DNA of 64,000 nt, taken from NCBI GenBank assembly GCA_020060485.1, contig JAGVAB010000090.1:21344-85343 (forward strand). The letters are read 5' to 3'. This document shows, piece after piece, positions 1-64,000 of this stretch. The stretch's first letter is position 1, and the number at the start of each line of letters is the position of its first letter. Source of the DNA: Anaerolineales bacterium (GTDB lineage Bacteria; Chloroflexota; Anaerolineae; Anaerolineales; Anaerolineaceae). The position numbers were made by a program, and so were the translations under genes. The notes beneath the pieces were generated by a model. The model was not told where the DNA came from, did not search any database, and was given only the letters and a program-made list of their open reading frames with translations.

Positions 1-815
1 CCAAAGCGGCGCAGTACAGCATCCAGCACGGCTTCATCCTCTTCGGGGGAAAGCGTGCAGGTGGCATAAACGACCTGACCGCCAACCTTGACCGCCTGCA
101 AAGCGCTGGTAAGCAGCCGCACCTGGCGGCGGGACAAAGCCAGCAGTTCATTGTCTGAAATGGCACGCAGGCTATGCGCATCGGTAGCACGCAGACCTTG
201 CATCGAGCAGGGGGCATCCAGCAGCACCCGGTCGAAAACCTCCGGGAACCAGCCCCCGAATCTTTCGCCGGGGAAGTGGGCCAGGCCAAGATTCATTGCC
301 CCCCAGGACTGCATCACCAGGCGCAGGGCGGTAAGGCGGTCGCGGCTTGAATCGTTGGCAACCACCAGACCATGATCGCCGGTGCGGCTGACAATGTGTG
401 TGGTTTTGCCGCCGGGCGAAGCAGCCATATCAAGGATCAAAGGGGCATCCAGGCCGCCCAGGTCAAACAATTCCACCGGCAGCATCGAGGCCGCATCCTG
501 AATATAATATTCGCCCAAACGATGCTCAACAGGATGACTGATCGGTTCTGAGCTGGAAGACACCCACCAGCCATGCGGGCAGAAGGGCACCTGCTCCACC
601 GTCCAGTCGTAGCGGGCTACCAGGCTCTGAATGGCTGGCTGCGGATCAACCTTCAAGGGGTTGGCGCGCACGCCCTGGTAGAGCGGCAGTTCAAGTTCTG
701 CGAGGAGACGCTTCCACTCTTTCCCGTCCAGCAAGGGCTGAAAGCGTGCCATCTGCTGCTCGAGAATCTCCTCGCTGGTGAGCTGCTTTTGTTCTTTACT
801 TTTCCTACGCGCCAT
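1..815 (-). CDS. rsmF: RsmF-type 16S rRNA m5C methyltransferase, C-terminus beyond the window
   Basis: NOL1/NOP2/Sun-family SAM-dependent RNA cytosine-C5 methyltransferase; 271 residues are visible and the frame is still open at the window edge. The SAM motif DMAASPGGKT lies at about 129-138. The two family cysteines are visible in DAPCS (C203) and ATCTLSPEE (C253). The N-terminal part, with WTVEQVPFCPHGWWV and GEYYIQDAASMLP, resembles E. coli RsmF, which makes m5C1407 in helix 44, more than RsmB. The ATG at 815 overlaps the end of the preceding methyltransferase gene by 11 bases, so translation is probably coupled. RsmF is favoured by the N-terminal similarity and by the neighbours, which belong to a family that modifies G1405. 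Target specificity is inferred. Confidence 0.88.
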   Translation of the reverse strand, partial: MARRKSKEQKQLTSEEILEQQMARFQPLLDGKEWKRLLAELELPLYQGVRANPLKVDPQPAIQSLVARYDWTVEQVPFCPHGWWVSSSSEPISHPVEHRLGEYYIQDAASMLPVELFDLGGLDAPLILDMAASPGGKTTHIVSRTGDHGLVVANDSSRDRLTALRLVMQSWGAMNLGLAHFPGERFGGWFPEVFDRVLLDAPCSMQGLRATDAHSLRAISDNELLALSRRQVRLLTSALQAVKVGGQVVYATCTLSPEEDEAVLDAVLRRF

Positions 816-1629
816 AACCTTTGTCAATGCAAAAGATCAATTCTGTGCCAACACACAGTTCAGTAACATGCCAGGGCAGGTCTCCGATGGTGGTATAGAT
901 CAGACTGCGATGCTGCTCGGCCAGGTTGTGTTTACCGGTCAGGCTGACTGCCGGCAAGGTGACTACCAGCACCTGGGCTTTGACCGCCTGCCAGAAAGCA
1001 CGGTTGCAGCCTCGCTGCCGTTGTTCAAAGCGATGCGCTTCCTTGAAAAAGAAGACCACATCCGCGGCAACATCCGGCGGCTCAACCAGAATGTCCTGAT
1101 GGCGGGCCAGGGGCTGCAAACCTTGCAAGGAAAAATAGCGATTGAGCAGTTCCACCCGCGGCTGGTGCAGATCATAAGCCCAATACTGCACCGAAGACGG
1201 CAGTTTCATCCACAGAAAAGCCAGAGGGTTCAGCCCGCAAGCCAGGTCGAGAATGACCTGCGGCTGGCCAATGACAGCAAAGATGTTGTCATAAAAAGCC
1301 TGCAAAACGGGCAGGCGCTCCTGGGTGGAAGCATGCATTCCCATCAAACGCGAGCAAGCCAGGCGCACCGCGGCCTCCTCGCCACTATTGAATGCCTTTT
1401 CCAGGCAGCGCTGCGCCATGCCATAATCCGGATCTCCCAAATAGGGGGCAACGATATTGTGTAATTTCTGGCGCACTGCTTTGACCAGCAGGCGGGTGGA
1501 AGACTGTTTTTCAGCTTCCAAAGCCAGCAAGTCTTCCACAGTAGCCCGGGGAATGTTCAAATCCCGATATTTGCGTGAATGCAAAATTTGAACGGCCAGG
1601 TCTTGCTGCTGTTGCACTTCGAGTTTCAT
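805..1629 (-). CDS. Divergent ArmA/Rmt-family 16S rRNA (G1405-N7) methyltransferase paralogue
   Basis: A 274-residue protein of the family of ArmA and RmtB, which methylate N7 of 16S G1405 and give aminoglycoside resistance. Family features: KLHN at 55-58, HASTQERLP at 99-107, SAM-binding ILDLACGLNPLAF at 126-138, and a C-terminal GTEL at 261-264. It is clearly a paralogue of the next gene. However, the helix after the SAM domain reads FFKEAHRFEQ where ArmA, RmtB and the neighbour have LLK/FK-x-LP-x-L. The segment after TLPAVSLTGK has lost the GMExNY motif and reads HNLAEQHR. SAM binding is likely, but target or activity may have changed. It sits 6 bases downstream of its paralogue and overlaps rsmF by 11 bases. 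Confidence 0.82.
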   Translation of the reverse strand: MKLEVQQQQDLAVQILHSRKYRDLNIPRATVEDLLALEAEKQSSTRLLVKAVRQKLHNIVAPYLGDPDYGMAQRCLEKAFNSGEEAAVRLACSRLMGMHASTQERLPVLQAFYDNIFAVIGQPQVILDLACGLNPLAFLWMKLPSSVQYWAYDLHQPRVELLNRYFSLQGLQPLARHQDILVEPPDVAADVVFFFKEAHRFEQRQRGCNRAFWQAVKAQVLVVTLPAVSLTGKHNLAEQHRSLIYTTIGDLPWHVTELCVGTELIFCIDKGYGA

Positions 1630-1635
1630 TGGCAG

Positions 1636-2445
1636 TTACCGGCTGACCAGAAAGGCCAGCTCTGTCCTGAATTGAAAGCGTTTGATCTGCCAGCCGCGGC
1701 CTGCCACAAGCTGGTGAAAATGATTTTCATAATTTTGTTCCATGCCCTTGGCACGCCCGCCCAGACTGCGCACCGGAAAAGAAACCAGCAAATGCTCGGC
1801 AGCAATGGAGTCCAGCAGGCGCGGCCCCACAGTCTTGTCAAGCTGCTCCAGGCAGGGGATGGTCTTCAACAAGAAAGCCACCTGCACCGGCAGCGAAGGG
1901 CATTCAATGCTCAGGTCACACACCGAGACATGCTGCTGCACGCCGCAATGGTCAAGAAAGCCGCCCACAAAAGCCAGCATGTTCTCATAGATGTCGCAGG
2001 CATGGTAAACAACGTCATCCGCCACAGGCATCCAGGCCAGGGCCAACGGATTCAGGCCGCAAGCCAGATCGAGAACAGAATGAATTGGGCCGAGCGAAGC
2101 CAGAGTCTGGCCGAAGAATTCTTCAAGAATGGGCAGGCGTTCGCGGGTGGAGGCATGCTGGGTCATGGCCTGACGGCAAAACTCCTGCATGGCCGGGTCA
2201 GCGGGGCAGGATGGCAAAGCGGCAAGTTTCTCCTGCCAGACATCAAAATCCGGCCCGGCTTCCAGATAGGCGCCGCCCACCTGATGCAGCTTGCTGCGTG
2301 TAGATTTAATCGCTTCCTTGAGATTGCTGCGTTTTCCAAGCTCCTGGGCGCCCACCCGCCGCACAAGGTCTTCACTGATGCCGCGGTAGCGGGCACCGGA
2401 ACGCACGGCTGTCACCAGCTCGTCAAGGCGTTCAGCATCAACCAT
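1636..2445 (-). CDS. ArmA/RmtB-type 16S rRNA (guanine1405-N7)-methyltransferase
   Basis: A 269-residue protein, close to the usual 250-280 residues of 16S m7G1405 methyltransferases. All family landmarks that I can recall are present: SKLHQVGGAY at 51-60, QHASTRERLPIL at 96-107, SAM motif VLDLACGLNPLAL at 124-136, LLKTIPCLEQ at 192-201, SFPVRSLGGR at 222-231, GMEQNY at 234-239 and TEL near the C-terminus. The N-terminal helical part corresponds to the 30S-docking domain of the family. The expected reaction is SAM-dependent N7 methylation of G1405 in the mature 30S subunit, blocking 4,6-disubstituted deoxystreptamine aminoglycosides. Its start overlaps the end of the transglycosylase gene by 8 bases. 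Family membership is strong; activity is inferred. Confidence 0.88.
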   Translation of the reverse strand: MVDAERLDELVTAVRSGARYRGISEDLVRRVGAQELGKRSNLKEAIKSTRSKLHQVGGAYLEAGPDFDVWQEKLAALPSCPADPAMQEFCRQAMTQHASTRERLPILEEFFGQTLASLGPIHSVLDLACGLNPLALAWMPVADDVVYHACDIYENMLAFVGGFLDHCGVQQHVSVCDLSIECPSLPVQVAFLLKTIPCLEQLDKTVGPRLLDSIAAEHLLVSFPVRSLGGRAKGMEQNYENHFHQLVAGRGWQIKRFQFRTELAFLVSR

Positions 2446-3544
2446 GAAAGCGTTCCCGGATGCGCTCAGTGAGCTGGGTCATGAAGCGCAAATTGTGCAG
2501 GGTGGCTAACCGCAGGAAAAGGCTGTCATTCATCTTGAACAGATGACGCAGATAACCCAGCGAATAGTTGCGGCAGGTAAGGCAATCGCAGCCAGCGTGA
2601 ACCGGGCGGTTGTCGCGGATATGCTGGTCGTCATTGATGTAAATGTACTTGAGCCAGTCACCATCCAGGCCGGCCCCGGGTGCATCTGCGGGAAAAACAA
2701 AGCTGTACAAACGGCCGTGGCGGGCATCGCGGGTGGGCATGGCACAATCAAAGATGCCATACCCCAGTTCGTAACACTGCAAGACGTTCTTGGGGTGGCC
2801 AATGCCCAGGGCATGGATCGGATACTGGTCCGGGATGAGAGAGCGGGTGTAGGCCAGGATATCGATGAGCAGGTTACCTTCTCCATCCAGCGGCCAGCCG
2901 CCAAAGCCATAGCCATCAAAGCCAATCTCCAGCAAAGCCTCGGCGCATTGGCGGCGCAGCTCCAGCACGCCGCCGCCCTGAATAACACCAAACAGCAATG
3001 GCCGTTCTGCGCGGGAGAGTTGTTTCTGAGCCAGTTGGCGATCAAACTCAGCCCGGCTGCGGCGCGCCCAGGCAATCGTACGCTCAACGGAAAGGCATTG
3101 CTCCTCGTAGGGAGCATCCACGTGTGTGCAATCGTCCAGGCAAATGGCAACATCCGCGCCATAGCTGAGCTGCAGCTGGATGCTTTTCTCAGGGGTCAAC
3201 TGGTATTTGCGGGAACTGCCTTCGGGTTGAAAGACCAGACCTTTGTCAGTCAATTTGCCGAATTTCGGATTCTGGCGAATGAGTGAATAGGCCTGAAAAC
3301 CGCCCGAGTCAGTGATGATGGGCCGCGACCAGCCGCTCATGGCGTGCAAACCACCCAGGGCAGTCACCGTGGCAGAACCAGGGCGCTGCATGAGATGAAA
3401 ACTGTTCATCACCACCGCCTGAATATGACAGTCGATCAGGTCCATGGCATCCACTGCGCGCACCACGCCAAAAGTGGCATCGGGCAAGTAGGCCGGGAAA
3501 TCCAGGCGGCCATGGGGAAGATCAAGCCAGGTTGGGAATGACAT
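2438..3544 (-). CDS. tRNA-guanine transglycosylase-like protein with altered substrate loop
   Basis: A 368-residue TIM-barrel base-exchange enzyme of the TGT family, which normally swaps guanine 34 of tRNA for a queuosine precursor. Visible: ITDSGGFQ at 77-84 with the conserved Asp79, LDDC at 136-139, GVIQGG at 186-191, nucleophile Asp266 in FDCAMPTR, and the zinc site C319-x-C-xx-C324 with H350. The loop that in bacterial TGT reads GGLAVGE is here GGWPLDGEG (216-224). The usual RNGRNG stretch after the nucleophile is DARHGR. The base or RNA exchanged may therefore differ from the usual preQ1. Start at ATG 3544 follows GAGGAG at 4-5 bases. It appears to be the first gene of the RNA-modification operon. 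Confidence 0.85.
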   Translation of the reverse strand: MSFPTWLDLPHGRLDFPAYLPDATFGVVRAVDAMDLIDCHIQAVVMNSFHLMQRPGSATVTALGGLHAMSGWSRPIITDSGGFQAYSLIRQNPKFGKLTDKGLVFQPEGSSRKYQLTPEKSIQLQLSYGADVAICLDDCTHVDAPYEEQCLSVERTIAWARRSRAEFDRQLAQKQLSRAERPLLFGVIQGGGVLELRRQCAEALLEIGFDGYGFGGWPLDGEGNLLIDILAYTRSLIPDQYPIHALGIGHPKNVLQCYELGYGIFDCAMPTRDARHGRLYSFVFPADAPGAGLDGDWLKYIYINDDQHIRDNRPVHAGCDCLTCRNYSLGYLRHLFKMNDSLFLRLATLHNLRFMTQLTERIRERFHG

Positions 3545-3597
3545 CTTTCTCCTCGTATCAGATCACGGACCTCGACAAATATGGCCAGCGTTTTTCC

Positions 3598-4419
3598 CTA
3601 AAACGTCATATTCACCAGTGAGCGAAAGGCGTGGTAGGCTTGCAGCATATCCGGGCAGACAAATTCCATGCGCCGTGCATCCAGCCGGGTGGCATTCGGC
3701 ACCAGTGATGAACCATCAGTCATGCCGGATGTTTTAAATTCCACTGTGACCGTAACCGGTTTGGTCAACGCATACGGCTGCGGACCCTCACCCTGTTTGA
3801 AGCGTTTTACGGCGCGCTGCGCTGTCTCGCGAATGACCTGCTGCGCCAGCTGGATTCCCAGGCATTCTGCGGATTGGTGGCTGGTGGCGGTCTTGACAAT
3901 GGCAGTCTCGATCCCGGGAATGGCTGCTTTGGCTTCAACTGCCAGAGTCTGATCACCAGAAACCATCAACACCGGAATACCATAATGCCCACAAACAGCG
4001 GCATTCAAGGCCGTCTCACCCACGATCTGGCCATTTAACCAGACATTGGCCACGTCCTTGCTGGACCAGGTGTGGTCGAGCACGGCCGGCGTGGAGCCGA
4101 CCCGGGCATGGTAACCGATAAAAATGGCGGCATCCACGTCACTGCCCACCCCCTGCACCATGGCAAACGGGGCAACATTGCCCGAATGCAGACTGGCTTT
4201 GGGGTGCAGATCTTCAATGAGGATATTGCGGCCATGGCCATGACCATCAACAACCAGAATGTCTTCCACCCCAGCGGCCAGGGCACCCTCAACAGCAGCA
4301 TTGACATCGGCTGTCATCAACTTGCGAAAACGGGTGTATTCCGGATGCGTGGAACTCACATGGTCCCAGGCAACCACGCCTGATATACCTTCCATATCAA
4401 CTGCAATTAACAACTTCAT
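3598..4419 (-). CDS. dppA: M55 family D-aminopeptidase (DppA-like)
   Basis: Zinc peptidase of family M55, which releases D-amino acids from short peptides. The N-terminal metal-binding segment AVDMEGISGV, then VVDGHGHGRN, GYHA and the downstream VSGDQ are visible in the family order. There is no signal peptide, so it is cytoplasmic, and it may help recycle cell-wall peptides. The reading frame is open to an ATG at 4437, but the ATG at 4419 is preferred because GGGAGAG lies just upstream and homologues begin with the MKLLIAVDMEG-type segment. About 270 residues, the family's normal length. A 53-base gap separates it from the transglycosylase gene downstream on the same strand, so co-transcription is possible. 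Confidence 0.88.
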   Translation of the reverse strand: MKLLIAVDMEGISGVVAWDHVSSTHPEYTRFRKLMTADVNAAVEGALAAGVEDILVVDGHGHGRNILIEDLHPKASLHSGNVAPFAMVQGVGSDVDAAIFIGYHARVGSTPAVLDHTWSSKDVANVWLNGQIVGETALNAAVCGHYGIPVLMVSGDQTLAVEAKAAIPGIETAIVKTATSHQSAECLGIQLAQQVIRETAQRAVKRFKQGEGPQPYALTKPVTVTVEFKTSGMTDGSSLVPNATRLDARRMEFVCPDMLQAYHAFRSLVNMTF

Positions 4420-4602
4420 AGTGTCTCTCCCTGGCAATGAGATTGGGCTGCATAAAAATCTGTTCCAAGTATACTACGGGGCGCGATGAACAGACAGCCG
4501 GAAATGAAGAACGAAGAGAGGCTCATGGAAGCTTGCGGTCACCTGCTGAACATCATCGGCGCACCCTTCGAAAAGCTCAGGATGTACTCGAATGAACAAG
4601 AA

Positions 4603-4630
4603 AGGGCTGCCTCTGATTGAGACAGCCCTC
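4603..4630 (-). terminator. Intrinsic terminator after the DUF3048 gene
   Basis: Read on the minus strand, GAGGGCTGTCTC, a 5-base loop and GAGGCAGCCCTTTC form a GC-rich stem with one mismatch, followed by TTTCTTGTTC. It lies 23 bases after the stop codon of the lipoprotein gene. Confidence 0.75.
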
Positions 4631-4652
4631 ACAACAAACCTCTTGAACGGGA

Positions 4653-6035
4653 TCAGCGCAGCTTTTCACAAACCGTCTGGTCATAAGTGATGAGGGAAGC
4701 ATAATAGCGTGTGACCCAATTGGCCGAGCCTGCTTCCTTGTTATTCAACAAATTATAAAGCATGCCGGCAGGATCAGCCGCCACCCATTGGGCATCATTC
4801 AGGGGCACTTCCTGGCGGTCGGGCGACTCCCAATAGGTGCTGCCCAGCGGCATCAAATGCACCCAGGTCTGTCCTGGCTTGAGTGCCACCGGGTTCCCAT
4901 TCTGGTCAATAAAGCGGATGGGGCGCAGTTTGCCAGTCGTGCGCTCATACTCCTCACTCTTGGTCGTCCAGTAAATCGGGTAAACCTGCCCATCCCGGAA
5001 AAGGATGGCGGGAGCACGCGGAATATATTGCAGGTCAATGTCGAAGGCCACTTCATTGCAAGCCCGGTGCTGGGCAAAGAGCAGAATCACGTTTTCGTAG
5101 GTCAAGCCTTCCCCGTTAACCCGGTCCGTGGCCTGGATGAAGGTCTTGCCGTCCGCGTTGTCCTGATAGCGGCGGTAGGCCTCAATTTCGGGGTCATACT
5201 GCCAGACAACCTGGTTGATCTGGTTATAGATGAACCACAAACGATTGGCAGGCTGGCCGCCCGGCTGCACGGTTTCATCATAGAGATTCGCTTGCAGCGA
5301 ATTCTCTCCCAGCCGTCTCTGATTATTCTGAGCGATCTGCTCGATCCTGTCCACCGGAATCATGGCCGAATTAATATCATCCGCATCCGAGCCATAGATA
5401 TTGCTGAACTGGCTCAAATTGGCAGCCACCCCGGAATAAGCCGAAGACATGACCAAAAAACCATTGTACAAATTACGCAGGGATTCATACGGCAGGCGGC
5501 CGGAGCGGATCGGTCCCACAAGGGAATTGCCCGCATTCTGCGGATCTGTCACCTGAGGATATGAGCCATAGAACAATCCCAGGAAGCGCGACATGCCTTC
5601 ACCAATATAAAGCTCAAACACAAAGGGACTGAAGGAAAGGCCTGCTGCCGGTCGAGCGGCTGGCGGCCAATTGGTGATCGAGATCAATGCAGGCGGGAGA
5701 AGTAGATTAGCGGGATCATTTACCGGCAAGCCAGTCAGGGGATTGATCCCCGGCGGATAAGATTGTGGCCCAAATGGTCCCTCTGGAGCAGGCGGCAAGG
5801 CGAGCGGCTGTTCTTCTTCTGGCTCCGGCTCCAGGACGGGTTCAAGGGTGGGAGTTTCCTGCGGAACAGGCTGGGGAGGGGCAGAAGCAACCGGAGGCGG
5901 AACATCCTGCGGCTCGACAGCATCCTGGGATTCGTTCATTTCTGAACCACCAGAAGACAACATCCCTGTTGTACTGCAAGCCAGGCTAAAGATCAAAACC
6001 AGGGAGACAATCCAAAACAACTTTTTCGATACCAT
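4653..6035 (-). CDS. DUF3048 (YerB-like) lipoprotein
   Basis: A 460-residue exported lipoprotein. A hydrophobic leader ends in the lipobox FSLAC with Cys20, followed by a long Pro/Glu-rich spacer (about 35-95) likely to hold the domain away from the membrane. The rest matches the DUF3048 pattern: NPLTGLPVNDP, then ISITNWPPAARP, VGPIRSGRLPYESL and, near the C-terminus, TWVHLMPLGSTYWESP. The function of this family is not established to my knowledge; Bacillus YerB is an exported member. Start at ATG 6035 follows AGGAGG at 5 bases. It is transcribed alone, divergently from the glucosidase operon, with its own terminator. Confidence 0.85.
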   Translation of the reverse strand: MVSKKLFWIVSLVLIFSLACSTTGMLSSGGSEMNESQDAVEPQDVPPPVASAPPQPVPQETPTLEPVLEPEPEEEQPLALPPAPEGPFGPQSYPPGINPLTGLPVNDPANLLLPPALISITNWPPAARPAAGLSFSPFVFELYIGEGMSRFLGLFYGSYPQVTDPQNAGNSLVGPIRSGRLPYESLRNLYNGFLVMSSAYSGVAANLSQFSNIYGSDADDINSAMIPVDRIEQIAQNNQRRLGENSLQANLYDETVQPGGQPANRLWFIYNQINQVVWQYDPEIEAYRRYQDNADGKTFIQATDRVNGEGLTYENVILLFAQHRACNEVAFDIDLQYIPRAPAILFRDGQVYPIYWTTKSEEYERTTGKLRPIRFIDQNGNPVALKPGQTWVHLMPLGSTYWESPDRQEVPLNDAQWVAADPAGMLYNLLNNKEAGSANWVTRYYASLITYDQTVCEKLR

Positions 6036-6724
6036 TACAACCTCCTGAACATCAAGTCACCCAAAACACCTGTATTGCAGATCGTGCTGCGCATGGATCG
6101 TTTGCCAATCAAATAAAACGGGGTGTACAGACATTCTTTCTATGATTTCATATTAACACAGGAAAATGAAAAAATGATTAACGCCCGCTTACAATCCTGC
6201 AAGGTGAACAGAAAGAAAAATGGTATAGAAAACCCGTAGAACGTAACAACAGAAAAATTTGACTGAGGTGAACTTGTGATCTTTGTCAGGAAATAAATCT
6301 TTTGAGTCTCCAGGATTTGCCTTGGAAGAAGAGTTTGACGGGATTTTTTTTGCGCTCTGTGCGCCATCCCTGCTTAAACATCACGCCACTTCCCAAAGAA
6401 CCAATTATATTATCATGATACACTTAAGGTGGAAATACAAAATATTCAGATGCCGGAGAAGAACACAGAAGCAGAGTAACATCCCTTACCCTCATCATTA
6501 AGCCCACAAATCCCTGTGTCTCTTGCCCATCATCACTAGTCTATCTCCTCACCATGCGCGATTTCTCCTCGATCACCCGCATGCTCATTAATCAAACCTT
6601 CTTCTGGTTTGCATCCACAATTGGCGAACACCACCATTCCCACACCAGCCATAGCGCCACTGGAGTATGAAACAACGCACATTTTGTTATCGCGTTTCAC
6701 TACGATTTCAGACGCAAAAGCAAA
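6036..6724. other. Long divergent intergenic region
   Basis: About 690 bases between the divergent DUF3048 gene and the sugar operon. It must carry both promoters, but I could not place convincing -35/-10 pairs. One copy of a dispersed repeat lies at 6304-6343. Short frames here lack family resemblance and upstream Shine-Dalgarno sites. No RNA gene was recognised. Confidence 0.6.
6304..6343 (+). repeat. Dispersed repeat A, copy 1
   Basis: GAGTCTCCAGGATTTGCC followed by TTGGAAGAAGAGTTTGACGG. It matches copies at 22038-22078 (plus) and 38358-38399 (minus), sharing a core of TCTC-x2-GGATTTGCC and a purine-rich arm ending in GG. It is followed by a run of eight T. Confidence 0.6.
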
Positions 6725-8560
6725 ATGGAAAGGAAACCTAGTTCTAACATGGATAAGAAATCAAACCCAAACAAGTGTGAACCTTTAATCCAACCCAAAT
6801 TGACCATGCTTCGCAATCAGCTTGACTATTCTCGGGTACCCTTCAGCGACCGCGGCTCGCGATTAATGGTATTCAAAAATGCCGATGAACCCCAGTTCTA
6901 CATCAAACTGGCCGAACGACTGACCAGCGTTGAACCTGGCATCGAAACCTATCTACAGCGACCTCCTTTCATCAAGCATTTATGCCTGATTGACGAAAAT
7001 GGTCATGAACTGGATTTTGAAATGACATCCTATCCCAATGTGATCTATATGAGCACCAGGATCGGAGATTTCAGTTTGGTCTTTCGCAAAGACCAGGGGA
7101 TCGTCTTTGGTCTGCCTGCTGGCGTAACCGCCGGAATCCGTTTTCATGTCAGCGTACAACTCTGCAAAGTGTTGGCATCTGGCGGCGAGATCGTTGCCGT
7201 GCGTGATTTCTTCTATGCCAGCAATGCCGAACCTGTCTTCAATCAAATCAATGCTGAAAAAGGCGGTCACAGAGTTGACTTTGTAGTTAAAGCCAATAAT
7301 GATTGTGCCATTTCTCTCACCATTGGCCGCGATGAAGAAGCGCACGGAGCGCCAGAGGCCTTTTCAGTGTATTATGAGGCCAGTGAAAAGAGGTGGCAGG
7401 AATGGTTTGCCCGGGTTCCTCCCGTAGCAGACCAGTACTGCCTGACTTATGCATACGCATGGTGGGTAATGGCCGTCAACCTGATCAAGCCTAAAGGCAA
7501 AGTTCTGTTTGAAGCCATGATGCCCTCCAAAACCAGTTATGTCGGCTTGTGGTTGTGGGATAGCGCAATGCACGCTCTGGCCTTTCAGCACACCAATCCT
7601 GAACTGGCCCGTAACCAAATACGCGCCATGCTGGCCTTACAGCTTCCTGATGGTATGCTTCCTGATGCTGTCTATGATGAAGGCGTAATTTCCGAAATTG
7701 AGCACCCCATTCGGGCCGAGGTGACCAAACCACCCATCCTAGCATGGGTGGCAACCAAGCTGCACGAAACGGACCCGGATATCCATTTTCTCGAAGACAT
7801 CTACATTCCCCTGGTTAGATGGAATGCCTGGTGGTTCTCAATGAACGATGACGATGTCGACGGACTGGCCCAATATAATCATCCCTACTCTTCCGGGCTG
7901 GATGACAGTCCTTTATGGGATTACGGTATGCCGGTGGAATCACCAGAATTGAACACCTACCTGTGCATTCAAATGGATTCCCTGGCCCGTATTGCTGACC
8001 TGATCGGCCTGCAAGTAGAAGCCGACATGTGGCGGCGGCGTGCCAATGCCATCGTCGACCGCATGATCGAAGACTTTTGGGATGAGGAGTCTGGCATCTT
8101 CCAGGCAACGATCAACAATAACCCTATTAATGTGATCACCCCATTCAACCTCTACCCGTTATGGACTAACCGCCTGCCCAGGAATATTGAAAACCGGCTG
8201 ATTGATCACCTCACCAACCCCAAAGAATTTTGGGGTGAATACGCCCTGCCCACTGTGGCCTACAATGATCCCCATTACGATCCCGAAAAAATGTGGCGTG
8301 GCCCTGTGTGGGCAAATATCAATTATTTCTTCGCAGAAGCTTTAAAAAACCTTGGAAGGGATCAACTCGCCCAAGATCTCAGAGACAAGACCCTGAATCT
8401 GATCATGAAAAATCGCAGCATGTTCGAGTACTACAACTCTCATACCGGTGAACCTTCCCAAAAAGCCGCTGAAGTATTTGGCTGGACGGCTGCTGTGTTC
8501 ATTGATATGGCCATTTCCTCCAGCAACGAGCTACAGAAGCAAACAAACACAGGAAATTAA
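6725..8560 (+). CDS. Glycoside hydrolase of the GH63/trehalase-like (alpha/alpha)6 fold
   Basis: A 611-residue cytoplasmic enzyme. The N-terminal third looks beta-rich. The C-terminal two thirds carry marks of (alpha/alpha)6-barrel glucosidases: GLWLWDSAMHALAF, LPDGMLPD, SGLDDSPLWDYG, WRGPVWANINYF and the closing FEYYNSHTGEPSQKA...GWTAAVF. This pattern suits GH63 enzymes such as mannosyl- or glucosylglycerate hydrolases, and less well GH37 trehalase. It starts an operon with a GT20 synthase (11-base gap), a GT4 transferase and a sugar phosphatase, so its substrate is probably the disaccharide or glycoside they make, acting in turnover. Start could be ATG 6725 or ATG 6749; neither has a clear ribosome site. 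Confidence 0.8.
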   Translation: MERKPSSNMDKKSNPNKCEPLIQPKLTMLRNQLDYSRVPFSDRGSRLMVFKNADEPQFYIKLAERLTSVEPGIETYLQRPPFIKHLCLIDENGHELDFEMTSYPNVIYMSTRIGDFSLVFRKDQGIVFGLPAGVTAGIRFHVSVQLCKVLASGGEIVAVRDFFYASNAEPVFNQINAEKGGHRVDFVVKANNDCAISLTIGRDEEAHGAPEAFSVYYEASEKRWQEWFARVPPVADQYCLTYAYAWWVMAVNLIKPKGKVLFEAMMPSKTSYVGLWLWDSAMHALAFQHTNPELARNQIRAMLALQLPDGMLPDAVYDEGVISEIEHPIRAEVTKPPILAWVATKLHETDPDIHFLEDIYIPLVRWNAWWFSMNDDDVDGLAQYNHPYSSGLDDSPLWDYGMPVESPELNTYLCIQMDSLARIADLIGLQVEADMWRRRANAIVDRMIEDFWDEESGIFQATINNNPINVITPFNLYPLWTNRLPRNIENRLIDHLTNPKEFWGEYALPTVAYNDPHYDPEKMWRGPVWANINYFFAEALKNLGRDQLAQDLRDKTLNLIMKNRSMFEYYNSHTGEPSQKAAEVFGWTAAVFIDMAISSSNELQKQTNTGN

Positions 8561-8571
8561 GGAGTTTTCCA

Positions 8572-10041
8572 ATGGCTCAAAACCAATCCCAACCATATGT
8601 GATCATTGCCTCCAATCGTGGCCCGGTCTCCTTCAGCCGCAATGATGTCGGTGATCGTATCATGGAACGCGGCAGCGGTGGTCTGGTAACCGCCTTAACA
8701 GGGCTGACCAGCCATATTGACGTCACCTGGATCTCCTGCGCGATGAGCAGTGAAGACAGCTTGTGGGACGAGGGTGAATTGAACTTTCAGGACGATGAAC
8801 GAAAATTGTATATCAAATTCATCTCTCCCAAGGATGAGGCTTACAACGGCTACTACAATGAGATTGCCAATCCCATTTTGTGGTTCTTGCAGCATTCCAT
8901 GTGGGATGTTTCGCGCGCACCAGTGATCGACCGCAATACCTGGAAAGCCTGGGATGAGGGGTATGTAGTGGTCAATCGCCTGTTCGCACAACACATTGCT
9001 GAATCGATCAAAGGGTTCAACCGACCCACATTAATTATGCTGCAGGACTATCATCTTTATCTGACTGCCTGCAACCTGCGTCATGAAATTAAACGAAGCC
9101 AAGCAAAGATACTACATTTCATTCACATCCCCTGGCCCGGTCCAGAGTATTGGGGCATTCTACCTCCCAAGATGCGCCAATCAATCCTTGACAGCCTGTG
9201 TGCGGTCGATCTGCTTGGTTTTCAAACCAAAGATGATGCGCTGAACTTCATCCGCACCTGTCAAAGCTATCTTCCCAGCGCTCGGGTCAACTTTCGCAGC
9301 AGAACCGTCCGCTACAAAAAAAACATCACACATGTGCGCGACTTTCCCATCTCCATTGACGTGCAGTCATTACGCGCCCTGGCCGATGCCCCTGAAACCC
9401 AGGCCTATGAAAAAGATTTACGGGAAATCGTTGGCAATCGAAAAATGATTCTGCGCGTTGATCGCATCGAACCCAGTAAAAATATCATTCGAGGATTCAA
9501 GGCATTTGAAGAAATGCTGGAACTTCATCCGGAACATGTCAACGCTGTCACTTTCCTGGCACTACTAATTCCATCACGCATGGACGTGATGGAGTACCAG
9601 GACTACCTGGACGAGTCAATGGCAGCTGCCGGACGGATCAACGCCACCTATGGCAATAGTGAATGGGAGCCGGTGCGGCTTTTGGTGGGAGACAACTACC
9701 CCAGAGCCGTAGCTGCCCTAAAGGAGTACGATGTATTGCTCGTCAATTCGATTGCCGATGGCATGAACCTGGTCGCCAAGGAAGGCCCGGTGGTCAACCG
9801 ACGCAACGGCGTCCTGCTGCTCTCCGAACAAACCGGTGCTTCCCAACAATTGAGCAAAGGTGCCTTGATCATCTCGCCTTGTGACGTTTATGCCACTGCA
9901 GAAGCAATGCACCGGGGATTGATCATGCCCCAAAAAGAGCGGCAAAAGCGCACAGATTTCTTAAGAACCAACGTTGAACAAGAAGACATCAACGCCTGGC
10001 TGGAAAAACAACTTTCCACTCTTTCCAACCTGAATATTTAG
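8572..10041 (+). CDS. GT20 glycosyltransferase, trehalose-6-phosphate synthase-like
   Basis: A 489-residue GT-B enzyme of family GT20. In order: ASNRGPVSF with the N-terminal glycine pair RGSGGL, LQDYHLYL, FIHIPWPGPEYWGILP, DLLGFQTKDDA, PISIDVQSL, ILRVDRIEPSKNIIRGF, and IADGMNLVAKEGPVVN with LLSEQTGASQQL. These parallel OtsA. One difference matters: OtsA proteins usually have VDRLDYSKG where this has VDRIEPSKN, in the donor-binding region. The product could be trehalose 6-phosphate or a related sugar phosphate such as glucosylglycerol phosphate. Start at ATG 8572 has AGGAG upstream. The neighbouring OtsB-like phosphatase supports a synthase-phosphatase pair. Confidence 0.85.
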   Translation: MAQNQSQPYVIIASNRGPVSFSRNDVGDRIMERGSGGLVTALTGLTSHIDVTWISCAMSSEDSLWDEGELNFQDDERKLYIKFISPKDEAYNGYYNEIANPILWFLQHSMWDVSRAPVIDRNTWKAWDEGYVVVNRLFAQHIAESIKGFNRPTLIMLQDYHLYLTACNLRHEIKRSQAKILHFIHIPWPGPEYWGILPPKMRQSILDSLCAVDLLGFQTKDDALNFIRTCQSYLPSARVNFRSRTVRYKKNITHVRDFPISIDVQSLRALADAPETQAYEKDLREIVGNRKMILRVDRIEPSKNIIRGFKAFEEMLELHPEHVNAVTFLALLIPSRMDVMEYQDYLDESMAAAGRINATYGNSEWEPVRLLVGDNYPRAVAALKEYDVLLVNSIADGMNLVAKEGPVVNRRNGVLLLSEQTGASQQLSKGALIISPCDVYATAEAMHRGLIMPQKERQKRTDFLRTNVEQEDINAWLEKQLSTLSNLNI

Positions 10042-10050
10042 GAGCTGCGC

Positions 10051-11304
10051 ATGGCAAAACACCACATCGGGATATTACATTACTCCGCCCCGCCGGTGAT
10101 TGGCGGCGTGGAGGCCGTCATCCATGCCCAGGCACAGGTGCTGACGCAAAATGGCTTTGCAGTGGACGTGATCGCCGGCCGCGGCGACTCATCCGCGTTA
10201 CCAGATTCCTGCCGGGGCATTTTCCACCCTCTTCTCGACAGTCAGCATAAAACCATCCTCAAAGCCAGTCAGGTACTTGAAAAAGGTCATGTGCCGGAAA
10301 ATTTCGATATCCTGGTCAACAAGATTCAGAAGATACTTTTCCCCGTGCTGGCACAGGTAAACCATCTTATTGTGCACAATATTTTCAGCAAACATTTCAA
10401 CCTGCCGTTGACCGCAGCGCTGTTCCAACTGCTGGAAAACGAACAGATCAGCCATGTCATTGCCTGGACTCATGACCTCACCTGGACCAGTCCCAATTCA
10501 TGTCACCAAGTACATAATGGTTACCCGTGGGATCTGCTGCGCCAGACGCATCCCAAGATTGATTTTGTGGCCGTATCTGAAAAAAGACAGGCAGAACTTT
10601 GCAGCCTGCTAAACCTTGCGCCTAATCAAGTGCATGTGGTCCACAATGGGGTCAAACCTGCCACCCTGCTTGGTCTTTCTCCACAAAGCCAGCAGTTGAT
10701 TGAAAAACTGCAACTGCTGCACAGTGATATGATCGTCCTCATGCCCGTGCGGGTCACCCAGGCAAAAAATATAGAATACGCCCTGCAAGTTTTGCAGGCT
10801 TTAAAAAAACATGTACAAAATCCGCGCCTGATCTTGACCGGCCCGCCCGACCCGCACAGTGCCTCCAACTTGGCCTATTTCCAGTCCCTGAAAGAGCAGC
10901 GCCGAGAACTGGGGTTGGAACATCAAATGGCTTTCATCTACGAATGCGGTATGGATGCAAGCCAGGCTTTCACCATTGATGAAACCATCGTCGGAGACCT
11001 CTTCCGCATCAGTGATGTAATCTTCATGCCCAGCCATCGCGAAGGGTTTGGTATGCCGGTACTCGAAGCAGGTCTATCCGGTGTTCCAGTAATGTGTTCT
11101 CATATTCCTGCGGCCGAAGAAATTGGCCGGGACGATGTGCTGCAATTCGATCCCCGCCAGCCGGCAGCGGTAACGGCCGAATCTCTGGCTAAACTGGTGG
11201 AAAACAACCCGCTCAGCCGCTTCCGCCGGCGTGTACGCCTGCATTATACCTGGCAGGCCTTGTTCACAAACAAAATCGCCCCTTTGTTGAAAGAATGCGT
11301 ATGA
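10051..11304 (+). CDS. GT4-family glycosyltransferase
   Basis: A 417-residue GT-B enzyme. The N-terminal acceptor domain begins HIGILHYSAPPVIGGVEAV, with the typical GG(V/I) loop. The C-terminal donor domain has VVHNGVKP, VLMPVRVTQAKNIEYAL and the retaining GT4 donor motif SHREGFGMPVLEAGLSGVPV. There are no membrane segments. Start ATG 10051 follows TAGGAGC. It lies 9 bases after the GT20 gene and overlaps the phosphatase gene by an ATGA, so the four genes are one transcription unit. Its place between synthase and phosphatase suggests that it extends the sugar phosphate or makes a second glycoside. The acceptor cannot be read from sequence. Confidence 0.85.
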   Translation: MAKHHIGILHYSAPPVIGGVEAVIHAQAQVLTQNGFAVDVIAGRGDSSALPDSCRGIFHPLLDSQHKTILKASQVLEKGHVPENFDILVNKIQKILFPVLAQVNHLIVHNIFSKHFNLPLTAALFQLLENEQISHVIAWTHDLTWTSPNSCHQVHNGYPWDLLRQTHPKIDFVAVSEKRQAELCSLLNLAPNQVHVVHNGVKPATLLGLSPQSQQLIEKLQLLHSDMIVLMPVRVTQAKNIEYALQVLQALKKHVQNPRLILTGPPDPHSASNLAYFQSLKEQRRELGLEHQMAFIYECGMDASQAFTIDETIVGDLFRISDVIFMPSHREGFGMPVLEAGLSGVPVMCSHIPAAEEIGRDDVLQFDPRQPAAVTAESLAKLVENNPLSRFRRRVRLHYTWQALFTNKIAPLLKECV

Positions 11305-12095
11305 AATATCCCGCCGAAATTGCTCCCCAAAATTTATTTTCACCGTTAAAGACCGGGCAGCATATTTGGTTGTTCCTTGATTATGACGGCACATTGGCAG
11401 AATTTGCTCCCAACCCGGATGTGATACTACCAGATGATGAACTAATTGACCTTCTGCATCGGTTGTCGCGGCACCCGCGCTTGCACACTGCCATCATCAG
11501 CGGGCGGCGGCTGGCGCATATCTGCGCCCTCGTGCCTCTTGAAGGCATCTGGCTGGCAGGCACCTACGGCGTTGAAATGTGCGACCCCAAGGGCAAGCGC
11601 ATGGATATGCTTGCTTTTGATACGGTTCGGCCAGTGATCGAGCGCATCAAGCCCTGCTGGGAAAAACTGCTTGAGGGAAAGCACAATTTCTACCTGGAAG
11701 ACAAGGGCTGGTCATTGGCCATCCACGGCAGCCGGGCTGCCGAGCAGGAAGCGCAGCACACCATCCATCAAGCACGGGGCATTGCCCGGCAATATATCGA
11801 ACAATCCATGCTGCATTTGCTGGGAGGGCAAAATTTTTTAGAAGTCTGTCCGCGATTCGCCTCAAAAAAAATTGCGATTGAGACCATCCTGCAATTTGAA
11901 CCTCTATCGCACAGCGTTCCCGTATACCTGGGCGATGATGACAAGGACGAGATCGCATTTTCTGCCCTGCGTAGCATGGGCGGAATTCCCATCCTGGTTG
12001 CGGCGCAGGAACGCCCCACCGAGGCATTATACCGTCTGCCTTCTCCATGTGTGGCACGCGCCTGGCTGGAGGATTTGATATCCTTTCTGGGTTAG
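11301..12095 (+). CDS. otsB: HAD-superfamily sugar phosphatase, trehalose-phosphatase (OtsB) type
   Basis: About 264 residues. HAD motif I is DYDGTL, holding the nucleophile Asp and the acid/base Asp. Motif II is IISGR, followed by the OtsB-type GTYGVE (GxHGxE in most OtsB). A Lys precedes motif IV GDDDKDEIAF. A cap between motifs II and IV fits OtsB. It should dephosphorylate the sugar phosphate made by the GT20 enzyme. The ATG at 11301 overlaps the GT4 stop as ATGA and is preferred; an ATG at 11295 in the same frame is possible. This is the last gene of the operon, with no intrinsic terminator seen before the transposon-like element downstream. Confidence 0.85.
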   Translation: MKYPAEIAPQNLFSPLKTGQHIWLFLDYDGTLAEFAPNPDVILPDDELIDLLHRLSRHPRLHTAIISGRRLAHICALVPLEGIWLAGTYGVEMCDPKGKRMDMLAFDTVRPVIERIKPCWEKLLEGKHNFYLEDKGWSLAIHGSRAAEQEAQHTIHQARGIARQYIEQSMLHLLGGQNFLEVCPRFASKKIAIETILQFEPLSHSVPVYLGDDDKDEIAFSALRSMGGIPILVAAQERPTEALYRLPSPCVARAWLEDLISFLG

Positions 12096-12548
12096 TTATC
12101 AATCCAAAACACAAACCCGACCCACAATTTTTCGAATTCGACCAGACAACCTGCAAAATCCAACCTGGAAATAACGCTCTGCCATCCAAAGGATAAGATT
12201 CCCAGAGGGTGCACTAAAATAGTGTAAATTTTGTCACTGCGAGGAGGATTTCAACCGACGTGGCAATCCCCATCACAGCTTGGACGCTTCGCAGCCACAG
12301 TCGCTCACCTGCACTCCCTGGCACTGCCTCCAGGGCAAGTGCGCGTGCGGTGCAAGTGTCGCTCCTTCGCAGTAACAGCAATTGGGGCGTGATTTTCTAC
12401 ATACTTTTAGTGCACCCATTCCCAGAGAGCCAAATTTGAAACACATTAAAGTATGATAAAATTTTATAAAATTTGCAAGTGCCTGACTGTGTTCAGGCTT
12501 GATTTGTCTGTCAACCCATCCATTTTTTCACCCATCAGAGGAATGCTT
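12096..12548 (+). other. Intergenic region with a transposon-like insertion
   Basis: About 450 bases. A non-autonomous element at 12207-12417 with 9-base flanking duplications fills half of it. Between the element and mmdA are an AT-rich stretch (12441-12475), a plausible promoter area although no hexamer pair has good spacing, and a small hairpin GCCTGA-6-TCAGGC at 12481-12498. Confidence 0.6.
12198..12426. mobile_element. MITE-like element with 13-base terminal inverted repeats and 9-base target duplication
   Basis: The 211-base element spans 12207-12417 and begins GGGTGCACTAAAA and ends TTTTAGTGCACCC, a perfect 13-base inverted repeat; a looser match continues inward. Both ends are flanked by the direct repeat ATTCCCAGA (12198-12206 and 12418-12426), as expected of a target-site duplication. 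There is no open frame for a transposase. Inside lie a TCACTGCGAGGAGG-type segment and a hairpin CCCTGG-8-CCAGGG (within 12311-12341) that recurs at 24618-24648. An autonomous partner elsewhere in the genome is inferred. Confidence 0.8.
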
Positions 12549-14099
12549 ATGCCAGAAGATCCCCGTATTGTTGAATTGCGCGAAAAACGCAAAAAGTCCC
12601 GTCTCGGCGGCGGCGAAAAGCGGATTGAAAAGCAGCATGAAAAAGGCAAACTGACAGCCCGCGAACGAATTGACCTTCTGCTTGATCCGGGTACATTCCA
12701 GGAATTGGAGGGTTTTGTTACTGCCCGCAAGCACGACCTGGAACTCGATGATGAAAAGCTCCTGGGCGACGGTGTGGTCACTGGCTACGGCCAGATCGAT
12801 GGCCGCACCGTTTATGTTTATGCGCAGGATTTCACCGTGAGCGGCGGCTCGCTGGGCGAAATGCAAGGCCACAAGATCAGCCGGGTGATGGACCTGGCCG
12901 CCAGCAATGGCGCGCCAGTGATCGGCATGGTCGACTCTGGCGGCGCCCGCATTCAGGAAGGCATCTACAGTCTGGGCGGTTACGCCGAAATCTTCCGCCG
13001 CAATTCGCAGTACTCCGGCGTGGTGCCCCAGATCAGTCTGGTGATGGGTCCTTGCGCCGGCGGCGCAGCCTATTCGCCCGCCCTGCAAGATTTCATCATC
13101 ATGGTGGAAAAGCAATCCTTCATGTTCCTGACCGGACCGGAAGTCATCAAGTCGGTTACTGGCGAGGAAACTGATTTTGAAAGCCTGGGCGGCGCGGCCA
13201 CTCATCTGGGCATCAGCGGCATCGCCCACATGGCCGCTCCCAGCGACCAGGACGCTCTGGCCCTTGCCCGGCGATTGGTCGGCTATTTGCCCAACAACAA
13301 TATGGAGGTTCCACCCTTCGTGCCACCAGTGGACGACCCTAACCGCATGGATGAGGCGCTCAACTCGATCGTACCCATCGATCCGCAAACCCCTTACTGC
13401 ATGCACGATATTATCGAGATGGTGGTGGACAAAGGCTCCTTCCTTGAATTGCAATCCACCTATGCCCAAAACGCCTTGATCGGCCTGGCCCGCATTGGCG
13501 GATACAGCGTGGGCATTGTCGGCCAGGAACCCAGTGTGCTGGCCGGATCACTCAACATCGACGCCGCCGACAAGATCGCCCGTTTTGTGCGCCTGTGCGA
13601 CTGCTTCAACATCCCCCTGGTCACCTTCGTCGACTCTCCCGGCTTCCTGCCTGGCGTCAACCAGGAACACGGCGGTGTGATCCGCCACGGCGCCAAGATC
13701 CTGTATGCCTATGCCAATGCCACCAACCCCAAAGTTTCGGTGGTCACCCGCAAAGCTTACGGCGGCGCCTACATCGCCATGAGCAGTAAATACATGGATA
13801 CGGATGTTACTTATGCCTGGCCCAGCGCCGAGATCGCCGTGATGGGTGCTGGCGGCGCCGCCAACATTCTCTTTCACCGGCAGATCAAAGCCGCTGAAGA
13901 CCCCAATGCCGAGCGCGCCAAAGTTACCCAGGAATATCAGGAGCTTTTCCTCAACCCGTATGCCTCGGCCCAGGCTGGTTACATTGACGATGTCATTGAA
14001 CCCAAAGAAACCCGCCCGATGATCATTGCTGCATTAAAAACCCTGCGCAACAAACGCAAACAGACCGTGCCGCGCAAGCATGGCAACATGCCCGTTTAA
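12549..14099 (+). CDS. mmdA: Methylmalonyl-CoA decarboxylase alpha subunit (carboxyltransferase)
   Basis: Crotonase-fold acyl-CoA carboxyltransferase of the PccB/MmdA family. It would transfer the carboxyl group of (S)-methylmalonyl-CoA to the biotin carrier. Visible: GKLTARERIDLLLD near the N-terminus, DFTVSGGSLGEMQG, VDSGGARIQEG and GPCAGGAAYSPA (first oxyanion region), then VDSPGFLPG and RKAYGGAYIAMSS in the C-terminal half. About 516 residues from ATG 12549, chosen because GAGG lies 7 bases upstream and homologues start this way. The family alone does not separate PccB from MmdA, but the following OadG-like, biotin-carrier and OadB-type genes, and no biotin carboxylase, make a sodium-pump decarboxylase the right reading. 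Confidence 0.92.
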   Translation: MPEDPRIVELREKRKKSRLGGGEKRIEKQHEKGKLTARERIDLLLDPGTFQELEGFVTARKHDLELDDEKLLGDGVVTGYGQIDGRTVYVYAQDFTVSGGSLGEMQGHKISRVMDLAASNGAPVIGMVDSGGARIQEGIYSLGGYAEIFRRNSQYSGVVPQISLVMGPCAGGAAYSPALQDFIIMVEKQSFMFLTGPEVIKSVTGEETDFESLGGAATHLGISGIAHMAAPSDQDALALARRLVGYLPNNNMEVPPFVPPVDDPNRMDEALNSIVPIDPQTPYCMHDIIEMVVDKGSFLELQSTYAQNALIGLARIGGYSVGIVGQEPSVLAGSLNIDAADKIARFVRLCDCFNIPLVTFVDSPGFLPGVNQEHGGVIRHGAKILYAYANATNPKVSVVTRKAYGGAYIAMSSKYMDTDVTYAWPSAEIAVMGAGGAANILFHRQIKAAEDPNAERAKVTQEYQELFLNPYASAQAGYIDDVIEPKETRPMIIAALKTLRNKRKQTVPRKHGNMPV

Positions 14100-14113
14100 A
14101 TGAGGAGAAACCC

Positions 14114-14428
14114 ATGAGCAATCTGGTCATTTCCCTTTGGATCACACTGATCGGCGGCCTGTTGATCTTTGTGGCCATCTTCATCCTGTGGGGCTTCATG
14201 GAACTCCTGGTCAGGATCACCAACCCCAGGCAAAAGGCTATTGAAGAAGTCCCGGCTGAAACTGAAGAAAGCGGCCTGCCTGTTGTCACCGCCAGCGGTC
14301 ATAAACGCCTGGCTGCGGTGGCAGCAGTGGCTGCCGCCCTGGCCTTCCAAAAATCCAGCGCCAGCCTGTCTGCCGCGCCCCAATCCGCAGAACTCAGCGC
14401 GTGGCAAGTTGCGCCCCTGCAGAAATAG
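14114..14428 (+). CDS. Small OadG/MmdD-like membrane subunit
   Basis: A 104-residue protein with one N-terminal membrane helix (about 5-32, WITLIGGLLIFVAIFILWGF), a short basic turn, and an Ala/Pro-rich cytoplasmic tail. This is the form of the gamma/delta subunits of Na+-translocating decarboxylases, which hold the carboxyltransferase and carrier on the membrane subunit. Primary sequence is poorly conserved in this family, so the call rests on topology, size and position between the alpha and biotin-carrier genes. ATG 14114 follows TGAGGAG. Confidence 0.75.
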   Translation: MSNLVISLWITLIGGLLIFVAIFILWGFMELLVRITNPRQKAIEEVPAETEESGLPVVTASGHKRLAAVAAVAAALAFQKSSASLSAAPQSAELSAWQVAPLQK

Positions 14429-14464
14429 CCGCTATCCATTGATAGAGATCACGAGGTGGTTTTG

Positions 14465-14896
14465 ATGAAACTACGTGTCAAAGTTGACAATGAAACCTAT
14501 GAAGTAGAAGTCGAGGACTTGAAAGCCCGTCCCATCCTGGCAAAAGTGGACGGTGAAACTTTTGAAGTCTGGCCGGAAGAAGTGCAGACCGCAGCTTTGC
14601 AAAGCGTCCCGTCTGCGCCGCTGCCTTCAGCGCCAGCCGCCCCGGTAGCAGCGGCCGCGGCAGTTCCGGTGCAGGGTGGAGCAAAGTCAGTCACTGCCCC
14701 CATCCCGGGTATCATCCTTTCACTCAGTGTCCATGAAGGAGATACAGTTACCAACGGTCAGGAGCTGTGCATCCTGGAAGCCATGAAAATGAAAAATGCC
14801 ATCCGCTCCAGCCGCGACGGCAAGATCGCCCGCGTTCATGTCCACCCCGGCGATACTGTCAAGCACGGCCAACCGCTGATGGAATTCAGTGACTGA
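14465..14896 (+). CDS. mmdC: Biotin carrier subunit of the sodium-pump decarboxylase
   Basis: About 143 residues: an N-terminal acidic segment, an Ala/Pro linker (about 48-70), and a C-terminal biotinyl domain with the biotinylation motif EAMKM, Lys108 being the biotin site, and a terminal VKHGQPLMEFSD. It shuttles carboxyl groups between the alpha subunit and the membrane beta subunit. An in-frame GTG occurs at 14456, but GAGGTGG at 14453-14459 is better placed for ATG 14465. Confidence 0.92.
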   Translation: MKLRVKVDNETYEVEVEDLKARPILAKVDGETFEVWPEEVQTAALQSVPSAPLPSAPAAPVAAAAAVPVQGGAKSVTAPIPGIILSLSVHEGDTVTNGQELCILEAMKMKNAIRSSRDGKIARVHVHPGDTVKHGQPLMEFSD

Positions 14897-14907
14897 GAGA
14901 GGTCAAC

Positions 14908-16026
14908 ATGGATTTTTCGTCAATCCTTGAAGAAATAACGCGAGGCTTCGCCAATTTCTACTGGGGCAATGCGGTGATGATCGCAGTAGGCGGCATCCTG
15001 ATCGCCCTGGCGATCGTCAAGGAGTACGAGCCCAACCTGCTGCTGCCGATCGGCTTTGGCTGCATCCTGGCAAACCTGGGCATGTCGGCCGATCATGGCG
15101 TGTTCAAGGTGATCTATGATGCCGGCATCAAAACGGAACTTTTTCCACTATTGATCTTCATTGGGGTCGGGGCGATGATCGACTTTCGCCCCTTGCTGGC
15201 CATGCCGCACATGGTCTTGTTGGGTGCGGCGGGGCAATTTGGCATCTATGGCACACTGATCCTAGCCACTCTGCTGGGCTTCCCGCTCAACGAGGCGGCT
15301 TCAATCGGCGTGATCGGTGCCATTGACGGACCAACCGCCATCTTTGTGACCAACATCCTCGCCCCGGAATTGATGGGGCCGATCGCCGTGGCGGCATATT
15401 CCTATATGAGCCTGATCCCCATCATCCAGCCGCCAGTGATGCGTTTGATGACCACCAAAAAAGAACGCAGCATCCGCATGGAATACAGTGCGCGCCCCGT
15501 TTCCAAAGCGGCCGTGATCATCTTTCCCCTGGCCGTCACGGTCATCATCAGCCTGATCGCCCCAGACGCGGCCCCGTTGATCGCCACCTTGATGCTTGGC
15601 AACCTGCTCAAGGAAAGCGGAGTAGTGGACCGCCTGGACAAGTCGGCCCAGAACGAGATCATCAACGTCGCCACCCTCTTCCTGGGTTTGGCCATTGGCT
15701 CAACCATGACAGCCAATAGTTTCATCGACCCCAAGACATTGATGATCCTGGCCCTTGGTCTGCTGGCCTTCATTCTGGACACAGTCATGGGCTTATTATT
15801 TGGCAAACTAATGTGTTTCGTTACGGGTGGCAAGATCAATCCGTTGATTGGTGCCTGCGGCATCAGCGCCTTTCCCATGGCTGGCCGCATTTCGGCCCAG
15901 ATGGCACAGGAGGAAGATCCTCACAACTTCATCCTGATGCACGCCATGGGCTCCAACACCGCCGGGCAGTTGGGCAGCGTCATCGCCGGCGGCCTCCTGC
16001 TGGCGCTGGTGACAGGGTTTTTGTAG
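14908..16026 (+). CDS. mmdB: Na+-translocating decarboxylase beta subunit
   Basis: A 372-residue integral membrane protein of the OadB/MmdB/GcdB family, which decarboxylates carboxybiotin and exports Na+. About nine or more hydrophobic segments. Family regions are visible: PNLLLPIGFGCILANLG, LIFIGVGAMIDF, AASIGVIGAIDGPTAIF, SLIPIIQPPVMRL and, towards the C-terminus, GACGISAFPMAGR and HAMGSNTAGQLGSVIAGG. ATG 14908 follows GAGAGAGG, 11 bases after mmdC. It completes a four-subunit pump that would couple methylmalonyl-CoA decarboxylation to a sodium gradient. A strong terminator follows. Confidence 0.93.
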   Translation: MDFSSILEEITRGFANFYWGNAVMIAVGGILIALAIVKEYEPNLLLPIGFGCILANLGMSADHGVFKVIYDAGIKTELFPLLIFIGVGAMIDFRPLLAMPHMVLLGAAGQFGIYGTLILATLLGFPLNEAASIGVIGAIDGPTAIFVTNILAPELMGPIAVAAYSYMSLIPIIQPPVMRLMTTKKERSIRMEYSARPVSKAAVIIFPLAVTVIISLIAPDAAPLIATLMLGNLLKESGVVDRLDKSAQNEIINVATLFLGLAIGSTMTANSFIDPKTLMILALGLLAFILDTVMGLLFGKLMCFVTGGKINPLIGACGISAFPMAGRISAQMAQEEDPHNFILMHAMGSNTAGQLGSVIAGGLLLALVTGFL

Positions 16027-16043
16027 AAATATGCTTTGAATCA

Positions 16044-16076
16044 AACCGGTCACTTCGACAAGCTCAGTCACCGGTT
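16044..16076. repeat. Dispersed palindromic repeat B, copy 1
   Basis: AACCGGTCACT and AGTCACCGGTT form a near-perfect inverted repeat (one mismatch) around TCGACAAGCTC. The core CTTCGACAAGCTCAGT recurs in altered form at 24594-24672, 26647-26680 and 29678-29712. Confidence 0.7.
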
Positions 16077-16084
16077 CTCCCAAT

Positions 16085-16120
16085 AACGAGGCTGCCGAAA
16101 TGGCAGCCTCGTTATTTTTA
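16085..16120 (+). terminator. Intrinsic terminator of the decarboxylase operon
   Basis: AACGAGGCTGCC, a 5-base loop and GGCAGCCTCGTT, followed by ATTTTTA: a 12-base perfect stem with a T-rich tail, about 60 bases after the mmdB stop. Confidence 0.88.
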
Positions 16121-16239
16121 GGAATGCACGACTTGCGCAACGCCTGTCCCTGGAAAGGTCGGATTTCTGTACAGCTTGGACACATACCATACAGAACGAC
16201 TCATCACCCATCAGTGAGACCACCCTTTTCAGGGTTGAC

Positions 16240-16273
16240 AAAAAGCAACGGCCACGCTTTGCGTGGCCGTTGC
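16240..16273 (-). terminator. Intrinsic terminator of the minus-strand membrane protein gene
   Basis: GCAACGGCCACGC, loop of 3, GCGTGGCCGTTGC is a perfect 13-base stem. On the minus strand it is followed by TTTTTGTC. It sits just after the stop of the gene ending at 16280. Confidence 0.88.
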
Positions 16274-16279
16274 TATCCT

Positions 16280-18379
16280 TTACTCCTCTGCCGGCAGATA
16301 GCGCATCAACGATGACCCCACCACCTCGCCGATATATTCAGTGCGGCCATGGAAAGTGTTGTAGTACGGTTCGCTTTCTTCCAGCACATAACGCGCCCCG
16401 TACAGGTAATCCAGGCCGATCTCGTCAAGATACTCACTCGCCCGGCCCTCCTGCATCAACTGGTAATATTCATAACTGTTGATCAAGCCATCCAGATTGA
16501 CGATCGTTCGACCCTGGGTAAAATAGCCCAGCACACCGCCGCCAGTGGAACCGATCAGCGAACCAGGCTCGGTATACATTTCCAGGCCATGCGCTCCGCC
16601 CAGGTAAACCTCTTCATTTTCGGGGCGAACCGTGGGCGGCACAAGTTCAATGGAATAATCAACATAAACCACCACCAAAACCACGGCCACCAGAACTGGC
16701 AGGGCTTGTAGAACCCGCTTGTCCAACTTCACAGCCTGCAATTTCTGCCACACGATCTCAGCCATGATTGCAAGTATCAGAAAAACGATCAACATCTGAC
16801 CCACCCAGTACCAGCCTTTGGCAGCCACATAACCGGTCATGGTGTAATTGCACATCTGGATCATGCTGCCCACCCACAGGGGCAGAAATCCAAGCTCTTT
16901 CCAGGCAGTGGCGGTGAATTTGCGGTTGAGGGCCAGAATGCCCAGCGTCACAACTGCCACCAATACCAGCCCGGCAATGACCACCCCCAGGTAATAACTG
17001 CTTTCAGCATCCAGACCGCGCTTTGCAGCTGTCGTCTTTGCCAGCTCATAGATCGGGTCGGTGATGATGCGCCAGGAACCGCCCCGGTCAAATCCCAGGA
17101 CACCCCACAGATCCGATTTTGGCCGCCCGTAGACCGTGTAGATCGTCCCCCACCAACGTTTGATCTGCCCGCTGACTGGAGAGGAAGTGCCAAAATAAGC
17201 TTTATTAAACACCATATACGCGCCCAGCGCCACGCCCAGCGGCAGGAAATACGCCGCCGCACGGCGCCAGAAAAGCTTCCAGTTCTCCAGGCGCAATTCA
17301 GCAAATTGCAGCACCTGCCGCAAGCCATACCCGCCGCCATTAACAGGCGCAAAACCGCGGCGCACAGCAAGGCGCAGCAGACTGGTGAACACCAGGGAAA
17401 GGCCAAATTCGATCAGCAAGGCCGAGCGGGGAAAGCTGTTCAACAGACCCAGACGCGCCAGGATCATCATCAACGCCAGCAGAACGGCCGAGCCGGCCGC
17501 CGTTGAAAAAAGGATACGCATGCCAACCTCGGCCGCACCAGCTTCTCTTAGCACGGTGCGGTTATATAACCCAAAAAGGTAATGAAACAGGGCGCGCATG
17601 ACCATGGCCGCCACCAGCATCAGGATCAGGGAGGAAACCATCTGGTAATATGCATGTGAAATGCCCAGGCGAAGAGCAAAAGCCAGAAAAACAGCCAGCC
17701 CGGTGGAAAGCAATTCGCCGGTGAAAAGGGTGCGATCAATGCGGCTGCCGCGCAGCACGATCCACGCTCCCACAATGCACACAAGAAAAGCATTATCCAG
17801 GCGGCTGTAGAGGGCCAGCACGGCCGCCAAACCCAGCCACAGCACCTGCTTCCAGGTGCCAGGCTTTCCCTGGCGCTGGCCTTCTTCCCAATTTGCCAGC
17901 ATATAGAACAGTAGCACCATGAAAAAGGCATTGATGCCAGTTTCGAGACCCAGACGGGTGACCGTGGCATGCACACTGGGAGAAAGCACCCAGGCCAGCG
18001 AGACCACCGCCGCTACCTCGAGCGAGACAACCTTCTTCAGCAGGCGGAACAGGAGCACACCCGTTCCGGCGCTGAACAAACCCAGCACCAGCATCACAAT
18101 ACGCAGCGGGAGGATCAGATTGGTGGTATTGGCCAGAGCAAAAATGGGAATACAGATCAACATCCACAGCGGGTGGAATCCATTGGAAAGCGAGAGGCCG
18201 TCAAAGGTCACTCCGTTTCCTGCGGCAATGTTCTGGGCTGTCTTGAAATAATAAAAGACATCGTCGGCCACAAACCAGTTCATCACACTGTTGGGCGGAC
18301 GCACGGCCATGGAAACATGAACAACCATGACGACTAGGATCAGGATAAGCTCGAAAGAAATTTTAAAGCGTTTGGCCAC
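16280..18379 (-). CDS. Large GT-C-like integral membrane protein
   Basis: About 699 residues with many membrane helices and a C-terminal soluble part. The N-terminal loop after the first helix has NWFVADDVFYYFKTAQNIAAG and FDGLSLSNGFHPLWML: an acidic motif followed by an FHPLW-type segment, as in lipid-linked-sugar (GT-C, PMT/ArnT-like) transferases. The soluble end contains GLINSYEYYQLMQEG. The frame extends to 18514, but GTG 18379 with AGGAGG seven bases upstream is the likely start and puts the first helix at the N-terminus. It should transfer a sugar from a polyprenyl phosphate outside the membrane (inferred). No close family is recognised. It is transcribed alone with its own terminator. 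Confidence 0.7.
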   Translation of the reverse strand: MAKRFKISFELILILVVMVVHVSMAVRPPNSVMNWFVADDVFYYFKTAQNIAAGNGVTFDGLSLSNGFHPLWMLICIPIFALANTTNLILPLRIVMLVLGLFSAGTGVLLFRLLKKVVSLEVAAVVSLAWVLSPSVHATVTRLGLETGINAFFMVLLFYMLANWEEGQRQGKPGTWKQVLWLGLAAVLALYSRLDNAFLVCIVGAWIVLRGSRIDRTLFTGELLSTGLAVFLAFALRLGISHAYYQMVSSLILMLVAAMVMRALFHYLFGLYNRTVLREAGAAEVGMRILFSTAAGSAVLLALMMILARLGLLNSFPRSALLIEFGLSLVFTSLLRLAVRRGFAPVNGGGYGLRQVLQFAELRLENWKLFWRRAAAYFLPLGVALGAYMVFNKAYFGTSSPVSGQIKRWWGTIYTVYGRPKSDLWGVLGFDRGGSWRIITDPIYELAKTTAAKRGLDAESSYYLGVVIAGLVLVAVVTLGILALNRKFTATAWKELGFLPLWVGSMIQMCNYTMTGYVAAKGWYWVGQMLIVFLILAIMAEIVWQKLQAVKLDKRVLQALPVLVAVVLVVVYVDYSIELVPPTVRPENEEVYLGGAHGLEMYTEPGSLIGSTGGGVLGYFTQGRTIVNLDGLINSYEYYQLMQEGRASEYLDEIGLDYLYGARYVLEESEPYYNTFHGRTEYIGEVVGSSLMRYLPAEE

Positions 18380-18467
18380 AGAAAATTCCTCCTGCAATTG
18401 GCATAACTGAAAAACAAGATTACCACAAATAAAGGGGATTGAAAAGCGGGTGAAACGCGATTGCCAG

Positions 18468-18511
18468 GGCTTTCTCAAAGTTAATTTTCCATTTGTTTCT
18501 TTTATTGATGG
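18468..18511. repeat. Dispersed repeat D, copy 1
   Basis: GGCTTTCTCAAAGTTAATTT and its continuation resemble 63905-63948. TTCTCAAAGTTAATTT is identical in both and the following 25 bases are partly alike. The two copies lie upstream of minus-strand membrane or polysaccharide genes. Confidence 0.5.
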
Positions 18512-18572
18512 CACAAGGCCGGACGAAACACGGTCTGTGCATCACCAGGGTTTATTCACCCCACCCCTCGAA

Positions 18573-18673
18573 CTCCCCTCCCCGCTGCTTGCGTGACGAA
18601 TCTCAATTCATTCTTCTGCGGGAAGGGGAGCTTTTTGTGCTGTGTTGAGCAGCTTCGCTGCTCAACACAGCAC
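18573..18673. repeat. Two consecutive strong hairpins
   Basis: First: CTCCCCTCCCCGC (18573-18585) pairs with GCGGGAAGGGGAG (18618-18630) with one mismatch. Second: GTGCTGTGTTGAGCAGC (18637-18653) pairs perfectly with GCTGCTCAACACAGCAC (18657-18673) around a TTC loop. The second lacks a proper T-run on either side except TTTTT between the two hairpins, so it looks more like a palindromic repeat than a terminator. Confidence 0.7.
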
Positions 18674-18903
18674 GTTTCTTTTCCTCCCCCGGCCTATGAA
18701 GTCTGATTTACAAATCCAATCCGTGCCGGGAGAGAAATGGCGGCAGAGGGCAGCCCATGATCATCAGCATTTTGCATCTACTTTGGTCTGGATGACCTTG
18801 ACCGTTTTGGAAAATCGTAAATGTCAAGCTTTCTTGAGAATGCCATGACGCGATTGCAGTACTTTCTCATGCTTTGGAATGATGACAAAAAATCCATCTG
18901 GCA

Positions 18904-18939
18904 CAAAACCAAACGCCCCCCTGAACGGGCCAGGGGGGC
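18904..18939 (-). terminator. Intrinsic terminator of the cohesin/dockerin operon
   Basis: On the minus strand GCCCCCCTG, a 7-base loop and CAGGGGGGC, then GTTTGGTTTTG. It lies 28 bases after the cohesin gene stop. Confidence 0.8.
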
Positions 18940-18966
18940 ATGCATTCATTTCAAAACCGAAAAAGA

Positions 18967-19587
18967 TCATTCAGTAAAGGGAGCCTGCAATGGAATGCTG
19001 AGTTCTGCCGCACCGTCATCCTTCAGCACCGAATATCCTTCCAGATAAACACCCGTTTCACGCGGCAGCCCAAAGTGAAAAGAAAGCCGGGCAGTGGCCG
19101 GGGTTTCCTGAAGCGACTTCAACTGAAGCCTGACCACTTCTGCCTTGCCATTGACTTTCTCACCCAGCAAACCAGCGGCAAAATCGATGCTGCCCGTCTG
19201 GTTATCAAAAGTGGATTGCAGCAAAGTGGGGAAGACCGAACCGGGTTTCAGAACCACCACCGCCAACAGGTTGGGGTCAAAATTGAGGCTGATCTGCACG
19301 GTGTCCACATCCTGTTCACCGGTGTCAACCATGACAACAACCTCAAACTCCGAGCCGGCAACTGGCAGATCCCCTGGCAACTGCATCATCAAGCTGGCCG
19401 TTTGTTCAGGCGGCTGGGGCATTTCTTCCCCGGCTGCCGCCTCAACAGCCAGCACAATCGGTGTAACCGTCGCCACTGCTGGCGAGGTTGCATCCTTTGC
19501 CTGTGGTGAACAGGCCGACAGAAGGAACAGCAGCGCCAGGACCCCTGGCGCTGCATTGAACCGTATTATGGATCGCAAGAATCTCAC
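18967..19587 (-). CDS. Cohesin-domain lipoprotein
   Basis: A 206-residue exported lipoprotein: hydrophobic leader with lipobox LLSAC (Cys26), a 45-residue spacer, and one cohesin-like beta-sandwich (about 75-200). The strand pattern DVDTVQISLNFDPNLLAVV, AAGLLGEKVNG and FGLPRETGVYLEG is nearly matched in the secreted protein at 48094-49638 (FDPNYLEVV, YGAGLLGS, GLPRETNVLSEG). Cohesins bind dockerins. The gene just upstream encodes a secreted protein with a C-terminal dockerin, so this lipoprotein may tether it to the cell surface (inferred). The GTG start at 19587 overlaps the upstream stop (TAGTG), with GGAGGA upstream inside the previous gene. This indicates translational coupling. Confidence 0.82.
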   Translation of the reverse strand: MRFLRSIIRFNAAPGVLALLFLLSACSPQAKDATSPAVATVTPIVLAVEAAAGEEMPQPPEQTASLMMQLPGDLPVAGSEFEVVVMVDTGEQDVDTVQISLNFDPNLLAVVVLKPGSVFPTLLQSTFDNQTGSIDFAAGLLGEKVNGKAEVVRLQLKSLQETPATARLSFHFGLPRETGVYLEGYSVLKDDGAAELSIPLQAPFTE

Positions 19588-21740
19588 TATTGTCCTCCGA
19601 GACCGTAATTGGCAGCCAGCAATGAGAAGTCAGCTCCGGTCACGCAGTTGTCGTTGTTGTAATCCGTGTAATCATTGTAACCCGTGGTGCCCAGGCATTT
19701 ACCGTAGGACGCCGCCAGTAAGGAGAAGTCGGTGGCATTGACATAATTGTCATTGTTCGAATCGCCCTCTTTCAGCGTACCCAGAGTGAAAGTATTCAGG
19801 CCATCTGCCACTACCTTTGAAGGCAGCTTGTTTTGCAGCGTGGTAGCGCCCTTGACCTGAATATCGTAGGTGCCGGGGATCAAGCCCGGAAGGCTGAACT
19901 GCCCCATATTATTGGTGTTCACCGTGAAAGTGTAATGGACAGTGGACGTGCCAGGCGAAAGCAGCTTGACCGTCAAAGTGGTCAACCATTGATTGTTCGG
20001 CGGAACCGGACGGCCCGTCAGGCTGACACTCCCATTGATAGTGGCGGTGGCGCCAGCCGCAGCATAGGTTACCGAGGCATTGGCGTTGAAATTGGGCATG
20101 GTCAGGGTGTTGGTGCTGCTGGTGCTGACGTCATTGTTCGTGCCTGTCCAGCCGCTGACCGAATAGCCGAAGTCCGGGGTGGCATTGAGGGTAATCGCCT
20201 CGCCCGCCAGATACTTGCCATTTTCGCAGCCCGTGGATTTCAGCGGTGTGGCCACCGGATTAGCGCCATTGCCATTGTGGGCAAGGGTCAGGGAATAGCA
20301 AGCTTGCGCATAGTTGGCAGTTACCGTGTGGTTGTAAGGCGGCATGGTCACCGTATTATTGAAGGCCCCGGAGGTTCCGGTCCAGCTCGCCAGATACCAC
20401 AGCGGCAGATCTGGATAAGCAGTCATGGTGATGACTTCGTCATACACAAAGTAGCCATTGCCCTGGGTATCACAGGTGGGCGAGGAGCGCAGCGGGCTGG
20501 CCGTGGGGTTGAGGCCGTTGCCGGTGTGGGCTGCGGTCAATTTATAGCAGGAGGGTTCATAGACAATGTCAACCGCATGTGCAGCGGCCGGCATGGTCAG
20601 GGTGTTGGTCAACCCTTCCAACGTGTCATCATTCGTATTGGTCCAGCTGTAGACCTCCTTGCCGGTATCCGGCTGGGCGGTCAGATTGACCAACGTGCCA
20701 GCATAGAAATGATTGGCCGGGCAGCCTACAGAATTGGCTGGCGAGGTCAATGGCGTCACACCGGAATCGCCAAACACGTTGAAGGTCAATGGGTGACAGG
20801 TTCCGTAGGTGGTGAATTTCCAGAAAGTGGTGCTGTCCACCGTGTAAGCGCTGACATCCTTGGCGCGCACCTTCCAGTCATAAGCCCAGCCGGGCAGCAA
20901 AGGCGTGCCTGCTACAGGGAAGCCGGTAGCCGTGCAGGTATTGGTGAAGACATCGATACAACCGGGGACAACAGAGAAATTCGGGTCGCCAAAGCGCTGC
21001 AACAGCACCGTATAGCTGACGCTATTGTCATTGCCATTCTTGTTCCAGGTAAACGTGGGGTAAGTGGAAACATTGATGGTGTGGTTGGCTGGCGAAACAA
21101 GAATGGGCTGGTTGGGTGCTTTGTTGTAAACATAAGACACCTTGACCTTGTCCACATAGGCCGACACGCCAGGATAGGTTCGGACGCGTACCCAAATTTG
21201 CCCATTATTATCCACAAAGTCCGTTATCGGGGCGCCACCGGGCAGGTCATTGCTATTGATCATGTGCCAACCCAGAGGTTCATAAGCCGGATCGGGGTTG
21301 GTGGCATATCCACTTAAATTGTAGTTCCACAGCTCAATGGCAGGCGGATCGCCGCCAGCGTTGAAATCGCCGCCGTAAAATCCGATATTCAAATCGAGCA
21401 GGTTGGCGCCATCAACAGCAACTTCTGGCGGCAGGGTAAACACATACAACGCCCAGGCATAATCCCCCACAAAGCCATTCAAAATGACCCGCGTGGGATA
21501 TGCGGGATTTGTCGCCACGCCGGAACCGCCATAATTGGTTGGGGGCCAACCATTCACAATCTGATCGCCGGTACCCTGGACTGCTGCCGGGCGGGGTGAA
21601 ACCTTTTCCGGCGCGCTCAATTCATGCGACGGAATACTGGCCTCAGGATGTAGCGGACCGGCATCCATTGGCGCACTCCCGGTGAGAAAGACCATGTTTA
21701 CCAACATGGCGATCAGAACAACGATTTTCAATGTCTTCAT
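19587..21740 (-). CDS. Secreted multidomain protein with C-terminal dockerin
   Basis: A 717-residue exported protein with a signal peptide (about 1-22). Next come a region resembling a beta-sandwich carbohydrate-binding or lectin-like domain, a fibronectin-III-like domain (PNQPILVSPANHTINVS about 215-310), and at least three bacterial-repeat modules of about 75 residues, each with a Cys near its start and an SWT/GWTGT-type core (CYKLTAAHTGNGLNP, CYSLTLAHNGNGANP). A carboxypeptidase-regulatory-like domain (INGSVSLTGRPVPP) follows. The last 55 residues hold two dockerin repeats, GDSNNDNYVNATDFSLLAASYG and DYNNDNCVTGADFSLLAANYG (split here for length: each has the D-x-N-x-D-x-x-x-x-x-x-D calcium loop). 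No catalytic domain is seen. It is the likely partner of the cohesin lipoprotein. Confidence 0.82.
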   Translation of the reverse strand: MKTLKIVVLIAMLVNMVFLTGSAPMDAGPLHPEASIPSHELSAPEKVSPRPAAVQGTGDQIVNGWPPTNYGGSGVATNPAYPTRVILNGFVGDYAWALYVFTLPPEVAVDGANLLDLNIGFYGGDFNAGGDPPAIELWNYNLSGYATNPDPAYEPLGWHMINSNDLPGGAPITDFVDNNGQIWVRVRTYPGVSAYVDKVKVSYVYNKAPNQPILVSPANHTINVSTYPTFTWNKNGNDNSVSYTVLLQRFGDPNFSVVPGCIDVFTNTCTATGFPVAGTPLLPGWAYDWKVRAKDVSAYTVDSTTFWKFTTYGTCHPLTFNVFGDSGVTPLTSPANSVGCPANHFYAGTLVNLTAQPDTGKEVYSWTNTNDDTLEGLTNTLTMPAAAHAVDIVYEPSCYKLTAAHTGNGLNPTASPLRSSPTCDTQGNGYFVYDEVITMTAYPDLPLWYLASWTGTSGAFNNTVTMPPYNHTVTANYAQACYSLTLAHNGNGANPVATPLKSTGCENGKYLAGEAITLNATPDFGYSVSGWTGTNNDVSTSSTNTLTMPNFNANASVTYAAAGATATINGSVSLTGRPVPPNNQWLTTLTVKLLSPGTSTVHYTFTVNTNNMGQFSLPGLIPGTYDIQVKGATTLQNKLPSKVVADGLNTFTLGTLKEGDSNNDNYVNATDFSLLAASYGKCLGTTGYNDYTDYNNDNCVTGADFSLLAANYGLGGQ

Positions 21741-22203
21741 CTAAATCCTCCTGGACAATTTACCCGATGATGTGAAATCGTTTCACTCATCTCCCTGAAC
21801 AGTAATTCTAAGGATAAATCTGGTTCCTCCCACCATGGAATGCAACAAACATGCCAGGTTCGGTGAATCCTTTTATATTCTACGGAGTTAACTGTTATTT
21901 AAGTATACCAATCTGATAATAAAAAACAAGTAAAACTTTAAATATGCTGTTCCGGCCGCAAGAAAGATGACCAACCATTATCTCCCCAAAGTTGTTATTT
22001 ATCATACCAAACTTTAGGCCAATTAAGTAAAGATTCTGGGTCTCTGGGATTTGCCGTGGAAAAGGAGTTCGGTGGGGGCGGGGGCAATCAAAATTCGTTT
22101 CCGTGGCAAATCGGGAACAGACCATGCAACCTGATCTTCAGGACAAGCATGCCCGGTTTGATCACGGAAACATCTGTTGGGAAAAAATGTGAAATCCGAA
22201 TGG
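21741..22203. other. Intergenic region between divergent genes
   Basis: About 460 bases. It should contain promoters for the dockerin gene (minus) and the PP2C-like gene (plus). A dispersed repeat A copy lies at 22038-22078, and an inverted arm (TTTCCGTGGCAAATC, 22098-22112) follows. AT-rich from 21860 to 22035. No RNA gene was recognised. Confidence 0.55.
22038..22112 (+). repeat. Dispersed repeat A, copy 2, with an inverted arm
   Basis: GGGTCTCTGGGATTTGCC followed by GTGGAAAAGGAGTTCGGTGG (22038-22078) matches copies at 6304 and 38358. Here TTTCCGTGGCAAATC (22098-22112) is an imperfect reverse complement of GATTTGCCGTGGAAA (two mismatches), so the copy could fold back on itself. Confidence 0.6.
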
Positions 22204-24573
22204 ATGTATAATCAAACCATAAAGAAAACAAAACAGGAAAAGATTGTGTTCGATATTTATTCTTTGCCACTCCATTGCCGTGCCGGCCAGGAAATTGCCA
22301 GACTTCCTGGTTTGCTGGTCAAAAATGCTCCGCCCAAAAGCCATCGTAACCGTATGGGCGAACTTCTTTTTCTCTTTCTGACCCTGGAAGGCGATACCCG
22401 CTTCCCATCCAGTCAGATGAGCGAACTGCTGGAACACCTGGCATCTGTTTATTACCAATGCCGCGGCACCGCCACCACTGCAATGCGCTCTGTGGCAGAA
22501 AGTTTGAACGCTTTTCTTTTAAAAAGAAATCAGTCTGGGCAGGAAAGTCAGCAGGAAATCGGCATCTTCAATCTGGCTGTTTTGCGTAGAAACCAGTTGT
22601 TCATGATACATGCCGGCGACACGCATTCCTTCTTTTTGGGCAAGACCGGCATCCAGACATTTTACGAACCTTTTACCGCCGGCCGCGGGCTGGGTGTGGG
22701 ACGAACGATACAGCTCAGTTATTTTCAAACCGAAACAGCCGCGGGTGATCTCCTGATCTTTTGCCCCAATCCACCTGAAAGCTGGTCAACGGGCACACTG
22801 GAAGAGATTTCACGTCTGCCGCTGGGGCAGATCCGCCGCCGCATCCTTCAACCTGCACCAACTGACCTGGAAGCTGTGGTCATCCAGTTCCGCCAGGGTC
22901 AGGGACGCATTTATCAGCCGCGCCAGGCGGAAAGCCCCAACGAAAACCAGCCCGGCGCCGTACCCGTCAAAGCACCAGTCCTGGACTTCCCCCCAGTGGC
23001 AGAACCCCTCACTCCGGCCGCAGGGATGTTCATGCCCCCGCCGCTGGATGACAGCCCGGCAGCCGGTATTCCCCCGGAAAGCCAGCCAACACCCCTGCCT
23101 CACCGTCCCGTCCCATCAACACCGGCTGGTGACACCGAAAAACCGCAGACTGGAAAGGTTGCCCCGCGCTCCCGACCACAACGCAAACAGCCAGAGTTGA
23201 AAGAAAAACTGGCAGACCTTTGGATAAGCGCCAAAGCCATTCATGGCAGGATAAAAAACCACCTGAACAGGTTTTTTGCCCGTCTTCTGCCTGCGGGAGA
23301 AAGCCATAGCCACACGGTATCACCAAAAGCCATGCTGGCAATTGCCATCATCGTTCCGGTCGTGATCGCCCTGGCTGCATCCATGATCTATTTTGCCAGC
23401 GGACGCAATCAGCAGCATCAGGTTTACCTTAACCAGGCATTGACCGCCGCCGCCGAAGCAGACCTGACTTCAGATCCCGCCCTGCGTGCCAGCAGCTGGA
23501 TGCAGGTACTGGCCTGGGTTGATGAAGCGGAAAACTATGGACAAAGCGAATCTTCTCGCAACCTGCGCAGCCAGGCTGAAAGCAAGCTGGATGCCATCCT
23601 TGATATCACCCGTCTGAACTTCTTTCCCATCCTTTCCAAAGAACTGGACAAATCTCTGCAAATCACCCGCATGGTGGCCACCGAAACCGAGGTCTACTTC
23701 CTGGATGGCAATCAGGGCAATATCTATCGTTTGATCCAGTCGGGTCAAAACTTCGAATATAGCCTCGATCAAAGTTTTAAATGCGGTCCAGGACAAGTGG
23801 AAAACAATCTCACCATCCAGCCTTTGGTGGACATGGTGGCTCTACAGAAAAAGAAGTTCAGCAAACCCGCCCCCATGGGGGCCACCATCCTGGCCGTGGA
23901 CGGTGCTGGCAATTATCTTTTCTGCATCCCGGATCTTCCCCCGGTCGGCGGCAAATTCCAGACACCTGACAATGGTTGGGGCGAAGTGAAAGATGTGGAG
24001 ATCACTGAGGAAGGGCGGTTATATGTGCTCGACCCCAAGAACAACGCAGTCTGGTTTATCGACTTCAGCACCGAGAAGGAAATCTCATCGCTGGATTACT
24101 CCAAGAAGGAACCGCGCTTCTTTTTTGACGCCTCGATCCCGGTTTTAAGCGATGTGATCAATCTGGCCTATTTTGAAGATGCTGTCTATTTGCTGCACAA
24201 CACAGGTGCGATCACTATCTGTGACCCGCGAATTTTCAACCAGCCGACCACCTGCACTGAAATGACCCTCAACCTGGCAGACTACAATGCCACCCAGGCG
24301 CTGTCTGTCGGCACGGGTGCAATGCAGCCCGAATTCACCCAATTCATCGCCAACTCAGCGCCTTTCTCTTCCCTGTCCATCCTGGACAGCCAGCAAGGGG
24401 TGATCTTCCAGTTCACCGCCCGCCTGAAAACCTTGAGCGAAAAATTCTACCCCAAATTTGACCCGGACTATCTCCTTCCGACAGGGCGGCCCACAGCTTT
24501 CACCATTGTTTCGCCAGGCAACCGGGTGATCCTGCTGGCCTATGGCAATCAATTGTACAAAGCTGTGCCCTGA
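22204..24573 (+). CDS. PP2C-like domain, membrane helix and propeller-like protein
   Basis: About 789 residues in three parts. The N-terminal part (about 15-235) resembles PP2C-type Ser/Thr phosphatases: LAVLRRNQLFMIHAGDTHSFFL matches the strand-GD-S-strand core, and AGDLLIFCPN the later strand. I do not see the full set of metal-binding Asp residues, so it may be a pseudophosphatase. A Pro-rich linker (about 245-330) and one membrane helix (AIAIIVPVVIALAASMIYFA) follow. The outer part (about 410-789) has repeating beta motifs such as VYFLDGNQGNIYRLIQ and LYVLDPKNNAVWFID, as in beta-propellers. It may link an extracellular sensor to an intracellular phosphatase-like domain (inference). Start uncertain: ATG 22204, GTG 22189 or TTG 22177. 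Confidence 0.6.
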   Translation: MYNQTIKKTKQEKIVFDIYSLPLHCRAGQEIARLPGLLVKNAPPKSHRNRMGELLFLFLTLEGDTRFPSSQMSELLEHLASVYYQCRGTATTAMRSVAESLNAFLLKRNQSGQESQQEIGIFNLAVLRRNQLFMIHAGDTHSFFLGKTGIQTFYEPFTAGRGLGVGRTIQLSYFQTETAAGDLLIFCPNPPESWSTGTLEEISRLPLGQIRRRILQPAPTDLEAVVIQFRQGQGRIYQPRQAESPNENQPGAVPVKAPVLDFPPVAEPLTPAAGMFMPPPLDDSPAAGIPPESQPTPLPHRPVPSTPAGDTEKPQTGKVAPRSRPQRKQPELKEKLADLWISAKAIHGRIKNHLNRFFARLLPAGESHSHTVSPKAMLAIAIIVPVVIALAASMIYFASGRNQQHQVYLNQALTAAAEADLTSDPALRASSWMQVLAWVDEAENYGQSESSRNLRSQAESKLDAILDITRLNFFPILSKELDKSLQITRMVATETEVYFLDGNQGNIYRLIQSGQNFEYSLDQSFKCGPGQVENNLTIQPLVDMVALQKKKFSKPAPMGATILAVDGAGNYLFCIPDLPPVGGKFQTPDNGWGEVKDVEITEEGRLYVLDPKNNAVWFIDFSTEKEISSLDYSKKEPRFFFDASIPVLSDVINLAYFEDAVYLLHNTGAITICDPRIFNQPTTCTEMTLNLADYNATQALSVGTGAMQPEFTQFIANSAPFSSLSILDSQQGVIFQFTARLKTLSEKFYPKFDPDYLLPTGRPTAFTIVSPGNRVILLAYGNQLYKAVP

Positions 24574-24593
24574 TCGCAAGCAAAAAACAACCG

Positions 24594-24672
24594 ATACCTC
24601 GACCCCACATGGGGACACACTTGCCCTGGAGGCAGTGCCAGGGAATGCAAGCTCGGTATACGGTTTAATCAA
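24594..24672 (+). repeat. Repeat B copy 2, interrupted by repeat C
   Basis: ATACCTCGA (24594-24602) and AAGCTCGGTATACGGTTTAATCAA, given here as its first bases AAGCTCGGTATACGG (from 24649), are the two halves of repeat B. Compare the uninterrupted copy at 29678-29712. Between them lies a 46-base insert with CCCCACATGGGG and a hairpin CACTTGCCCTGG-8-CCAGGG (24618-24648) that matches 12311-12341 in inverse orientation at 30 of 31 positions. Confidence 0.75.
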
Positions 24673-24677
24673 CCAAT

Positions 24678-24708
24678 AACAGGTTCCAGGTGCGCTGGAA
24701 CCTGTTTT
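24678..24708 (+). terminator. Intrinsic terminator after the PP2C-like gene
   Basis: AACAGGTTCCAG, loop GTGCG, CTGGAACCTGTT then TTCATTT: a perfect 12-base stem. It may also serve uvrC from the other strand. Confidence 0.8.
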
Positions 24709-24731
24709 CATTTCAGTCAATCGGGCAAACG

Positions 24732-26603
24732 CTATTCCAGTTGCGACTTGACCGCCTGGGCAAGCTGCAAAGTGACACCAGGCACTTCTGCCAGTTCCTC
24801 GATTGAGGCAGAGCGAATAGCATCCAGCGAGCCAAAACGGGATAAAAGCGCCTTGCGCCGCTTGGGGCCTACCCCGGGGATGGAATCCAGAGTTGAAGCC
24901 AGGCCGATTTTGGTGCGTCGTTTACGGTGGGCGGTGATGGCAAAGCGATGCGCCTCATCCCGCACACGCTGCACCAGATACAGCCCCTGGGAATGGCGCT
25001 CCAGAATGATTGGCGCTTCCTGACCTGGCAGAAAAAGTTCCTCCTCCTGTTTGGCCAGACCGGCTACAACTATTTTTCCGGTCAATCCAAATTCGTCCAG
25101 CACCTTCACCGCCCGGCCAAGCTGGCCTTTGCCGCCATCCACGATCAATACATCCGGCAGCATGGCAAAAGAAGGATCAGGTTTCTTCTCCAGCTTTTGG
25201 GCAGACTGCGCCGCCTCCCAGCGCCGGAAGCGACGGACCAGAACCTCTTCCATGCTGGCAAAATCATCCGGTCCCACCACGGTCTTGATGTTAAATCGCC
25301 GGTACAACCCTTTTGCCGGTACGCCCTGCTCGAAAACCACCATGCTGCCTACCGAAGCCGTGCCCTGGGTGTTGGAAATGTCATAGCACTCAATGCGGTT
25401 GGGGGCTTCCGCCAGACCAAAGGCCTGCTGCAATTCAGCCAGGGCCTGGGTCTGGCGGTTGGTGTCGGCCTCCCACTGCGCCCGCAGGGATTTCAATGTC
25501 TCCATCGCATTCTCGGTAGCCATCTCCACCAAATCATGCGACTTTCCTCTGCGCGGCACGCGCAGTTTCACCTTGGCCCCGCTGCGGCGGGTGTTCAGCC
25601 AGGTCTGGATGATGCGGGCTTCCTCGATCTCGTTGGGCAGCAACACTTCAGGCGGCACGCTGGGCGCTTTCTCGTAGAACTGTTTGACGAACTCAGCCAT
25701 CACCTCGCTATCCGCCTCGTCTTCCGTGCCCTCCAGAATGAAATACTCGCGGCCGATCAGCTTGCCACTGCGGATGAAAAAGATCTGCACACAAGCTTCG
25801 CCATTGGAGCGTGCCATGGCGATCACGTCCGAATCCATCTGCTCGGTGGAGATGACCTTCTGCCGTTCCACCACCCGTTCGATGGCCTGCATGCGGTCAC
25901 GCAGAATGGCCGCCTGCTCAAAGCGCAGTTCCTCGGCGGCTTGATCCATCTCGGCCCGCAAACGCTGCATGATCGGCCCGGTCTTGCCTTCCAGGAACTG
26001 GCACAAGTCTTCGATCACCGCCCGGTAGCCCTGCTGATCGACCGCCCCAATGCAGGGTGCGGTGCAAAGTTTGATGTCATGATACAGGCAAGCGCGGGCA
26101 TCCTTGCCGGTGATGTCACGGTCGCAAGTGCGGTAAGGGAATACCCGCCGCAAAAGATCGAGGGTCTGGTGCATGGCCCAAACACTGGTATAAGGGCCAT
26201 AATAGCGCGAGCCATCTTCGAGCATGTTGCGGGTAATGGTCACTTTGGGAAAAGCATCCGCCCAATGCACCTTGATGTAGGGGTAGCGTTTGTCATCCTT
26301 GAGCAGCACGTTGTAGCGCGGGCGGTACTTCTTGATCAGGTTCATTTCCAGGATCAGGGCTTCCAGCTCTGACCCGACCACGATCCAGTCAATATGGGCG
26401 ATGCGCTGCACAAGCTGGCGCGTTTTACCATCCTGCTGGGCGCTCTTGTGGAAGTAAGACCGCACCCGGCTGCGCAGGTTGACTGCCTTGCCAACGTAAA
26501 TGACCTTGCCGCCTTCGTCCTTCATCAGATAGCAGCCCGGTTTTTCAGGCAGTGTATCCAGAATGCCCTGCAAATGCTCGGAGATCGCTTTTTCTTCTGT
26601 CAT
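24732..26603 (-). CDS. uvrC: Excinuclease ABC subunit C
   Basis: About 623 residues, full length for UvrC, which makes both incisions around UvrB-bound DNA damage. In order: GIY-YIG endonuclease domain (GCYLMKDEGGKVIYVGKAVNLRSRVRSYF region, about 10-90), a Cys-rich linker with CLYHDIKLCTAPC, a UvrB-binding UVR motif (about 195-230), the RNase H-like C-terminal nuclease (IECYDISNTQG, DVLIVDGGKGQL), and tandem helix-hairpin-helix motifs (LDSIPGVGPKRRKALL) at the end. In-frame ATGs exist at 26630, 26606 and 26603. No Shine-Dalgarno lies before 26603/26606, but TATAAT sits 4-7 bases upstream, suggesting leaderless translation. Confidence 0.95.
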   Translation of the reverse strand: MTEEKAISEHLQGILDTLPEKPGCYLMKDEGGKVIYVGKAVNLRSRVRSYFHKSAQQDGKTRQLVQRIAHIDWIVVGSELEALILEMNLIKKYRPRYNVLLKDDKRYPYIKVHWADAFPKVTITRNMLEDGSRYYGPYTSVWAMHQTLDLLRRVFPYRTCDRDITGKDARACLYHDIKLCTAPCIGAVDQQGYRAVIEDLCQFLEGKTGPIMQRLRAEMDQAAEELRFEQAAILRDRMQAIERVVERQKVISTEQMDSDVIAMARSNGEACVQIFFIRSGKLIGREYFILEGTEDEADSEVMAEFVKQFYEKAPSVPPEVLLPNEIEEARIIQTWLNTRRSGAKVKLRVPRRGKSHDLVEMATENAMETLKSLRAQWEADTNRQTQALAELQQAFGLAEAPNRIECYDISNTQGTASVGSMVVFEQGVPAKGLYRRFNIKTVVGPDDFASMEEVLVRRFRRWEAAQSAQKLEKKPDPSFAMLPDVLIVDGGKGQLGRAVKVLDEFGLTGKIVVAGLAKQEEELFLPGQEAPIILERHSQGLYLVQRVRDEAHRFAITAHRKRRTKIGLASTLDSIPGVGPKRRKALLSRFGSLDAIRSASIEELAEVPGVTLQLAQAVKSQLE

Positions 26604-26610
26604 CATATTT

Positions 26611-26616
26611 ATTATA
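26611..26616 (-). promoter_or_regulatory. Possible -10 box for a leaderless uvrC mRNA
   Basis: TATAAT on the minus strand, 4-7 bases before the tandem ATGs of uvrC, in the sequence TTTTATAATAAAT. A transcript initiating 6-7 bases downstream would begin at the start codon. No convincing -35 box at normal spacing. Confidence 0.4.
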
Positions 26617-26646
26617 AAAGCAAGTGCCAAACCTGTGAATCAAACT

Positions 26647-26680
26647 GATACTTCGGCCAGCTTGGCGTACGGTTTGATAA
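26647..26680. repeat. Dispersed repeat B, copy 3
   Basis: GATACTTCGGCCAGCTTGGC followed by GTACGGTTTGATAA, matching the ATACCTCG...AGCTCAGTATGCGGTTTGAT pattern of the copies at 24594 and 29678. It lies upstream of uvrC, next to the terminator below. Confidence 0.6.
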
Positions 26681-26722
26681 CAAAAGCCGGCTCAGGTAGA
26701 AAATCCTGAGCCGGTCTTTTTA
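26679..26722 (-). terminator. Intrinsic terminator after the prohibitin-type gene (bidirectional)
   Basis: GCCGGCTCAGG (26686-26696) pairs with CCTGAGCCGG (from 26705); on the minus strand the stem is followed by CTTTTGTT, and on the plus strand by TCTTTTTAT. Confidence 0.78.
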
Positions 26723-26745
26723 TATTTCTTTAAGAGCCGCCGGTT

Positions 26746-27789
26746 TTACTCACCCGGAATTATGCTGGAGGGAGCTGTCGGCCCCATCTGCGGCAGCGGG
26801 AAAACAAACGGCGCATTGCTGGGCAGCAGCATCACTTCAATATTGGGAGTGATCTGGTTGATGTACTGGTAGGTCAGCAGATCGGGGTTGTCCCTGATAG
26901 CCGCCGCCACCAATAGCAGTGCTTTGGCTTCGGCATCAGCTTCGATCAGGCGGGCATCTGCCCGACCCTGGGCTTCGATCACGGCTGCGTCAGCCCTACC
27001 CTCGGCAATCTGGCGGGCTTGTTCAGCTTCCTGCTTCTTCTGTTCGACCACAAACTTGCCCTGCTGGGCCAGTTGCTCGGCAATCTGCTTCTGCTCCACC
27101 GAGGCCGCATATTCATCCGAGAAGGAAATATTGCGCAGCACAAAATCCACCAGGATCAAACCGTTCTCGTCAAGCTTGTTCTTTAACTCGGTGCGCACCA
27201 TATCCACCAGTTCAAAGCGCTTGGAACTGTATACCTCTTCAATCCCAAACTGCGAAACCGCATCGCGGATCACGCCGCGGGCCTGTGCCCGCACCAGATC
27301 GCGGTCATAGCGATTCTGCCAGGTGATATGCACCTTCACCACTTCAGCTGGATCCACGGCAAAGATGATCGAGGCATCGATCAATACTTTCTGGCCGTCC
27401 GAGGTGCGTGCTTCAATCGAGTCGTCTCCCGAGATTTGCCCTTCAGAGGGAGCGATCGACATGGTGTACGTCTGGCGCGAAATGGGATAGGTTACTACCG
27501 ACTCGGCAAAGGGGATCACCCAATGCAAACCGGGTTGCAATGCCTGTTCGCGGTAACCTCTGGGATCGATGGCCGAAATGACCACGCCCCGTTCCTGCGG
27601 CTCAATGAAGACCAAACCGGCGCTGACCGTGCTGAACACAATCGCCACCAGCGCCACGATCAAAACCAGTGTGCCGCCGCGCTTGACGGGGGTCTTGCGC
27701 GAGGCTTGCACCACAACCAGTGCAATCACTACAAAAAAGCCCAGCCAGGCAAACATGGCTACAGCCTGAAACAATCTGGCAATATTCAT
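26746..27789 (-). CDS. Prohibitin/SPFH (band 7) family membrane protein
   Basis: A 347-residue protein. Two N-terminal hydrophobic helices (about 8-30 and 40-62) are followed by the SPFH domain: IEPQERGVVISAIDPRGYRE, QPGLHWVIPFAESVVTYPIS, then DGQKVLIDASIIFAVDP. A long charged coiled coil follows (EQKQIAEQLAQQGKFVVEQ, then AEGRADAAVIEAQGRADARL), ending in a Pro-rich tail. Such proteins form large membrane-bound rings that organise membrane proteases or lipid domains. ATG 27789 has AGGAG about 10 bases upstream. Transcribed alone, with its own terminator. I do not see a linked FtsH-type protease. Confidence 0.9.
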   Translation of the reverse strand: MNIARLFQAVAMFAWLGFFVVIALVVVQASRKTPVKRGGTLVLIVALVAIVFSTVSAGLVFIEPQERGVVISAIDPRGYREQALQPGLHWVIPFAESVVTYPISRQTYTMSIAPSEGQISGDDSIEARTSDGQKVLIDASIIFAVDPAEVVKVHITWQNRYDRDLVRAQARGVIRDAVSQFGIEEVYSSKRFELVDMVRTELKNKLDENGLILVDFVLRNISFSDEYAASVEQKQIAEQLAQQGKFVVEQKKQEAEQARQIAEGRADAAVIEAQGRADARLIEADAEAKALLLVAAAIRDNPDLLTYQYINQITPNIEVMLLPSNAPFVFPLPQMGPTAPSSIIPGE

Positions 27790-28038
27790 CTCTTTTTAAA
27801 CTCCTGATATCCTGAAAAATCATCCAAAGCCGATAGGTATAACAATGCTGTCCTGACTTTCAAATCGTTTTGCATCCTCTTCTTCTACATTCCTTTGCAT
27901 GCACGCCGTGAATGCTCGCGCCTAACCGGTTAACAGCCCTGGGCAGCTATGGACGTGAGAAAGCGCCCCGGCCTGGAAAAAACTTCCCAGCTTAAATAGG
28001 TATACCACGAAAGTATTGGAATTTGATATAAAACCGCT

Positions 28039-28476
28039 TCACATCTCCAGCAGAATGGTCACCGGCCCATCATTGGCAATCTCCACCAACATGTCGGCCC
28101 CAAACTCGCCGGTCTGGGTGGGCACACCCTGCGCCCGCAGCAAACCAGCAAAACGCTCCACCAGCGGGCTGGCGATCTCTGGCAGGGCTGCTTCCACAAA
28201 CGATGGCCGGTTGCCCTTGCGCGTGTTGGCATACAGGGTGAATTGCGAAACCACAATCGCTTCGCCTTTGGTATCCAGCAGGGATAAATTCATCTTGTCT
28301 TCGGCATCGCTGAAAATGCGCAGCATGGCAATCTTGCGCGCCAGCGCCTCGGCCTGGATTTCCGTATCCTGCGGGCCGACCCCCAGCAGGATGACCATGC
28401 CTGCCCCGATCTCGGCCACACGCTTCCCGGCAATGGTTACGCTGCCCTGTTTGACTCGTTGTACAACCGCCCGCAT
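28039..28476 (-). CDS. dtd: D-aminoacyl-tRNA deacylase
   Basis: A 145-residue DTD enzyme which hydrolyses D-aminoacyl-tRNA (and Gly-tRNAAla). Start [32 protein letters not shown] (family SQxT motif) and the C-terminal region [20 protein letters not shown] (family GxFGAxMxVxLxNDGPVT) are visible, so both active-site motifs are intact. An in-frame GTG at 28482 exists, but ATG 28476 has GGAGGTG at good spacing. It is divergent from the modF-like gene, with a transposon-like element between them. Confidence 0.95.
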
Positions 28477-28531
28477 GTTCACCTCCGCTTATTAAAACCA
28501 ACACCCCGTCAGGAGAGACTGATTTGAAATG

Positions 28532-28754
28532 GTCTGCCTGGTAGGGCAATCGCATTAGAAATACTGGCCAACGATAAAAGCGAAAATTTCAGGTATTCCG
28601 CTCTTTTTTGCCACCCACAATCACGACGCGACGTGCAAAAAAAACTGAATGGGGGGTGTGATAAAAATTTGCTGCGTAAATTTTTATCACACCCCTTACT
28701 TTTCGGCTGAGGCAAGTGTTGAACGCTCAAATGCGATTACCCTGTCTGCCTGGT
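28532..28754. mobile_element. MITE-like element with 14-base inverted repeats and 11-base target duplication
   Basis: Element 28543-28743 (201 bases). Left end AGGGCAATCGCATT and right end AATGCGATTACCCT are inverted repeats with one mismatch. It is flanked by GTCTGCCTGGT at 28532-28542 and 28744-28754, a perfect 11-base direct repeat. In the middle GGGGTGTGATAAAAATTT (28653-28670) and AAATTTTTATCACACCCC (28678-28695) form an 18-base perfect stem. There is no transposase frame. Target duplications of 10-12 bases are typical of some IS4-type transposases (established); the source element is not in the window. Confidence 0.85.
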
Positions 28755-28821
28755 GATCCACCTGCCCAGATACGCGCTTTCATTATACAATAGGGCATTC
28801 ATTTTCCGGGACGATTCAGCC

Positions 28822-30426
28822 ATGCTTATTCATGTTGACAACATCAGCCTGCAGTTCAACGGGCAGCGCCTGCTCGAGAACACCACCTGGTGCATTGAAG
28901 AAGGCCAGAACTGGGCCATCCTCGGCCCGACCGGTTCGGGCAAGTCCTTGCTGGCCAAAGCCCTCTGCCGTCAGGTGCCCCTGACACAGGGCAGGGTGCA
29001 GTATTTCTTTGCAGAGGCCGACCGCTCACAAGGACATTTCAAGGATATCCTCATCCTGTCTGCAGAAAGCCACCAGCAATTTCTGGGAAGGTTTGCCCAA
29101 TACCACCAGGCGCGCTGGCAAAGCCTGGAACGGAATGAAGCCCCGCCGGCAGTTGATCTGCTGAGCGCCCGCAGCATTGCCGGGGTCTCGCCATATGCCG
29201 TCAACCCGCCCCTGCCCGACCCGCAGAATTTCGCCAACCAACAGGCGGAAGTCATCCGCCTGTTGCAGCTTGAGCCCCTGCTGAACAGGAAGATGCACCT
29301 CCTTTCGAACGGCGAATCGCGCAAGCTTTTCATCGCCCGCCTGCTGCTGCAATCTCCGCGCCTGCTCATTCTGGACGATCCCCTGGTCGGCCTGGACCCG
29401 AGATCAAGGACTTCTCTTTCCAGCACGATTGCCAACCTCATCCGCCAACAGGCCGCCCAGGTCATCTTTATCACCACCCGGGCAGAGGAGATCCCCGCCG
29501 GGATTGAACATGTACTGGTGATGCGAAATTGCCGGGCGGTCGCTCAGGGCAAGCGCGCCGCGCTGCTCAACGACCCCAGCCTGCAAGCTCTGCTCAACCC
29601 CACACCAGCACAAAACACCGTACCCAAAGAAAACCCAGCCCTGCAAACGATTATAAACAGCTATGCGAAAGCAAACCCATACCTCGATAAGCTCAGTATG
29701 CGGTTTGATCAATCATCTCCGGCTGGCTGCCTGCCGCCGCCCGCCCTGGTGGAGATGCACAACGTCGCGGTGCAATATGGCCAGACACACATCCTGAAAA
29801 ACATCCACTGGACAGTGCGTGAGGGCGAACGCTGGGCCTTGCTTGGTCCCAATGGCGCCGGCAAGACCACCCTGCTCAGCCTGATACTGGCCGACAACCC
29901 CCAGGCGTATGCCAATCAGGTGACCCTCTTCGGCCAGCGCCGCGGCTGCGGCGAAAGCATCTGGGAGATCAAGCAAAAGATCGGCTGGGTCTCCCCCGAA
30001 CTGCACATCCATTATCGCCCAAACATTGCCTGCCTGGATGTGGTATGCAGCGGCTTCTTTGATTCGATCGGTCTGCACCGCGCCTGCACACCCGCACAGA
30101 CCGCCGCCGCCCGCAACTGGCTGGAACTGCTGGACATGGCCGCCCAGGCTGCGCTGTCCTTTGGCGCGCTCTCCACCGGTCAGCAGCGCCTGATCCTCCT
30201 TGCCCGGGCACTGGTCAAAAATCCCCCGCTGCTCATCCTGGATGAACCCTGCCAGGGACTGGACGAAGCCCATCGCCGCATTTTCATCGAGCTGCTGGAC
30301 CAGCTCTGTGCCGCAACCCGTTTAAGTTTGATCTACGTCACCCATTATCAGGATGAATTGCCCAAGGCCATTGACCATCATCTGATTCTTGAACAGGGGA
30401 AAATTGCACAGGCGATCGGTAAGTGA
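28822..30426 (+). CDS. Twin ATP-binding ABC protein, ModF/PhrA-like
   Basis: About 534 residues with two ABC ATPase domains and no membrane segment. Domain 1 (about 1-260): Walker A GPTGSGKS, signature LSNGESRK, Walker B LLILDDPLVGLD. Domain 2 (about 305-534): GPNGAGKT, LSTGQQRL, LLILDEPCQGLD, and a switch His in YVTHYQDEL. The twin layout resembles E. coli ModF. It is followed by the Moco-riboswitch operon for molybdate/tungstate uptake, which lacks its own ATPase gene, so this may energise WtpB (inference). The linker between domains contains YLDKLSMRF, encoded by a dispersed repeat. The frame opens at 28753; ATG 28822 is preferred as it begins the first domain (MLIHVDNISLQF). Confidence 0.85.
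   Translation: MLIHVDNISLQFNGQRLLENTTWCIEEGQNWAILGPTGSGKSLLAKALCRQVPLTQGRVQYFFAEADRSQGHFKDILILSAESHQQFLGRFAQYHQARWQSLERNEAPPAVDLLSARSIAGVSPYAVNPPLPDPQNFANQQAEVIRLLQLEPLLNRKMHLLSNGESRKLFIARLLLQSPRLLILDDPLVGLDPRSRTSLSSTIANLIRQQAAQVIFITTRAEEIPAGIEHVLVMRNCRAVAQGKRAALLNDPSLQALLNPTPAQNTVPKENPALQTIINSYAKANPYLDKLSMRFDQSSPAGCLPPPALVEMHNVAVQYGQTHILKNIHWTVREGERWALLGPNGAGKTTLLSLILADNPQAYANQVTLFGQRRGCGESIWEIKQKIGWVSPELHIHYRPNIACLDVVCSGFFDSIGLHRACTPAQTAAARNWLELLDMAAQAALSFGALSTGQQRLILLARALVKNPPLLILDEPCQGLDEAHRRIFIELLDQLCAATRLSLIYVTHYQDELPKAIDHHLILEQGKIAQAIGK
29678..29712 (+). repeat. Dispersed repeat B, copy 4, inside the modF-like gene
   Basis: CATACCTCGATAAGCTCAGT and the following ATGCGGTTTGATCAA are the uninterrupted form of repeat B. 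It lies in the region encoding the linker between the two ATPase domains and keeps the frame open, adding about 12 residues. Confidence 0.7.
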
Positions 30427-30532
30427 ACCACATAGGGTCTTTCACTTTGTCCTCATCATTCCGCCAATGATCATGCAGCGGGGCGGATGACATCCGCCCC
30501 GCAAAACCATCCCGTACCGCCCTCAGCCATGT

Positions 30533-30538
30533 TATAAT
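30533..30538 (+). promoter_or_regulatory. Likely -10 box upstream of the Moco riboswitch
   Basis: TATAAT about 27 bases before the predicted 5' end of the aptamer. No strong -35 box was found at normal spacing. Confidence 0.4.
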
Positions 30539-30564
30539 ATGCGAGACAATTTCATAAATATCAT

Positions 30565-30661
30565 TTCTCCGAACTGCCGCGCCTAAAGGCCAGTACCCAC
30601 GGCGAGCAGTCGTCAGGGTATGGCGGGAAATCGCCATGCCTCCCGCATTTGGAAAGGAGAG
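30565..30661 (+). promoter_or_regulatory. Moco (molybdenum/tungsten cofactor) riboswitch aptamer
   Basis: The closing stem CTCC (30567) pairs with GGAG in the 3' element GGAAAGGAG. The Moco-family marks GGCGGGAAATCGCC and ATGCCTCCC are present, along with paired internal arms (GTACCC with GGGTA, and GCGCC with GGC around TAAA). The order CTCCGA, GGGAAA loop, GCCTCCC, GAAAGGAG is that of the Moco RNA motif. It lies upstream of an intrinsic terminator and a molybdenum-linked operon. Sensing reduced or tungsten forms of the cofactor would terminate or permit transcription. Confidence 0.88.
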
Positions 30662-30710
30662 CAATAACCTGCACCGCCTCGTCCATTGAGGCGATGTCAT
30701 GGTTGTTAGC

Positions 30711-30742
30711 GCACCTTTCTTTCCAGAAAGGTGCTTTTTTGT
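30711..30742 (+). terminator. Riboswitch expression-platform terminator
   Basis: GCACCTTTCT, loop TTCC, AGAAAGGTGC followed by TTTTTTG: a perfect 10-base stem with a six-T tail, 50 bases after the aptamer and 45 bases before the lipoprotein ATG. It fits transcriptional control by the riboswitch. Confidence 0.85.
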
Positions 30743-30787
30743 TTGATCAATCTGTAAACCTATCAAGCTGCACATAAGGAGAAAAAG

Positions 30788-32257
30788 ATGTCCCCCAAGA
30801 GATTCAGCATTACCTTCATATCGTTGATCGTGCTTCTTGCTCTTGCTTTGAGCGCATGCAGCCCGGCTGCTGCCCCGGTTGAGGCTCCTGCGCCAGTGGC
30901 AGAAGCAGCTGCCCCGGCAACCATTGTGGAAGAAGCACAACCTGTAGAACCCATTCTGGAAGTGGTTGGCAATGGGCAGACCCTGTCCTTCACTTTGGCA
31001 GAACTACAAGCCATGGCCGCCACCGAAGGCCAGGCCGGTATGGTCAGCAGCACCGGCGCCATCACTCCACCCGTTCCCCACAAAGGCATCTCACTCAAGC
31101 ACCTAATGGAACAAGTAGGTGGTATGGAAGAAAGCATGGGCCTGTACATCGAAGCGATTGACGGCTACGGCATCACCTTTTCCTATGAGCAGGTCATGTC
31201 CGGTGAATTCATCACCTATGACCCTGTCAACGGCCTTGAGATCAAGGCCGAAGGCCCATTGACCGCCATCCTAGCCTATGAACGCGATGGTCAACTGACA
31301 GACCCCGTGCAGGACGGCCAATTGCGCGTGGTCGTTGTCAGCCCCAAAGCTGACAACGTCATCGACGGTCACTGGATGGTCAAATGGGTCAACAAACTTG
31401 AGCTGAAAGAAGTGGCCGCCAACTGGTACCTGCATCTGGAAGGCGCCATCACCGAGGACATGGACCGGGCAACCTTCGAATCCGGTTCCTCACCGCATTG
31501 CCACCTGGAAGTCTGGAAAGACAACAACGGCGATGAATGGATGGGCATGCCGCTATGGTATTTGCTGGGACGCGTGGATGATGAGAATCGCCACGAAAGC
31601 CGCGCCTTTAATGACAAGCTGGCCGAAGCCGGTTACACCATCACCCTCACCGCTGCCGACGGCTATAGCGTGGAGCTCAACAGCCAGGATGCAGCTTTCA
31701 ACAATGAATGGATCGTTGCCTACAAGGTCAATGGCGAACCGCTGTCCGACAAGAATTACCCTTTGCGCCTGGTCGGCAACGGTTTGACCAAAGGCCAAAT
31801 GGTGGGCGCCATCGAGTCGATCAGCCTGGACATTGAAGCCTTGCCCGAAAGCAGTCCTCAAACACCACCCTCGGCTGATGCCCCTGCAGATCGGGACATG
31901 GAAGGCGACCTGGTCATCTCTGGTTTGGTGGATTTCAGCATGCCCTATAAATACACCGAACTCAAGGACATGGAACAGATCAAGATCAACACCAAGCACC
32001 CCAAGAAAGACGAAATGGTGGATTATGAAGGTGTGCGCCTGAACGACCTGCTCGCCATGGCCAAACCTCAAGCCAGTGCCAAGACCGTCAAATTCATCTC
32101 TGCCGATGGCTATACCATCGAAGCGCCCTTGGCTGATGTGCTCGCCTGCAAGGATTGCCTGATCTCCTTTGGCGATGGTGAAACCTTGAACAGTGTCATG
32201 CCCGGTATGGAAAGCATGTTCTGGGCCAAAGACCTGGTGCAGATCGTTATCCAGTAA
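30788..32257 (+). CDS. Lipoprotein with three sulfite-oxidase-fold-like domains, under the Moco riboswitch
   Basis: A 489-residue exported lipoprotein with lipobox ALSAC (Cys24), then a spacer. Three consecutive stretches look like molybdopterin-oxidoreductase (SUOX) fold units: about 60-205 (LEVVGNGQTLSFTLAELQAM, PHKGISLKHLMEQVGG, YGITFSYEQVMSGE), about 215-355 (MPLWYLLGRVDDE, DGYSVELNSQDA, YPLRLVGNG) and about 375-489 (YEGVRLNDLLAMA, DGYTIEAPLADV). Each has the G-(V/I/M)-x-L-x-x-L-L and DGY elements. I do not see the single conserved Cys that holds molybdenum in sulfite oxidase, so this may not be an enzyme. ATG 30788 follows AAGGAG. It is the first gene under the riboswitch and precedes WtpA/WtpB. 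Confidence 0.72.
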   Translation: MSPKRFSITFISLIVLLALALSACSPAAAPVEAPAPVAEAAAPATIVEEAQPVEPILEVVGNGQTLSFTLAELQAMAATEGQAGMVSSTGAITPPVPHKGISLKHLMEQVGGMEESMGLYIEAIDGYGITFSYEQVMSGEFITYDPVNGLEIKAEGPLTAILAYERDGQLTDPVQDGQLRVVVVSPKADNVIDGHWMVKWVNKLELKEVAANWYLHLEGAITEDMDRATFESGSSPHCHLEVWKDNNGDEWMGMPLWYLLGRVDDENRHESRAFNDKLAEAGYTITLTAADGYSVELNSQDAAFNNEWIVAYKVNGEPLSDKNYPLRLVGNGLTKGQMVGAIESISLDIEALPESSPQTPPSADAPADRDMEGDLVISGLVDFSMPYKYTELKDMEQIKINTKHPKKDEMVDYEGVRLNDLLAMAKPQASAKTVKFISADGYTIEAPLADVLACKDCLISFGDGETLNSVMPGMESMFWAKDLVQIVIQ

Positions 32258-32270
32258 CCAATCTGTAAAG

Positions 32271-32302
32271 AAAGGTGGGCAGATTTTTGCCCACCTTTTT
32301 CA
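32271..32302 (+). terminator. Intrinsic terminator between the lipoprotein and wtpA genes
   Basis: AAAGGTGGGCA pairs with TGCCCACCTTT, followed by TT and C. It lies 14 bases after the lipoprotein stop and 17 before the wtpA ATG, so part of the transcripts should stop here. Confidence 0.75.
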
Positions 32303-32318
32303 AATCCTGAAAGCCACT

Positions 32319-33386
32319 ATGAAATCTTTGCTTCTAAAATTCTCCATCCTGGCCCTGTTATTGCCGCTTCTTGCCGGGTGCGCTCCCCAGGCCAAAACCC
32401 CGCTGGTGGTGTTTGCTGCTGGCAGCCTGATTGTGCCGCTGCACGAGATTGAAACTGCTTTTGAACAGCAGCACCCTGATGTGGACCTGCGCACCGAATA
32501 TCACGGCAGCATTCAGGTGCTGCGCCACTCCTCCGAACTGCATGAAGCAATCGACGTGATCTTGAGCGCCGACCATGCCCTCATCCCCATGTTAATGTAC
32601 TCCCAAACCATGCCGGACACCGATATTCCCTACGCTGACTGGAATTTGAAATTTGCCACCAACCGCATGGCTCTGGCCTACACCGAAAACAGTCGTTATG
32701 CGGATGAGATTACAAGCGAAAACTGGTATGAGATTCTCAGCCGGGGGGATGTGCGCATCGGCTTGGCCGACCCGCGCTTTGATGCTTCTGGTTATCGCAC
32801 CCTGATGCTGATCAAACTAGCCGAGAAACACTACCAGCGCCAGGACATCTTCTCCGACATCTTCAGCGGCCAGTTCAACAACCCTATCCGCGACCTCGAC
32901 CGCCCGCAGCAAACAACCATCCTCGTGCCTGAGATCCTCTCCACCCGTTCCTCATCCAGGATATATCTGCGCGGCTCCAGCATCCAGTTGCTCAGTCTGC
33001 TGGAATCGGGTGACATTGATTATGCTTTCGAATACCAGAGTGTGATCGAGCAGCACGGCCTGCGGGAGATCAGCCTGCCCGACCCGGTCAATATGGGCAG
33101 CGCCAACCATCTGCCGGAATATGAACAGGTGCAGGTGCTGCTGGATTTTCAGCGGTTCGCCACGGTCAAGCCCGAATTCAAGGGTGAGGTGATCACTTAC
33201 GGACTCACCATTCCAGCCAATGCCCCCAACCCTGAACTGGCCGCCGAATACATCCAGTTCCTGTTCAGCGACCAGGGCCGGGCAATCATGAATGCCAATC
33301 ACCACCCTCTGCTGGATCCTGCCACCGTCGACCGGCATGAAAACCTGCCGCCTGCCTTGCAGCCATTTGCTGCACCCGGAGAATGA
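32319..33386 (+). CDS. wtpA: Tungstate/molybdate-binding lipoprotein, WtpA type
   Basis: A 355-residue extracytoplasmic solute-binding lipoprotein (lipobox LLAGC, Cys21). It follows the WtpA/ModA pattern: LVVFAAGSLIVPLHEIE, IDVILSADHALIPMLMY, RIGLADPRFDASGYRTLM, DIDYAFEYQSVIEQHGL and GLTIPANAPNPELAAEYI. The DYAFEY segment and the long version of the protein favour WtpA over ModA, so both tungstate and molybdate may be ligands. No Shine-Dalgarno is obvious before ATG 32319. The permease gene overlaps its stop by ATGA. Regulated in part through the riboswitch upstream, subject to the terminator in between. Confidence 0.9.
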   Translation: MKSLLLKFSILALLLPLLAGCAPQAKTPLVVFAAGSLIVPLHEIETAFEQQHPDVDLRTEYHGSIQVLRHSSELHEAIDVILSADHALIPMLMYSQTMPDTDIPYADWNLKFATNRMALAYTENSRYADEITSENWYEILSRGDVRIGLADPRFDASGYRTLMLIKLAEKHYQRQDIFSDIFSGQFNNPIRDLDRPQQTTILVPEILSTRSSSRIYLRGSSIQLLSLLESGDIDYAFEYQSVIEQHGLREISLPDPVNMGSANHLPEYEQVQVLLDFQRFATVKPEFKGEVITYGLTIPANAPNPELAAEYIQFLFSDQGRAIMNANHHPLLDPATVDRHENLPPALQPFAAPGE

Positions 33387-34177
33387 ATTTGGTCAGCCGC
33401 CGGCAGTGGTTCACCATCCTGCTCACCTTTCTGGCCAGCCTGGCATTAATGTTTGTTATCCTGCCGTTGGCGGTCACCGTGCTGGCTACCAGCCCGTCCG
33501 AGCTGTGGCTGGTACTGGGCGACCGCGAAGTCCTGCGTTCGATGGGCACCACCTTCCTGGCCGGGGTGCTTGCCACCGGGGCCGGGGTGATCATCGGCGT
33601 ACCTCTGGCCTGGGTGCTGGCCCGCCAGCACTTTCCCGCCAAAGGTTTGGTGGAAGGTATCGTCACCTTGCCGGTCATCATCCCCCACACCGCCGCCGGT
33701 ATCGCCCTGTTGATGGTCTTTGGCAGCCGCGGCATCCTGGGCAGCGCCTTCCAGAGGGTGGGTATCTTTTTCGTTGACCAATTGGCCGGAGTAGTGGTAG
33801 CCATGCTGTTTGTCGGTCTGCCCTTCCTGGTTACCGCCAGCCGCGAGGCCTTTGCCGCCGTGGACACCGAGATGGAAAAAGCAGCGATGATCGACGGCGC
33901 CAATCAATGGCAGGTTTTTGTGCATGTCACCCTGCCCCAGGCCTGGCGCGGCGTCACCGCCGGGGCGATGATGATGTGGGCGCGCGGCATCAGCGAATTT
34001 GGGGCGGTGGCCATCCTGGCCTATCACCCCAAGATCGTACCGGTGCTGGTCTTCGAGCGCTTCCAGGGCTTTGGTCTGTCCGCCGCCCGGCCCATCGCGG
34101 TCATCCTCATCCTGGCTGTGCTGATTGTGTATGTTGGATTGCGCCTGATTGCTAATCTGAGAAATAATCACCAATAA
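33383..34177 (+). CDS. wtpB: Tungstate/molybdate ABC transporter permease
   Basis: A 264-residue inner-membrane permease with about six helices. The cytoplasmic EAA loop reads DTEMEKAAMIDGANQWQVF and continues to LPQAWRGVTAGAMMMWARGISEFGAV, as in ModB/WtpB/CysT permeases. The start ATG overlaps the wtpA stop (ATGA). There is no ATPase gene downstream. The twin-ATPase protein encoded upstream at 28822-30426 is the nearest candidate. Confidence 0.92.
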   Translation: MNLVSRRQWFTILLTFLASLALMFVILPLAVTVLATSPSELWLVLGDREVLRSMGTTFLAGVLATGAGVIIGVPLAWVLARQHFPAKGLVEGIVTLPVIIPHTAAGIALLMVFGSRGILGSAFQRVGIFFVDQLAGVVVAMLFVGLPFLVTASREAFAAVDTEMEKAAMIDGANQWQVFVHVTLPQAWRGVTAGAMMMWARGISEFGAVAILAYHPKIVPVLVFERFQGFGLSAARPIAVILILAVLIVYVGLRLIANLRNNHQ

Positions 34178-34575
34178 ATTCCCACCTCCTCCGTAGTGGC
34201 GAAGTGCGCATCCTCCAGTCCGAAAGGCCCCCTATCAAGAGGGTAATAGAATTATTCTGAGCTGTCGATAATTTTTGTCAAGAATTTAAACCCAAGCAGC
34301 AGGAGTATTGTTTTCTTCGGATCGTATCACGAACTTGGCCAGTAACTTTTTGTGCTTTGGATTGTTTTTGTCGTTCAGAGTCATTTATCCATCACTTTCT
34401 GCGGCACAATGTTTTGATGACGGCATTGTAAGCAAAGAACTGATGCTTAATAACCTTAATGGGCATCTTATTAACCATCTTTTTTGTATAATATGAGCAC
34501 ATAGCTTTTATGCTGCGATTTTTGCAGCATATCACCTGGTTGGGCACATATACAATAGACACGGGAGAGACAAAA
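34178..34575 (+). other. Intergenic region at the start of an AT-rich patch
   Basis: About 400 bases. Base composition becomes AT-rich from about 34250. TATAAT at 34487-34492 (within TTTTTTGTATAATATGAG) is a plausible -10 box for the next gene; a hairpin ATGCTGC-7-GCAGCAT follows at 34509-34530. Nothing else was recognised. Confidence 0.45.
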
Positions 34576-35448
34576 GTGGAGAATAATTTGAATATTCTTG
34601 ACTCACAAAATGAGCATGAAAAAGGATTTGTTTCAAATATGTTGTGGTTACTGAAAGGGTTTGCATTCCCGTGTTGGAGTCGAACATTTTACAAAAAAGC
34701 AACCGAGAAAAAGGTAATCATAGCTGTTGTATTTTTCTTTATTTTCGCATTTGTCCAAACTTCAGTAACAGCAATTCAAGTAGCTATTGCAATGAAGTCT
34801 GTGGGCAGTGAGATCAGCAGAGCATATGAAAGTGGAAAATTTCCAACAATTACTATTAAAGATGGGATAGCTAGTGTTGATGGGACAGAACCATATATCT
34901 TTTCAAGCAAAAGAGATGTGTTAGCAATTGACACAACAGGAAATACTCAAGAAATTGATACAAAAGCATATAGTCGAGGTCTGCTCTTAACCCGCGCAGA
35001 GATACATTTTGTAAATGAAGATGGCTATCAAGTACTTCCATTAGCTGATCTCCACGAATCTTTCGGAAATCCAATCCTGATTGACAAAACTCAGGCTCTT
35101 GATTTGTGGCAGAAAGTTGCACTTGCAATAAATTTGATAGCGACAATTGGTGTATTTTTATGGAATTCATTGGTTAAGTTTGCCTATATCGCACTACTTG
35201 GACTGGTTGTTTGGGGCATTATTTCGATAAAGCGTCAAGGAACAGGTTTTGAAATAATTCTGATTACAGGTATTTATGCAAATGTTCCAACTCTATATAT
35301 CAGCTTTATTCTTAAGAAAGTAGGGGTGAGTTTTTTCGGCTTGTATACTTTGCTGCTGATAATAATATGGGCAATTGCGCTGCGCTTTGTTCTAAAAGAA
35401 AAAGACAAAGACTTAAGTACACCGGATTCAGAAGCGGTATCAATATAA
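34576..35448 (+). CDS. DUF1189-type integral membrane protein
   Basis: About 290 residues: a short soluble start, one membrane helix (KKVIIAVVFFFIFAFVQTSV), a soluble middle domain (about 70-180), then three or four helices. The layout with a FAFPCWSRTFYKKA start and the outer segment SSKRDVLAIDTTGNTQ fits the DUF1189 family, of unknown function. GTG 34576 is preferred because GGGAGAG lies 6 bases upstream; the frame opens at ATG 34510. Codon use is AT-rich, unlike the flanking genes, which suggests horizontal acquisition together with the next gene. Confidence 0.65.
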   Translation: MENNLNILDSQNEHEKGFVSNMLWLLKGFAFPCWSRTFYKKATEKKVIIAVVFFFIFAFVQTSVTAIQVAIAMKSVGSEISRAYESGKFPTITIKDGIASVDGTEPYIFSSKRDVLAIDTTGNTQEIDTKAYSRGLLLTRAEIHFVNEDGYQVLPLADLHESFGNPILIDKTQALDLWQKVALAINLIATIGVFLWNSLVKFAYIALLGLVVWGIISIKRQGTGFEIILITGIYANVPTLYISFILKKVGVSFFGLYTLLLIIIWAIALRFVLKEKDKDLSTPDSEAVSI

Positions 35449-35572
35449 ACGAAAATAGAATCCAGTATGAAGTATGTACCTGACCCCGTGTTAAGCTGAC
35501 CCGCCTTCTGTTCATAGGATTCGACGCGATTTTTATTGTTTTCGTTTCGGGCAATATTTTTCTTGGAGACGA

Positions 35573-36253
35573 ATGAAACCAACTAACTTGTCAGTGCGTT
35601 TTGCAAAAAGACTCTTTATCGGCTTTGTATTATCTTCTATTATATTGGTTGGTTGTGACACACAATGCGACATAAATTCAATGGATATTATTTCCCGTTC
35701 GGAATGGGGAGCGCTTGAACCTGATGTACAAGGATCAATAGAGGGTGAATATGATGCTGTTCAAAACCCTGGCGGCTGGTTTGAATACGGCACACCATTA
35801 CCACAAATACTAAATACAATCGTGGTTCATCATTCAGCATTGCCATTGAGTGATGGGCCATTGGAAATTCAGCAGAAACATATGGACTTCAAGGGTTATG
35901 CGGATATTGGATACCATTATTTGATAGATGAAGATGGCAACATATATGAAGGGCGCAGTTTGAATGTGCGTGGCGCGCACACAGGCGGATATAACACAGG
36001 TTCTATTGGTATTGTGTTGTTAGGCAATTTTGAGGAAACTGAGCCAACAGAAGCGCAAATATCCAGTTTTTTACAGTTAAGCCAGTGTTTGAGAGATGAA
36101 TACCAAATAACGCATATTGCCGGACATCGAGATTTCCAACCAGAAGAAACCGTATGTCCAGGCAAGAATCTTGAAACTTTATTATCAGGATTCGCGCAAG
36201 ACTTAAGTTTGGAATTTGGTACGCAAGGGTATGTTGGTCCATCAAACCAATAA
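35573..36253 (+). CDS. Peptidoglycan-recognition-type N-acetylmuramoyl-L-alanine amidase lipoprotein
   Basis: A 226-residue exported lipoprotein (lipobox ILVGC, Cys28) with one amidase_2/PGRP domain. Zinc ligands are visible: His86/87 in VVHHSA, His185 in GHRDFQPEE and Cys195 in TVCPGKN. The DIGYHYLIDEDGNIYEGR core with GAHTGGYNTGSIGI is typical of active enzymes. It would cleave between muramic acid and the stem peptide at the cell surface. ATG 35573 follows TTGGAGACGA. AT-rich like the previous gene. Confidence 0.9.
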   Translation: MKPTNLSVRFAKRLFIGFVLSSIILVGCDTQCDINSMDIISRSEWGALEPDVQGSIEGEYDAVQNPGGWFEYGTPLPQILNTIVVHHSALPLSDGPLEIQQKHMDFKGYADIGYHYLIDEDGNIYEGRSLNVRGAHTGGYNTGSIGIVLLGNFEETEPTEAQISSFLQLSQCLRDEYQITHIAGHRDFQPEETVCPGKNLETLLSGFAQDLSLEFGTQGYVGPSNQ

Positions 36254-36551
36254 GCAAATTCATATTTGTTTTCGCATTTATCTGTAAAAAAGGGAACAAA
36301 TGAAAAAAAGCACCCTATATCCATCCATATTTCCCCCCGCCTTCGTATTGGCGACGCAAACGTCGCCAGTCCTCACCCCGAACACCCCTCGCCATAATAA
36401 ATCAAGTTGGTTCCATCGTAGGAGCAGGTCAATGACCTGTCCGCCCTCCGCCACAAACTCACCCCCGTAACCAAAATCATTACAACAATGAGCCTCCACC
36501 TCTGTATAATAGAACTATGCATCCTCCTCACCCACCCAAAGGATGGTCCCC
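36254..36551 (+). other. Intergenic region with small palindromes
   Basis: About 300 bases. Contains hairpin TGGCGACG-4-CGTCGCCA (36349-36368) and palindrome CAGGTCAATGACCTG (36425-36439), both of the short-repeat kind found elsewhere in the window. Confidence 0.5.
36480..36510 (+). promoter_or_regulatory. Possible promoter of the nuclease-fold gene
   Basis: TTACAA (36480-36485) and TATAAT (36505-36510), spacer 19 bases, about 40 bases before the ATG at 36552. The spacer is longer than ideal. Confidence 0.4.
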
Positions 36552-37628
36552 ATGCCTTTCTATCAAGATATTGACCCCAAAGCTGAATACAGCCCGCGGC
36601 TGCTGGACCGCTTGCTGGCCCTGCGCCGGCAGCTCGACCAGGAAATCCCCGCCCGCACCCAAGCCGAGACCCTGCTGCTGGCTACCTGGAACATCCGCGA
36701 ATTCGACTCGCCCGCTTATGGCCCACGCCTGCCGGAAGCCCTCTACTACATCGCCGAGATCATCGCCCGCTTCGACCTGGTAGCCGTGCAGGAGGTGCGC
36801 CGTGATCTGGAGGCCCTTAAACGACTGTGCGCCATCCTCGGCGGCCACTGGAAATATCTCATCACCGATGTGACCGAAGGCGACCGCGGCAACGATGAGC
36901 GCATGGCCTTTCTGTATGACACGCGCAAGGTGTCCTTCGGCGGCCTGGCCGGCCAACTGGTGCTGCCGCCGCTTAGACTGAAGGACGAGAACGGTAAAAC
37001 CGTGTACCAGCCGGTTTCGCAGATCGCCCGCACACCTTTCATGTGCGGTTTTCAGGCCGGATGGACGCGTTTCGTCCTGGCCACGATACATATCCTCTAT
37101 GGAAACAGCTCGGCCAACGACCCCGAGCGGGTGGAGGAGATCCGTCAGGTGGCCCAATCCCTGCGCAGCCAGGCCCTCGACAAACATGTCTGGGCGCACA
37201 ACTTCATCCTGCTGGGCGACTTCAATATCTTCGCCCCTCAAGACAGCACCATGCAGGCCCTGACCGAAGCCGGTTTCATCGTGCCGCCCAAACTGCAAAA
37301 TTTACCCTCCAACATCCCCCAGACCAAATACTACGACCAGATTGCCTTTCGTGTCCGCGACGAGCATTTTGCCACGGCCAACCAGGGCGGTATCTTCAAC
37401 TATTACAAGACGGTCTTTCGCCCTGAGGATGAAGCTGTCTATGTTCCCTACATGGGCAAGTCCTATCATTTCACCTCCAGTAACCAGCCGCGCCAGGACA
37501 AAAGCGCCTACTACCTCAACTACTGGCGCACGCATCAAATGTCAGATCATCTGCCAATGTGGGTTGAACTCAGAATCGATTATTCGGATGATTATTTAAG
37601 GCGTAAACTGCAAGCAGCCGACGCCTGA
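36552..37628 (+). CDS. Endonuclease/exonuclease/phosphatase (EEP) family protein
   Basis: About 358 residues, without signal peptide. The EEP core is visible: ATWNIREF, metal-binding Glu in VAVQEV, ATIHILYGN, catalytic LLGDFNIF and the closing MSDHLPMWVEL with the last Asp-His. Members cleave phosphodiester bonds in DNA, RNA or lipids; the substrate cannot be told here. ATG 36552 has AAAGGATGG upstream; ATG 36543 is an alternative. Followed after 25 bases by the DUF1905 gene. Confidence 0.85.
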   Translation: MPFYQDIDPKAEYSPRLLDRLLALRRQLDQEIPARTQAETLLLATWNIREFDSPAYGPRLPEALYYIAEIIARFDLVAVQEVRRDLEALKRLCAILGGHWKYLITDVTEGDRGNDERMAFLYDTRKVSFGGLAGQLVLPPLRLKDENGKTVYQPVSQIARTPFMCGFQAGWTRFVLATIHILYGNSSANDPERVEEIRQVAQSLRSQALDKHVWAHNFILLGDFNIFAPQDSTMQALTEAGFIVPPKLQNLPSNIPQTKYYDQIAFRVRDEHFATANQGGIFNYYKTVFRPEDEAVYVPYMGKSYHFTSSNQPRQDKSAYYLNYWRTHQMSDHLPMWVELRIDYSDDYLRRKLQAADA

Positions 37629-37653
37629 AACGGATGACTTGAAAAGACAATGC

Positions 37654-38136
37654 ATGAAACTTAAGAATCCTGGAAAACTGGTTTTCGAGGCCGAAATCAT
37701 TGCCGAAGAAAATAGCGGCGGTGCTTTTGTCAAATTCCCTTATGAAGTTGAAGAATTGTTTGGCACACGCGGCCGCGTACCTGTCCTGGCAACCTTTGAC
37801 GGGGAGCCCTATCGCGGCTCACTGGTCAAGATGGGCATGGATTGCCACCTGCTGCTGGTCCTCAAAGACATCCGCCAGAAGATCGGCAAACAGGCCGGTG
37901 ACTTGGTTCAGATCACCGTGGAACTTGACGACCAGATGCGGGTCATCGAAATACCCCGGGATTTCCAGACAACGCTGGATGACAACGCCAAAGCCAATGA
38001 GATGTTCAAGCAGCTCTCTTATTCGCATCAACGCGACTATGTTCTGTGGATTGAAGAAGCAAAAAAAGAAACAACCCGCCAGCGGCGGCGGCTGAAAGCT
38101 GTGGAACTGCTTGCTGCAGGCAAGCGTTTGAAATAA
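37654..38136 (+). CDS. DUF1905 / YdeI-type protein
   Basis: About 160 residues. The N-terminal DUF1905 domain is a small beta-barrel (FEAEIIAEENSGGAFVKFPY, FGTRGRVPVLATFDGEPYRG). The C-terminal part carries the YdeI/OmpD-associated helix pair (DFQTTLDDNAKANEMFKQLS, QRDYVLWIEEAKKETTRQRR). Similar proteins have been linked to bacteriocin protection, but no biochemical role is certain. Start ATG 37654 begins the conserved part; an in-frame TTG at 37639 is possible. Probably co-transcribed with the EEP gene. Confidence 0.82.
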   Translation: MKLKNPGKLVFEAEIIAEENSGGAFVKFPYEVEELFGTRGRVPVLATFDGEPYRGSLVKMGMDCHLLLVLKDIRQKIGKQAGDLVQITVELDDQMRVIEIPRDFQTTLDDNAKANEMFKQLSYSHQRDYVLWIEEAKKETTRQRRRLKAVELLAAGKRLK

Positions 38137-38138
38137 AC

Positions 38139-38338
38139 CTGGCCACCTGACATTTTGTCATTGCGAAATGGGGCAAAATGCCATCTTTTGAGAGCAACTC
38201 CCGACAATTTTGCCCCATTGAAGCAATCTCCCTGACAGTTTTGGGGATCGCCACAGCCCGAGGAAAGCACTCGGGCTTCGCGAAGACAGAAAAATTTTCT
38301 TTTTGAAATGAGCGTACGGTTAACTGTCAGGTGGCTAG
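38139..38338. mobile_element. MITE-like structured element with 14-base terminal inverted repeats
   Basis: CTGGCCACCTGACA (38139-38152) and TGTCAGGTGGCTAG (38325-38338) are inverted repeats with one mismatch. Inside, AATGGGGCAAAAT (38167-38179) and ATTTTGCCCCATT (38207-38219) pair perfectly, and GCCCGAG-7-CTCGGGC (38256-38276) makes a third hairpin. It contains TCATTGCGA and GAAGCAATCTCCC, segments of a repeat type widespread in environmental bacteria. No clear target duplication. Starts 3 bases after the DUF1905 stop. Confidence 0.65.
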
Positions 38339-38357
38339 AAAGAAAAAAACCTTTCGC

Positions 38358-38399
38358 ACCCCACCATACTTCTTTTTCACGGCAAATCCCGGAGAGCTT
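38358..38399 (-). repeat. Dispersed repeat A, copy 3
   Basis: On the minus strand AAAGCTCTCCGGGATTTGCC followed by GTGAAAAAGAAGTATGGTGG, matching copies at 6304 and 22038. It lies just upstream of the homoserine dehydrogenase gene and next to the structured element at 38139-38338. Confidence 0.6.
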
Positions 38400-38477
38400 T
38401 CGGTTTTTCAACCAGCTTGATCGCCAGTTTTGATATACTTAATCATCCCTTCCCTCCAGGAGAAAAAGAAAAAAATT

Positions 38478-39524
38478 ATGTCCCCTTCATCAATCAAAAT
38501 ATTACGGATCGCATTGGCCGGTTTCGGCAACGTCGGCCAGGCTTTCGCCCAATTGCTGATGAACAAAGAAAAGACATTGGCACAGGATTTCGACCTGCGC
38601 TGCATCATCACCGGCATCAGCACCGGCCGTCATGGCACGGCCATCAACCCGCAGGGCATCGACCTGCCTGCCGCCCTGCAACTGGCTGCTTCCGGTGGAA
38701 CACTGGATGCCTTGAGCACTGTCACCGCCCCGGCCAGCACGCTGGACTTCATCCGCAGCTGTCCGGCAGATGTTCTGATCGAAATTTCCCCGGTCAACCA
38801 TCTCACCGGCCAGCCGGCTGCCAGCCATCTCCAGGCGGCCCTGGAGATGGGCATGCATGCCATCACTGCCAACAAAGGCCCGGTGGTGCACGCCTATCAG
38901 GAATTGACCCAATTGGCCCAGTCCACCGGCAAACGATTCTTATTCGAGGCAGCCGTGATGGATGGTGCGCCCATTTTCTCGCTCTTTCGCGGGCCGCTGC
39001 CTGCCGCCGAACTGCGCGGCTTTCATGGCATTCTCAATTCCTGCACCAATCTTCTGCTGGAGCGCATGGAAAGCGGCGAGACCCTGGAAGAAGCCGTGGC
39101 CTATGGCAGCTCCATCGGCATCACCGAAACCGATCCCTCAGCCGACATCGACGGCTGGGACGCGGCCATCAAGGTGGCTGCCCTGGTCACAGTGCTGATG
39201 AAAACCCAGCTCAAACCGCAGGACATCCAGCGCCAGGGTATCCGTGGCGTCACCCCGCAGGATATTGCCCAGGCCCGCCAGGCTGGCGAACGCTGGAAAC
39301 TGGTCTGCCAGGCCCGCCGCACACCTGAAGGTGTGCAGGCCAGCGTACTGCCCCAACGGGTTGGCCCGGACTCGCCGCTCTACACCGTGGGCGGCACAAG
39401 TTCCTTTGTCCAGTTTGAGATGGACGTGCTGCCTGGCCTGGGGATCATTGAGGGCAATCCCGGCCCGCAGACCACTGCCTACGGCCTGCTGGCCGACCTG
39501 TTGAATGCTGTGCGCGGCCAGTAA
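38478..39524 (+). CDS. hom: Homoserine dehydrogenase
   Basis: About 348 residues. N-terminal NAD(P) fold (ALAGFGNVGQAFAQLL), the ANKGPVV segment common to homoserine dehydrogenases, the catalytic-domain region FEAAVMDGAPIFSLFR, GILNSCTN and the signature ITETDPSADIDGWDAAIKVA, with the Asp and Lys of the active site. There is no C-terminal ACT domain, so feedback control by threonine through this part is not expected. It reduces aspartate semialdehyde to homoserine for Thr/Met/Ile synthesis. ATG 38478 has AGGAG farther upstream than usual (about 15 bases). It precedes two GT-C membrane genes without a visible terminator. Confidence 0.88.
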   Translation: MSPSSIKILRIALAGFGNVGQAFAQLLMNKEKTLAQDFDLRCIITGISTGRHGTAINPQGIDLPAALQLAASGGTLDALSTVTAPASTLDFIRSCPADVLIEISPVNHLTGQPAASHLQAALEMGMHAITANKGPVVHAYQELTQLAQSTGKRFLFEAAVMDGAPIFSLFRGPLPAAELRGFHGILNSCTNLLLERMESGETLEEAVAYGSSIGITETDPSADIDGWDAAIKVAALVTVLMKTQLKPQDIQRQGIRGVTPQDIAQARQAGERWKLVCQARRTPEGVQASVLPQRVGPDSPLYTVGGTSSFVQFEMDVLPGLGIIEGNPGPQTTAYGLLADLLNAVRGQ

Positions 39525-39550
39525 CCCCCCAGCAGTTGGAGCCAACCTAG

Positions 39551-41248
39551 ATGCCCGATGCCGAAATTCAACCTTCTGTTTCACGTTTGACAACCATCAC
39601 TGCCTGGCTGCAACGCCGCAGCCAGGTTTTGGCTTTGCTGATCGTGCTGCTTTTCACCTTGAGCGGCATACTCACCCTGGGTGATTACGGCCTGGCCTGG
39701 GACGAAGGCCTGGGCAATCTCTTTCTGGGCGAGCGCTATTTTTATTACTACCAGCACTTCCAGCAAAAATACCTGGACTTCAAAGCCGAGCTGGACATCC
39801 ATCAAAATCTGCCACTGAACACCTTCCACTCGCCAATGCGCGATTACCCGCATGAATTCCCGCCAGTAATGGACACCCTCTCTGCCGCCAGCATGCACCT
39901 GGTTTCTTATCGCCTGGGCTGGCTGCCGCCAATCAGTGCCTTTCATCTGCCCACCGTGCTGCTGGCCGGGATCTTTTTGTGGCTGCTCTACCGCTTCGCC
40001 GCCCGCCGCCTGAGCCGTCTGGCGGGTTTTCTGGCCATGCTCTTTTTGGCCACCTTCCCTCGCTTCTGGGGCGACATGCATTTCAACATCAAGGATGTGC
40101 CAGAAACCATCCTCTTCGGCATGGTCATCATGGCCTACCTGGCCTGGTATGAAAAACCCAAATGGTGGCGGGCGCTGGGCACAGGGGCCTTGTTCGGTCT
40201 GGCTTTGGGCGTCAAGGCCAATGCCGCTTTCCTGCCGCTGCTGCTCATCGTGGGCGTGTGGCCGCTGGGCTGGAAAACCGCTCACCTCAAAGCCATCCTC
40301 CAACACCTGTGGAACAGCCTGCCGCATTATCTGGGCATGGCGCTTAGCGGCGGGCTGGTCTATTTCATTAGCTGGCCCTACCTTTACGACGACCCGCTGC
40401 GAGTCAAGAAATATTTCGATTACATTCTCTCCCAGGGCGGGCGCAGTGCCGGGGATGGGCTGAACACCCAGCCGCTGTTGATGACCCTCTTCACCACACC
40501 GGAATGGATGTTCCTCTTTCTGCTGGCCGGGCTGTTTTTCGCCGGGCCAGCCGTATGGCGCGCGCGCCATGCACAGCCAGCCGCCGGACGGATTCCCATA
40601 CATCGTTTGTTGATCGTGTGGTTCCTTTTCCCCATCCTGCGCACTTCGCTGCCCGGCATGGTCAATTTTGACGGCATCCGCCATTTCATGGAATTTGTGC
40701 CAGGCGCAGCCCTGCTGGCCGGTTTTGGAGCGGCCTCGCTGATCCAGGCGCTCTCCAAAGGGCGGGCTGCGCGTCAGTTCGTCCTGGGGACACTGGTAAT
40801 CGCCGGGCTGGCTTTGCAGACCCTGTGGATCGCGGCCGCCTACCGGCCGTATGAATACCTGTACTTTAACAGCCTGACTGGCGGCTTCTCTGGAGCCTAT
40901 GCGCGCTTTGGCGACAAGGAAGCCTGTGATTACTGGGGCGTCTCTTACCCGCGCGGCATGCAGTGGCTGAATGAAAATGCTCCGCCCGGTTCCGTGCTGT
41001 ACGTGCCAGTGGCCGAATGGCTGGTACAGATCCAGGCGCCTGTCTCGCTGCGCGCAGACATTGACTTCCTGCCGCGGGACAGCCTGCACCTGCTCAACCA
41101 GCCTGAACGCAGCAGCTACGTCATGTTCATCACTCGCTCCGGTTTCTATGAAGACATTGCCATGGAGTGCATCGAACGCCTGCAGCCCATTCATCAGATC
41201 GAACTGGATGGCATCCCCCTCCAGCAGATCTACCGCTGGGAGCCTTAA
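39551..41248 (+). CDS. GT39-like (PMT/ArnT superfamily) membrane glycosyltransferase
   Basis: A 565-residue integral membrane protein of the GT-C type. First helix, then the outer loop DYGLAWDEGLGNLFLGER with the acidic WDE motif used by PMT/ArnT enzymes; later an RFWGDMHFNIKDVPE segment, about ten further helices, and a C-terminal soluble domain (about 450-565). It would move a sugar from a polyprenyl-phosphate donor to an acceptor on the outer face. ATG 39551 follows GGAG. The next gene starts 2 bases after the stop. Confidence 0.82.
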   Translation: MPDAEIQPSVSRLTTITAWLQRRSQVLALLIVLLFTLSGILTLGDYGLAWDEGLGNLFLGERYFYYYQHFQQKYLDFKAELDIHQNLPLNTFHSPMRDYPHEFPPVMDTLSAASMHLVSYRLGWLPPISAFHLPTVLLAGIFLWLLYRFAARRLSRLAGFLAMLFLATFPRFWGDMHFNIKDVPETILFGMVIMAYLAWYEKPKWWRALGTGALFGLALGVKANAAFLPLLLIVGVWPLGWKTAHLKAILQHLWNSLPHYLGMALSGGLVYFISWPYLYDDPLRVKKYFDYILSQGGRSAGDGLNTQPLLMTLFTTPEWMFLFLLAGLFFAGPAVWRARHAQPAAGRIPIHRLLIVWFLFPILRTSLPGMVNFDGIRHFMEFVPGAALLAGFGAASLIQALSKGRAARQFVLGTLVIAGLALQTLWIAAAYRPYEYLYFNSLTGGFSGAYARFGDKEACDYWGVSYPRGMQWLNENAPPGSVLYVPVAEWLVQIQAPVSLRADIDFLPRDSLHLLNQPERSSYVMFITRSGFYEDIAMECIERLQPIHQIELDGIPLQQIYRWEP

Positions 41249-41250
41249 CC

Positions 41251-42954
41251 ATGCTGGTCAGTCTGTTTTTGTGGGCATACGCCCTGCTGCTGGGTTGGCT
41301 GTATGGCCGCCTGATCCTGCACCTGTTGGCGCGCAGTCTGCATCTGCCTGAGGAGAACCTGCCTTTCAGTCTGACCTGGCTGGCGGGGATGGGCACACTG
41401 ACCTGCCTGGCCTGCTTTCTTTCCCTGTTCATCAAACTGGCCCTGGACGCCCAGGCCGTGGCGCTGACAGGTGGTTTGTTGATCCTGTTCTGGCTGTGGC
41501 GCATCGGTCACCTGCATCTGCCGCATACCATCTGGCAGCCGCTGGGTCTCCTGCTGGCCAGTCTGGTGCTGGTCACCGTGCTGGAGATCAGCACCCGCAC
41601 CCCGTCCAATCCCGATACCGGCCTGTATCATGCCCAGGCCATCCGCTGGATCGAGAGCTTCCCGGCTGTGCCCGGCCTGGGAAACCTGCATTCCCGCCTA
41701 GCCTATAACTCAAGCTGGCTGGTGCTGAATGCCTTCTTCAGCTTTGCCTTTTTGGGCGGGCAGTCCTTCCACGTTCTGCCCGGGCTGTTCTTCCTGGTCA
41801 TCATCAGCCGCCTGCTGAGCCAGGGGCTGCGTCTGCTGCGCCGCGCCGGCCAGCCTGCCGACTGGCTGCGCCTGGGCTGGATTGGGCTGGCATTCTTCCT
41901 GCTGGGCGGAGAACTCTCCTCTCCTGGCACAGACCTGCCGGTGGTGCTGCTTTCCTGGTTGATCTTCAGTGAATGGCTGACTGTCATTGAAGAGAAAGAG
42001 ACCATCCCGTCTTTGCAGTGCGTTCTGCTCGTGCTGCTCCCGTTGTGGGCTGTCACCATCAAACTTTCCAGCCTGCCACTGCTGCTGGCAAGCCTCATCA
42101 TCTGGTGGCGGCACATCCCCAAACAGAACCTGGCAAATATTTTCCGGCTTCTGGCAACAGGATTTGTCTTGCTGCTGCCCTGGCTGGCACGCAACCTGAT
42201 CCTTTCCGGTTATCTGGTCTACCCCGGACTGACCCTGGACCCCTTCCAGTTTGACTGGCGCATCCCGCCGGAAGCTGTGCGCCGCGAAAGCCAGGTGATC
42301 ACCGCCTGGGCGCGCTTTTCCGCGGGTGAGATCGCGACCGTACTGTCCATGTCGCTGCCGCAATGGGTATCCGCCTGGTTCCACCACCAGACCCGCAACC
42401 GCCAGGTCATGTTCCTGCTCACCGCATCAGCCCCGCTGGCATATGCCTTGTTGCTGTCCCTGCTGCGTCTGCTCAAACAAAGCCTGGCCTGGCAGTTCTG
42501 GAAGGCGCTCAAACCCTATACCCTGCCGCTGTTGACAGCCTATCTGGGCAGCCTGTTCTGGTTCTTCCAGGCGCCTTTCTTCCGCTTCGGCTATGTCTTT
42601 CTCATCCCGGCCCTGACGTTGTGGATGCTGCTGCCGATCGCCTTGTTGGGCAATGACCGCCTGCAAAGCCTAGGTCTGCCTCTGGTTTTCATCCTGCTGT
42701 TGATCGCTTTCCAGACCAGCGTGCTGGTGCGTTCTTTCGATCCGCGCACCTTCGCCAGCCGCCTGGTGCAGCCCGCCGATTATGTTAACCTGCCTACCGC
42801 CCCCTGTGAACTGTACGACTCACGCGTGTGGTGCGCCGAACAATACGGCGTGTGCGGCTACCAGGCCTTCCCCTGTGTGCCCGGCGCAGACCCGCACACA
42901 GCCCGCCGCGGGCCAGAGCTGTCGGATGGCTTTCGTCACATCGACCTGCCCTGA
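41251..42954 (+). CDS. Polytopic membrane protein, GT-C-like
   Basis: About 567 residues with roughly twelve hydrophobic segments. The loop TRTPSNPDTGLYHAQAIRWIESF resembles the D-x-x-Y-H-x-x-x-I-R-W-I pattern of a family of uncharacterised membrane proteins in polysaccharide regions. The C-terminal end is a short soluble part with several Cys (CELYDSRVWCAEQYGVCGY). No specific function is recognised. ATG 41251 immediately follows the stop of the GT39-like gene (TAACCATG), so the two are coupled and probably act together. The frame is open upstream to 41167, inside the previous gene, which is not credible as start. Confidence 0.7.
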   Translation: MLVSLFLWAYALLLGWLYGRLILHLLARSLHLPEENLPFSLTWLAGMGTLTCLACFLSLFIKLALDAQAVALTGGLLILFWLWRIGHLHLPHTIWQPLGLLLASLVLVTVLEISTRTPSNPDTGLYHAQAIRWIESFPAVPGLGNLHSRLAYNSSWLVLNAFFSFAFLGGQSFHVLPGLFFLVIISRLLSQGLRLLRRAGQPADWLRLGWIGLAFFLLGGELSSPGTDLPVVLLSWLIFSEWLTVIEEKETIPSLQCVLLVLLPLWAVTIKLSSLPLLLASLIIWWRHIPKQNLANIFRLLATGFVLLLPWLARNLILSGYLVYPGLTLDPFQFDWRIPPEAVRRESQVITAWARFSAGEIATVLSMSLPQWVSAWFHHQTRNRQVMFLLTASAPLAYALLLSLLRLLKQSLAWQFWKALKPYTLPLLTAYLGSLFWFFQAPFFRFGYVFLIPALTLWMLLPIALLGNDRLQSLGLPLVFILLLIAFQTSVLVRSFDPRTFASRLVQPADYVNLPTAPCELYDSRVWCAEQYGVCGYQAFPCVPGADPHTARRGPELSDGFRHIDLP

Positions 42955-43000
42955 CCCCGCATCCGTTACCATACTTTCCTTCCCTCCTTTTTAAACCTCA

Positions 43001-43031
43001 TTTCCGCAGAAAGCAAATCCCTCTGCGGAAA
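43001..43031. terminator. Hairpin between convergent genes
   Basis: TTTCCGCAGA pairs with TCTGCGGAAA around an 11-base loop, between the membrane protein gene (plus) and the flavoprotein gene (minus). No T-run follows, so terminator function is weakly supported. Confidence 0.45.
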
Positions 43032-43069
43032 TGATTTGATGCCCTGGTGTCAGATCATAGATGGGGTCG

Positions 43070-44245
43070 TTAAAACATGGCGCGCAAAATATTGCCAGGT
43101 TTAAGCAGCAAACGCGGCGAGCGTTCATCCAGATAGATCTCTGCAAACAATCTGGCCATGATCTCATCTTCCCGCAAATTACGGATGAAACGGTTGAGCA
43201 ATGCCGGCAGCCTGAGCAGGGAACGCAAGGTGCGCGCCGCTTTCTGGTCAGCCAGATAGCGCTGGCGCAACGCCTGCGTATAGGGTGCAAACACCTTCGC
43301 CGAAAAATCGCCGGCACAAAGAGCATTCCAGACAGAATCCGCCGCCCGCTCTGCGCTGCGCATGGCTGCGGCAATCCCCTCACCAGTGAAGGGTCCCACC
43401 AGGCCGGCCGCATCGCCCACCACCAGCACACGCTCGCCGTGGGTCTGGGTGGCGCTTAAATCCGTGTGCAGCGGGTGACCGCGCACAGGCCCCGCAGGCT
43501 GCATACCCGCCAGCCTGCCGGCATCCAGCGGATGGATGGCCTTGAACGCCTCCACCACCGCCCGCAGATCAACCTCTCCGCTGTGTGTACGCTGAAAATA
43601 AGTGCCCGCCCCCACGTTGATCTGCCCATCCCCCAACGGGAACATCCAGGTATACCCGGGAATGATATTGGGCTGGAAATGGAATTCCAGCGGCCCGTCC
43701 GGATCAATGTCACCCGCCAGATATTGGCGTACCGCGATCAGGTCCACGCGGCCGCGCAGCAATCCCAGGCTGCGAGTCAGCGGGGCATGACTACCATCCG
43801 CCAGTATCAGCACCTGCGCCTCAACCTCATCCCTGCCGGCAGTCACCTGCCAACCATGAGCAGACATGGCAGCCCTCCGCACCCGCGTGCCATCCATCAG
43901 GCGCGTTCCGCTTCGTATAGCTTCCTGCGCCAGCAGGAAATCCAGGTGCCGGCGGGGGATCATCCTGGCGAGCGGTGCCATTCCCAAAGGCACTTCCAAT
44001 ACCTGTGCATCCGGCGAAACAAACCGCAGCCTGTTCACCTGCTTGAAGCGGTCAGCCCAATCCTGCAGACCGCTGCGCTGCAGGATGTCCAGTCCTTCAC
44101 GCGTCACCAGATCACCGCAAGTCTTGAGCCGCGGCAATTGCTTTTCCTCGATCAAGACGACTTTCACGCCTCTTTCGGCCAGACGCTGGGCCGCCACAGA
44201 ACCTCCAGGGCCAGCTCCCACCACAACGACATCCGCTTTGATCAT
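43070..44245 (-). CDS. FAD-dependent oxidoreductase, geranylgeranyl reductase family
   Basis: A 391-residue flavoprotein. N-terminal FAD fold VVVVGAGPGGSVAAQRLAERG with Glu at the end of the second strand (VVLIEE), family motif LPRLKTCGDLVTREGL, and the second FAD motif VLVVGDAAGLVGPFTGEGI. The GDAAGxVxPxTGEGI form is typical of geranylgeranyl reductases and related enzymes that saturate isoprenoid chains of quinones, lipids or chlorophyll side chains. The substrate is unknown here. Start ATG 44245 follows AGGAACAGACAG. It is divergent from the E1 alpha gene. Confidence 0.87.
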   Translation of the reverse strand: MIKADVVVVGAGPGGSVAAQRLAERGVKVVLIEEKQLPRLKTCGDLVTREGLDILQRSGLQDWADRFKQVNRLRFVSPDAQVLEVPLGMAPLARMIPRRHLDFLLAQEAIRSGTRLMDGTRVRRAAMSAHGWQVTAGRDEVEAQVLILADGSHAPLTRSLGLLRGRVDLIAVRQYLAGDIDPDGPLEFHFQPNIIPGYTWMFPLGDGQINVGAGTYFQRTHSGEVDLRAVVEAFKAIHPLDAGRLAGMQPAGPVRGHPLHTDLSATQTHGERVLVVGDAAGLVGPFTGEGIAAAMRSAERAADSVWNALCAGDFSAKVFAPYTQALRQRYLADQKAARTLRSLLRLPALLNRFIRNLREDEIMARLFAEIYLDERSPRLLLKPGNILRAMF

Positions 44246-44498
44246 CTGTCTGTTCCTGCGCCTTTTTCAGGGTATTCTTTTTTATTTTTCACCATCCATT
44301 GGGACTGGATCGATAACGATTATACTGTAAGACACCCTCCGGGATGGGAGGATTTTTGCAGCCATGCAAGGTTCAGGGTTATCACACCGTGCTGGTAAAA
44401 CTGCCAAAATGCCCGGCAATTCAGGCACATTTTTTGCCGGTCATCATGGTACACTAATCAAAAGTAAATCCTTTGCTCACCAGTGAGGAGAAACGCCT

Positions 44499-45464
44499 AT
44501 GTCCCTGAACGAGCAAACAAAACTGGAAATGTTGTGGATCATGCTGCTTGCCCGGCGGCTGGACGAACGCGCCTGGGCCTTGCACAATGAGAAAAAGATC
44601 GCCTTTCACGTCTCCTGCATCGGTCATGAAGCCGCCCAGGTGGGAGCTGCTTTCGCCTTGCAGCGCGGCGATGACTGGGTTGCACCCTATTACCGCGACC
44701 TGGCTCTAATGCTGGCCCTCGGCTACCGCCCGCTGGATGCATTCCTGGGCTGGCTGGGCAAGGGCAGCGACCCGGCTTCCGGCGGACGGCAAATGCCCAA
44801 TCACTGGAGCAGCCGCGCCCTGCATGTGCTGCCCTATTCGGCCATCACTGCCGCCTCCATTCCGCATGCCGTGGGGGCTGCCCTGGCGGCGCACATGGAC
44901 AAAGAAGACAGTGTGGTGCTGGCAGTCTGTGGAGAAGGCGCCACCTCGCAAGGCGATTGGTACGAAGCTGTCAACTGGGCTGCTGTACAGCAGCTGCCGG
45001 TGGTCTTCCTGGTGGAAAACAACAGACTGGCCATTTCCACCCCCATGTCCAAACAAATGAACATGAGCCAGGCAGCCATCAAAGCCAGCGGGCTGGGCCT
45101 GCCCGGCCGCACGGTCGAAGGCAAAGACCCCTTTATTGTGTACGAAACCGTCCTCCAGGCAGTGGAACGTGCCCGCAACGGCAGCGGACCCAGTCTGGTT
45201 GAGGTCAATGTGTGCCGCCCAACCCCGCACTCCTCGGATGATGATGACCGCCTGTACCGCACGCGCGAGGATGTGATCGCCTGCAAGCAGCATGACCCAT
45301 TGCGCCACACTCGCTTCCTGTTGGAAAAACAGGGCATCCTCAATGCCTCCCTGCTAAAAAGATTGGAGGCTGAGGCCCAATCACTGATCGAGGATGCCTT
45401 GCAGGAAGCCCTGCAAGCGCCCTATCCCAAGCCTGCCGAATCCGGCGAACATGTGTATGCCTGA
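44499..45464 (+). CDS. 2-oxoacid dehydrogenase E1 component, alpha subunit
   Basis: A 321-residue thiamine diphosphate enzyme subunit. YYRDLALMLALGY and the HVLPYSAITAASIPHAVG stretch are typical of E1 alpha. The ThDP-binding motif runs from CGEGATSQGDWYEAVNW to VVFLVENNRLAIS (GD/EG...NN form). Length and the ISTPMSKQMN region suit branched-chain or pyruvate/acetoin dehydrogenases. The usual phosphorylation loop is not obvious. ATG 44499 has GAGGAG upstream. It forms an operon with E1 beta (18-base gap) and the E3 gene. Substrate preference cannot be read with certainty. Confidence 0.9.
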   Translation: MSLNEQTKLEMLWIMLLARRLDERAWALHNEKKIAFHVSCIGHEAAQVGAAFALQRGDDWVAPYYRDLALMLALGYRPLDAFLGWLGKGSDPASGGRQMPNHWSSRALHVLPYSAITAASIPHAVGAALAAHMDKEDSVVLAVCGEGATSQGDWYEAVNWAAVQQLPVVFLVENNRLAISTPMSKQMNMSQAAIKASGLGLPGRTVEGKDPFIVYETVLQAVERARNGSGPSLVEVNVCRPTPHSSDDDDRLYRTREDVIACKQHDPLRHTRFLLEKQGILNASLLKRLEAEAQSLIEDALQEALQAPYPKPAESGEHVYA

Positions 45465-45482
45465 CCCAGCGGGAGGAAAACC

Positions 45483-46469
45483 ATGCCTGAGATAAACTTG
45501 ATCGAAGCCATCCAGCAGGCGCTGGATGAAGAGCTGACCCGGGATGAAGACGTCTTTCTGGTGGGCAACGATATCGGCGAACTGGGCGGACTGTTCCGCA
45601 CCACGCGCGGCCTGCAAGCCAAACATGGCAGCCAGCGGGTGATCGACGCCCCGCTTTCCACCAGTGCCCTGGTGGGTGTTTGCATCGGCGCTGCCATGCG
45701 CGGCAAACGCCCGGTGTGCGAGATCCAGCTTGCAGACCAGTTGCCGCTGGCTTTCAACCAGATCGTCAACGAAGCCGCCCGCATCCATTACCGCACCAAC
45801 GGTGACTGGATCGTACCGCTGGTGATCCGCGCCCCCTATGGCGGTGGCAGCGGGGGTGGGTTGTATGAATCCCAAAGCCCGGAAGCCTATTTCACCCAGG
45901 TGCCCGGCCTGAAAGTGGTCATCCCTTCCAATCCATATGATGCCAAAGGACTGCTCAAAGCGGCTGTGCGCGACCCCAACCCGGTGTTGTTCCTGGAACC
46001 CAAATTCGGCTACCGCTACATGAGCGGCGAAGTGCCCGGCACAGATTACACAGTGCCCATCGGCCCGGCCATCATCAGCCGCCCCGGCCAACACCTGACC
46101 GTGATCGCTTATGGCATGATGCACGCCCTCGCTCTGCAAGCCGCCGAAAAACTGGCTGTCGAAAAACAGATCCAGGCCGAAGTGATCGACCTGCGCAGCC
46201 TCTACCCTCTGGACAAAGCCACCATTCTGGTCTCGGTGCGCGCCACCGGCAAAGCCCTCATCATCCACGAAGCCGGCCTGACAGGCGGCTTTGGCGGTGA
46301 GATCGCAGCCATGCTGGCCGATGAAGCCTTCCCGGCCCTCAAAGCTCCCGTGCGCCGCCTGACGGCTCTCGACCTGCCAGCGATCCCCTTCAGTCCGCCC
46401 CTGCATGCGGCCCATATGCTGAATGTGGAAAAGATCGCCGCCGCCATGCAAACATTGGTTGCGGTTTAA
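45483..46469 (+). CDS. 2-oxoacid dehydrogenase E1 component, beta subunit
   Basis: A 328-residue transketolase-like subunit: IQQALDEELTRDEDVFLVGNDIG, RVIDAPLSTSALVGVCIGAA, VIRAPYGGGSGGGLYESQSPEAYF, VVIPSNPYDAKGLLKAAVRD and, in the C-terminal domain, VIDLRSLYPLDKATILVSV and HEAGLTGGFGGEIAA. This is the full pattern of PdhB/BkdB proteins. It completes the heterotetrameric E1. ATG 45483 follows GGGAGGAA. Confidence 0.92.
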   Translation: MPEINLIEAIQQALDEELTRDEDVFLVGNDIGELGGLFRTTRGLQAKHGSQRVIDAPLSTSALVGVCIGAAMRGKRPVCEIQLADQLPLAFNQIVNEAARIHYRTNGDWIVPLVIRAPYGGGSGGGLYESQSPEAYFTQVPGLKVVIPSNPYDAKGLLKAAVRDPNPVLFLEPKFGYRYMSGEVPGTDYTVPIGPAIISRPGQHLTVIAYGMMHALALQAAEKLAVEKQIQAEVIDLRSLYPLDKATILVSVRATGKALIIHEAGLTGGFGGEIAAMLADEAFPALKAPVRRLTALDLPAIPFSPPLHAAHMLNVEKIAAAMQTLVAV

Positions 46470-46602
46470 TTGTAACCGGGTAAAACATATGGATTTAGTG
46501 GCAATTTTGTCTGCCTTTGTTCACTGAAATCATAGTAAAATCACAGGGTGATCCAAACTTCAACATCCCCGGGGATGGATAAAACAATTACGAGGTTAAG
46601 AA

Positions 46603-48000
46603 ATGAATTCATATGATGTGATCGTGATCGGAGGCGGGCCGGGCGGCTATGTCAGTGCCATCCGCGCCGCCCAACTGGGCTTGAAAGCCGCTGTCATTGA
46701 GAAGCAATGGATGGGCGGCGTTTGCCTGAATGTGGGCTGCATTCCCTCCAAAGCCCTGCTTAAAAACGCCGAGCTAGCCCACACCCTGCTCAAGGAAGCC
46801 AAGACTTTTGGCATCTCGTTCGACAATCTGCAACTGGATTACAGCGCAGCCGTGCAGCGCAGCCGCAAGGTCTCCAGCCGCCTGGTAAGCGGGATCGGCT
46901 TCCTGATGAAAAAGAACAACATCGAAGTTTACAACGGCACAGCCAGACTGACCGCCAAAGACAAAGTGGAAGTTACCGCCGAAGACGGCAGCCTGACCCA
47001 ACTGGAAGCCCGCAACATCGTCGTCGCCACTGGTGCGCGGTCCATCGACATCCCCGCCTGGGGCATGGACGGCGAAAAAGTGGTTTCCTATATCGAAGCT
47101 ATCCTGCAGGAAAAGCGCCCTGAATCCGCCATCATCATCGGCGGCGGGGCAATCGGCGTGGAATTCAGTTCCATCTGGAGCAGCTATGGCACCGATGTAA
47201 CCATTGTCGAAATGCTGCCCCACGTTCTGCCCGCCGAGGACGCCGAAACGGCTGATGTGCTGGCCAAGGAATACAAGAAGCGCGGCATCAAGATCATGAC
47301 CGGCACCAAGGTCGAAGCAGTGGAAAAAACCAAGACCGGGGTCAAGGTAACCGTATCCAACGAGAAAGGCCAGCAGGTGCTCGAAGCCGAGCAGGCTCTG
47401 GTGGCGATCGGTTTCCGCCCCAACAGCAGCGGCTTTGGACTGGAAGAACTGGGGGTGAAACTGGACCCGCGCGGTTTCATCGAGATTGATGAACGCATGG
47501 CTACCAATGTGCCGGGCATTTATGCCATCGGCGACGTAACCGGAAAACTCCTCCTGGCTCACGTAGCATCGGCCATGGGCATGGTGGCCGCAGAGAACAT
47601 CGCCGGGGTCAAAACCAGAAAACTCGATTACCGCATGATGCCGCGTGCTGTCTACGCCGACCCGCAGGTGGCTTCCTTCGGCTACACCGAAGAACAGGCC
47701 AAAGAAGCCGGCTATGAAGTGAATGTCGGGCGCTTCAATTTCATCGCCAACGGCAAGGCTCTGGGCCTGAACGCCGGCAATGGCTTTGCCAAGATCATCG
47801 CCGATGCCAACACCGGGGAACTGCTGGGCGCAGCTTTGGTCGGACCGGATGTGTCTGAACTGCTGCCGGAACTGACCCTGGCCCAGGCCAGCGAATTAAC
47901 CGCCGAGGAAATTGCCCGCACGGTACATGCCCACCCCACCCTGAGCGAGGTGGTCATGGAAGCTGCCCACGGTGTCGAAGGCGGCCCCATTCACAGTTAA
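46603..48000 (+). CDS. lpdA: Dihydrolipoyl dehydrogenase (E3)
   Basis: A 465-residue flavoprotein disulfide oxidoreductase. FAD motif VIVIGGGPGGYVSAIRAAQLG, redox disulfide Cys41-Cys46 in GGVCLNVGCIPSKALL, NAD motif IIIGGGAIGVEFSSIW, second FAD motif GIYAIGDVTGKLLLAH, and the C-terminal active-site region VHAHPTLSEVV with the His-Glu pair. Full length and intact. It reoxidises the lipoyl arm of a 2-oxoacid dehydrogenase or of the glycine cleavage system. There is a 133-base gap after E1 beta, and no E2 gene lies here or elsewhere in the window. The lipoylated partner must be encoded at another locus. Confidence 0.95.
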   Translation: MNSYDVIVIGGGPGGYVSAIRAAQLGLKAAVIEKQWMGGVCLNVGCIPSKALLKNAELAHTLLKEAKTFGISFDNLQLDYSAAVQRSRKVSSRLVSGIGFLMKKNNIEVYNGTARLTAKDKVEVTAEDGSLTQLEARNIVVATGARSIDIPAWGMDGEKVVSYIEAILQEKRPESAIIIGGGAIGVEFSSIWSSYGTDVTIVEMLPHVLPAEDAETADVLAKEYKKRGIKIMTGTKVEAVEKTKTGVKVTVSNEKGQQVLEAEQALVAIGFRPNSSGFGLEELGVKLDPRGFIEIDERMATNVPGIYAIGDVTGKLLLAHVASAMGMVAAENIAGVKTRKLDYRMMPRAVYADPQVASFGYTEEQAKEAGYEVNVGRFNFIANGKALGLNAGNGFAKIIADANTGELLGAALVGPDVSELLPELTLAQASELTAEEIARTVHAHPTLSEVVMEAAHGVEGGPIHS

Positions 48001-48036
48001 TCTCCCGACTGCCTGAACATCATTTTTTAAAACATC

Positions 48037-48063
48037 CCTCCCGCTGTCAAGAACAGCGGGAGG
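48037..48063. terminator. Bidirectional terminator between lpdA and the surface protein gene
   Basis: CCTCCCGCTGT, loop of 5, ACAGCGGGAGG: perfect 11-base stem. The plus tail is TTGTGTGT and the minus tail GATGTTTTAAAAAA. It lies between convergent genes. Confidence 0.8.
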
Positions 48064-48093
48064 TTGTGTGTATCAATCCGGGTGTCAGGCTGT

Positions 48094-49638
48094 TTACTGG
48101 TTGTAGAACCAGTCGAAGGCAAAATATCCCGTGGCAACATTCTCAAACCGGATGGAAAGCATGGGCGTTCCAATATACTGGGCCGGAATATTGACCGTGA
48201 CCGGGAAGGAACCGCCGCCGGCAGAATTGATCGTATCCACCACAACGCCATTGATACCGTAGGTGCCGAATGGGCCGATGCGTACGGTGAATTCCGTGTT
48301 GGCCGGGAAGTTATACGTTTGCAGGGTTACAGATGTATCCTTGGCCACATTGGTCACGCTGGTGTAGGGGAAACCGCTGTAACCAGGCACACCACTCGCC
48401 GGTGGAACATAGCCGGGGCCGGTGGAATTATAGAACCAGTCGTAGGCATAATACCCGGTGGCTGCATTCTCCAGACGGATGGAAAGCATGTTACTGCCTT
48501 TGAGCGCTTCGGGAATATTATAGGTCACCTGGAACGAGCCACCCGAACCGGAATTGGTGGTGGCGACCACGGTACCATTGATGCCGTATGTACCATATGG
48601 GCCTATGCGTACGGTGAAATCCAGGTTGGGCGGGAAATTATAGGTCTGCAATGTAACTGTCGAGCCGGCCACCACGCTGATCACATCTGTGTAGGGAATA
48701 CCGGTCGGGATGAAAGAGCCGCCCGAAGAAGTGGTGGTGTTGTTGTAGAACCAGTTGTAGCTGTAAAAACCGCCCGTGGTGCTGTCCATGCGAATGGCGA
48801 TCTGGTATTTGCCTTTCAGGGCATCTGGAATGTTGAAGGTGGCCTGGAAGGAGCCGCCCGAACCGGAGTTCAACGTTCCAACCTGAATGCCGCCAATACC
48901 ATAAGAACCATAAAGGCCCATGCGCACAATGAATTCCCGATTGGCAGGGAAGTTATAGGTCTGAACTGTAACTGTACTATCCTTGACAACAGACACAATG
49001 CTGAAAGTGGGAATATTGCCGTAGTAGTAAGGATAATAATACGGATAGGGGTAAGCGGGGCCGCCAGAGCCAGGCGTGACTGTCGGAGCCGGGGTTACAC
49101 TGCCGCCGCCGGTGATCGTGATCGTCGTGCCGGTTGCCCCGCCAAATACCGAACTGCCCTCGGAGAGTACATTGGTCTCACGCGGCAGCCCGGAGTTGAA
49201 GGACAGGGTGGTGGCGCTGGTAGCTGCCTTTACCCGGAACTGAACAGAAACAACAGAAAAAGTGCCCGTGATCGTGCTGCCCAGAAGTCCGGCGCCATAG
49301 TCCACGGTGCCCAGGGTATTGTCATAAGTGCTTTGCAAAGGCGTGGTCAACACACCGCTGGCCGACAAGGGCGGCACCACTTCCAGATAATTGGGGTCAA
49401 AATTGATGCTGGCCTGCACCGTGTCAACTGTCTGCGTGCCTGCTGCCACCTGAACATTGACAGTGAAAGTTGCCCCCACAGCAACCGAAGTCGCCGAAGG
49501 GATCATGGTCATCAATGCTGCTCCCGCCTGCACTGGCTCTGCCAAAGCTTTGGCAGCTGCCGGCGTGAATGCTGCCAAAGCCAGACATACCACCATGAAC
49601 AACGTCCCAGTCTGATATGCCAATTTACGCATCTTCAT
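48094..49638 (-). CDS. Secreted protein with a cohesin domain and three 95-residue repeats
   Basis: About 514 residues. A signal peptide (about 1-30, ending near TPAAAKALA) precedes a cohesin-like domain (about 45-170: QTVDTVQASINFDPNYLEVV, GAGLLGSTITG, GLPRETNVLSEG), which resembles the lipoprotein at 18967-19587. After a Tyr/Pro/Gly-rich linker come three tandem repeats of about 95 residues. Each contains STV-T-x-QTYNFPAN, a G-x-YG-x-YGI-x-G turn, a GGSF-x-V/A-T strand and a closing YDWFYN. The last repeat ends the protein. No catalytic residues. It looks like a surface or matrix protein that could bind dockerin proteins. ATG 49638 follows AGGAGGACGATT. No family name for the repeat is known to me. 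Confidence 0.75.
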   Translation of the reverse strand: MKMRKLAYQTGTLFMVVCLALAAFTPAAAKALAEPVQAGAALMTMIPSATSVAVGATFTVNVQVAAGTQTVDTVQASINFDPNYLEVVPPLSASGVLTTPLQSTYDNTLGTVDYGAGLLGSTITGTFSVVSVQFRVKAATSATTLSFNSGLPRETNVLSEGSSVFGGATGTTITITGGGSVTPAPTVTPGSGGPAYPYPYYYPYYYGNIPTFSIVSVVKDSTVTVQTYNFPANREFIVRMGLYGSYGIGGIQVGTLNSGSGGSFQATFNIPDALKGKYQIAIRMDSTTGGFYSYNWFYNNTTTSSGGSFIPTGIPYTDVISVVAGSTVTLQTYNFPPNLDFTVRIGPYGTYGINGTVVATTNSGSGGSFQVTYNIPEALKGSNMLSIRLENAATGYYAYDWFYNSTGPGYVPPASGVPGYSGFPYTSVTNVAKDTSVTLQTYNFPANTEFTVRIGPFGTYGINGVVVDTINSAGGGSFPVTVNIPAQYIGTPMLSIRFENVATGYFAFDWFYNQ

Positions 49639-49896
49639 AATCGTCCTCCTGATGTGATACAAACATCCATTTTGAAATGGCAGTCCATACAAAACAAACC
49701 ACAATCACATTTCTTAATATTTTCACTTATTTTATAGTATAGCTGTTTTTCTCAAAAATCATAGTAGGCCTGAGAAACACGGCTAAACCAGGGCAGGTCG
49801 CCCTTTTTAATGGTGCAGTATGTGTGCCACATGGCATGTCCATCTGAAAATTCGGTCGTTTTTCAAGCCCAAATCCCAAAAGACCCATGCAGTCTG

Positions 49897-50448
49897 TCAT
49901 TTGCTGCCATTGCGCCAAAAACCAGCCCGCACCGGACGCACGTTTTCCGTGGTGATGAATGCTTTCGGGTCGGCCTCCATGGAAACTGTTTCAACCAGGT
50001 GCAGGTCCCGGCGGGCCACATCGCAATGCAAAACGCTGACCATGCCATCCTTGCCGCGGGCGGAGATCTCGGTGACTGCGAACCCTTCGGTGCGCAATTT
50101 TTCAGCAATGGATGATCCCAACGAGGTGGAGATAATGGTCACCTGCAAATGACCCAATGCCAGGCGCTCCTCGAAAAACATACCCAGGGATGTGCCGGTG
50201 GAAAATCCTCCGGCGTACGCCAGCAAAAACCAAAAATTATCCAGCCTGCTCAACACCGAACCGATTGCCACCACATACAGCACAGACTGGATGAACCCCA
50301 GGATCCACACGACCAATTTTCTGCCCTGAATGAGATACAGCAGGCGCACCGTGTCTGTGGACAGATTGAGCACCCGCAGAAAAAAGATGGCCAATGTACC
50401 CACCCACACAGGCTGCGAAAACAAGAATGTGCTTAGAAAGTTATCCAT
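49897..50448 (-). CDS. DUF5698/DUF2179 (UPF0316) membrane protein
   Basis: A 183-residue protein: three or four membrane helices (LAIFFLRVLNLSTDTVRLLYLI, FIQSVLYVVAIGSVLSRLDN, FWFLLAYAGGFSTGTSLGMFFEERLALG) followed by a soluble C-terminal domain (about 100-183) with STSLGSSIAEKLRTEGFAVTE. This layout fits UPF0316 proteins. Their role is unknown, although the soluble part resembles nucleotide-sensing domains of related DUF2179 proteins. Transcribed alone. Confidence 0.82.
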   Translation of the reverse strand: MDNFLSTFLFSQPVWVGTLAIFFLRVLNLSTDTVRLLYLIQGRKLVVWILGFIQSVLYVVAIGSVLSRLDNFWFLLAYAGGFSTGTSLGMFFEERLALGHLQVTIISTSLGSSIAEKLRTEGFAVTEISARGKDGMVSVLHCDVARRDLHLVETVSMEADPKAFITTENVRPVRAGFWRNGSK

Positions 50449-50557
50449 TTATTCACTCCATTCAGTCTTATCGATTCGCCGGGGCTGCATCTGTTGCTTG
50501 CCAATTGGGTGCCGCCAGCAGAATGAAAGGCAAGATTGCCTTCTATCTATTGTAGAT

Positions 50558-50614
50558 GATTAACAATAAAACATGGCGGCAAACCCTGACAAAAGCAGGA
50601 TGTGGCCGCCATGT
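50558..50614 (-). terminator. Intrinsic terminator of the alpha-glucan phosphorylase gene
   Basis: ACATGGCGGC (50571-50580) and GCCGCCATGT (50605-50614) form a perfect 10-base stem with a 24-base loop, followed on the minus strand by TTTATTGTTAATC. It lies about 30 bases after the stop. Confidence 0.7.
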
Positions 50615-50644
50615 AATCATCCAAAGAAATCGCAAAGCTGTGGG

Positions 50645-52801
50645 TTAGTGCTTCTTACCCGCTGCAGGGCGATAAAAGTCCAGAGCATATTCTTTGACCA
50701 TGCGGGTCATACTGAACTGGGGCGAGAGGGTGCGAATGGATTCCTTGACCATCTCCATCCAGCCATGCGACATGCTGTCTCCCGGGCGGCCGTTGTAATA
50801 CAAAGGGATGATCTGGTTTTCCAGTGCATCATACAAACTGGCCGCATCAGCGTCATCCTGCTGGTTATGGTCAGCATATTCGGTGCCGTCGCCAATAGCC
50901 CAACCATTATGGCCATTGTAGCCTTCATACCACCAGCCATCGAGGATAGAGAAATTCAGGACCCCGTTCATGGCAGCTTTCATGCCGGATGTACCCGAAG
51001 CTTCATTCGGACGGCGCGGGGTATTCAGCCATACATCCACACCCTGCACCAGATAGCGAGCCACATTCATGTCATAGTCATCCAGGAACACCAACCGTCC
51101 GCCGGTTTTGGCATCCTTGACAGCGCGGTAAACCTGCTGGATGAGCATCTTGCCGGGTTCATCCGCCGGGTGAGCCTTGCCGGCAAAGAGGATCTGTACC
51201 GGCCGGTTCTCATCATTGATGATGCGCAGCAGGCGGTCAAAATCACGGAAGATCAAATAACCGCGCTTGTAGGTGGCGAAACGGCGGGCGAAGCCGATGG
51301 TCAGCGAGTAAGGCTCGAGCATGGCGCCACCTGCGACGACCTGCACCGGATGAACCGTGGTACTCAGCCATTGACGCCTTACGCGGCGATTGGCGAACAT
51401 CACCAGCTTGCGCTTCAAATGACGGCGCGCTGCCCACAGTTCTTCATCAGGAATGTCCAGCACTTTCTCCCACATGGCAGTGTCATCCAGGTGTTCCATC
51501 CAATCCGCGCCCAGATATTCATCAAAGAGCTCCCGGGTGCGTCGTGCAAGCCACGAGCCATTATGCACACCGTTGGTAATGTGTGAAATGGGCACTTTGT
51601 CCTCTTCAAGTTCCGGCCACAGGAAATTCCACATTTTACGGGACACCTTGCCATGCAATTTGGAAACACCATTGGCGTGTTCCGACAGGCGCAAGGCCAG
51701 CACCGGCATACTGAAGGTCTCTCCCCAAGGCTGAGCGTGACGCGCCAGGCCAATGAATTCATCCCGGGTAAGACCCAGCTCTGTCCAGTAATGTGAGAAG
51801 AACTTCTCCACCAGCCAGATGGGGAACTGGTCATTGCCAGCGGGCACTGGTGTATGGGTGGTGAACACATTGCTGGTGCGCACCTCCTTGGCTGCTTCGG
51901 CAAACTTCAGACCGCGCTGCTCGATCATCTCGCGCACTCGCTCCAAACCCAGGAAAGCCGAGTGGCCTTCATTCATATGCCAGACATTGGGTTCATAGCC
52001 CAGGCGGCGCAGGGCGCGCACCCCGCCAATGCCCAGCAGGATCTCCTGCGAAATGCGCACTTCAAGATCATTGGAATACAGACGAGCTGTCAATTGACGA
52101 TCGCCGGGTGTGTTTTCTTCCAGGTTCGAGTCCAGCAGATACAAGGAAATCCGCCCAACCTGCATCTTCCACAGGCGCGCCGAAACCTGGTGGTCAACCA
52201 GCATGACCGACACCTTGACTGGTTTGTTGTCCGCGTCCAGCAGGGGAATGATCGGCATTTCCTCAAAATTGAGGAAGTAATTACGGGTTTCCTGCCAGCC
52301 ATCTTCCGTGATGGTCTGGGTGAAATAACCCTGCTGATAAATGAAACCCACGCCAACCAGTGGAAGCCCCAGGTCACTGGCTTCCTTGAGATGGTCGCCA
52401 GACAGAACCCCCAACCCGCCGGCATACACCGGCACGGATTCGTGCAGGCCAAACTCAAAAGAGAAATAAGCTACCAGTCCCTGATTCAGCTCGCTGCATT
52501 CCGTTGCCGACCAGGTCTGTTTGGCTGCCATGTAACGGTCAAAGGCCATCATGGCCTGGTCATAATGCTGCAAGTATTCTTCCTGCTGTGTGGCAGCCTG
52601 CAATCTTTCAGGGGAAACTTTTTTGAGGAACAGTACCGGGTTATGGTTGACCCGCTCCCACAGGGTGGGCTGGATCCAGGAAAAAACCCGCTGCACTTCT
52701 GGGTTCCACACCCACCACAGGTTATAGGCAAATTCTCCCAATCGGCTAATGCGCTTCGGCAGGTGAAAGTCGTTGGGGATGATCTCTTTGATTTCGGTCA
52801 T
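50645..52801 (-). CDS. glgP: Alpha-glucan (maltodextrin) phosphorylase
   Basis: About 718 residues. It resembles the Thermotoga-type alpha-glucan phosphorylases, which release glucose 1-phosphate from alpha-1,4-glucans. FAYNLWWVWNPEVQRVF marks the N-terminal DUF3417-like region of this type. Further on: YFSFEFGLHESVPVYAGGLGVLSGDHLK, NVWHMNEGHSAFL, TTHTPVPAGNDQF, and the pyridoxal-phosphate lysine in NEASGTSGMKAAMNGVLN (about residue 606). The longer frame starts at 52855, but ATG 52801 begins the family-conserved part and has AAAGGA upstream. Role: storage-glycan breakdown feeding sugar phosphates, possibly for the nearby glycan cluster. Confidence 0.93.
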   Translation of the reverse strand: MTEIKEIIPNDFHLPKRISRLGEFAYNLWWVWNPEVQRVFSWIQPTLWERVNHNPVLFLKKVSPERLQAATQQEEYLQHYDQAMMAFDRYMAAKQTWSATECSELNQGLVAYFSFEFGLHESVPVYAGGLGVLSGDHLKEASDLGLPLVGVGFIYQQGYFTQTITEDGWQETRNYFLNFEEMPIIPLLDADNKPVKVSVMLVDHQVSARLWKMQVGRISLYLLDSNLEENTPGDRQLTARLYSNDLEVRISQEILLGIGGVRALRRLGYEPNVWHMNEGHSAFLGLERVREMIEQRGLKFAEAAKEVRTSNVFTTHTPVPAGNDQFPIWLVEKFFSHYWTELGLTRDEFIGLARHAQPWGETFSMPVLALRLSEHANGVSKLHGKVSRKMWNFLWPELEEDKVPISHITNGVHNGSWLARRTRELFDEYLGADWMEHLDDTAMWEKVLDIPDEELWAARRHLKRKLVMFANRRVRRQWLSTTVHPVQVVAGGAMLEPYSLTIGFARRFATYKRGYLIFRDFDRLLRIINDENRPVQILFAGKAHPADEPGKMLIQQVYRAVKDAKTGGRLVFLDDYDMNVARYLVQGVDVWLNTPRRPNEASGTSGMKAAMNGVLNFSILDGWWYEGYNGHNGWAIGDGTEYADHNQQDDADAASLYDALENQIIPLYYNGRPGDSMSHGWMEMVKESIRTLSPQFSMTRMVKEYALDFYRPAAGKKH

Positions 52802-52940
52802 AAACAATCCTTTTTCACGCCGTTTGCCGGCGCATGATTTCTTTCGTTTCTGCAACTCTTATTGTACTCGAAAGCTAGAAAACAGGAATCGATGGGGTTG
52901 TCATCCAGACAACAGCGTTCTATTGTACAACAAGCAGCAA

Positions 52941-54932
52941 TTATTGACAATTGCGAATGTCGAGCAGCCGGCGGAAATCTTCTCCAAATTTTGGGGTTTG
53001 TTCGTCCAGCAACACCACACAATCCTCTTTAAATGCGCCCGCGAATTCTGCAGGAAGGCGGGACCAATACACATGATCATAATAAACGTAATCAAAACCG
53101 GCGAGCCGCATGGCATACACATCGGGCGCATCCATCAACTGCCGCCATTCCGGCTTTTCCACATACCAGGTGAGATGCGAATCGGTATAACGGGCAAAGA
53201 TGGTTGGTGTGCGGGAAGGGTTCGGATCAAAGATGAGCGCATCTTGCGGCAGTTGATCCCAATGACGATCCAACATACGCGCATCCAGATTGTTCATGAA
53301 AGTGCTGATCAGCGGTTCGCGGGCAGCCGTTAATTCGGTACTGAAGATGATCATGCCGCCAAAAACAGTAACCAGCAGCATGCCGGCAATCAGGATCTTG
53401 ATATTCTCGGAACGCCTGCGGCCCCAAATCCATAACACGGGCACAGCCCAGGCAATGGTCATACCGGGAAAAGACTGTGCCCTGGTCAAGGCGGTTGGCC
53501 CGGCTGAACCATCATACCGCACAAAGAAAACCAGAAAACTGAGAAATGCATAGATAAAAATGGCAGCTTCATACCAGCGTCCCCAGCGGTAAGTCTTCAC
53601 TGCCCAAATCGCTACCAGCGGCAGAATGATAATGGTGGGCCCAATTTCAAAAAAGGCAGCCAACAATTGCCAGGGGTTGGTGAGATGCAAAAACCCAAGA
53701 TGGCTGGAAAGCACAGCCGGCGGCCAAAGCAGGGAAAAACCGCCGGTAAAATACGAAGCTGCGGCCTCGGCCGGATGCAGCAACTCGCCAACCTTGCTGA
53801 ACACAACCCCGGTGATCACCCCGCCCTGGAACAGCGAGATCAGCCCGGCTGCGGCCATCACCCAAAACCAGTTCCATAAAGACGCAGGCAGGCGCAAGCT
53901 CTTATGCTGGATGGCATACACCAGCGCCACCAGCACCAGCCCCACCGCAAAAGTGGTAAATGCCACTTCACTGACCAGTGCCAGGCCGGCCAACAAAATG
54001 GCGGTGATCGCCCCGCCGACCCATTTCCGTTGGCGGTTGTGGGTTAAGAACAGAATGCCCACGATCACCGCAGTAAAAGCCGCGTGGCCGGAATGATAAC
54101 CCCAAACATTGACCCCATTGACACCGTTGGCAAAGGCATAAGGGATTTCCCAGCGGGCGCCCGTTTCCACAGGCCAACTGGAAACCAGCGCCAGGGGCAA
54201 TTCCGGCAACCCGGCATAGGTGCCCAGCATTTTGATCTGCGGCGACATCAAATCGAGGATGCGCCCTGGCAGCAGGAGCATCAGCCAGCGGGTGCCCCCG
54301 CCAAAGGCCGCCACAACCCCGGCTGTAAAACCAGCCAGTTTGCTCCAGGTGATGCGCTGCACATACAGTCCAGTCAGCATCAACCCGATGGAGAATCCAA
54401 TCGAACGGGCCAAATCCAGCGCGACCCAGGGATAAAGACCAGCTATGCGCATCAACTGTCCCGCAAACAGGAGCAGCAAATAATGGTAATTAAAACTGAC
54501 TGCCGGGTCGAGAGCAAATCGGGGCGGAATCTCTCCGGTAGCCAGCAGAGAAGTCACCGGCAGATTCTGGTAATCATCCAGCACGGCCAGGCCGCGCCCG
54601 GCCATGAAGAAGACATACACCAGAATTAACAAAAGCACAAACTGCCAGGGGTAAACAGGCAAATTGAACAGGGTGCGCCAATCGCTGCGTATAGCTTTCC
54701 AGGAAAACGCCAAACCGGCCAGCAGCACCACACCCGCCGCCAGCCAGAAAGCAGCCAGGGGAGGCAGCACATAGGCAGCCAGATTGGCCGCCCAGCTTTG
54801 CAGGATCAAACCAACCCCCACGCCTGCGATCAGTTCTTCGTTGGGACGGAGGTTGTACGCCCGGCGGACGATCCATATACCACCCACAGACCATAAAGCA
54901 ATCCAGAGGATCATAAGGAGCAATTCTTTCAT
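52941..54932 (-). CDS. Large polytopic membrane protein of the envelope glycan cluster
   Basis: A 663-residue protein with roughly fourteen hydrophobic segments and a C-terminal soluble part (about 550-663). After several helices comes AVLDDYQNLPVTSLLATGEIPPRFALDPAVSFNYHYL, where acidic residues and the NYHYL segment resemble the acceptor/donor loop of GT-C proteins. The tail has HWDQLPQDALIFDPN and YADSHLTWYVEKP-like text (precisely YTDSHLTWYVEKPEW). It could be a sugar transferase acting outside the membrane. No family is recognised with confidence. It follows the GT4 gene ending at 55015 after 82 bases and is probably in the same unit. Confidence 0.65.
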   Translation of the reverse strand: MKELLLMILWIALWSVGGIWIVRRAYNLRPNEELIAGVGVGLILQSWAANLAAYVLPPLAAFWLAAGVVLLAGLAFSWKAIRSDWRTLFNLPVYPWQFVLLLILVYVFFMAGRGLAVLDDYQNLPVTSLLATGEIPPRFALDPAVSFNYHYLLLLFAGQLMRIAGLYPWVALDLARSIGFSIGLMLTGLYVQRITWSKLAGFTAGVVAAFGGGTRWLMLLLPGRILDLMSPQIKMLGTYAGLPELPLALVSSWPVETGARWEIPYAFANGVNGVNVWGYHSGHAAFTAVIVGILFLTHNRQRKWVGGAITAILLAGLALVSEVAFTTFAVGLVLVALVYAIQHKSLRLPASLWNWFWVMAAAGLISLFQGGVITGVVFSKVGELLHPAEAAASYFTGGFSLLWPPAVLSSHLGFLHLTNPWQLLAAFFEIGPTIIILPLVAIWAVKTYRWGRWYEAAIFIYAFLSFLVFFVRYDGSAGPTALTRAQSFPGMTIAWAVPVLWIWGRRRSENIKILIAGMLLVTVFGGMIIFSTELTAAREPLISTFMNNLDARMLDRHWDQLPQDALIFDPNPSRTPTIFARYTDSHLTWYVEKPEWRQLMDAPDVYAMRLAGFDYVYYDHVYWSRLPAEFAGAFKEDCVVLLDEQTPKFGEDFRRLLDIRNCQ

Positions 54933-55014
54933 TTTCTACCCTTCCAACGAGGTCAAAATTGTTGGCAACTGCTGAGTTGCAGCCATCAGCAGATCGAAAT
55001 CCCTGGCAAGCCTG

Positions 55015-56157
55015 TTATGCCCTACGCCTGCTGGAGGCCGCTTTGATAAAAACCTGCTCATAGGCCGCTACGATGGCCTGCAAATCAAAACCCTTGGCCA
55101 GTTTGCGGCTGGCCTGTCGCATGGCAAGCAACTGCTGTGGGTCACTCAACAAACTTCGCAGTGCGCTGACAAAACCTGACAGATCATCCGGCTGGCACAA
55201 AAAGCCGTTCTCGCCTTCCCGCACCAGTTCCAGATTACCGCCAACCGCGCCCAGCACCAGAGCCAGACCCATGGCCATGGACTGCACGCCCACCACAGGC
55301 AATCCTTCCGACAGGGATGGCATAAAATAGATATCGCTTTGCCGGTACCAATCGATCACTGCAGCTGGCTCCACCCAGCCAGGCAGGGTAAAGCGATCCT
55401 GCAGGTTGTGGCGGACAATGGCTTCTTCCACCGCCGGGCGCAAGGGGCCATCCCCCACCATAACACAGCTCCAGGGCAGGTCCTGCACTTTGGCCAGGGC
55501 TTCCACAATTTGCAGCGGGTTCTTCTGTGCCATGAATCGTCCGGCGAACACCACCCGGGGAGGGGCATTCAGCTTTAGTTTACCAGGATGCAATTGCTGC
55601 AAATCCACCCCGTTAGGTATGACCTGGATGTCCACTGGATAATGCGCCAAAGCCAGTCGCCGGGTAAAATCACTGACCGCAGTCACCTGCGCAGCTCGCC
55701 GCCAGATGGGTGGGGTAAAAGGCATCACCCAGCGAAACCATTTACCAGTCTTTTCCGGCACTCCGCCCGGCACATCGCCCAAATGCGCGGTAAGCACATA
55801 GGGCACCCCGGTAATCAGCCAAAGCGCCCAGGCCGAGACCCCGGCAGGAACAGCGAAATGCACATGGATCACGTCCGGCCGCCAGCGGCGAATGAGACGC
55901 AGCCCCTGCCAAAAACTGGCCCACACATAACCCAGCATGGCACGCAGATCCGCCCGAAAGGGCTGACGGCGGCCAGAGCGAATGCGCACCAGACGCAGAT
56001 TGTCCTGTACTTCCTTTTGCGGCAAGTCGCCACATTGCGCCGTGAGGACGGTCACCTCATGGCCGCGGCGCGCCAGTCCTTCGCAAATGTCCTGGGCAAC
56101 GCGCCCACCCCCTCCGCCGACCGGGGGAAATTCATGGGTCAGCACCAGAATGCGCAT
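55015..56157 (-). CDS. GT4-family glycosyltransferase
   Basis: A 380-residue GT-B enzyme. N-terminal domain MRILVLTHEFPPVGGGGGRVAQDI with the glycine-rich acceptor loop, then IHVHFAVPAG. Donor domain VIPNGVDLQQLHP, VVFAGRFMAQKNPLQIVEAL and MPSLSEGLPVVGVQSMAMGLALVL, the E-x7-E-like region of retaining GT4 enzymes. The start overlaps the stop of the GT2 gene by one base (TGATG), so the two are coupled. It adds a sugar to a lipid-linked or polysaccharide acceptor; linkage unknown. Confidence 0.88.
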   Translation of the reverse strand: MRILVLTHEFPPVGGGGGRVAQDICEGLARRGHEVTVLTAQCGDLPQKEVQDNLRLVRIRSGRRQPFRADLRAMLGYVWASFWQGLRLIRRWRPDVIHVHFAVPAGVSAWALWLITGVPYVLTAHLGDVPGGVPEKTGKWFRWVMPFTPPIWRRAAQVTAVSDFTRRLALAHYPVDIQVIPNGVDLQQLHPGKLKLNAPPRVVFAGRFMAQKNPLQIVEALAKVQDLPWSCVMVGDGPLRPAVEEAIVRHNLQDRFTLPGWVEPAAVIDWYRQSDIYFMPSLSEGLPVVGVQSMAMGLALVLGAVGGNLELVREGENGFLCQPDDLSGFVSALRSLLSDPQQLLAMRQASRKLAKGFDLQAIVAAYEQVFIKAASSRRRA

Positions 56158-57134
56158 CAGGAATGGTCCAGATGATTGCCTGGCAGGGTCTCAACATTGA
56201 TCACTTTGCGCACCGTGTAAGTGGGCTTGCCCTGCGATTCATGATAGGTGCGGGTCTGTAATTCAGCGATCAGCCCCATCAAAATGGATTGAAAACCCAT
56301 GATGGCCATGAGGATCGCCATCCAGAAGATGGGCGATTCGAGTACCGAAACGCCAAACCCCAATCGGCGCACTGCCAGAAAAATGAGCGCCAGAGTGCTC
56401 ATCAACACCAGCACCGCTCCGGCCCCGCCAAAAAGATAGATGGGTTTGTTGGAATAACTGGTCAGAAATTTGACCGTAAACAGGTCCAGCACCACTTTAA
56501 AAGTGCGCTCCAGGCCGTATTTGGCCTTGCCATATTTACGGGCATGATGATGAACGGGCACCTCGACAATGCGCGCCCCCACTGAATTGGCATACACAGG
56601 GATGAAACGGTGCATCTCGCCGTACAGGCGAAAGCCGGTGAGGACTTCACGGCGGTAGGCCTTGAGCGAACAGCCATAATCATGCAGGTTGACCCCGGTC
56701 ACGCCGGAAATGATCTGGTTGGCAATACGGGAAGGCAGGGTGCGGGTCATAAAAGCATCCTGGCGGTGTTTGCGCCAGCCGCTGACCAGATCGTAACCTT
56801 CGTCAATCTTCGCCAGCATCATGGGAATATCGGCCGGGTCGTTCTGCAAATCGGCATCCATCATGACGATGATCTCCCCGCTGGAATGGTCAATGCCGGC
56901 CGCCATGGCGGCAGTTTGCCCAAAGTTGCGCCGCAAAGCGACGACACGCATATGCAGCGGGTCTTTATCAGCCAGTGCTTCCAGCACGGCCAGGCTGCCA
57001 TCCCGGCTGCCGTCATCCACCAGGATTAGCTCCCAGGGCTGGGCATAGTCTGCCAGAGCCTGCTGCACCGCTTCATACAACAGCGGCAGATTCTTTTCTT
57101 CATTGTAAACCGGGGTAATTAAAGACAATTTCAT
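56157..57134 (-). CDS. GT2-family glycosyltransferase with membrane tail (DPM/ArnC-like)
   Basis: About 325 residues. GT-A domain: SLITPVYNEEKNLPLLYEAV, ILVDDGSRDGS, MMDADLQNDPADIP (DxD region), and the SGWRKHRQD segment followed by YGCSLKAYRREVL and RKYGKAKYGLERTFKVVLDL. The last 90 residues have two membrane helices. This matches polyprenyl-phosphate sugar synthases such as ArnC/GtrB, which load a sugar on undecaprenyl phosphate. It could supply donors to the GT-C proteins of the cluster. The frame opens at 57218, but ATG 57134 with GGGAG upstream begins the domain. Confidence 0.9.
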   Translation of the reverse strand: MKLSLITPVYNEEKNLPLLYEAVQQALADYAQPWELILVDDGSRDGSLAVLEALADKDPLHMRVVALRRNFGQTAAMAAGIDHSSGEIIVMMDADLQNDPADIPMMLAKIDEGYDLVSGWRKHRQDAFMTRTLPSRIANQIISGVTGVNLHDYGCSLKAYRREVLTGFRLYGEMHRFIPVYANSVGARIVEVPVHHHARKYGKAKYGLERTFKVVLDLFTVKFLTSYSNKPIYLFGGAGAVLVLMSTLALIFLAVRRLGFGVSVLESPIFWMAILMAIMGFQSILMGLIAELQTRTYHESQGKPTYTVRKVINVETLPGNHLDHS

Positions 57135-57279
57135 GACAGCTCCCGAATTTTTTGCATTGTGCAAGACAATGGGATGAGAGAAGCCTCTTTGTGTACAGGC
57201 CCAAAACATGCTTCCCAATTGCCGTCTGCGAAATTAATTCTAATCGCAATTGCGGGGAACTGCCAACTTAAAAGACAGC

Positions 57280-58830
57280 TCATCCACCCGCCTGCCGCCG
57301 CTTGCGCAGCCATTTGACTCCCTCCCATACCAGACCGCTGCCCAGGATGAGGGCACTCAGGCCAATGATCCATTTAACATTGTCCCAAAAAGGCAGCCGC
57401 CCGCCCCATTGAAAATAGCGGCTGAAATACCAGTTGCCAAAAAATCCCAGGAAAACGGCTTCCGCCGCCAGAATACGCACCAGCCACAGGTCGCGGCGCT
57501 GCCAGGCCCACAACAGCGCCCAGCCAGCCAGCAGAGCCAGAAAAGGAATGAACTGCACCCGGTAACGGGGATTGTCGGTCATGTCGCCGCCAGCGCGGGC
57601 TGCCGCCACCACCAGCCAGAAGAGGCTGAATACCGCCAGCCAGGCCAGGATGCGTCGTTCCCTGGGTGGTTTGACAAACCAGACCGCAAGAAAAGCATAG
57701 ACAAGCAGCGGGATCAGCAAATACCAGCCCAGCGAGCGCAAAATGACGATCGTGCGCCACAGGGGGATGGACGGGTCGGCGATGGCTGCCGGCAGGACAG
57801 GCTGCGCCAAACCATAGAAGGTAATGAAAATATATTGCACCTTTAGATCCATGCCATCTATCAGCGTTGCCACCCAGCCAGAGGCGTCTTCTGTCACCTG
57901 CAAATCCCACCAGGCCGAAGTCTCAAACCAGTGCCAGGTCTCCAGGCCAAAGGCCACCACCGCCAGCAGCATGCCAACCCATCCGGCGATGTGCCAGGCG
58001 CGGCTGCGCGGCACAAGATATTCCGCCCAAAAAACAACCAGCAGCATGCCAAAGACGACCGGCGTCACCCGAGAGGAAAGCAGCATCCCGGCTGCCAGGC
58101 TGGAGAAGAAAGCGATCAAAGATGCCCGGCGGTTCTCCTGCCAGGAAAGCACCGCCCAAAAGCCAATAGCCGCCATGCCGATCAAAAAAGGCTCGCGCAG
58201 TTGTGAACTGGAGAAGAAAATGGCATCCGGATACAACACAAATATCCAGCCGGCCCACTTTGCCAAACGCAGATTCCAGCGGCGCGAAACTGCGGCATAC
58301 AGAAATGCCACCCCCAAAGCAGGCGCAAATGCCGCCAACGCCACCACCAGCAAGGGGCGGTGGGCATCCGGGCTGAGGTAACGGTAAACGCCAGCGCTCA
58401 GAGAGAGCAGACCGCCATACTGGTCTGTGGTGAATTCCTCGCGGAAACTGGCCGCCAGAGGTTGATGCGAATTGGCCAGCTTCCAGGCTTCGCCATCCCG
58501 CTTAAAGGCATCGTAAAACAGATAACCGGCATTCTGCTGCGGGTTGTCATACCCATGAGCTGGCAAGGCCAGGGTCATGGCCGCGCCAAAGACCAGACGC
58601 AGGCCAAATGCCAGCAGCATCATCCAACCCAGGGTCTTGCCCCCGCCCAGCCACTGCCAGGCCGAGAGCAAGGCCAGTCCCACAGCCCACAACAAAACAG
58701 CAGCAGCCAGCCAGCCGCCCCAGAAACCGCCTGGTGAGGAGCCGGCAAGCACTGCACCGCCCACCAGGGCGACAAGCAGCGAAACTCCCAGGCGCACGCG
58801 GAATTGTTTGAGTTGAAGGTTTTTGATCAT
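57280..58830 (-). CDS. ArnT/GT39-like membrane protein
   Basis: A 516-residue protein with about eleven to twelve hydrophobic segments. The first outer loop (MTLALPAHGYDNPQQNAGYLFYDAFKRDGEAWKLA) has the Asp-rich pattern of GT-C enzymes, and RWNLRLAKWAGWIFVLYPDAIFFSSSQLREPFLIG follows the dolichyl-phosphate mannosyltransferase style found in PMT_2 proteins (LYPxxxxxxxxxLREP). It may transfer a sugar from a polyprenyl-phosphate donor. Start ATG 58830. There is a 145-base gap on each side, so a separate promoter is possible. Confidence 0.75.
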   Translation of the reverse strand: MIKNLQLKQFRVRLGVSLLVALVGGAVLAGSSPGGFWGGWLAAAVLLWAVGLALLSAWQWLGGGKTLGWMMLLAFGLRLVFGAAMTLALPAHGYDNPQQNAGYLFYDAFKRDGEAWKLANSHQPLAASFREEFTTDQYGGLLSLSAGVYRYLSPDAHRPLLVVALAAFAPALGVAFLYAAVSRRWNLRLAKWAGWIFVLYPDAIFFSSSQLREPFLIGMAAIGFWAVLSWQENRRASLIAFFSSLAAGMLLSSRVTPVVFGMLLVVFWAEYLVPRSRAWHIAGWVGMLLAVVAFGLETWHWFETSAWWDLQVTEDASGWVATLIDGMDLKVQYIFITFYGLAQPVLPAAIADPSIPLWRTIVILRSLGWYLLIPLLVYAFLAVWFVKPPRERRILAWLAVFSLFWLVVAAARAGGDMTDNPRYRVQFIPFLALLAGWALLWAWQRRDLWLVRILAAEAVFLGFFGNWYFSRYFQWGGRLPFWDNVKWIIGLSALILGSGLVWEGVKWLRKRRQAGG

Positions 58831-58880
58831 GTAGTCACCATGATAATTGATTTTCGGATTTTTGTCGCGCTTCAGTTCAT

Positions 58881-58975
58881 GATGTCATTGCGGAGAGCCT
58901 AGGATCACCGTTCGTGCATCCCTGCGCACACTTCGGCAAGCGTAGTGTGCGCAATGCCCAATGAATGACAAAATA
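58881..58975. repeat. Hairpin repeat of the TCATTGCG type
   Basis: TGTCATTGCGGAGAG followed by GCGCACACT (58924-58932) and AGTGTGCGC (58944-58952), a perfect inverted repeat, and a closing GAATGACAAAA. It resembles in general plan the TCACTGCGAGG and TCATTGCGAAA elements at 12207 and 38139. It fills the gap between two glycan genes. Confidence 0.55.
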
Positions 58976-60100
58976 CTATGCGAAGCCCACCAGGGCGCGG
59001 CGGGCACGCGTCAACCAGGCATAGTTGCGACCGTCCTGGCGTGCCTGGGTCGAAAGGCTGCAGCACAGAGCAGGGTCAATCAGCAAACGCTCCAGGGCAG
59101 CCTGCCAGGCTTCCACATCCTCCGGCGGACAAAACACAGCATTGTTCTCATTGAGCACCTCGTGCAGCACAGGCAGCTCACTGCTCAGGATCACCCGCCC
59201 CGCAGCCAGATAGTCGAACATCTTCATTGGGCTGCAAATGGCAGCCGAGTCTCCACCGCTGCTGCCGGCGATGGCCTGTTCATAGGGCATCAGCAGGAAG
59301 TCTCCCGCCGCCTGGTATAACGGCAGGCGGCGCTTGTTCACAAAGCCGGTCAGGGTAACGTTGGACACGCTTTCGGCCTGTAAACGCACCTGCCAATCGG
59401 CCACGTCCTGGCTGCGCCCGCCCACCCACAGGAAGTGTACTTCAGGCAAACGTTTTGCAAGGCCAAGCAGCAGATCCATGCCGCGCCCGGCATAGAAATG
59501 TCCGGTATAAACTGCGGTCGGCTGTTGAGGCAGACCCAATGCCTGGCGGGCCTGCGCCGCCTCGGGAAGAGCATCATAATCTTCCCAATCCACACCATTG
59601 GGCGCAACCTGCACTTCCTGCGGATCAAAGCGAATAGTATATTTTTCTTCCAAAGCTTTCTGCAAAGCACTGGTGATGACCAGCAGGCGTTTCTTGCCCG
59701 CAGCTTTGACAAACCGGCGGAACCAACCTGGCCCGGCGTTACCGGTGGGCAGGTCGTGCAGTTCGAGGATGACTGGCAGTTTGGCCCACAGACCCAAGAC
59801 AGCATCTGGCAGGAACCAGGTATAGAGGAGATCTGCCCCCCAGGTGCGGGCGGCACGCAGCGACCGCCAGGCAAAGTCGTAGCGGCGCAGAACTTTCCAG
59901 GCAGACAGATGACGCACCCCAAAACAGGTCTTTAACCCATAGAAACTGGCAAGGTCAGCCGCTTGCGTGCGCTCTGCGCCCGGCACCCACAGGCAAACCT
60001 CATGACCTGCCTGCTGCAAGGCATCGCAGGCTTTCATCACCTGAATGCTGTTGGCCGTGCTGGACGGCACCTGCGAAGTGGCGATGCAGGCAATCTTCAT
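58976..60100 (-). CDS. GT4-family glycosyltransferase
   Basis: A 374-residue GT-B protein. MKIACIATSQVPSSTANSIQVMKACDAL is the acceptor-side start; VILELHDLPTGNAGPGWF, VQVAPNGVDWEDYDALP, AVYTGHFYAGRGMDLLLGL and GGDSAAICSPMKMFDYLAAGRVILSSELPV (donor site; the usual xxEGFG is replaced by a C-S-P-M-K-x-F-E/D-Y-M/L-A form common in GT4 exopolysaccharide enzymes) support the call. The ATG overlaps the flippase stop by ATGA. It appears to be the last gene of the tight dehydrogenase-epimerase-flippase-transferase operon. Confidence 0.87.
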   Translation of the reverse strand: MKIACIATSQVPSSTANSIQVMKACDALQQAGHEVCLWVPGAERTQAADLASFYGLKTCFGVRHLSAWKVLRRYDFAWRSLRAARTWGADLLYTWFLPDAVLGLWAKLPVILELHDLPTGNAGPGWFRRFVKAAGKKRLLVITSALQKALEEKYTIRFDPQEVQVAPNGVDWEDYDALPEAAQARQALGLPQQPTAVYTGHFYAGRGMDLLLGLAKRLPEVHFLWVGGRSQDVADWQVRLQAESVSNVTLTGFVNKRRLPLYQAAGDFLLMPYEQAIAGSSGGDSAAICSPMKMFDYLAAGRVILSSELPVLHEVLNENNAVFCPPEDVEAWQAALERLLIDPALCCSLSTQARQDGRNYAWLTRARRALVGFA

Positions 60101-61452
60101 GCCGCTTCCGCCACAGGGTACGCCTTCTCGCCGCGGAGCAGTTCACGCACCCCGGCCAGCAGGATCCAGCCCACCGAAAAGATAAAGAAAGCCGAAAGGA
60201 GAATGGCTTCGCCCATCGCACCCCAGGCAGGCACCACATAAAATGCGAGGGTGACCTTTAACAAACCAAAGACAGCCATGGCATAGAAGGGAACCATCGG
60301 CTTGCCAAAGGCCAGCAGCAAAGGCCGGTTCCAGAAAAATGTATTGGCAAAGCCATACCCCACCAGCAGCACCAGCAAAATTGGATGGGCAGGAAGATAT
60401 TCCGCCCCATACATGATCTGAATGAACCAGCGGCCCAATACCAGTAATCCGGCTGTGGTAAGCACTGTCCAGGTGCCAGATATGGCGGTCACGCGCCGCA
60501 AAAGGCTGCGCAGTTGCGTCCAGTTCTTAACCGCCACACTGCCACTGATCTTGGGATAGGTGGTACTGATAAAGGGCGTTATGGGCATGATAACCATGTT
60601 GACCACCGCCAGCGCGATCTTGTAATACCCGACAGCCAAAGGCGAAAGGAAGTAGGCCACCCACAACTGTTCGCTGTCACGCACCACCAGATTGATGGTG
60701 GTGCTGAGATTGGTGGAAACCGCGAAACGGGCCAACTCCTGCCAAGGAGGCAGTTGGGCCATGGGCTGCCGCCACCAGGCCGGACCGAGGACACGCCGCA
60801 AGCTGCGGAAGGCCAGAAAGGCTCCGCCAAAACCCAGTATGATCTTGCCCGCCAGATAAGCAAACAATACCAGAGGCAAACCGGCATTGAACAGAAAAGC
60901 CAGGCCAATGATCAGGGCCGTCAAAACGCTCTGCACCAAATTCAACACAGCCTGGCTGCGGAAATGGCCGGTTACATGCAGCACCGCCACCCCAGTTTCA
61001 TCGATCAGGCTGCCCAGGATAAAGACACCATACACGCGGAACCAGACCGTCATCGCGGGGTCTTTGGCAAAAATGGCCGCCGCTATGGGGGCCAGCAACA
61101 GCAGCACTCCAAAAGCCAGCAGTGATGTAACCGTCTCGATCAGCAAGGAAACCTTGATCAACGAACCGGCCCGCAGCAGGTCATTTTCTTCCAGGTAGCT
61201 GCTAAAATACTTGACCACCAGATCGCCCATTCGGAAAGAGAACAGGCGGTTGATGGTGGAAGCAAACACGGTGATCGTGCCCAGAACACCCAGGGTGGCC
61301 ACACCCAACAGGCGCGCCGCCAGAATGCTTTGCACCATACTGAGCACCATGGTGATGGTATTGCTGCTGAACAAATAGCCTGTATTCCGTACAACCCCCT
61401 GCAGCAGATGGTCTTCCTGCCAGATCTTTTGCCATTTCTTTAAGAAATTCAT
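60097..61452 (-). CDS. Polysaccharide flippase (Wzx/MOP-type)
   Basis: About 451 residues with 12-14 membrane helices. It begins GVVRNTGYLFSSNTITMVLSMVQSILAARLLG, the usual first helix of MOP-superfamily lipid-linked oligosaccharide flippases. Short loops carry the charges and the helices are spaced as in Wzx. The likely task is moving undecaprenyl-linked repeat units across the membrane. The ATG at 61452 overlaps the epimerase stop (ATGA); an in-frame start at 61476 lies within the epimerase gene and is less likely. Confidence 0.88.
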   Translation of the reverse strand: MNFLKKWQKIWQEDHLLQGVVRNTGYLFSSNTITMVLSMVQSILAARLLGVATLGVLGTITVFASTINRLFSFRMGDLVVKYFSSYLEENDLLRAGSLIKVSLLIETVTSLLAFGVLLLLAPIAAAIFAKDPAMTVWFRVYGVFILGSLIDETGVAVLHVTGHFRSQAVLNLVQSVLTALIIGLAFLFNAGLPLVLFAYLAGKIILGFGGAFLAFRSLRRVLGPAWWRQPMAQLPPWQELARFAVSTNLSTTINLVVRDSEQLWVAYFLSPLAVGYYKIALAVVNMVIMPITPFISTTYPKISGSVAVKNWTQLRSLLRRVTAISGTWTVLTTAGLLVLGRWFIQIMYGAEYLPAHPILLVLLVGYGFANTFFWNRPLLLAFGKPMVPFYAMAVFGLLKVTLAFYVVPAWGAMGEAILLSAFFIFSVGWILLAGVRELLRGEKAYPVAEAA

Positions 61453-62426
61453 GTCAGTTCGATGTTGCAAGCCCACTCACGATTTTGCAGATACCACTCC
61501 ACCATGTGCGGGATGCCTTCTTCAAGGGAAACCTGAGGATCCCATCCCAGCAATCGACGGGCTTTATCCACTACGGCCAGATTGGCCATGGCATCCGCCG
61601 GGTGCTGGTCGTGGCGCACGATCCGCGCCTGCTTGCCAATCAAGCGTTCCAGAACCGCAATCAGCTCATTGATCGAAATGTTCTGGTGGCCGCCAAGATT
61701 GATGACCTCATACCCCAGGGGTTTTAATCCCAGAATGGTGCCGCGGGCAATATCATCCAGATAGGTGAAGCCGCGCGTCTGGCTGCCATCGCCATTCAAA
61801 TGCACATCCTCGCCCTCGGCAATCCATTTGGCAAAGCGGAACATGACCATATCCGGCCGGCCAGCCGGCCCATAAACAGTGAAGTAACGGAATACGGTCA
61901 CATCAATGTCATGCAGATAATGATAGCTGTACGCCATGGCTTCAGCGCCCTTCTTGCTGGCCGCATAAGGCTGCAAGGGATGGCTGCTGTCGGCATCTTC
62001 CGGAGTGGGCAACGGCGGGTTAGCGCCATAAATGCTGGAGGTGGAAGCCAGAACGAATTTGGGGATGCCGTAACGGCGGCATAGTTCCAGCAGGTTTAAT
62101 GCGCCTTTGGTATTGGCGTCCAGATAGGCCCAGGGATTGGCAACGCTGTAACGCACCCCGGCCCGGGCAGCCAGATTGATGACCGCATCAAACGCGCCAT
62201 GCGTCTGTGCAAGCTGCTCCAGGGCGGGCATGTCGCAAATATCCTGGTGGGCGAAGGAAAACCCCGGCCGCACCTGCAAACGCGCCAGACGCCATTGCTT
62301 GAGGCGCACATCGTAAGCATCGTTGATGTTATCCACCCCAACCACGCTGTGACCTTCCTCCAGCAGCAGTTCGCTGACCCTGGAAGCAATAAAACCGGCT
62401 GCGCCGGTCACCAGATAATTTGCCAT
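61449..62426 (-). CDS. NAD-dependent epimerase, UDP-glucuronate 4-epimerase-like
   Basis: A 325-residue extended short-chain dehydrogenase. NAD motif VTGAAGFIASRVSELLLEEG, VINLAARAGVRYSV, catalytic Tyr in the YAASK segment (PYAASKKGAEAM), VFRYFTVYGPAGRPDMVMFRF and GDGSQTRGFTYLDDIA. The AARAGVRYS and YGPAGRPDM text is characteristic of UDP-glucuronate 4-epimerases (GalE-like enzymes differ here). With the dehydrogenase gene upstream (TAATG overlap) it could make UDP-galacturonate or a related uronic acid for the polysaccharide. NDP-sugar identity is inferred. Confidence 0.88.
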   Translation of the reverse strand: MANYLVTGAAGFIASRVSELLLEEGHSVVGVDNINDAYDVRLKQWRLARLQVRPGFSFAHQDICDMPALEQLAQTHGAFDAVINLAARAGVRYSVANPWAYLDANTKGALNLLELCRRYGIPKFVLASTSSIYGANPPLPTPEDADSSHPLQPYAASKKGAEAMAYSYHYLHDIDVTVFRYFTVYGPAGRPDMVMFRFAKWIAEGEDVHLNGDGSQTRGFTYLDDIARGTILGLKPLGYEVINLGGHQNISINELIAVLERLIGKQARIVRHDQHPADAMANLAVVDKARRLLGWDPQVSLEEGIPHMVEWYLQNREWACNIELT

Positions 62427-63748
62427 TACAGCCTCACCACTTTGGGGTGATTGAGTCCTTTGCTGCCGAGCGCGTTGCGCGTGTCCACGATCACGGCTGC
62501 CTTCTCAAGAATGGCATCATAATCATAATCACGATGATTGGTGATGATGACCACGCAGTCTGCCTCAGCCACGGCTTGCATCATGTCCGGCACGGCGTCC
62601 ATTTGCCAATCGTCATGCGAGATATGGGGAATGTAAGGATCATGATAACTGACGCGGGCGCCCTTCTGATACAGCAGGCCGATCACATCCAGGGCCGGGG
62701 ACTCACGGATATCGTCCACATTGGGTTTGTAGGCAGCCCCCAGCACCAGAACTCGACTCCCCTTGACCGGCTTGCCATGTTCATTGAGGGCGTCTTGCAC
62801 CAGACCAACCGAGAAACGCGGCATGGCGGTATTGATCTCGGAGGCAAGATTGATGAAACGGGCATTGTAATTAAGCGATTTCAGCTTCCAGGAAAGATAC
62901 AGCGGATCGATGGGAATGCAGTGCCCGCCCAGCCCGGGGCCAGGATTGAAACGCATGAAGCCAAAAGGTTTGGTTGCGGCAGCTTCAATCACTTCCCACA
63001 CATCCACATCCAGGCGATCACACATGATGGCCAGCTCGTTGACCATGGCAATGTTGATCATGCGGAAGGTATTCTCCAGCAGCTTTGCCATCTCGGCTAC
63101 TTCAGCCGATGAAACCGGCACGATCTTGTCCAATGCCTGGGCATACCAGGCGGCAGCCACCTCGGTACAGGAACTGGAAATGCCGCCCAGCACCTTTGGG
63201 GTGTTGATCGTGGTCCAGTCTTCCCGGCCCGGGTCAACCCTCTCCGGTGAAAATGCCAGGAAGAAATCATCGCACACCTGCAAACCGCTCGTCTCTTCCA
63301 AATGCGGCAAGACCATTTCCCGGGTGGTGCCGGGGTAGGTGCTTGACTCGAGCACCACCACCATGCCGCGATGAAGATATGGAGCCAGCGATTCGGTAGC
63401 CGAAACGATGAAGGACAGATCGGGGTCACCGGTCTTGCGTAGCGGCGTGGGCACGCAGATACTGACCGCGTCCACATCCCGCAAAACGGAATAATCCGTG
63501 GTCGCCGAAAGCCTGCCCGCCTTGACCAGCCGGGCGACATCTTCAGTAGGAACATCCTGAATATAGCTCTCGCCCCTGTTCAGGATGTTCACTTTCTCTT
63601 CGATCGGATCAATGCCAATCACTTTGAAACCGGAATTGGCAAAAACGGTTGCCAACGGCAGGCCAACATAGCCCAAACCCAGGATGGCAATCACTGCGGT
63701 CTTGTTTTCCAGCCGCTGAATAAGCTCAGCTTTTACAGCTTCACTCAT
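62426..63748 (-). CDS. UDP-sugar 6-dehydrogenase (UDP-GlcNAc/ManNAc dehydrogenase type)
   Basis: A 440-residue nucleotide-sugar dehydrogenase. N-terminal NAD domain IAILGLGYVGLPLATVFANSG with Asp after the next strand (IGIDP), SICVPTPLRKTGDPDLS, VLESSTYPGTTRE, then the catalytic Cys in GPGLGGHCIPIDPLYL and the C-terminal domain VLVLGAAYKPNVDDIRESPAL. The GGHCIPIDPxYL form is shared by WbpA/WecC-type enzymes that oxidise UDP-N-acetylhexosamines; UDP-glucose dehydrogenases usually differ around the Cys. It leads the glycan operon. ATG 63748 follows AGGAGACTC-type sequence (GAAGGAGACTCGT). Confidence 0.9.
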   Translation of the reverse strand: MSEAVKAELIQRLENKTAVIAILGLGYVGLPLATVFANSGFKVIGIDPIEEKVNILNRGESYIQDVPTEDVARLVKAGRLSATTDYSVLRDVDAVSICVPTPLRKTGDPDLSFIVSATESLAPYLHRGMVVVLESSTYPGTTREMVLPHLEETSGLQVCDDFFLAFSPERVDPGREDWTTINTPKVLGGISSSCTEVAAAWYAQALDKIVPVSSAEVAEMAKLLENTFRMINIAMVNELAIMCDRLDVDVWEVIEAAATKPFGFMRFNPGPGLGGHCIPIDPLYLSWKLKSLNYNARFINLASEINTAMPRFSVGLVQDALNEHGKPVKGSRVLVLGAAYKPNVDDIRESPALDVIGLLYQKGARVSYHDPYIPHISHDDWQMDAVPDMMQAVAEADCVVIITNHRDYDYDAILEKAAVIVDTRNALGSKGLNHPKVVRL

Positions 63749-63904
63749 ACGAGTCTCCTTCTCTATTGTGCGGGCTGATGGATGCAGCCGCCGTATGTCA
63801 CTGAAAGATAAACCGCCCCGGAAAAAACAACCTGCCCGGATGCGATAAATGCTATTGTACCAGAATGTAAACCGGCCAACAAAGACGCGCAGGTTGATTC
63901 ACAT

Positions 63905-63948
63905 GGCCTTCTCAAAGTTAATTTGCAGTTCCCTTATCTTAATGATGA
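63905..63948. repeat. Dispersed repeat D, copy 2
   Basis: GGCCTTCTCAAAGTTAATTT and the following bases match 18468-18511 (16 identical bases in the centre). It lies about 155 bases upstream of the glycan operon. The rest of 63749-64000 should contain the operon promoter, which I could not place. Confidence 0.5.
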
Positions 63949-64000
63949 CGCCAAATTACAGGCCAAATAAGCCCTGGTTTGCGTATATCGCCAGGTTTTC

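What the first reader, a model, noticed from the sequence alone, without database searches (positions are those of the whole stretch)
1..3544. Operon joining two ArmA/Rmt-type G1405 methyltransferases, RsmF and a TGT-like enzyme
Seen: four minus-strand genes with overlaps or a 6-base gap, encoding a transglycosylase-like protein, two tandem 16S m7G1405-family methyltransferases, and an RsmF-type m5C methyltransferase. Established: ArmA/Rmt enzymes methylate G1405 and RsmF methylates C1407, two bases apart in helix 44, and ArmA/Rmt methylation is known to interfere with RsmF activity. The known members come from aminoglycoside producers or resistance plasmids. Inference: a chromosomally built-in decoding-site modification set in an apparently non-producing lineage, either a native aminoglycoside-insensitive ribosome or an ordered modification pathway. 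It could also be related to the reservoir from which mobile resistance methylases came.
Basis: partly seen in the sequence, partly recalled or inferred. Interest (0 to 1): 0.87.

Follow-up and report, generated by a model that had tools for sequence, protein, structure and literature searches.

The report
Decoding-site modification operon with unusual transglycosylase
A group of mostly uncultured bacteria carries a conserved gene set that appears to modify the decoding centre of its ribosomes, pairing relatives of clinical aminoglycoside-resistance methylases with an unusual base-swapping enzyme that, in the genomes checked, occurred only where such a methylase was also present.

Summary
The four genes are real. 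They form an old operon: TGT2-A-B-RsmF on one strand recurs in Anaerolineae and other Chloroflexi-labelled contigs. A is a good G1405 N7-methyltransferase candidate. B is an old paralogue with a remodelled active site, so "two ArmA/Rmt enzymes" is half right. The surprise is the transglycosylase. It is not the genome's queuosine TGT: a higher-scoring canonical TGT lies elsewhere in 14 of 14 relatives. It belongs to a separate clade, here called TGT2 (100/100), with intact catalytic Asp and zinc site. TGT2 has Pro232 where canonical TGT uses a backbone NH to read guanine N7. In 400 Chloroflexota genomes TGT2 was found in 70, all among the 77 with a G1405-type methyltransferase, and in 0 of 323 without. 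Other neighbours are RsmI, RsmF and, on an rmtG plasmid, RsmH and an RsmI piece: enzymes for C1402 and C1407. Mobile rmtB2, rmtD2, rmtE2 and rmtG sit with TGT2 genes; three of these four group with Clostridia. Best reading: a housekeeping decoding-centre module in which TGT2 exchanges a base in or near helix 44, dependent on the methyltransferase. The substrate is not shown.

The parts
2438..3544 (-). TGT2: second, non-canonical tRNA-guanine-transglycosylase-family protein (368 aa), first gene of the set
1636..2445 (-). A: G1405-family (FmrO/Rmt/Sgm) 16S rRNA methyltransferase candidate (269 aa)
   Evidence: FmrO 182.8 bits; Rmt-general model 212.5 bits, cut-off 250; Sgm E 1.3e-46; family active-site residues kept
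805..1629 (-). B: FmrO-family paralogue with remodelled active site (274 aa)
3..827 (-). RsmF-type m5C methyltransferase, N-terminal 275 aa only (cut by window edge)
   Evidence: RsmB/F 118 bits, RsmF_N 51 bits; RsmF model best at 200 bits, cut-off 588; a full-length relative in L012 scores 305 bits; PCS and TCT motifs visible in the translation (their role as catalytic cysteines is recalled)
3598..4437 (-). M55 D-aminopeptidase just upstream on the same strand; adjacent, not thought part of the module
   Evidence: Peptidase_M55 319.6 bits; found beside TGT2 in only some relatives

Best explanation
This is a housekeeping decoding-centre modification operon. A writes m7G at G1405 of 16S rRNA (inferred from family and kept active site). 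RsmF writes m5C at C1407, and in a part of the relatives RsmI next to TGT2 acts on C1402 (inferred from families). TGT2 is a distinct transglycosylase clade that cleaves a glycosidic bond through its conserved Asp280-type nucleophile and exchanges the base. Since, in the phylum sample, it was found only in genomes with a G1405-type methyltransferase, and its neighbours act within helix 44, its target is most likely a guanine of the decoding centre, at or next to G1405, and its job depends on the methyltransferase. B is a second, older FmrO paralogue that probably modifies another site or the product of the first steps. Shown: gene order, co-occurrence, clade, residue changes, predicted fold. 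Inferred: RNA targets, the base inserted, order of steps.
For: Order TGT2-A-B-RsmF conserved. Two TGTs and exactly two FmrO proteins in each of 14 of 14 genomes. TGT2 in 70 of 400 Chloroflexota genomes, all 70 FmrO-positive: 70 of 77 FmrO-positive genomes against 0 of 323 others. In 7 genomes (G055, G108, G157, G211, G243, G343, G385) TGT2 and FmrO are on different contigs or over 300 kb apart yet both kept. A and TGT2 lie within 400 nt, same strand, in 58 of 76 A-bearing pieces. RsmI in 24 of 78 pieces, touching TGT2 or A in 23 (stop-to-stop frames), and beside TGT2 in 13 of 68 loci of the first set. In G165 and G317 the RsmI beside TGT2 is the only one found in the genome. On an rmtG plasmid: RsmH-TGT2-RmtG-RsmI piece. 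C1402, C1407 and G1405 are the neighbouring helix-44 targets of RsmI/RsmH, RsmF and Arm enzymes (PMC12406665, introduction read). Catalytic residues kept, N7-reading switch changed.
Against: No rRNA substrate for any transglycosylase is known to me, so a tRNA target is the conservative default. TGT2 keeps Arg286 and Arg289, which I recall as tRNA anticodon contacts (the paper opened for this, did not discuss them in the passages found). The co-occurrence count is not corrected for shared ancestry, and a diverged TGT2 below the threshold would be missed. Seven FmrO-positive genomes lacked TGT2; G314 has it, G067 has a TGT2 end at a contig edge; G189, G395, G241, G120 and G287 remain as exceptions or incomplete assemblies. 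No chromosomal gene order from Clostridia could be read.
Confidence: 0.5

Rival explanations
1. TGT2 is a tRNA enzyme: a second wobble-type transglycosylase that retunes tRNAs to ribosomes carrying m7G1405, and is kept with the methyltransferase for that reason.
For: The TGTs that I know of act on tRNA, or on DNA for DpdA (recalled); fold and catalytic residues are those of Tgt; the window protein passes NCBI's tRNA-guanosine(34) model, 312.3 against 306.75 bits. Most of the resistance methyltransferases tested in E. coli are reported to give error-prone translation (PMC12406665 abstract), so compensation is thinkable.
Against: A canonical TGT is already present in 14 of 14 genomes and QueA in 27 of 30. 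Recurrent neighbours are rRNA enzymes; no queuosine gene stood out among them. The residue whose NH reads N7 of guanine is Pro.
Confidence: 0.27
2. TGT2 and the methyltransferase travel and persist together only as a mobile or co-inherited cassette, with no shared substrate; TGT2 is a redundant queuosine-type enzyme using salvaged bases.
For: Several plasmids carry both genes. 49 of 77 FmrO-positive genomes show no QueC match above 44 bits, so salvage of deazaguanines is likely there. In G356 only the TGT2 copy was found, though the assembly may be incomplete.
Against: Co-retention when the genes are unlinked in 7 genomes. Uniform changes at 231/232 across Chloroflexota and the Clostridia-type rows imply a shared, different constraint. 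No TGT2 in 323 FmrO-negative genomes.
Confidence: 0.13
3. The operon is first of all an intrinsic aminoglycoside-resistance device, as in producers, with TGT2 and B as accessory factors.
For: A is related to Sgm and Rmt enzymes; host helix 44 keeps the drug-binding nucleotides G1405 and A1408.
Against: Conservation over many genera together with RsmI and RsmF genes is unlike a resistance island; the opened plasmid records of rmtB1, rmtC, rmtF2 and armA show no annotated TGT in the 2.8-4 kb flanks fetched (their gene tables are incomplete), so TGT2 seems not to be needed for resistance.
Confidence: 0.1

Closest known systems
ArmA/Rmt/Sgm (FmrO, PF07091) 16S rRNA m7G1405 methyltransferases
   Same: A and B share the family; A keeps the family active-site residues; B has the Sgm fold in prediction
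   Different: Chromosomal and operonic in many relatives; below the NCBI Rmt equivalog cut-off; B lacks KG of the KGM loop and the conserved Pro
Bacterial tRNA-guanine(34) transglycosylase Tgt (Zymomonas mobilis)
   Different: Separate clade; Trp231-Pro232 replace Leu-Ala/Ser, Glu235 mostly lost, Val45 to Asp, Leu259 to Ala (Gly in some), three longer insertions; paralogue beside a canonical copy
RsmF (m5C1407), RsmI and RsmH (C1402) housekeeping enzymes
   Same: Family matches for the operon neighbours
   Different: Clustered with a G1405-type methyltransferase; 19 of 27 genomes searched carry two RsmI copies
Plasmid rmt segments with a putative tRNA ribosyltransferase (K. pneumoniae Kp13 rmtG, PMC3904158, passages read)
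   Same: A TGT-family gene immediately upstream of rmtG
   Different: Reported there as one gene next to another; the passages I read say nothing of the clade, of a wider linkage or of RsmH/RsmI flanks

Membership tests
G1405 N7-methyltransferase (A) | PF07091 match over the curated cut-off | tested here: met
   182.8 bits, cut-off 27
G1405 N7-methyltransferase (A) | NCBI Rmt-general equivalog NF000466 cut-off | tested here: not met
   212.5 bits, cut-off 250
G1405 N7-methyltransferase (A) | Residues shared with Sgm and plasmid enzymes (HxS...ER, CGLNP, K and P of LLKTxPCLE, KGM loop) | tested here: met
   Kept in window A and in all or nearly all of 76 A rows; N of CGLNP in 92%
G1405 N7-methyltransferase (A) | Methylation of G1405 | not testable with these tools
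   Needs enzyme assay or rRNA mass spectrometry
G1405 N7-methyltransferase (B) | PF07091 match over the curated cut-off | tested here: met
   136.6 bits, cut-off 27
G1405 N7-methyltransferase (B) | NCBI Rmt-general equivalog NF000466 cut-off | tested here: not met
   171.2 bits, cut-off 250
G1405 N7-methyltransferase (B) | Conserved Pro of LLKTxPCLE, and the KGM loop | tested here: not met
   Pro is His in 97% and the KG columns are gaps in 100% of 89 B rows; the Lys itself is kept in 100%
Canonical tRNA-guanine(34) transglycosylase (TGT2) | Fold, catalytic Asp and Zn site | tested here: met
   Cys320 absent in a few rows
Canonical tRNA-guanine(34) transglycosylase (TGT2) | TIGR00430 equivalog cut-off | tested here: inconclusive
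   Window 312.3 against 306.75; rmtG-plasmid TGT2 296.2, below it
Canonical tRNA-guanine(34) transglycosylase (TGT2) | Residues of the guanine/preQ1 peptide switch (231/232 with NH, Glu235) | tested here: not met
   Pro232 in 141 of 141 TGT2 rows; Glu235 absent from the commonest residues in the Anaerolineales and other Chloroflexota rows, 22% of the 18 Clostridia-type rows; role of the switch from passages of PMC3660597
Canonical tRNA-guanine(34) transglycosylase (TGT2) | Being the genome's queuosine TGT | tested here: not met
   A higher-scoring TGT (510-533 bits) lies elsewhere in 14 of 14 genomes; inferred from score, not from activity
DpdA / archaeosine TGT | Curated model cut-offs NF041059 and TIGR00432 | tested here: not met
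   15.3 against 200, 84.7 against 350 bits
RsmF | RsmB/F and RsmF_N domains | tested here: met
   full-length relative
RsmF | NF008898 equivalog cut-off | tested here: not met
   200.2 (cut piece) and 305.4 (full-length relative) against 588; still the best-scoring model

The most novel reading that the evidence does not exclude
TGT2 takes N7-methylated G1405 as its leaving base. The methyltransferase primes the base (m7G is a good leaving group, recalled chemistry) and TGT2 swaps it, either back to guanine (an eraser of m7G1405) or for another base that B then modifies. This would be base exchange in ribosomal RNA, at the aminoglycoside site. It would explain why TGT2 was found only with the writer, why the NH that reads N7 of guanine is replaced by Pro232, and why many hosts need not make preQ1 themselves (49 of 77 FmrO-positive genomes without a QueC match above 44 bits).
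Probability: 0.15. Interest if true: 0.96.

Novelty: new variant of a known kind. Interest (0 to 1): 0.82.

Why it matters
m7G1405 enzymes are known from drug producers and resistance plasmids; here a G1405-type enzyme looks like standard equipment of a large bacterial lineage. The partner enzyme would, if it acts on rRNA, be an rRNA transglycosylase, a kind of modification that I know of from nowhere. The TGT2 genes kept beside mobile rmtB2, rmtD2, rmtE2 and rmtG point to chromosomal TGT2-rmt operons as donors, Clostridia-like for three of the four, which makes the origin of these resistance genes testable.

Tried and rejected
TGT as an ordinary queuosine gene in the operon: rejected, since a higher-scoring canonical TGT sits elsewhere in 14 of 14 genomes. 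B as a recent tandem copy of A: rejected by the tree. Changed drug-site nucleotides in the hosts as the reason for the set: rejected, helix 44 reads canonically in all 7 16S copies, from 5 genomes, that cover it; an eighth piece (L121) does not reach it, and 2 of the 8 genomes searched gave no 16S. Window genome search: no genome held. Clostridial gene order through viral contigs: 51 pattern matches, none encoding a relative. RsmH in the Chloroflexota pieces: none by a model built from the single plasmid protein. rmtA and rmtH were not in the tree; Sgm was the only actinobacterial protein in it. A distance correlation of A and TGT2 (r 0.74, 0 of 1000 permutations as high, 113 loci) mostly reflects shared ancestry and is not used as proof. 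Ten paper searches: searches returned nothing; in the other listings no title or abstract start that I saw told of a G1405-type methyltransferase in Chloroflexi or of a TGT linked to rRNA. Most subscription papers are not held.
Full report
WHAT IS THERE. Pfam and NCBIfam confirm the families: TGT, FmrO twice, RsmB/F with the RsmF N-domain. The best-scoring solved relatives are Z. mobilis-type Tgt, Sgm for both methyltransferases, and YebU (recalled as E. coli RsmF). No whole genome is held for the window; the protein hits that bear a name are Anaerolineaceae or Anaerolineae.

CONSERVATION. A scan of genome contigs with a B alignment gave 266 loci, of which 80 were returned; their titles name Anaerolineae genera or families, or only Chloroflexi/Chloroflexota. 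In these 80, TGT2 was seen in 68, A in 71 and RsmF in 77, in the same order and strand, often overlapping; many misses are contig ends. Gaps over 300 nt occur in 2 of 68 TGT2-A, 6 of 71 A-B and 1 of 77 B-RsmF pairs. In 14 genomes examined whole there are exactly two FmrO proteins and two TGT proteins each, including G009-G011, where the two FmrO genes lie on different contigs or over 20 kb apart.

THE TRANSGLYCOSYLASE IS NOT THE CANONICAL ONE. The canonical copy scores 510-533 bits and lies elsewhere; the other copy scores 267-324 bits. Aligned to Z. mobilis numbering, TGT2 keeps Asp102, Asp156, Gln203, Gly229, Gly230, Asp280, Arg286, Arg289, Cys318, Cys323 and His349 in every row with the column filled, and Cys320 in nearly all. 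It differs from the canonical copies at 45 (Val to Asp), 46, 52, 155, 231 (Leu to Trp), 232 (Ala/Ser to Pro), 259 (Leu to Ala, Gly in some) and 287 (to Asp/Glu). Pro232 is present in all 141 TGT2 rows of four sets (4 plasmid, 18 from the protein list whose named members are mostly Clostridia, 49 other Chloroflexota, 70 Anaerolineales-type including the window); the 14 canonical copies have Ser. Trp231 is found in 140 of 141, Phe in the rmtE2 plasmid piece. PMC3660597 (passages read) states that the NH of the 231/232 peptide contacts N7 of guanine through a water, that its carbonyl faces preQ1 after a flip, and that Glu235 interacts with either state. Proline has no NH and Glu235 is not kept in most TGT2 rows, so the guanine-reading state cannot form in the known way; this last step is inference. 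The predicted structure is confident (pLDDT 91.8) and matches Tgt over its length. In a tree of 57 rows (a sample: 8 of 14 canonical relatives, 7 other canonical, 4 plasmid, 9 of 18 Clostridia-type, 17 of 49 Chloroflexota, 11 Anaerolineales-type rows and the window) TGT2 is separate from all 15 canonical rows (100/100); one canonical row (Arthrobacter) is long.

DEPENDENCE ON THE METHYLTRANSFERASE. In 400 mostly unnamed Chloroflexota genomes PF07091 is found in 77 and TGT2 (profile A3, E at most 1e-90) in 70. All 70 are among the 77; none of the other 323 has TGT2 (Fisher p 1e-70, not corrected for ancestry; a diverged TGT2 below the threshold would be missed). Of the seven exceptions, G314 does carry TGT2 (L135) and G067 a TGT2 end at a contig edge (L158). 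G189, G241, G287, G395 and G120 do not show it; the FmrO gene of G287 and G120 is at a contig edge, and G241 has a second TGT-family match that one search counts but does not list. In 78 pieces around the FmrO genes, A was seen in 76; TGT2 lies within 400 nt on the same strand in 58, farther off in 3, and outside the piece or absent in 15. Seven of the latter pieces' genomes keep TGT2 on another contig or over 300 kb away (G055, G108, G157, G211, G243, G343, G385). A control from the preQ pathway: QueC matches of 96 bits or more occur in 28 of the same 77 genomes; Pfam's lenient cut-off (22 bits) would count 51, the rest of which score 44 bits or less, often over short stretches. So QueC does not track FmrO as TGT2 does.

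NEIGHBOURS POINT TO HELIX 44. RsmI (C1402 2'-O) occurs in 24 of 78 pieces and touches TGT2 or A in 23, in stop-to-stop frames. The model TIGR00096 was passed by all 9 proteins sent (7 such copies, the more distant one of L139, and one far Anaerolineales-type copy) and by one more. RsmI lies within 300 nt of TGT2 in 13 of 68 loci of the first set. Of 27 genomes searched, 19 have two RsmI copies and 8 one; in G165 and G317 the single one is beside TGT2. RlmN appears in 9 of 78 pieces at larger distance. [quoted passage not shown] RsmH was not found in the Chloroflexota pieces with a one-sequence model.

A AND B. A keeps the residues common to Sgm and the plasmid enzymes; B keeps the SAM site, His-x-Ser, Glu-Arg and the Lys of the active-site region, but the following Thr-x-Pro became Glu-x-His (His in 97%) and the KG of the KGM loop is missing in all 89 B rows. 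In a tree of 56 rows sampled from 236, B is one clade (100/100); A groups with most single-copy Chloroflexota proteins (99/99) and B does not; the 8 plasmid enzymes, with one Chloroflexota row (L195), are apart (86/97). Several branches there are long and the bootstrap had not settled. B's predicted fold is that of Sgm.

MOBILE GENES. Of 71 plasmid records with a TGT match, 60 are listed; the first 16 (H61-H76) are 45-55% identical to window TGT2, the other 44 at most 36.1%. Eight of the 16 are annotated with rmtG under the match. Opened: one rmtB2 record (TGT2, a phosphoesterase gene, rmtB2), one rmtG record (RsmH, TGT2, rmtG, a piece matching the start of RsmI), one rmtD2 record, and two rmtE2 records with a cut TGT2 piece. 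The others opened, rmtB1, rmtF2, armA and rmtC, show no annotated TGT in the 2.8-4 kb flanks fetched; these gene tables are incomplete. The rmtG TGT2 has relatives up to 86% identical among unnamed proteins (two at 98-99% are probably the plasmid gene itself); those with an organism name in the list of 120 are Christensenellales, Clostridia, Clostridiales or Eubacteriales MAGs, besides entries called uncultured bacterium. In the tree the rmtD2 and rmtG rows lie inside that group and the rmtB2 row is its sister (100/97 for all); rmtE2's piece is unplaced within TGT2. PMC3904158 (passages) already reports a putative tRNA ribosyltransferase gene immediately upstream of rmtG. I recall a similar report for rmtD, which I did not look up.

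HOW IT MOST LIKELY WORKS. A methylates N7 of G1405; RsmF and RsmI finish C1407 and C1402; TGT2 exchanges a base in the same RNA region, in a way that needs A; B acts on a further site or on the product. Canonical TGT with QueA (27 of 30 genomes) makes queuosine. Probabilities (my estimates): A is a G1405 methyltransferase 0.85; TGT2 function depends on A 0.8; TGT2 acts on 16S rRNA 0.5, on tRNA 0.3; TGT2 uses m7G1405 as leaving base 0.15.

LIMITS. All target assignments are by family. Phylum-level counts rest on mostly unnamed, partly incomplete genomes. Clostridial gene order was not seen, and the dependence was counted in Chloroflexota alone.

Noticed in passing
window 30555-30675 (+): Moco/tungsten riboswitch (RF01055, 76.4 bits) before a molybdopterin oxidoreductase-domain gene, a solute-binding protein gene and a transporter permease gene.
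   Followed up: partly
window 4653-6035 (-): DUF3048 protein upstream of the M55 peptidase.
   Followed up: no
L098 3051-6117: An rmtG plasmid holds RsmH-TGT2-RmtG-RsmI piece, apparently a slice of a decoding-site operon.
   Followed up: partly
L196 (G189): A FmrO gene next to RsmF with no TGT2 and only one TGT found in the genome: a real-looking exception to the pairing.
   Followed up: partly
L184, L186, L187, L188, L189, L191: Two RsmI copies in one neighbourhood, one touching TGT2 and one on the other strand about 3-5 kb beyond B; G001-G014 also have two copies each.
   Followed up: partly
L097 5146-5955: A metallophosphoesterase gene sits between TGT2 and rmtB2 on a Providencia plasmid.
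   Followed up: no
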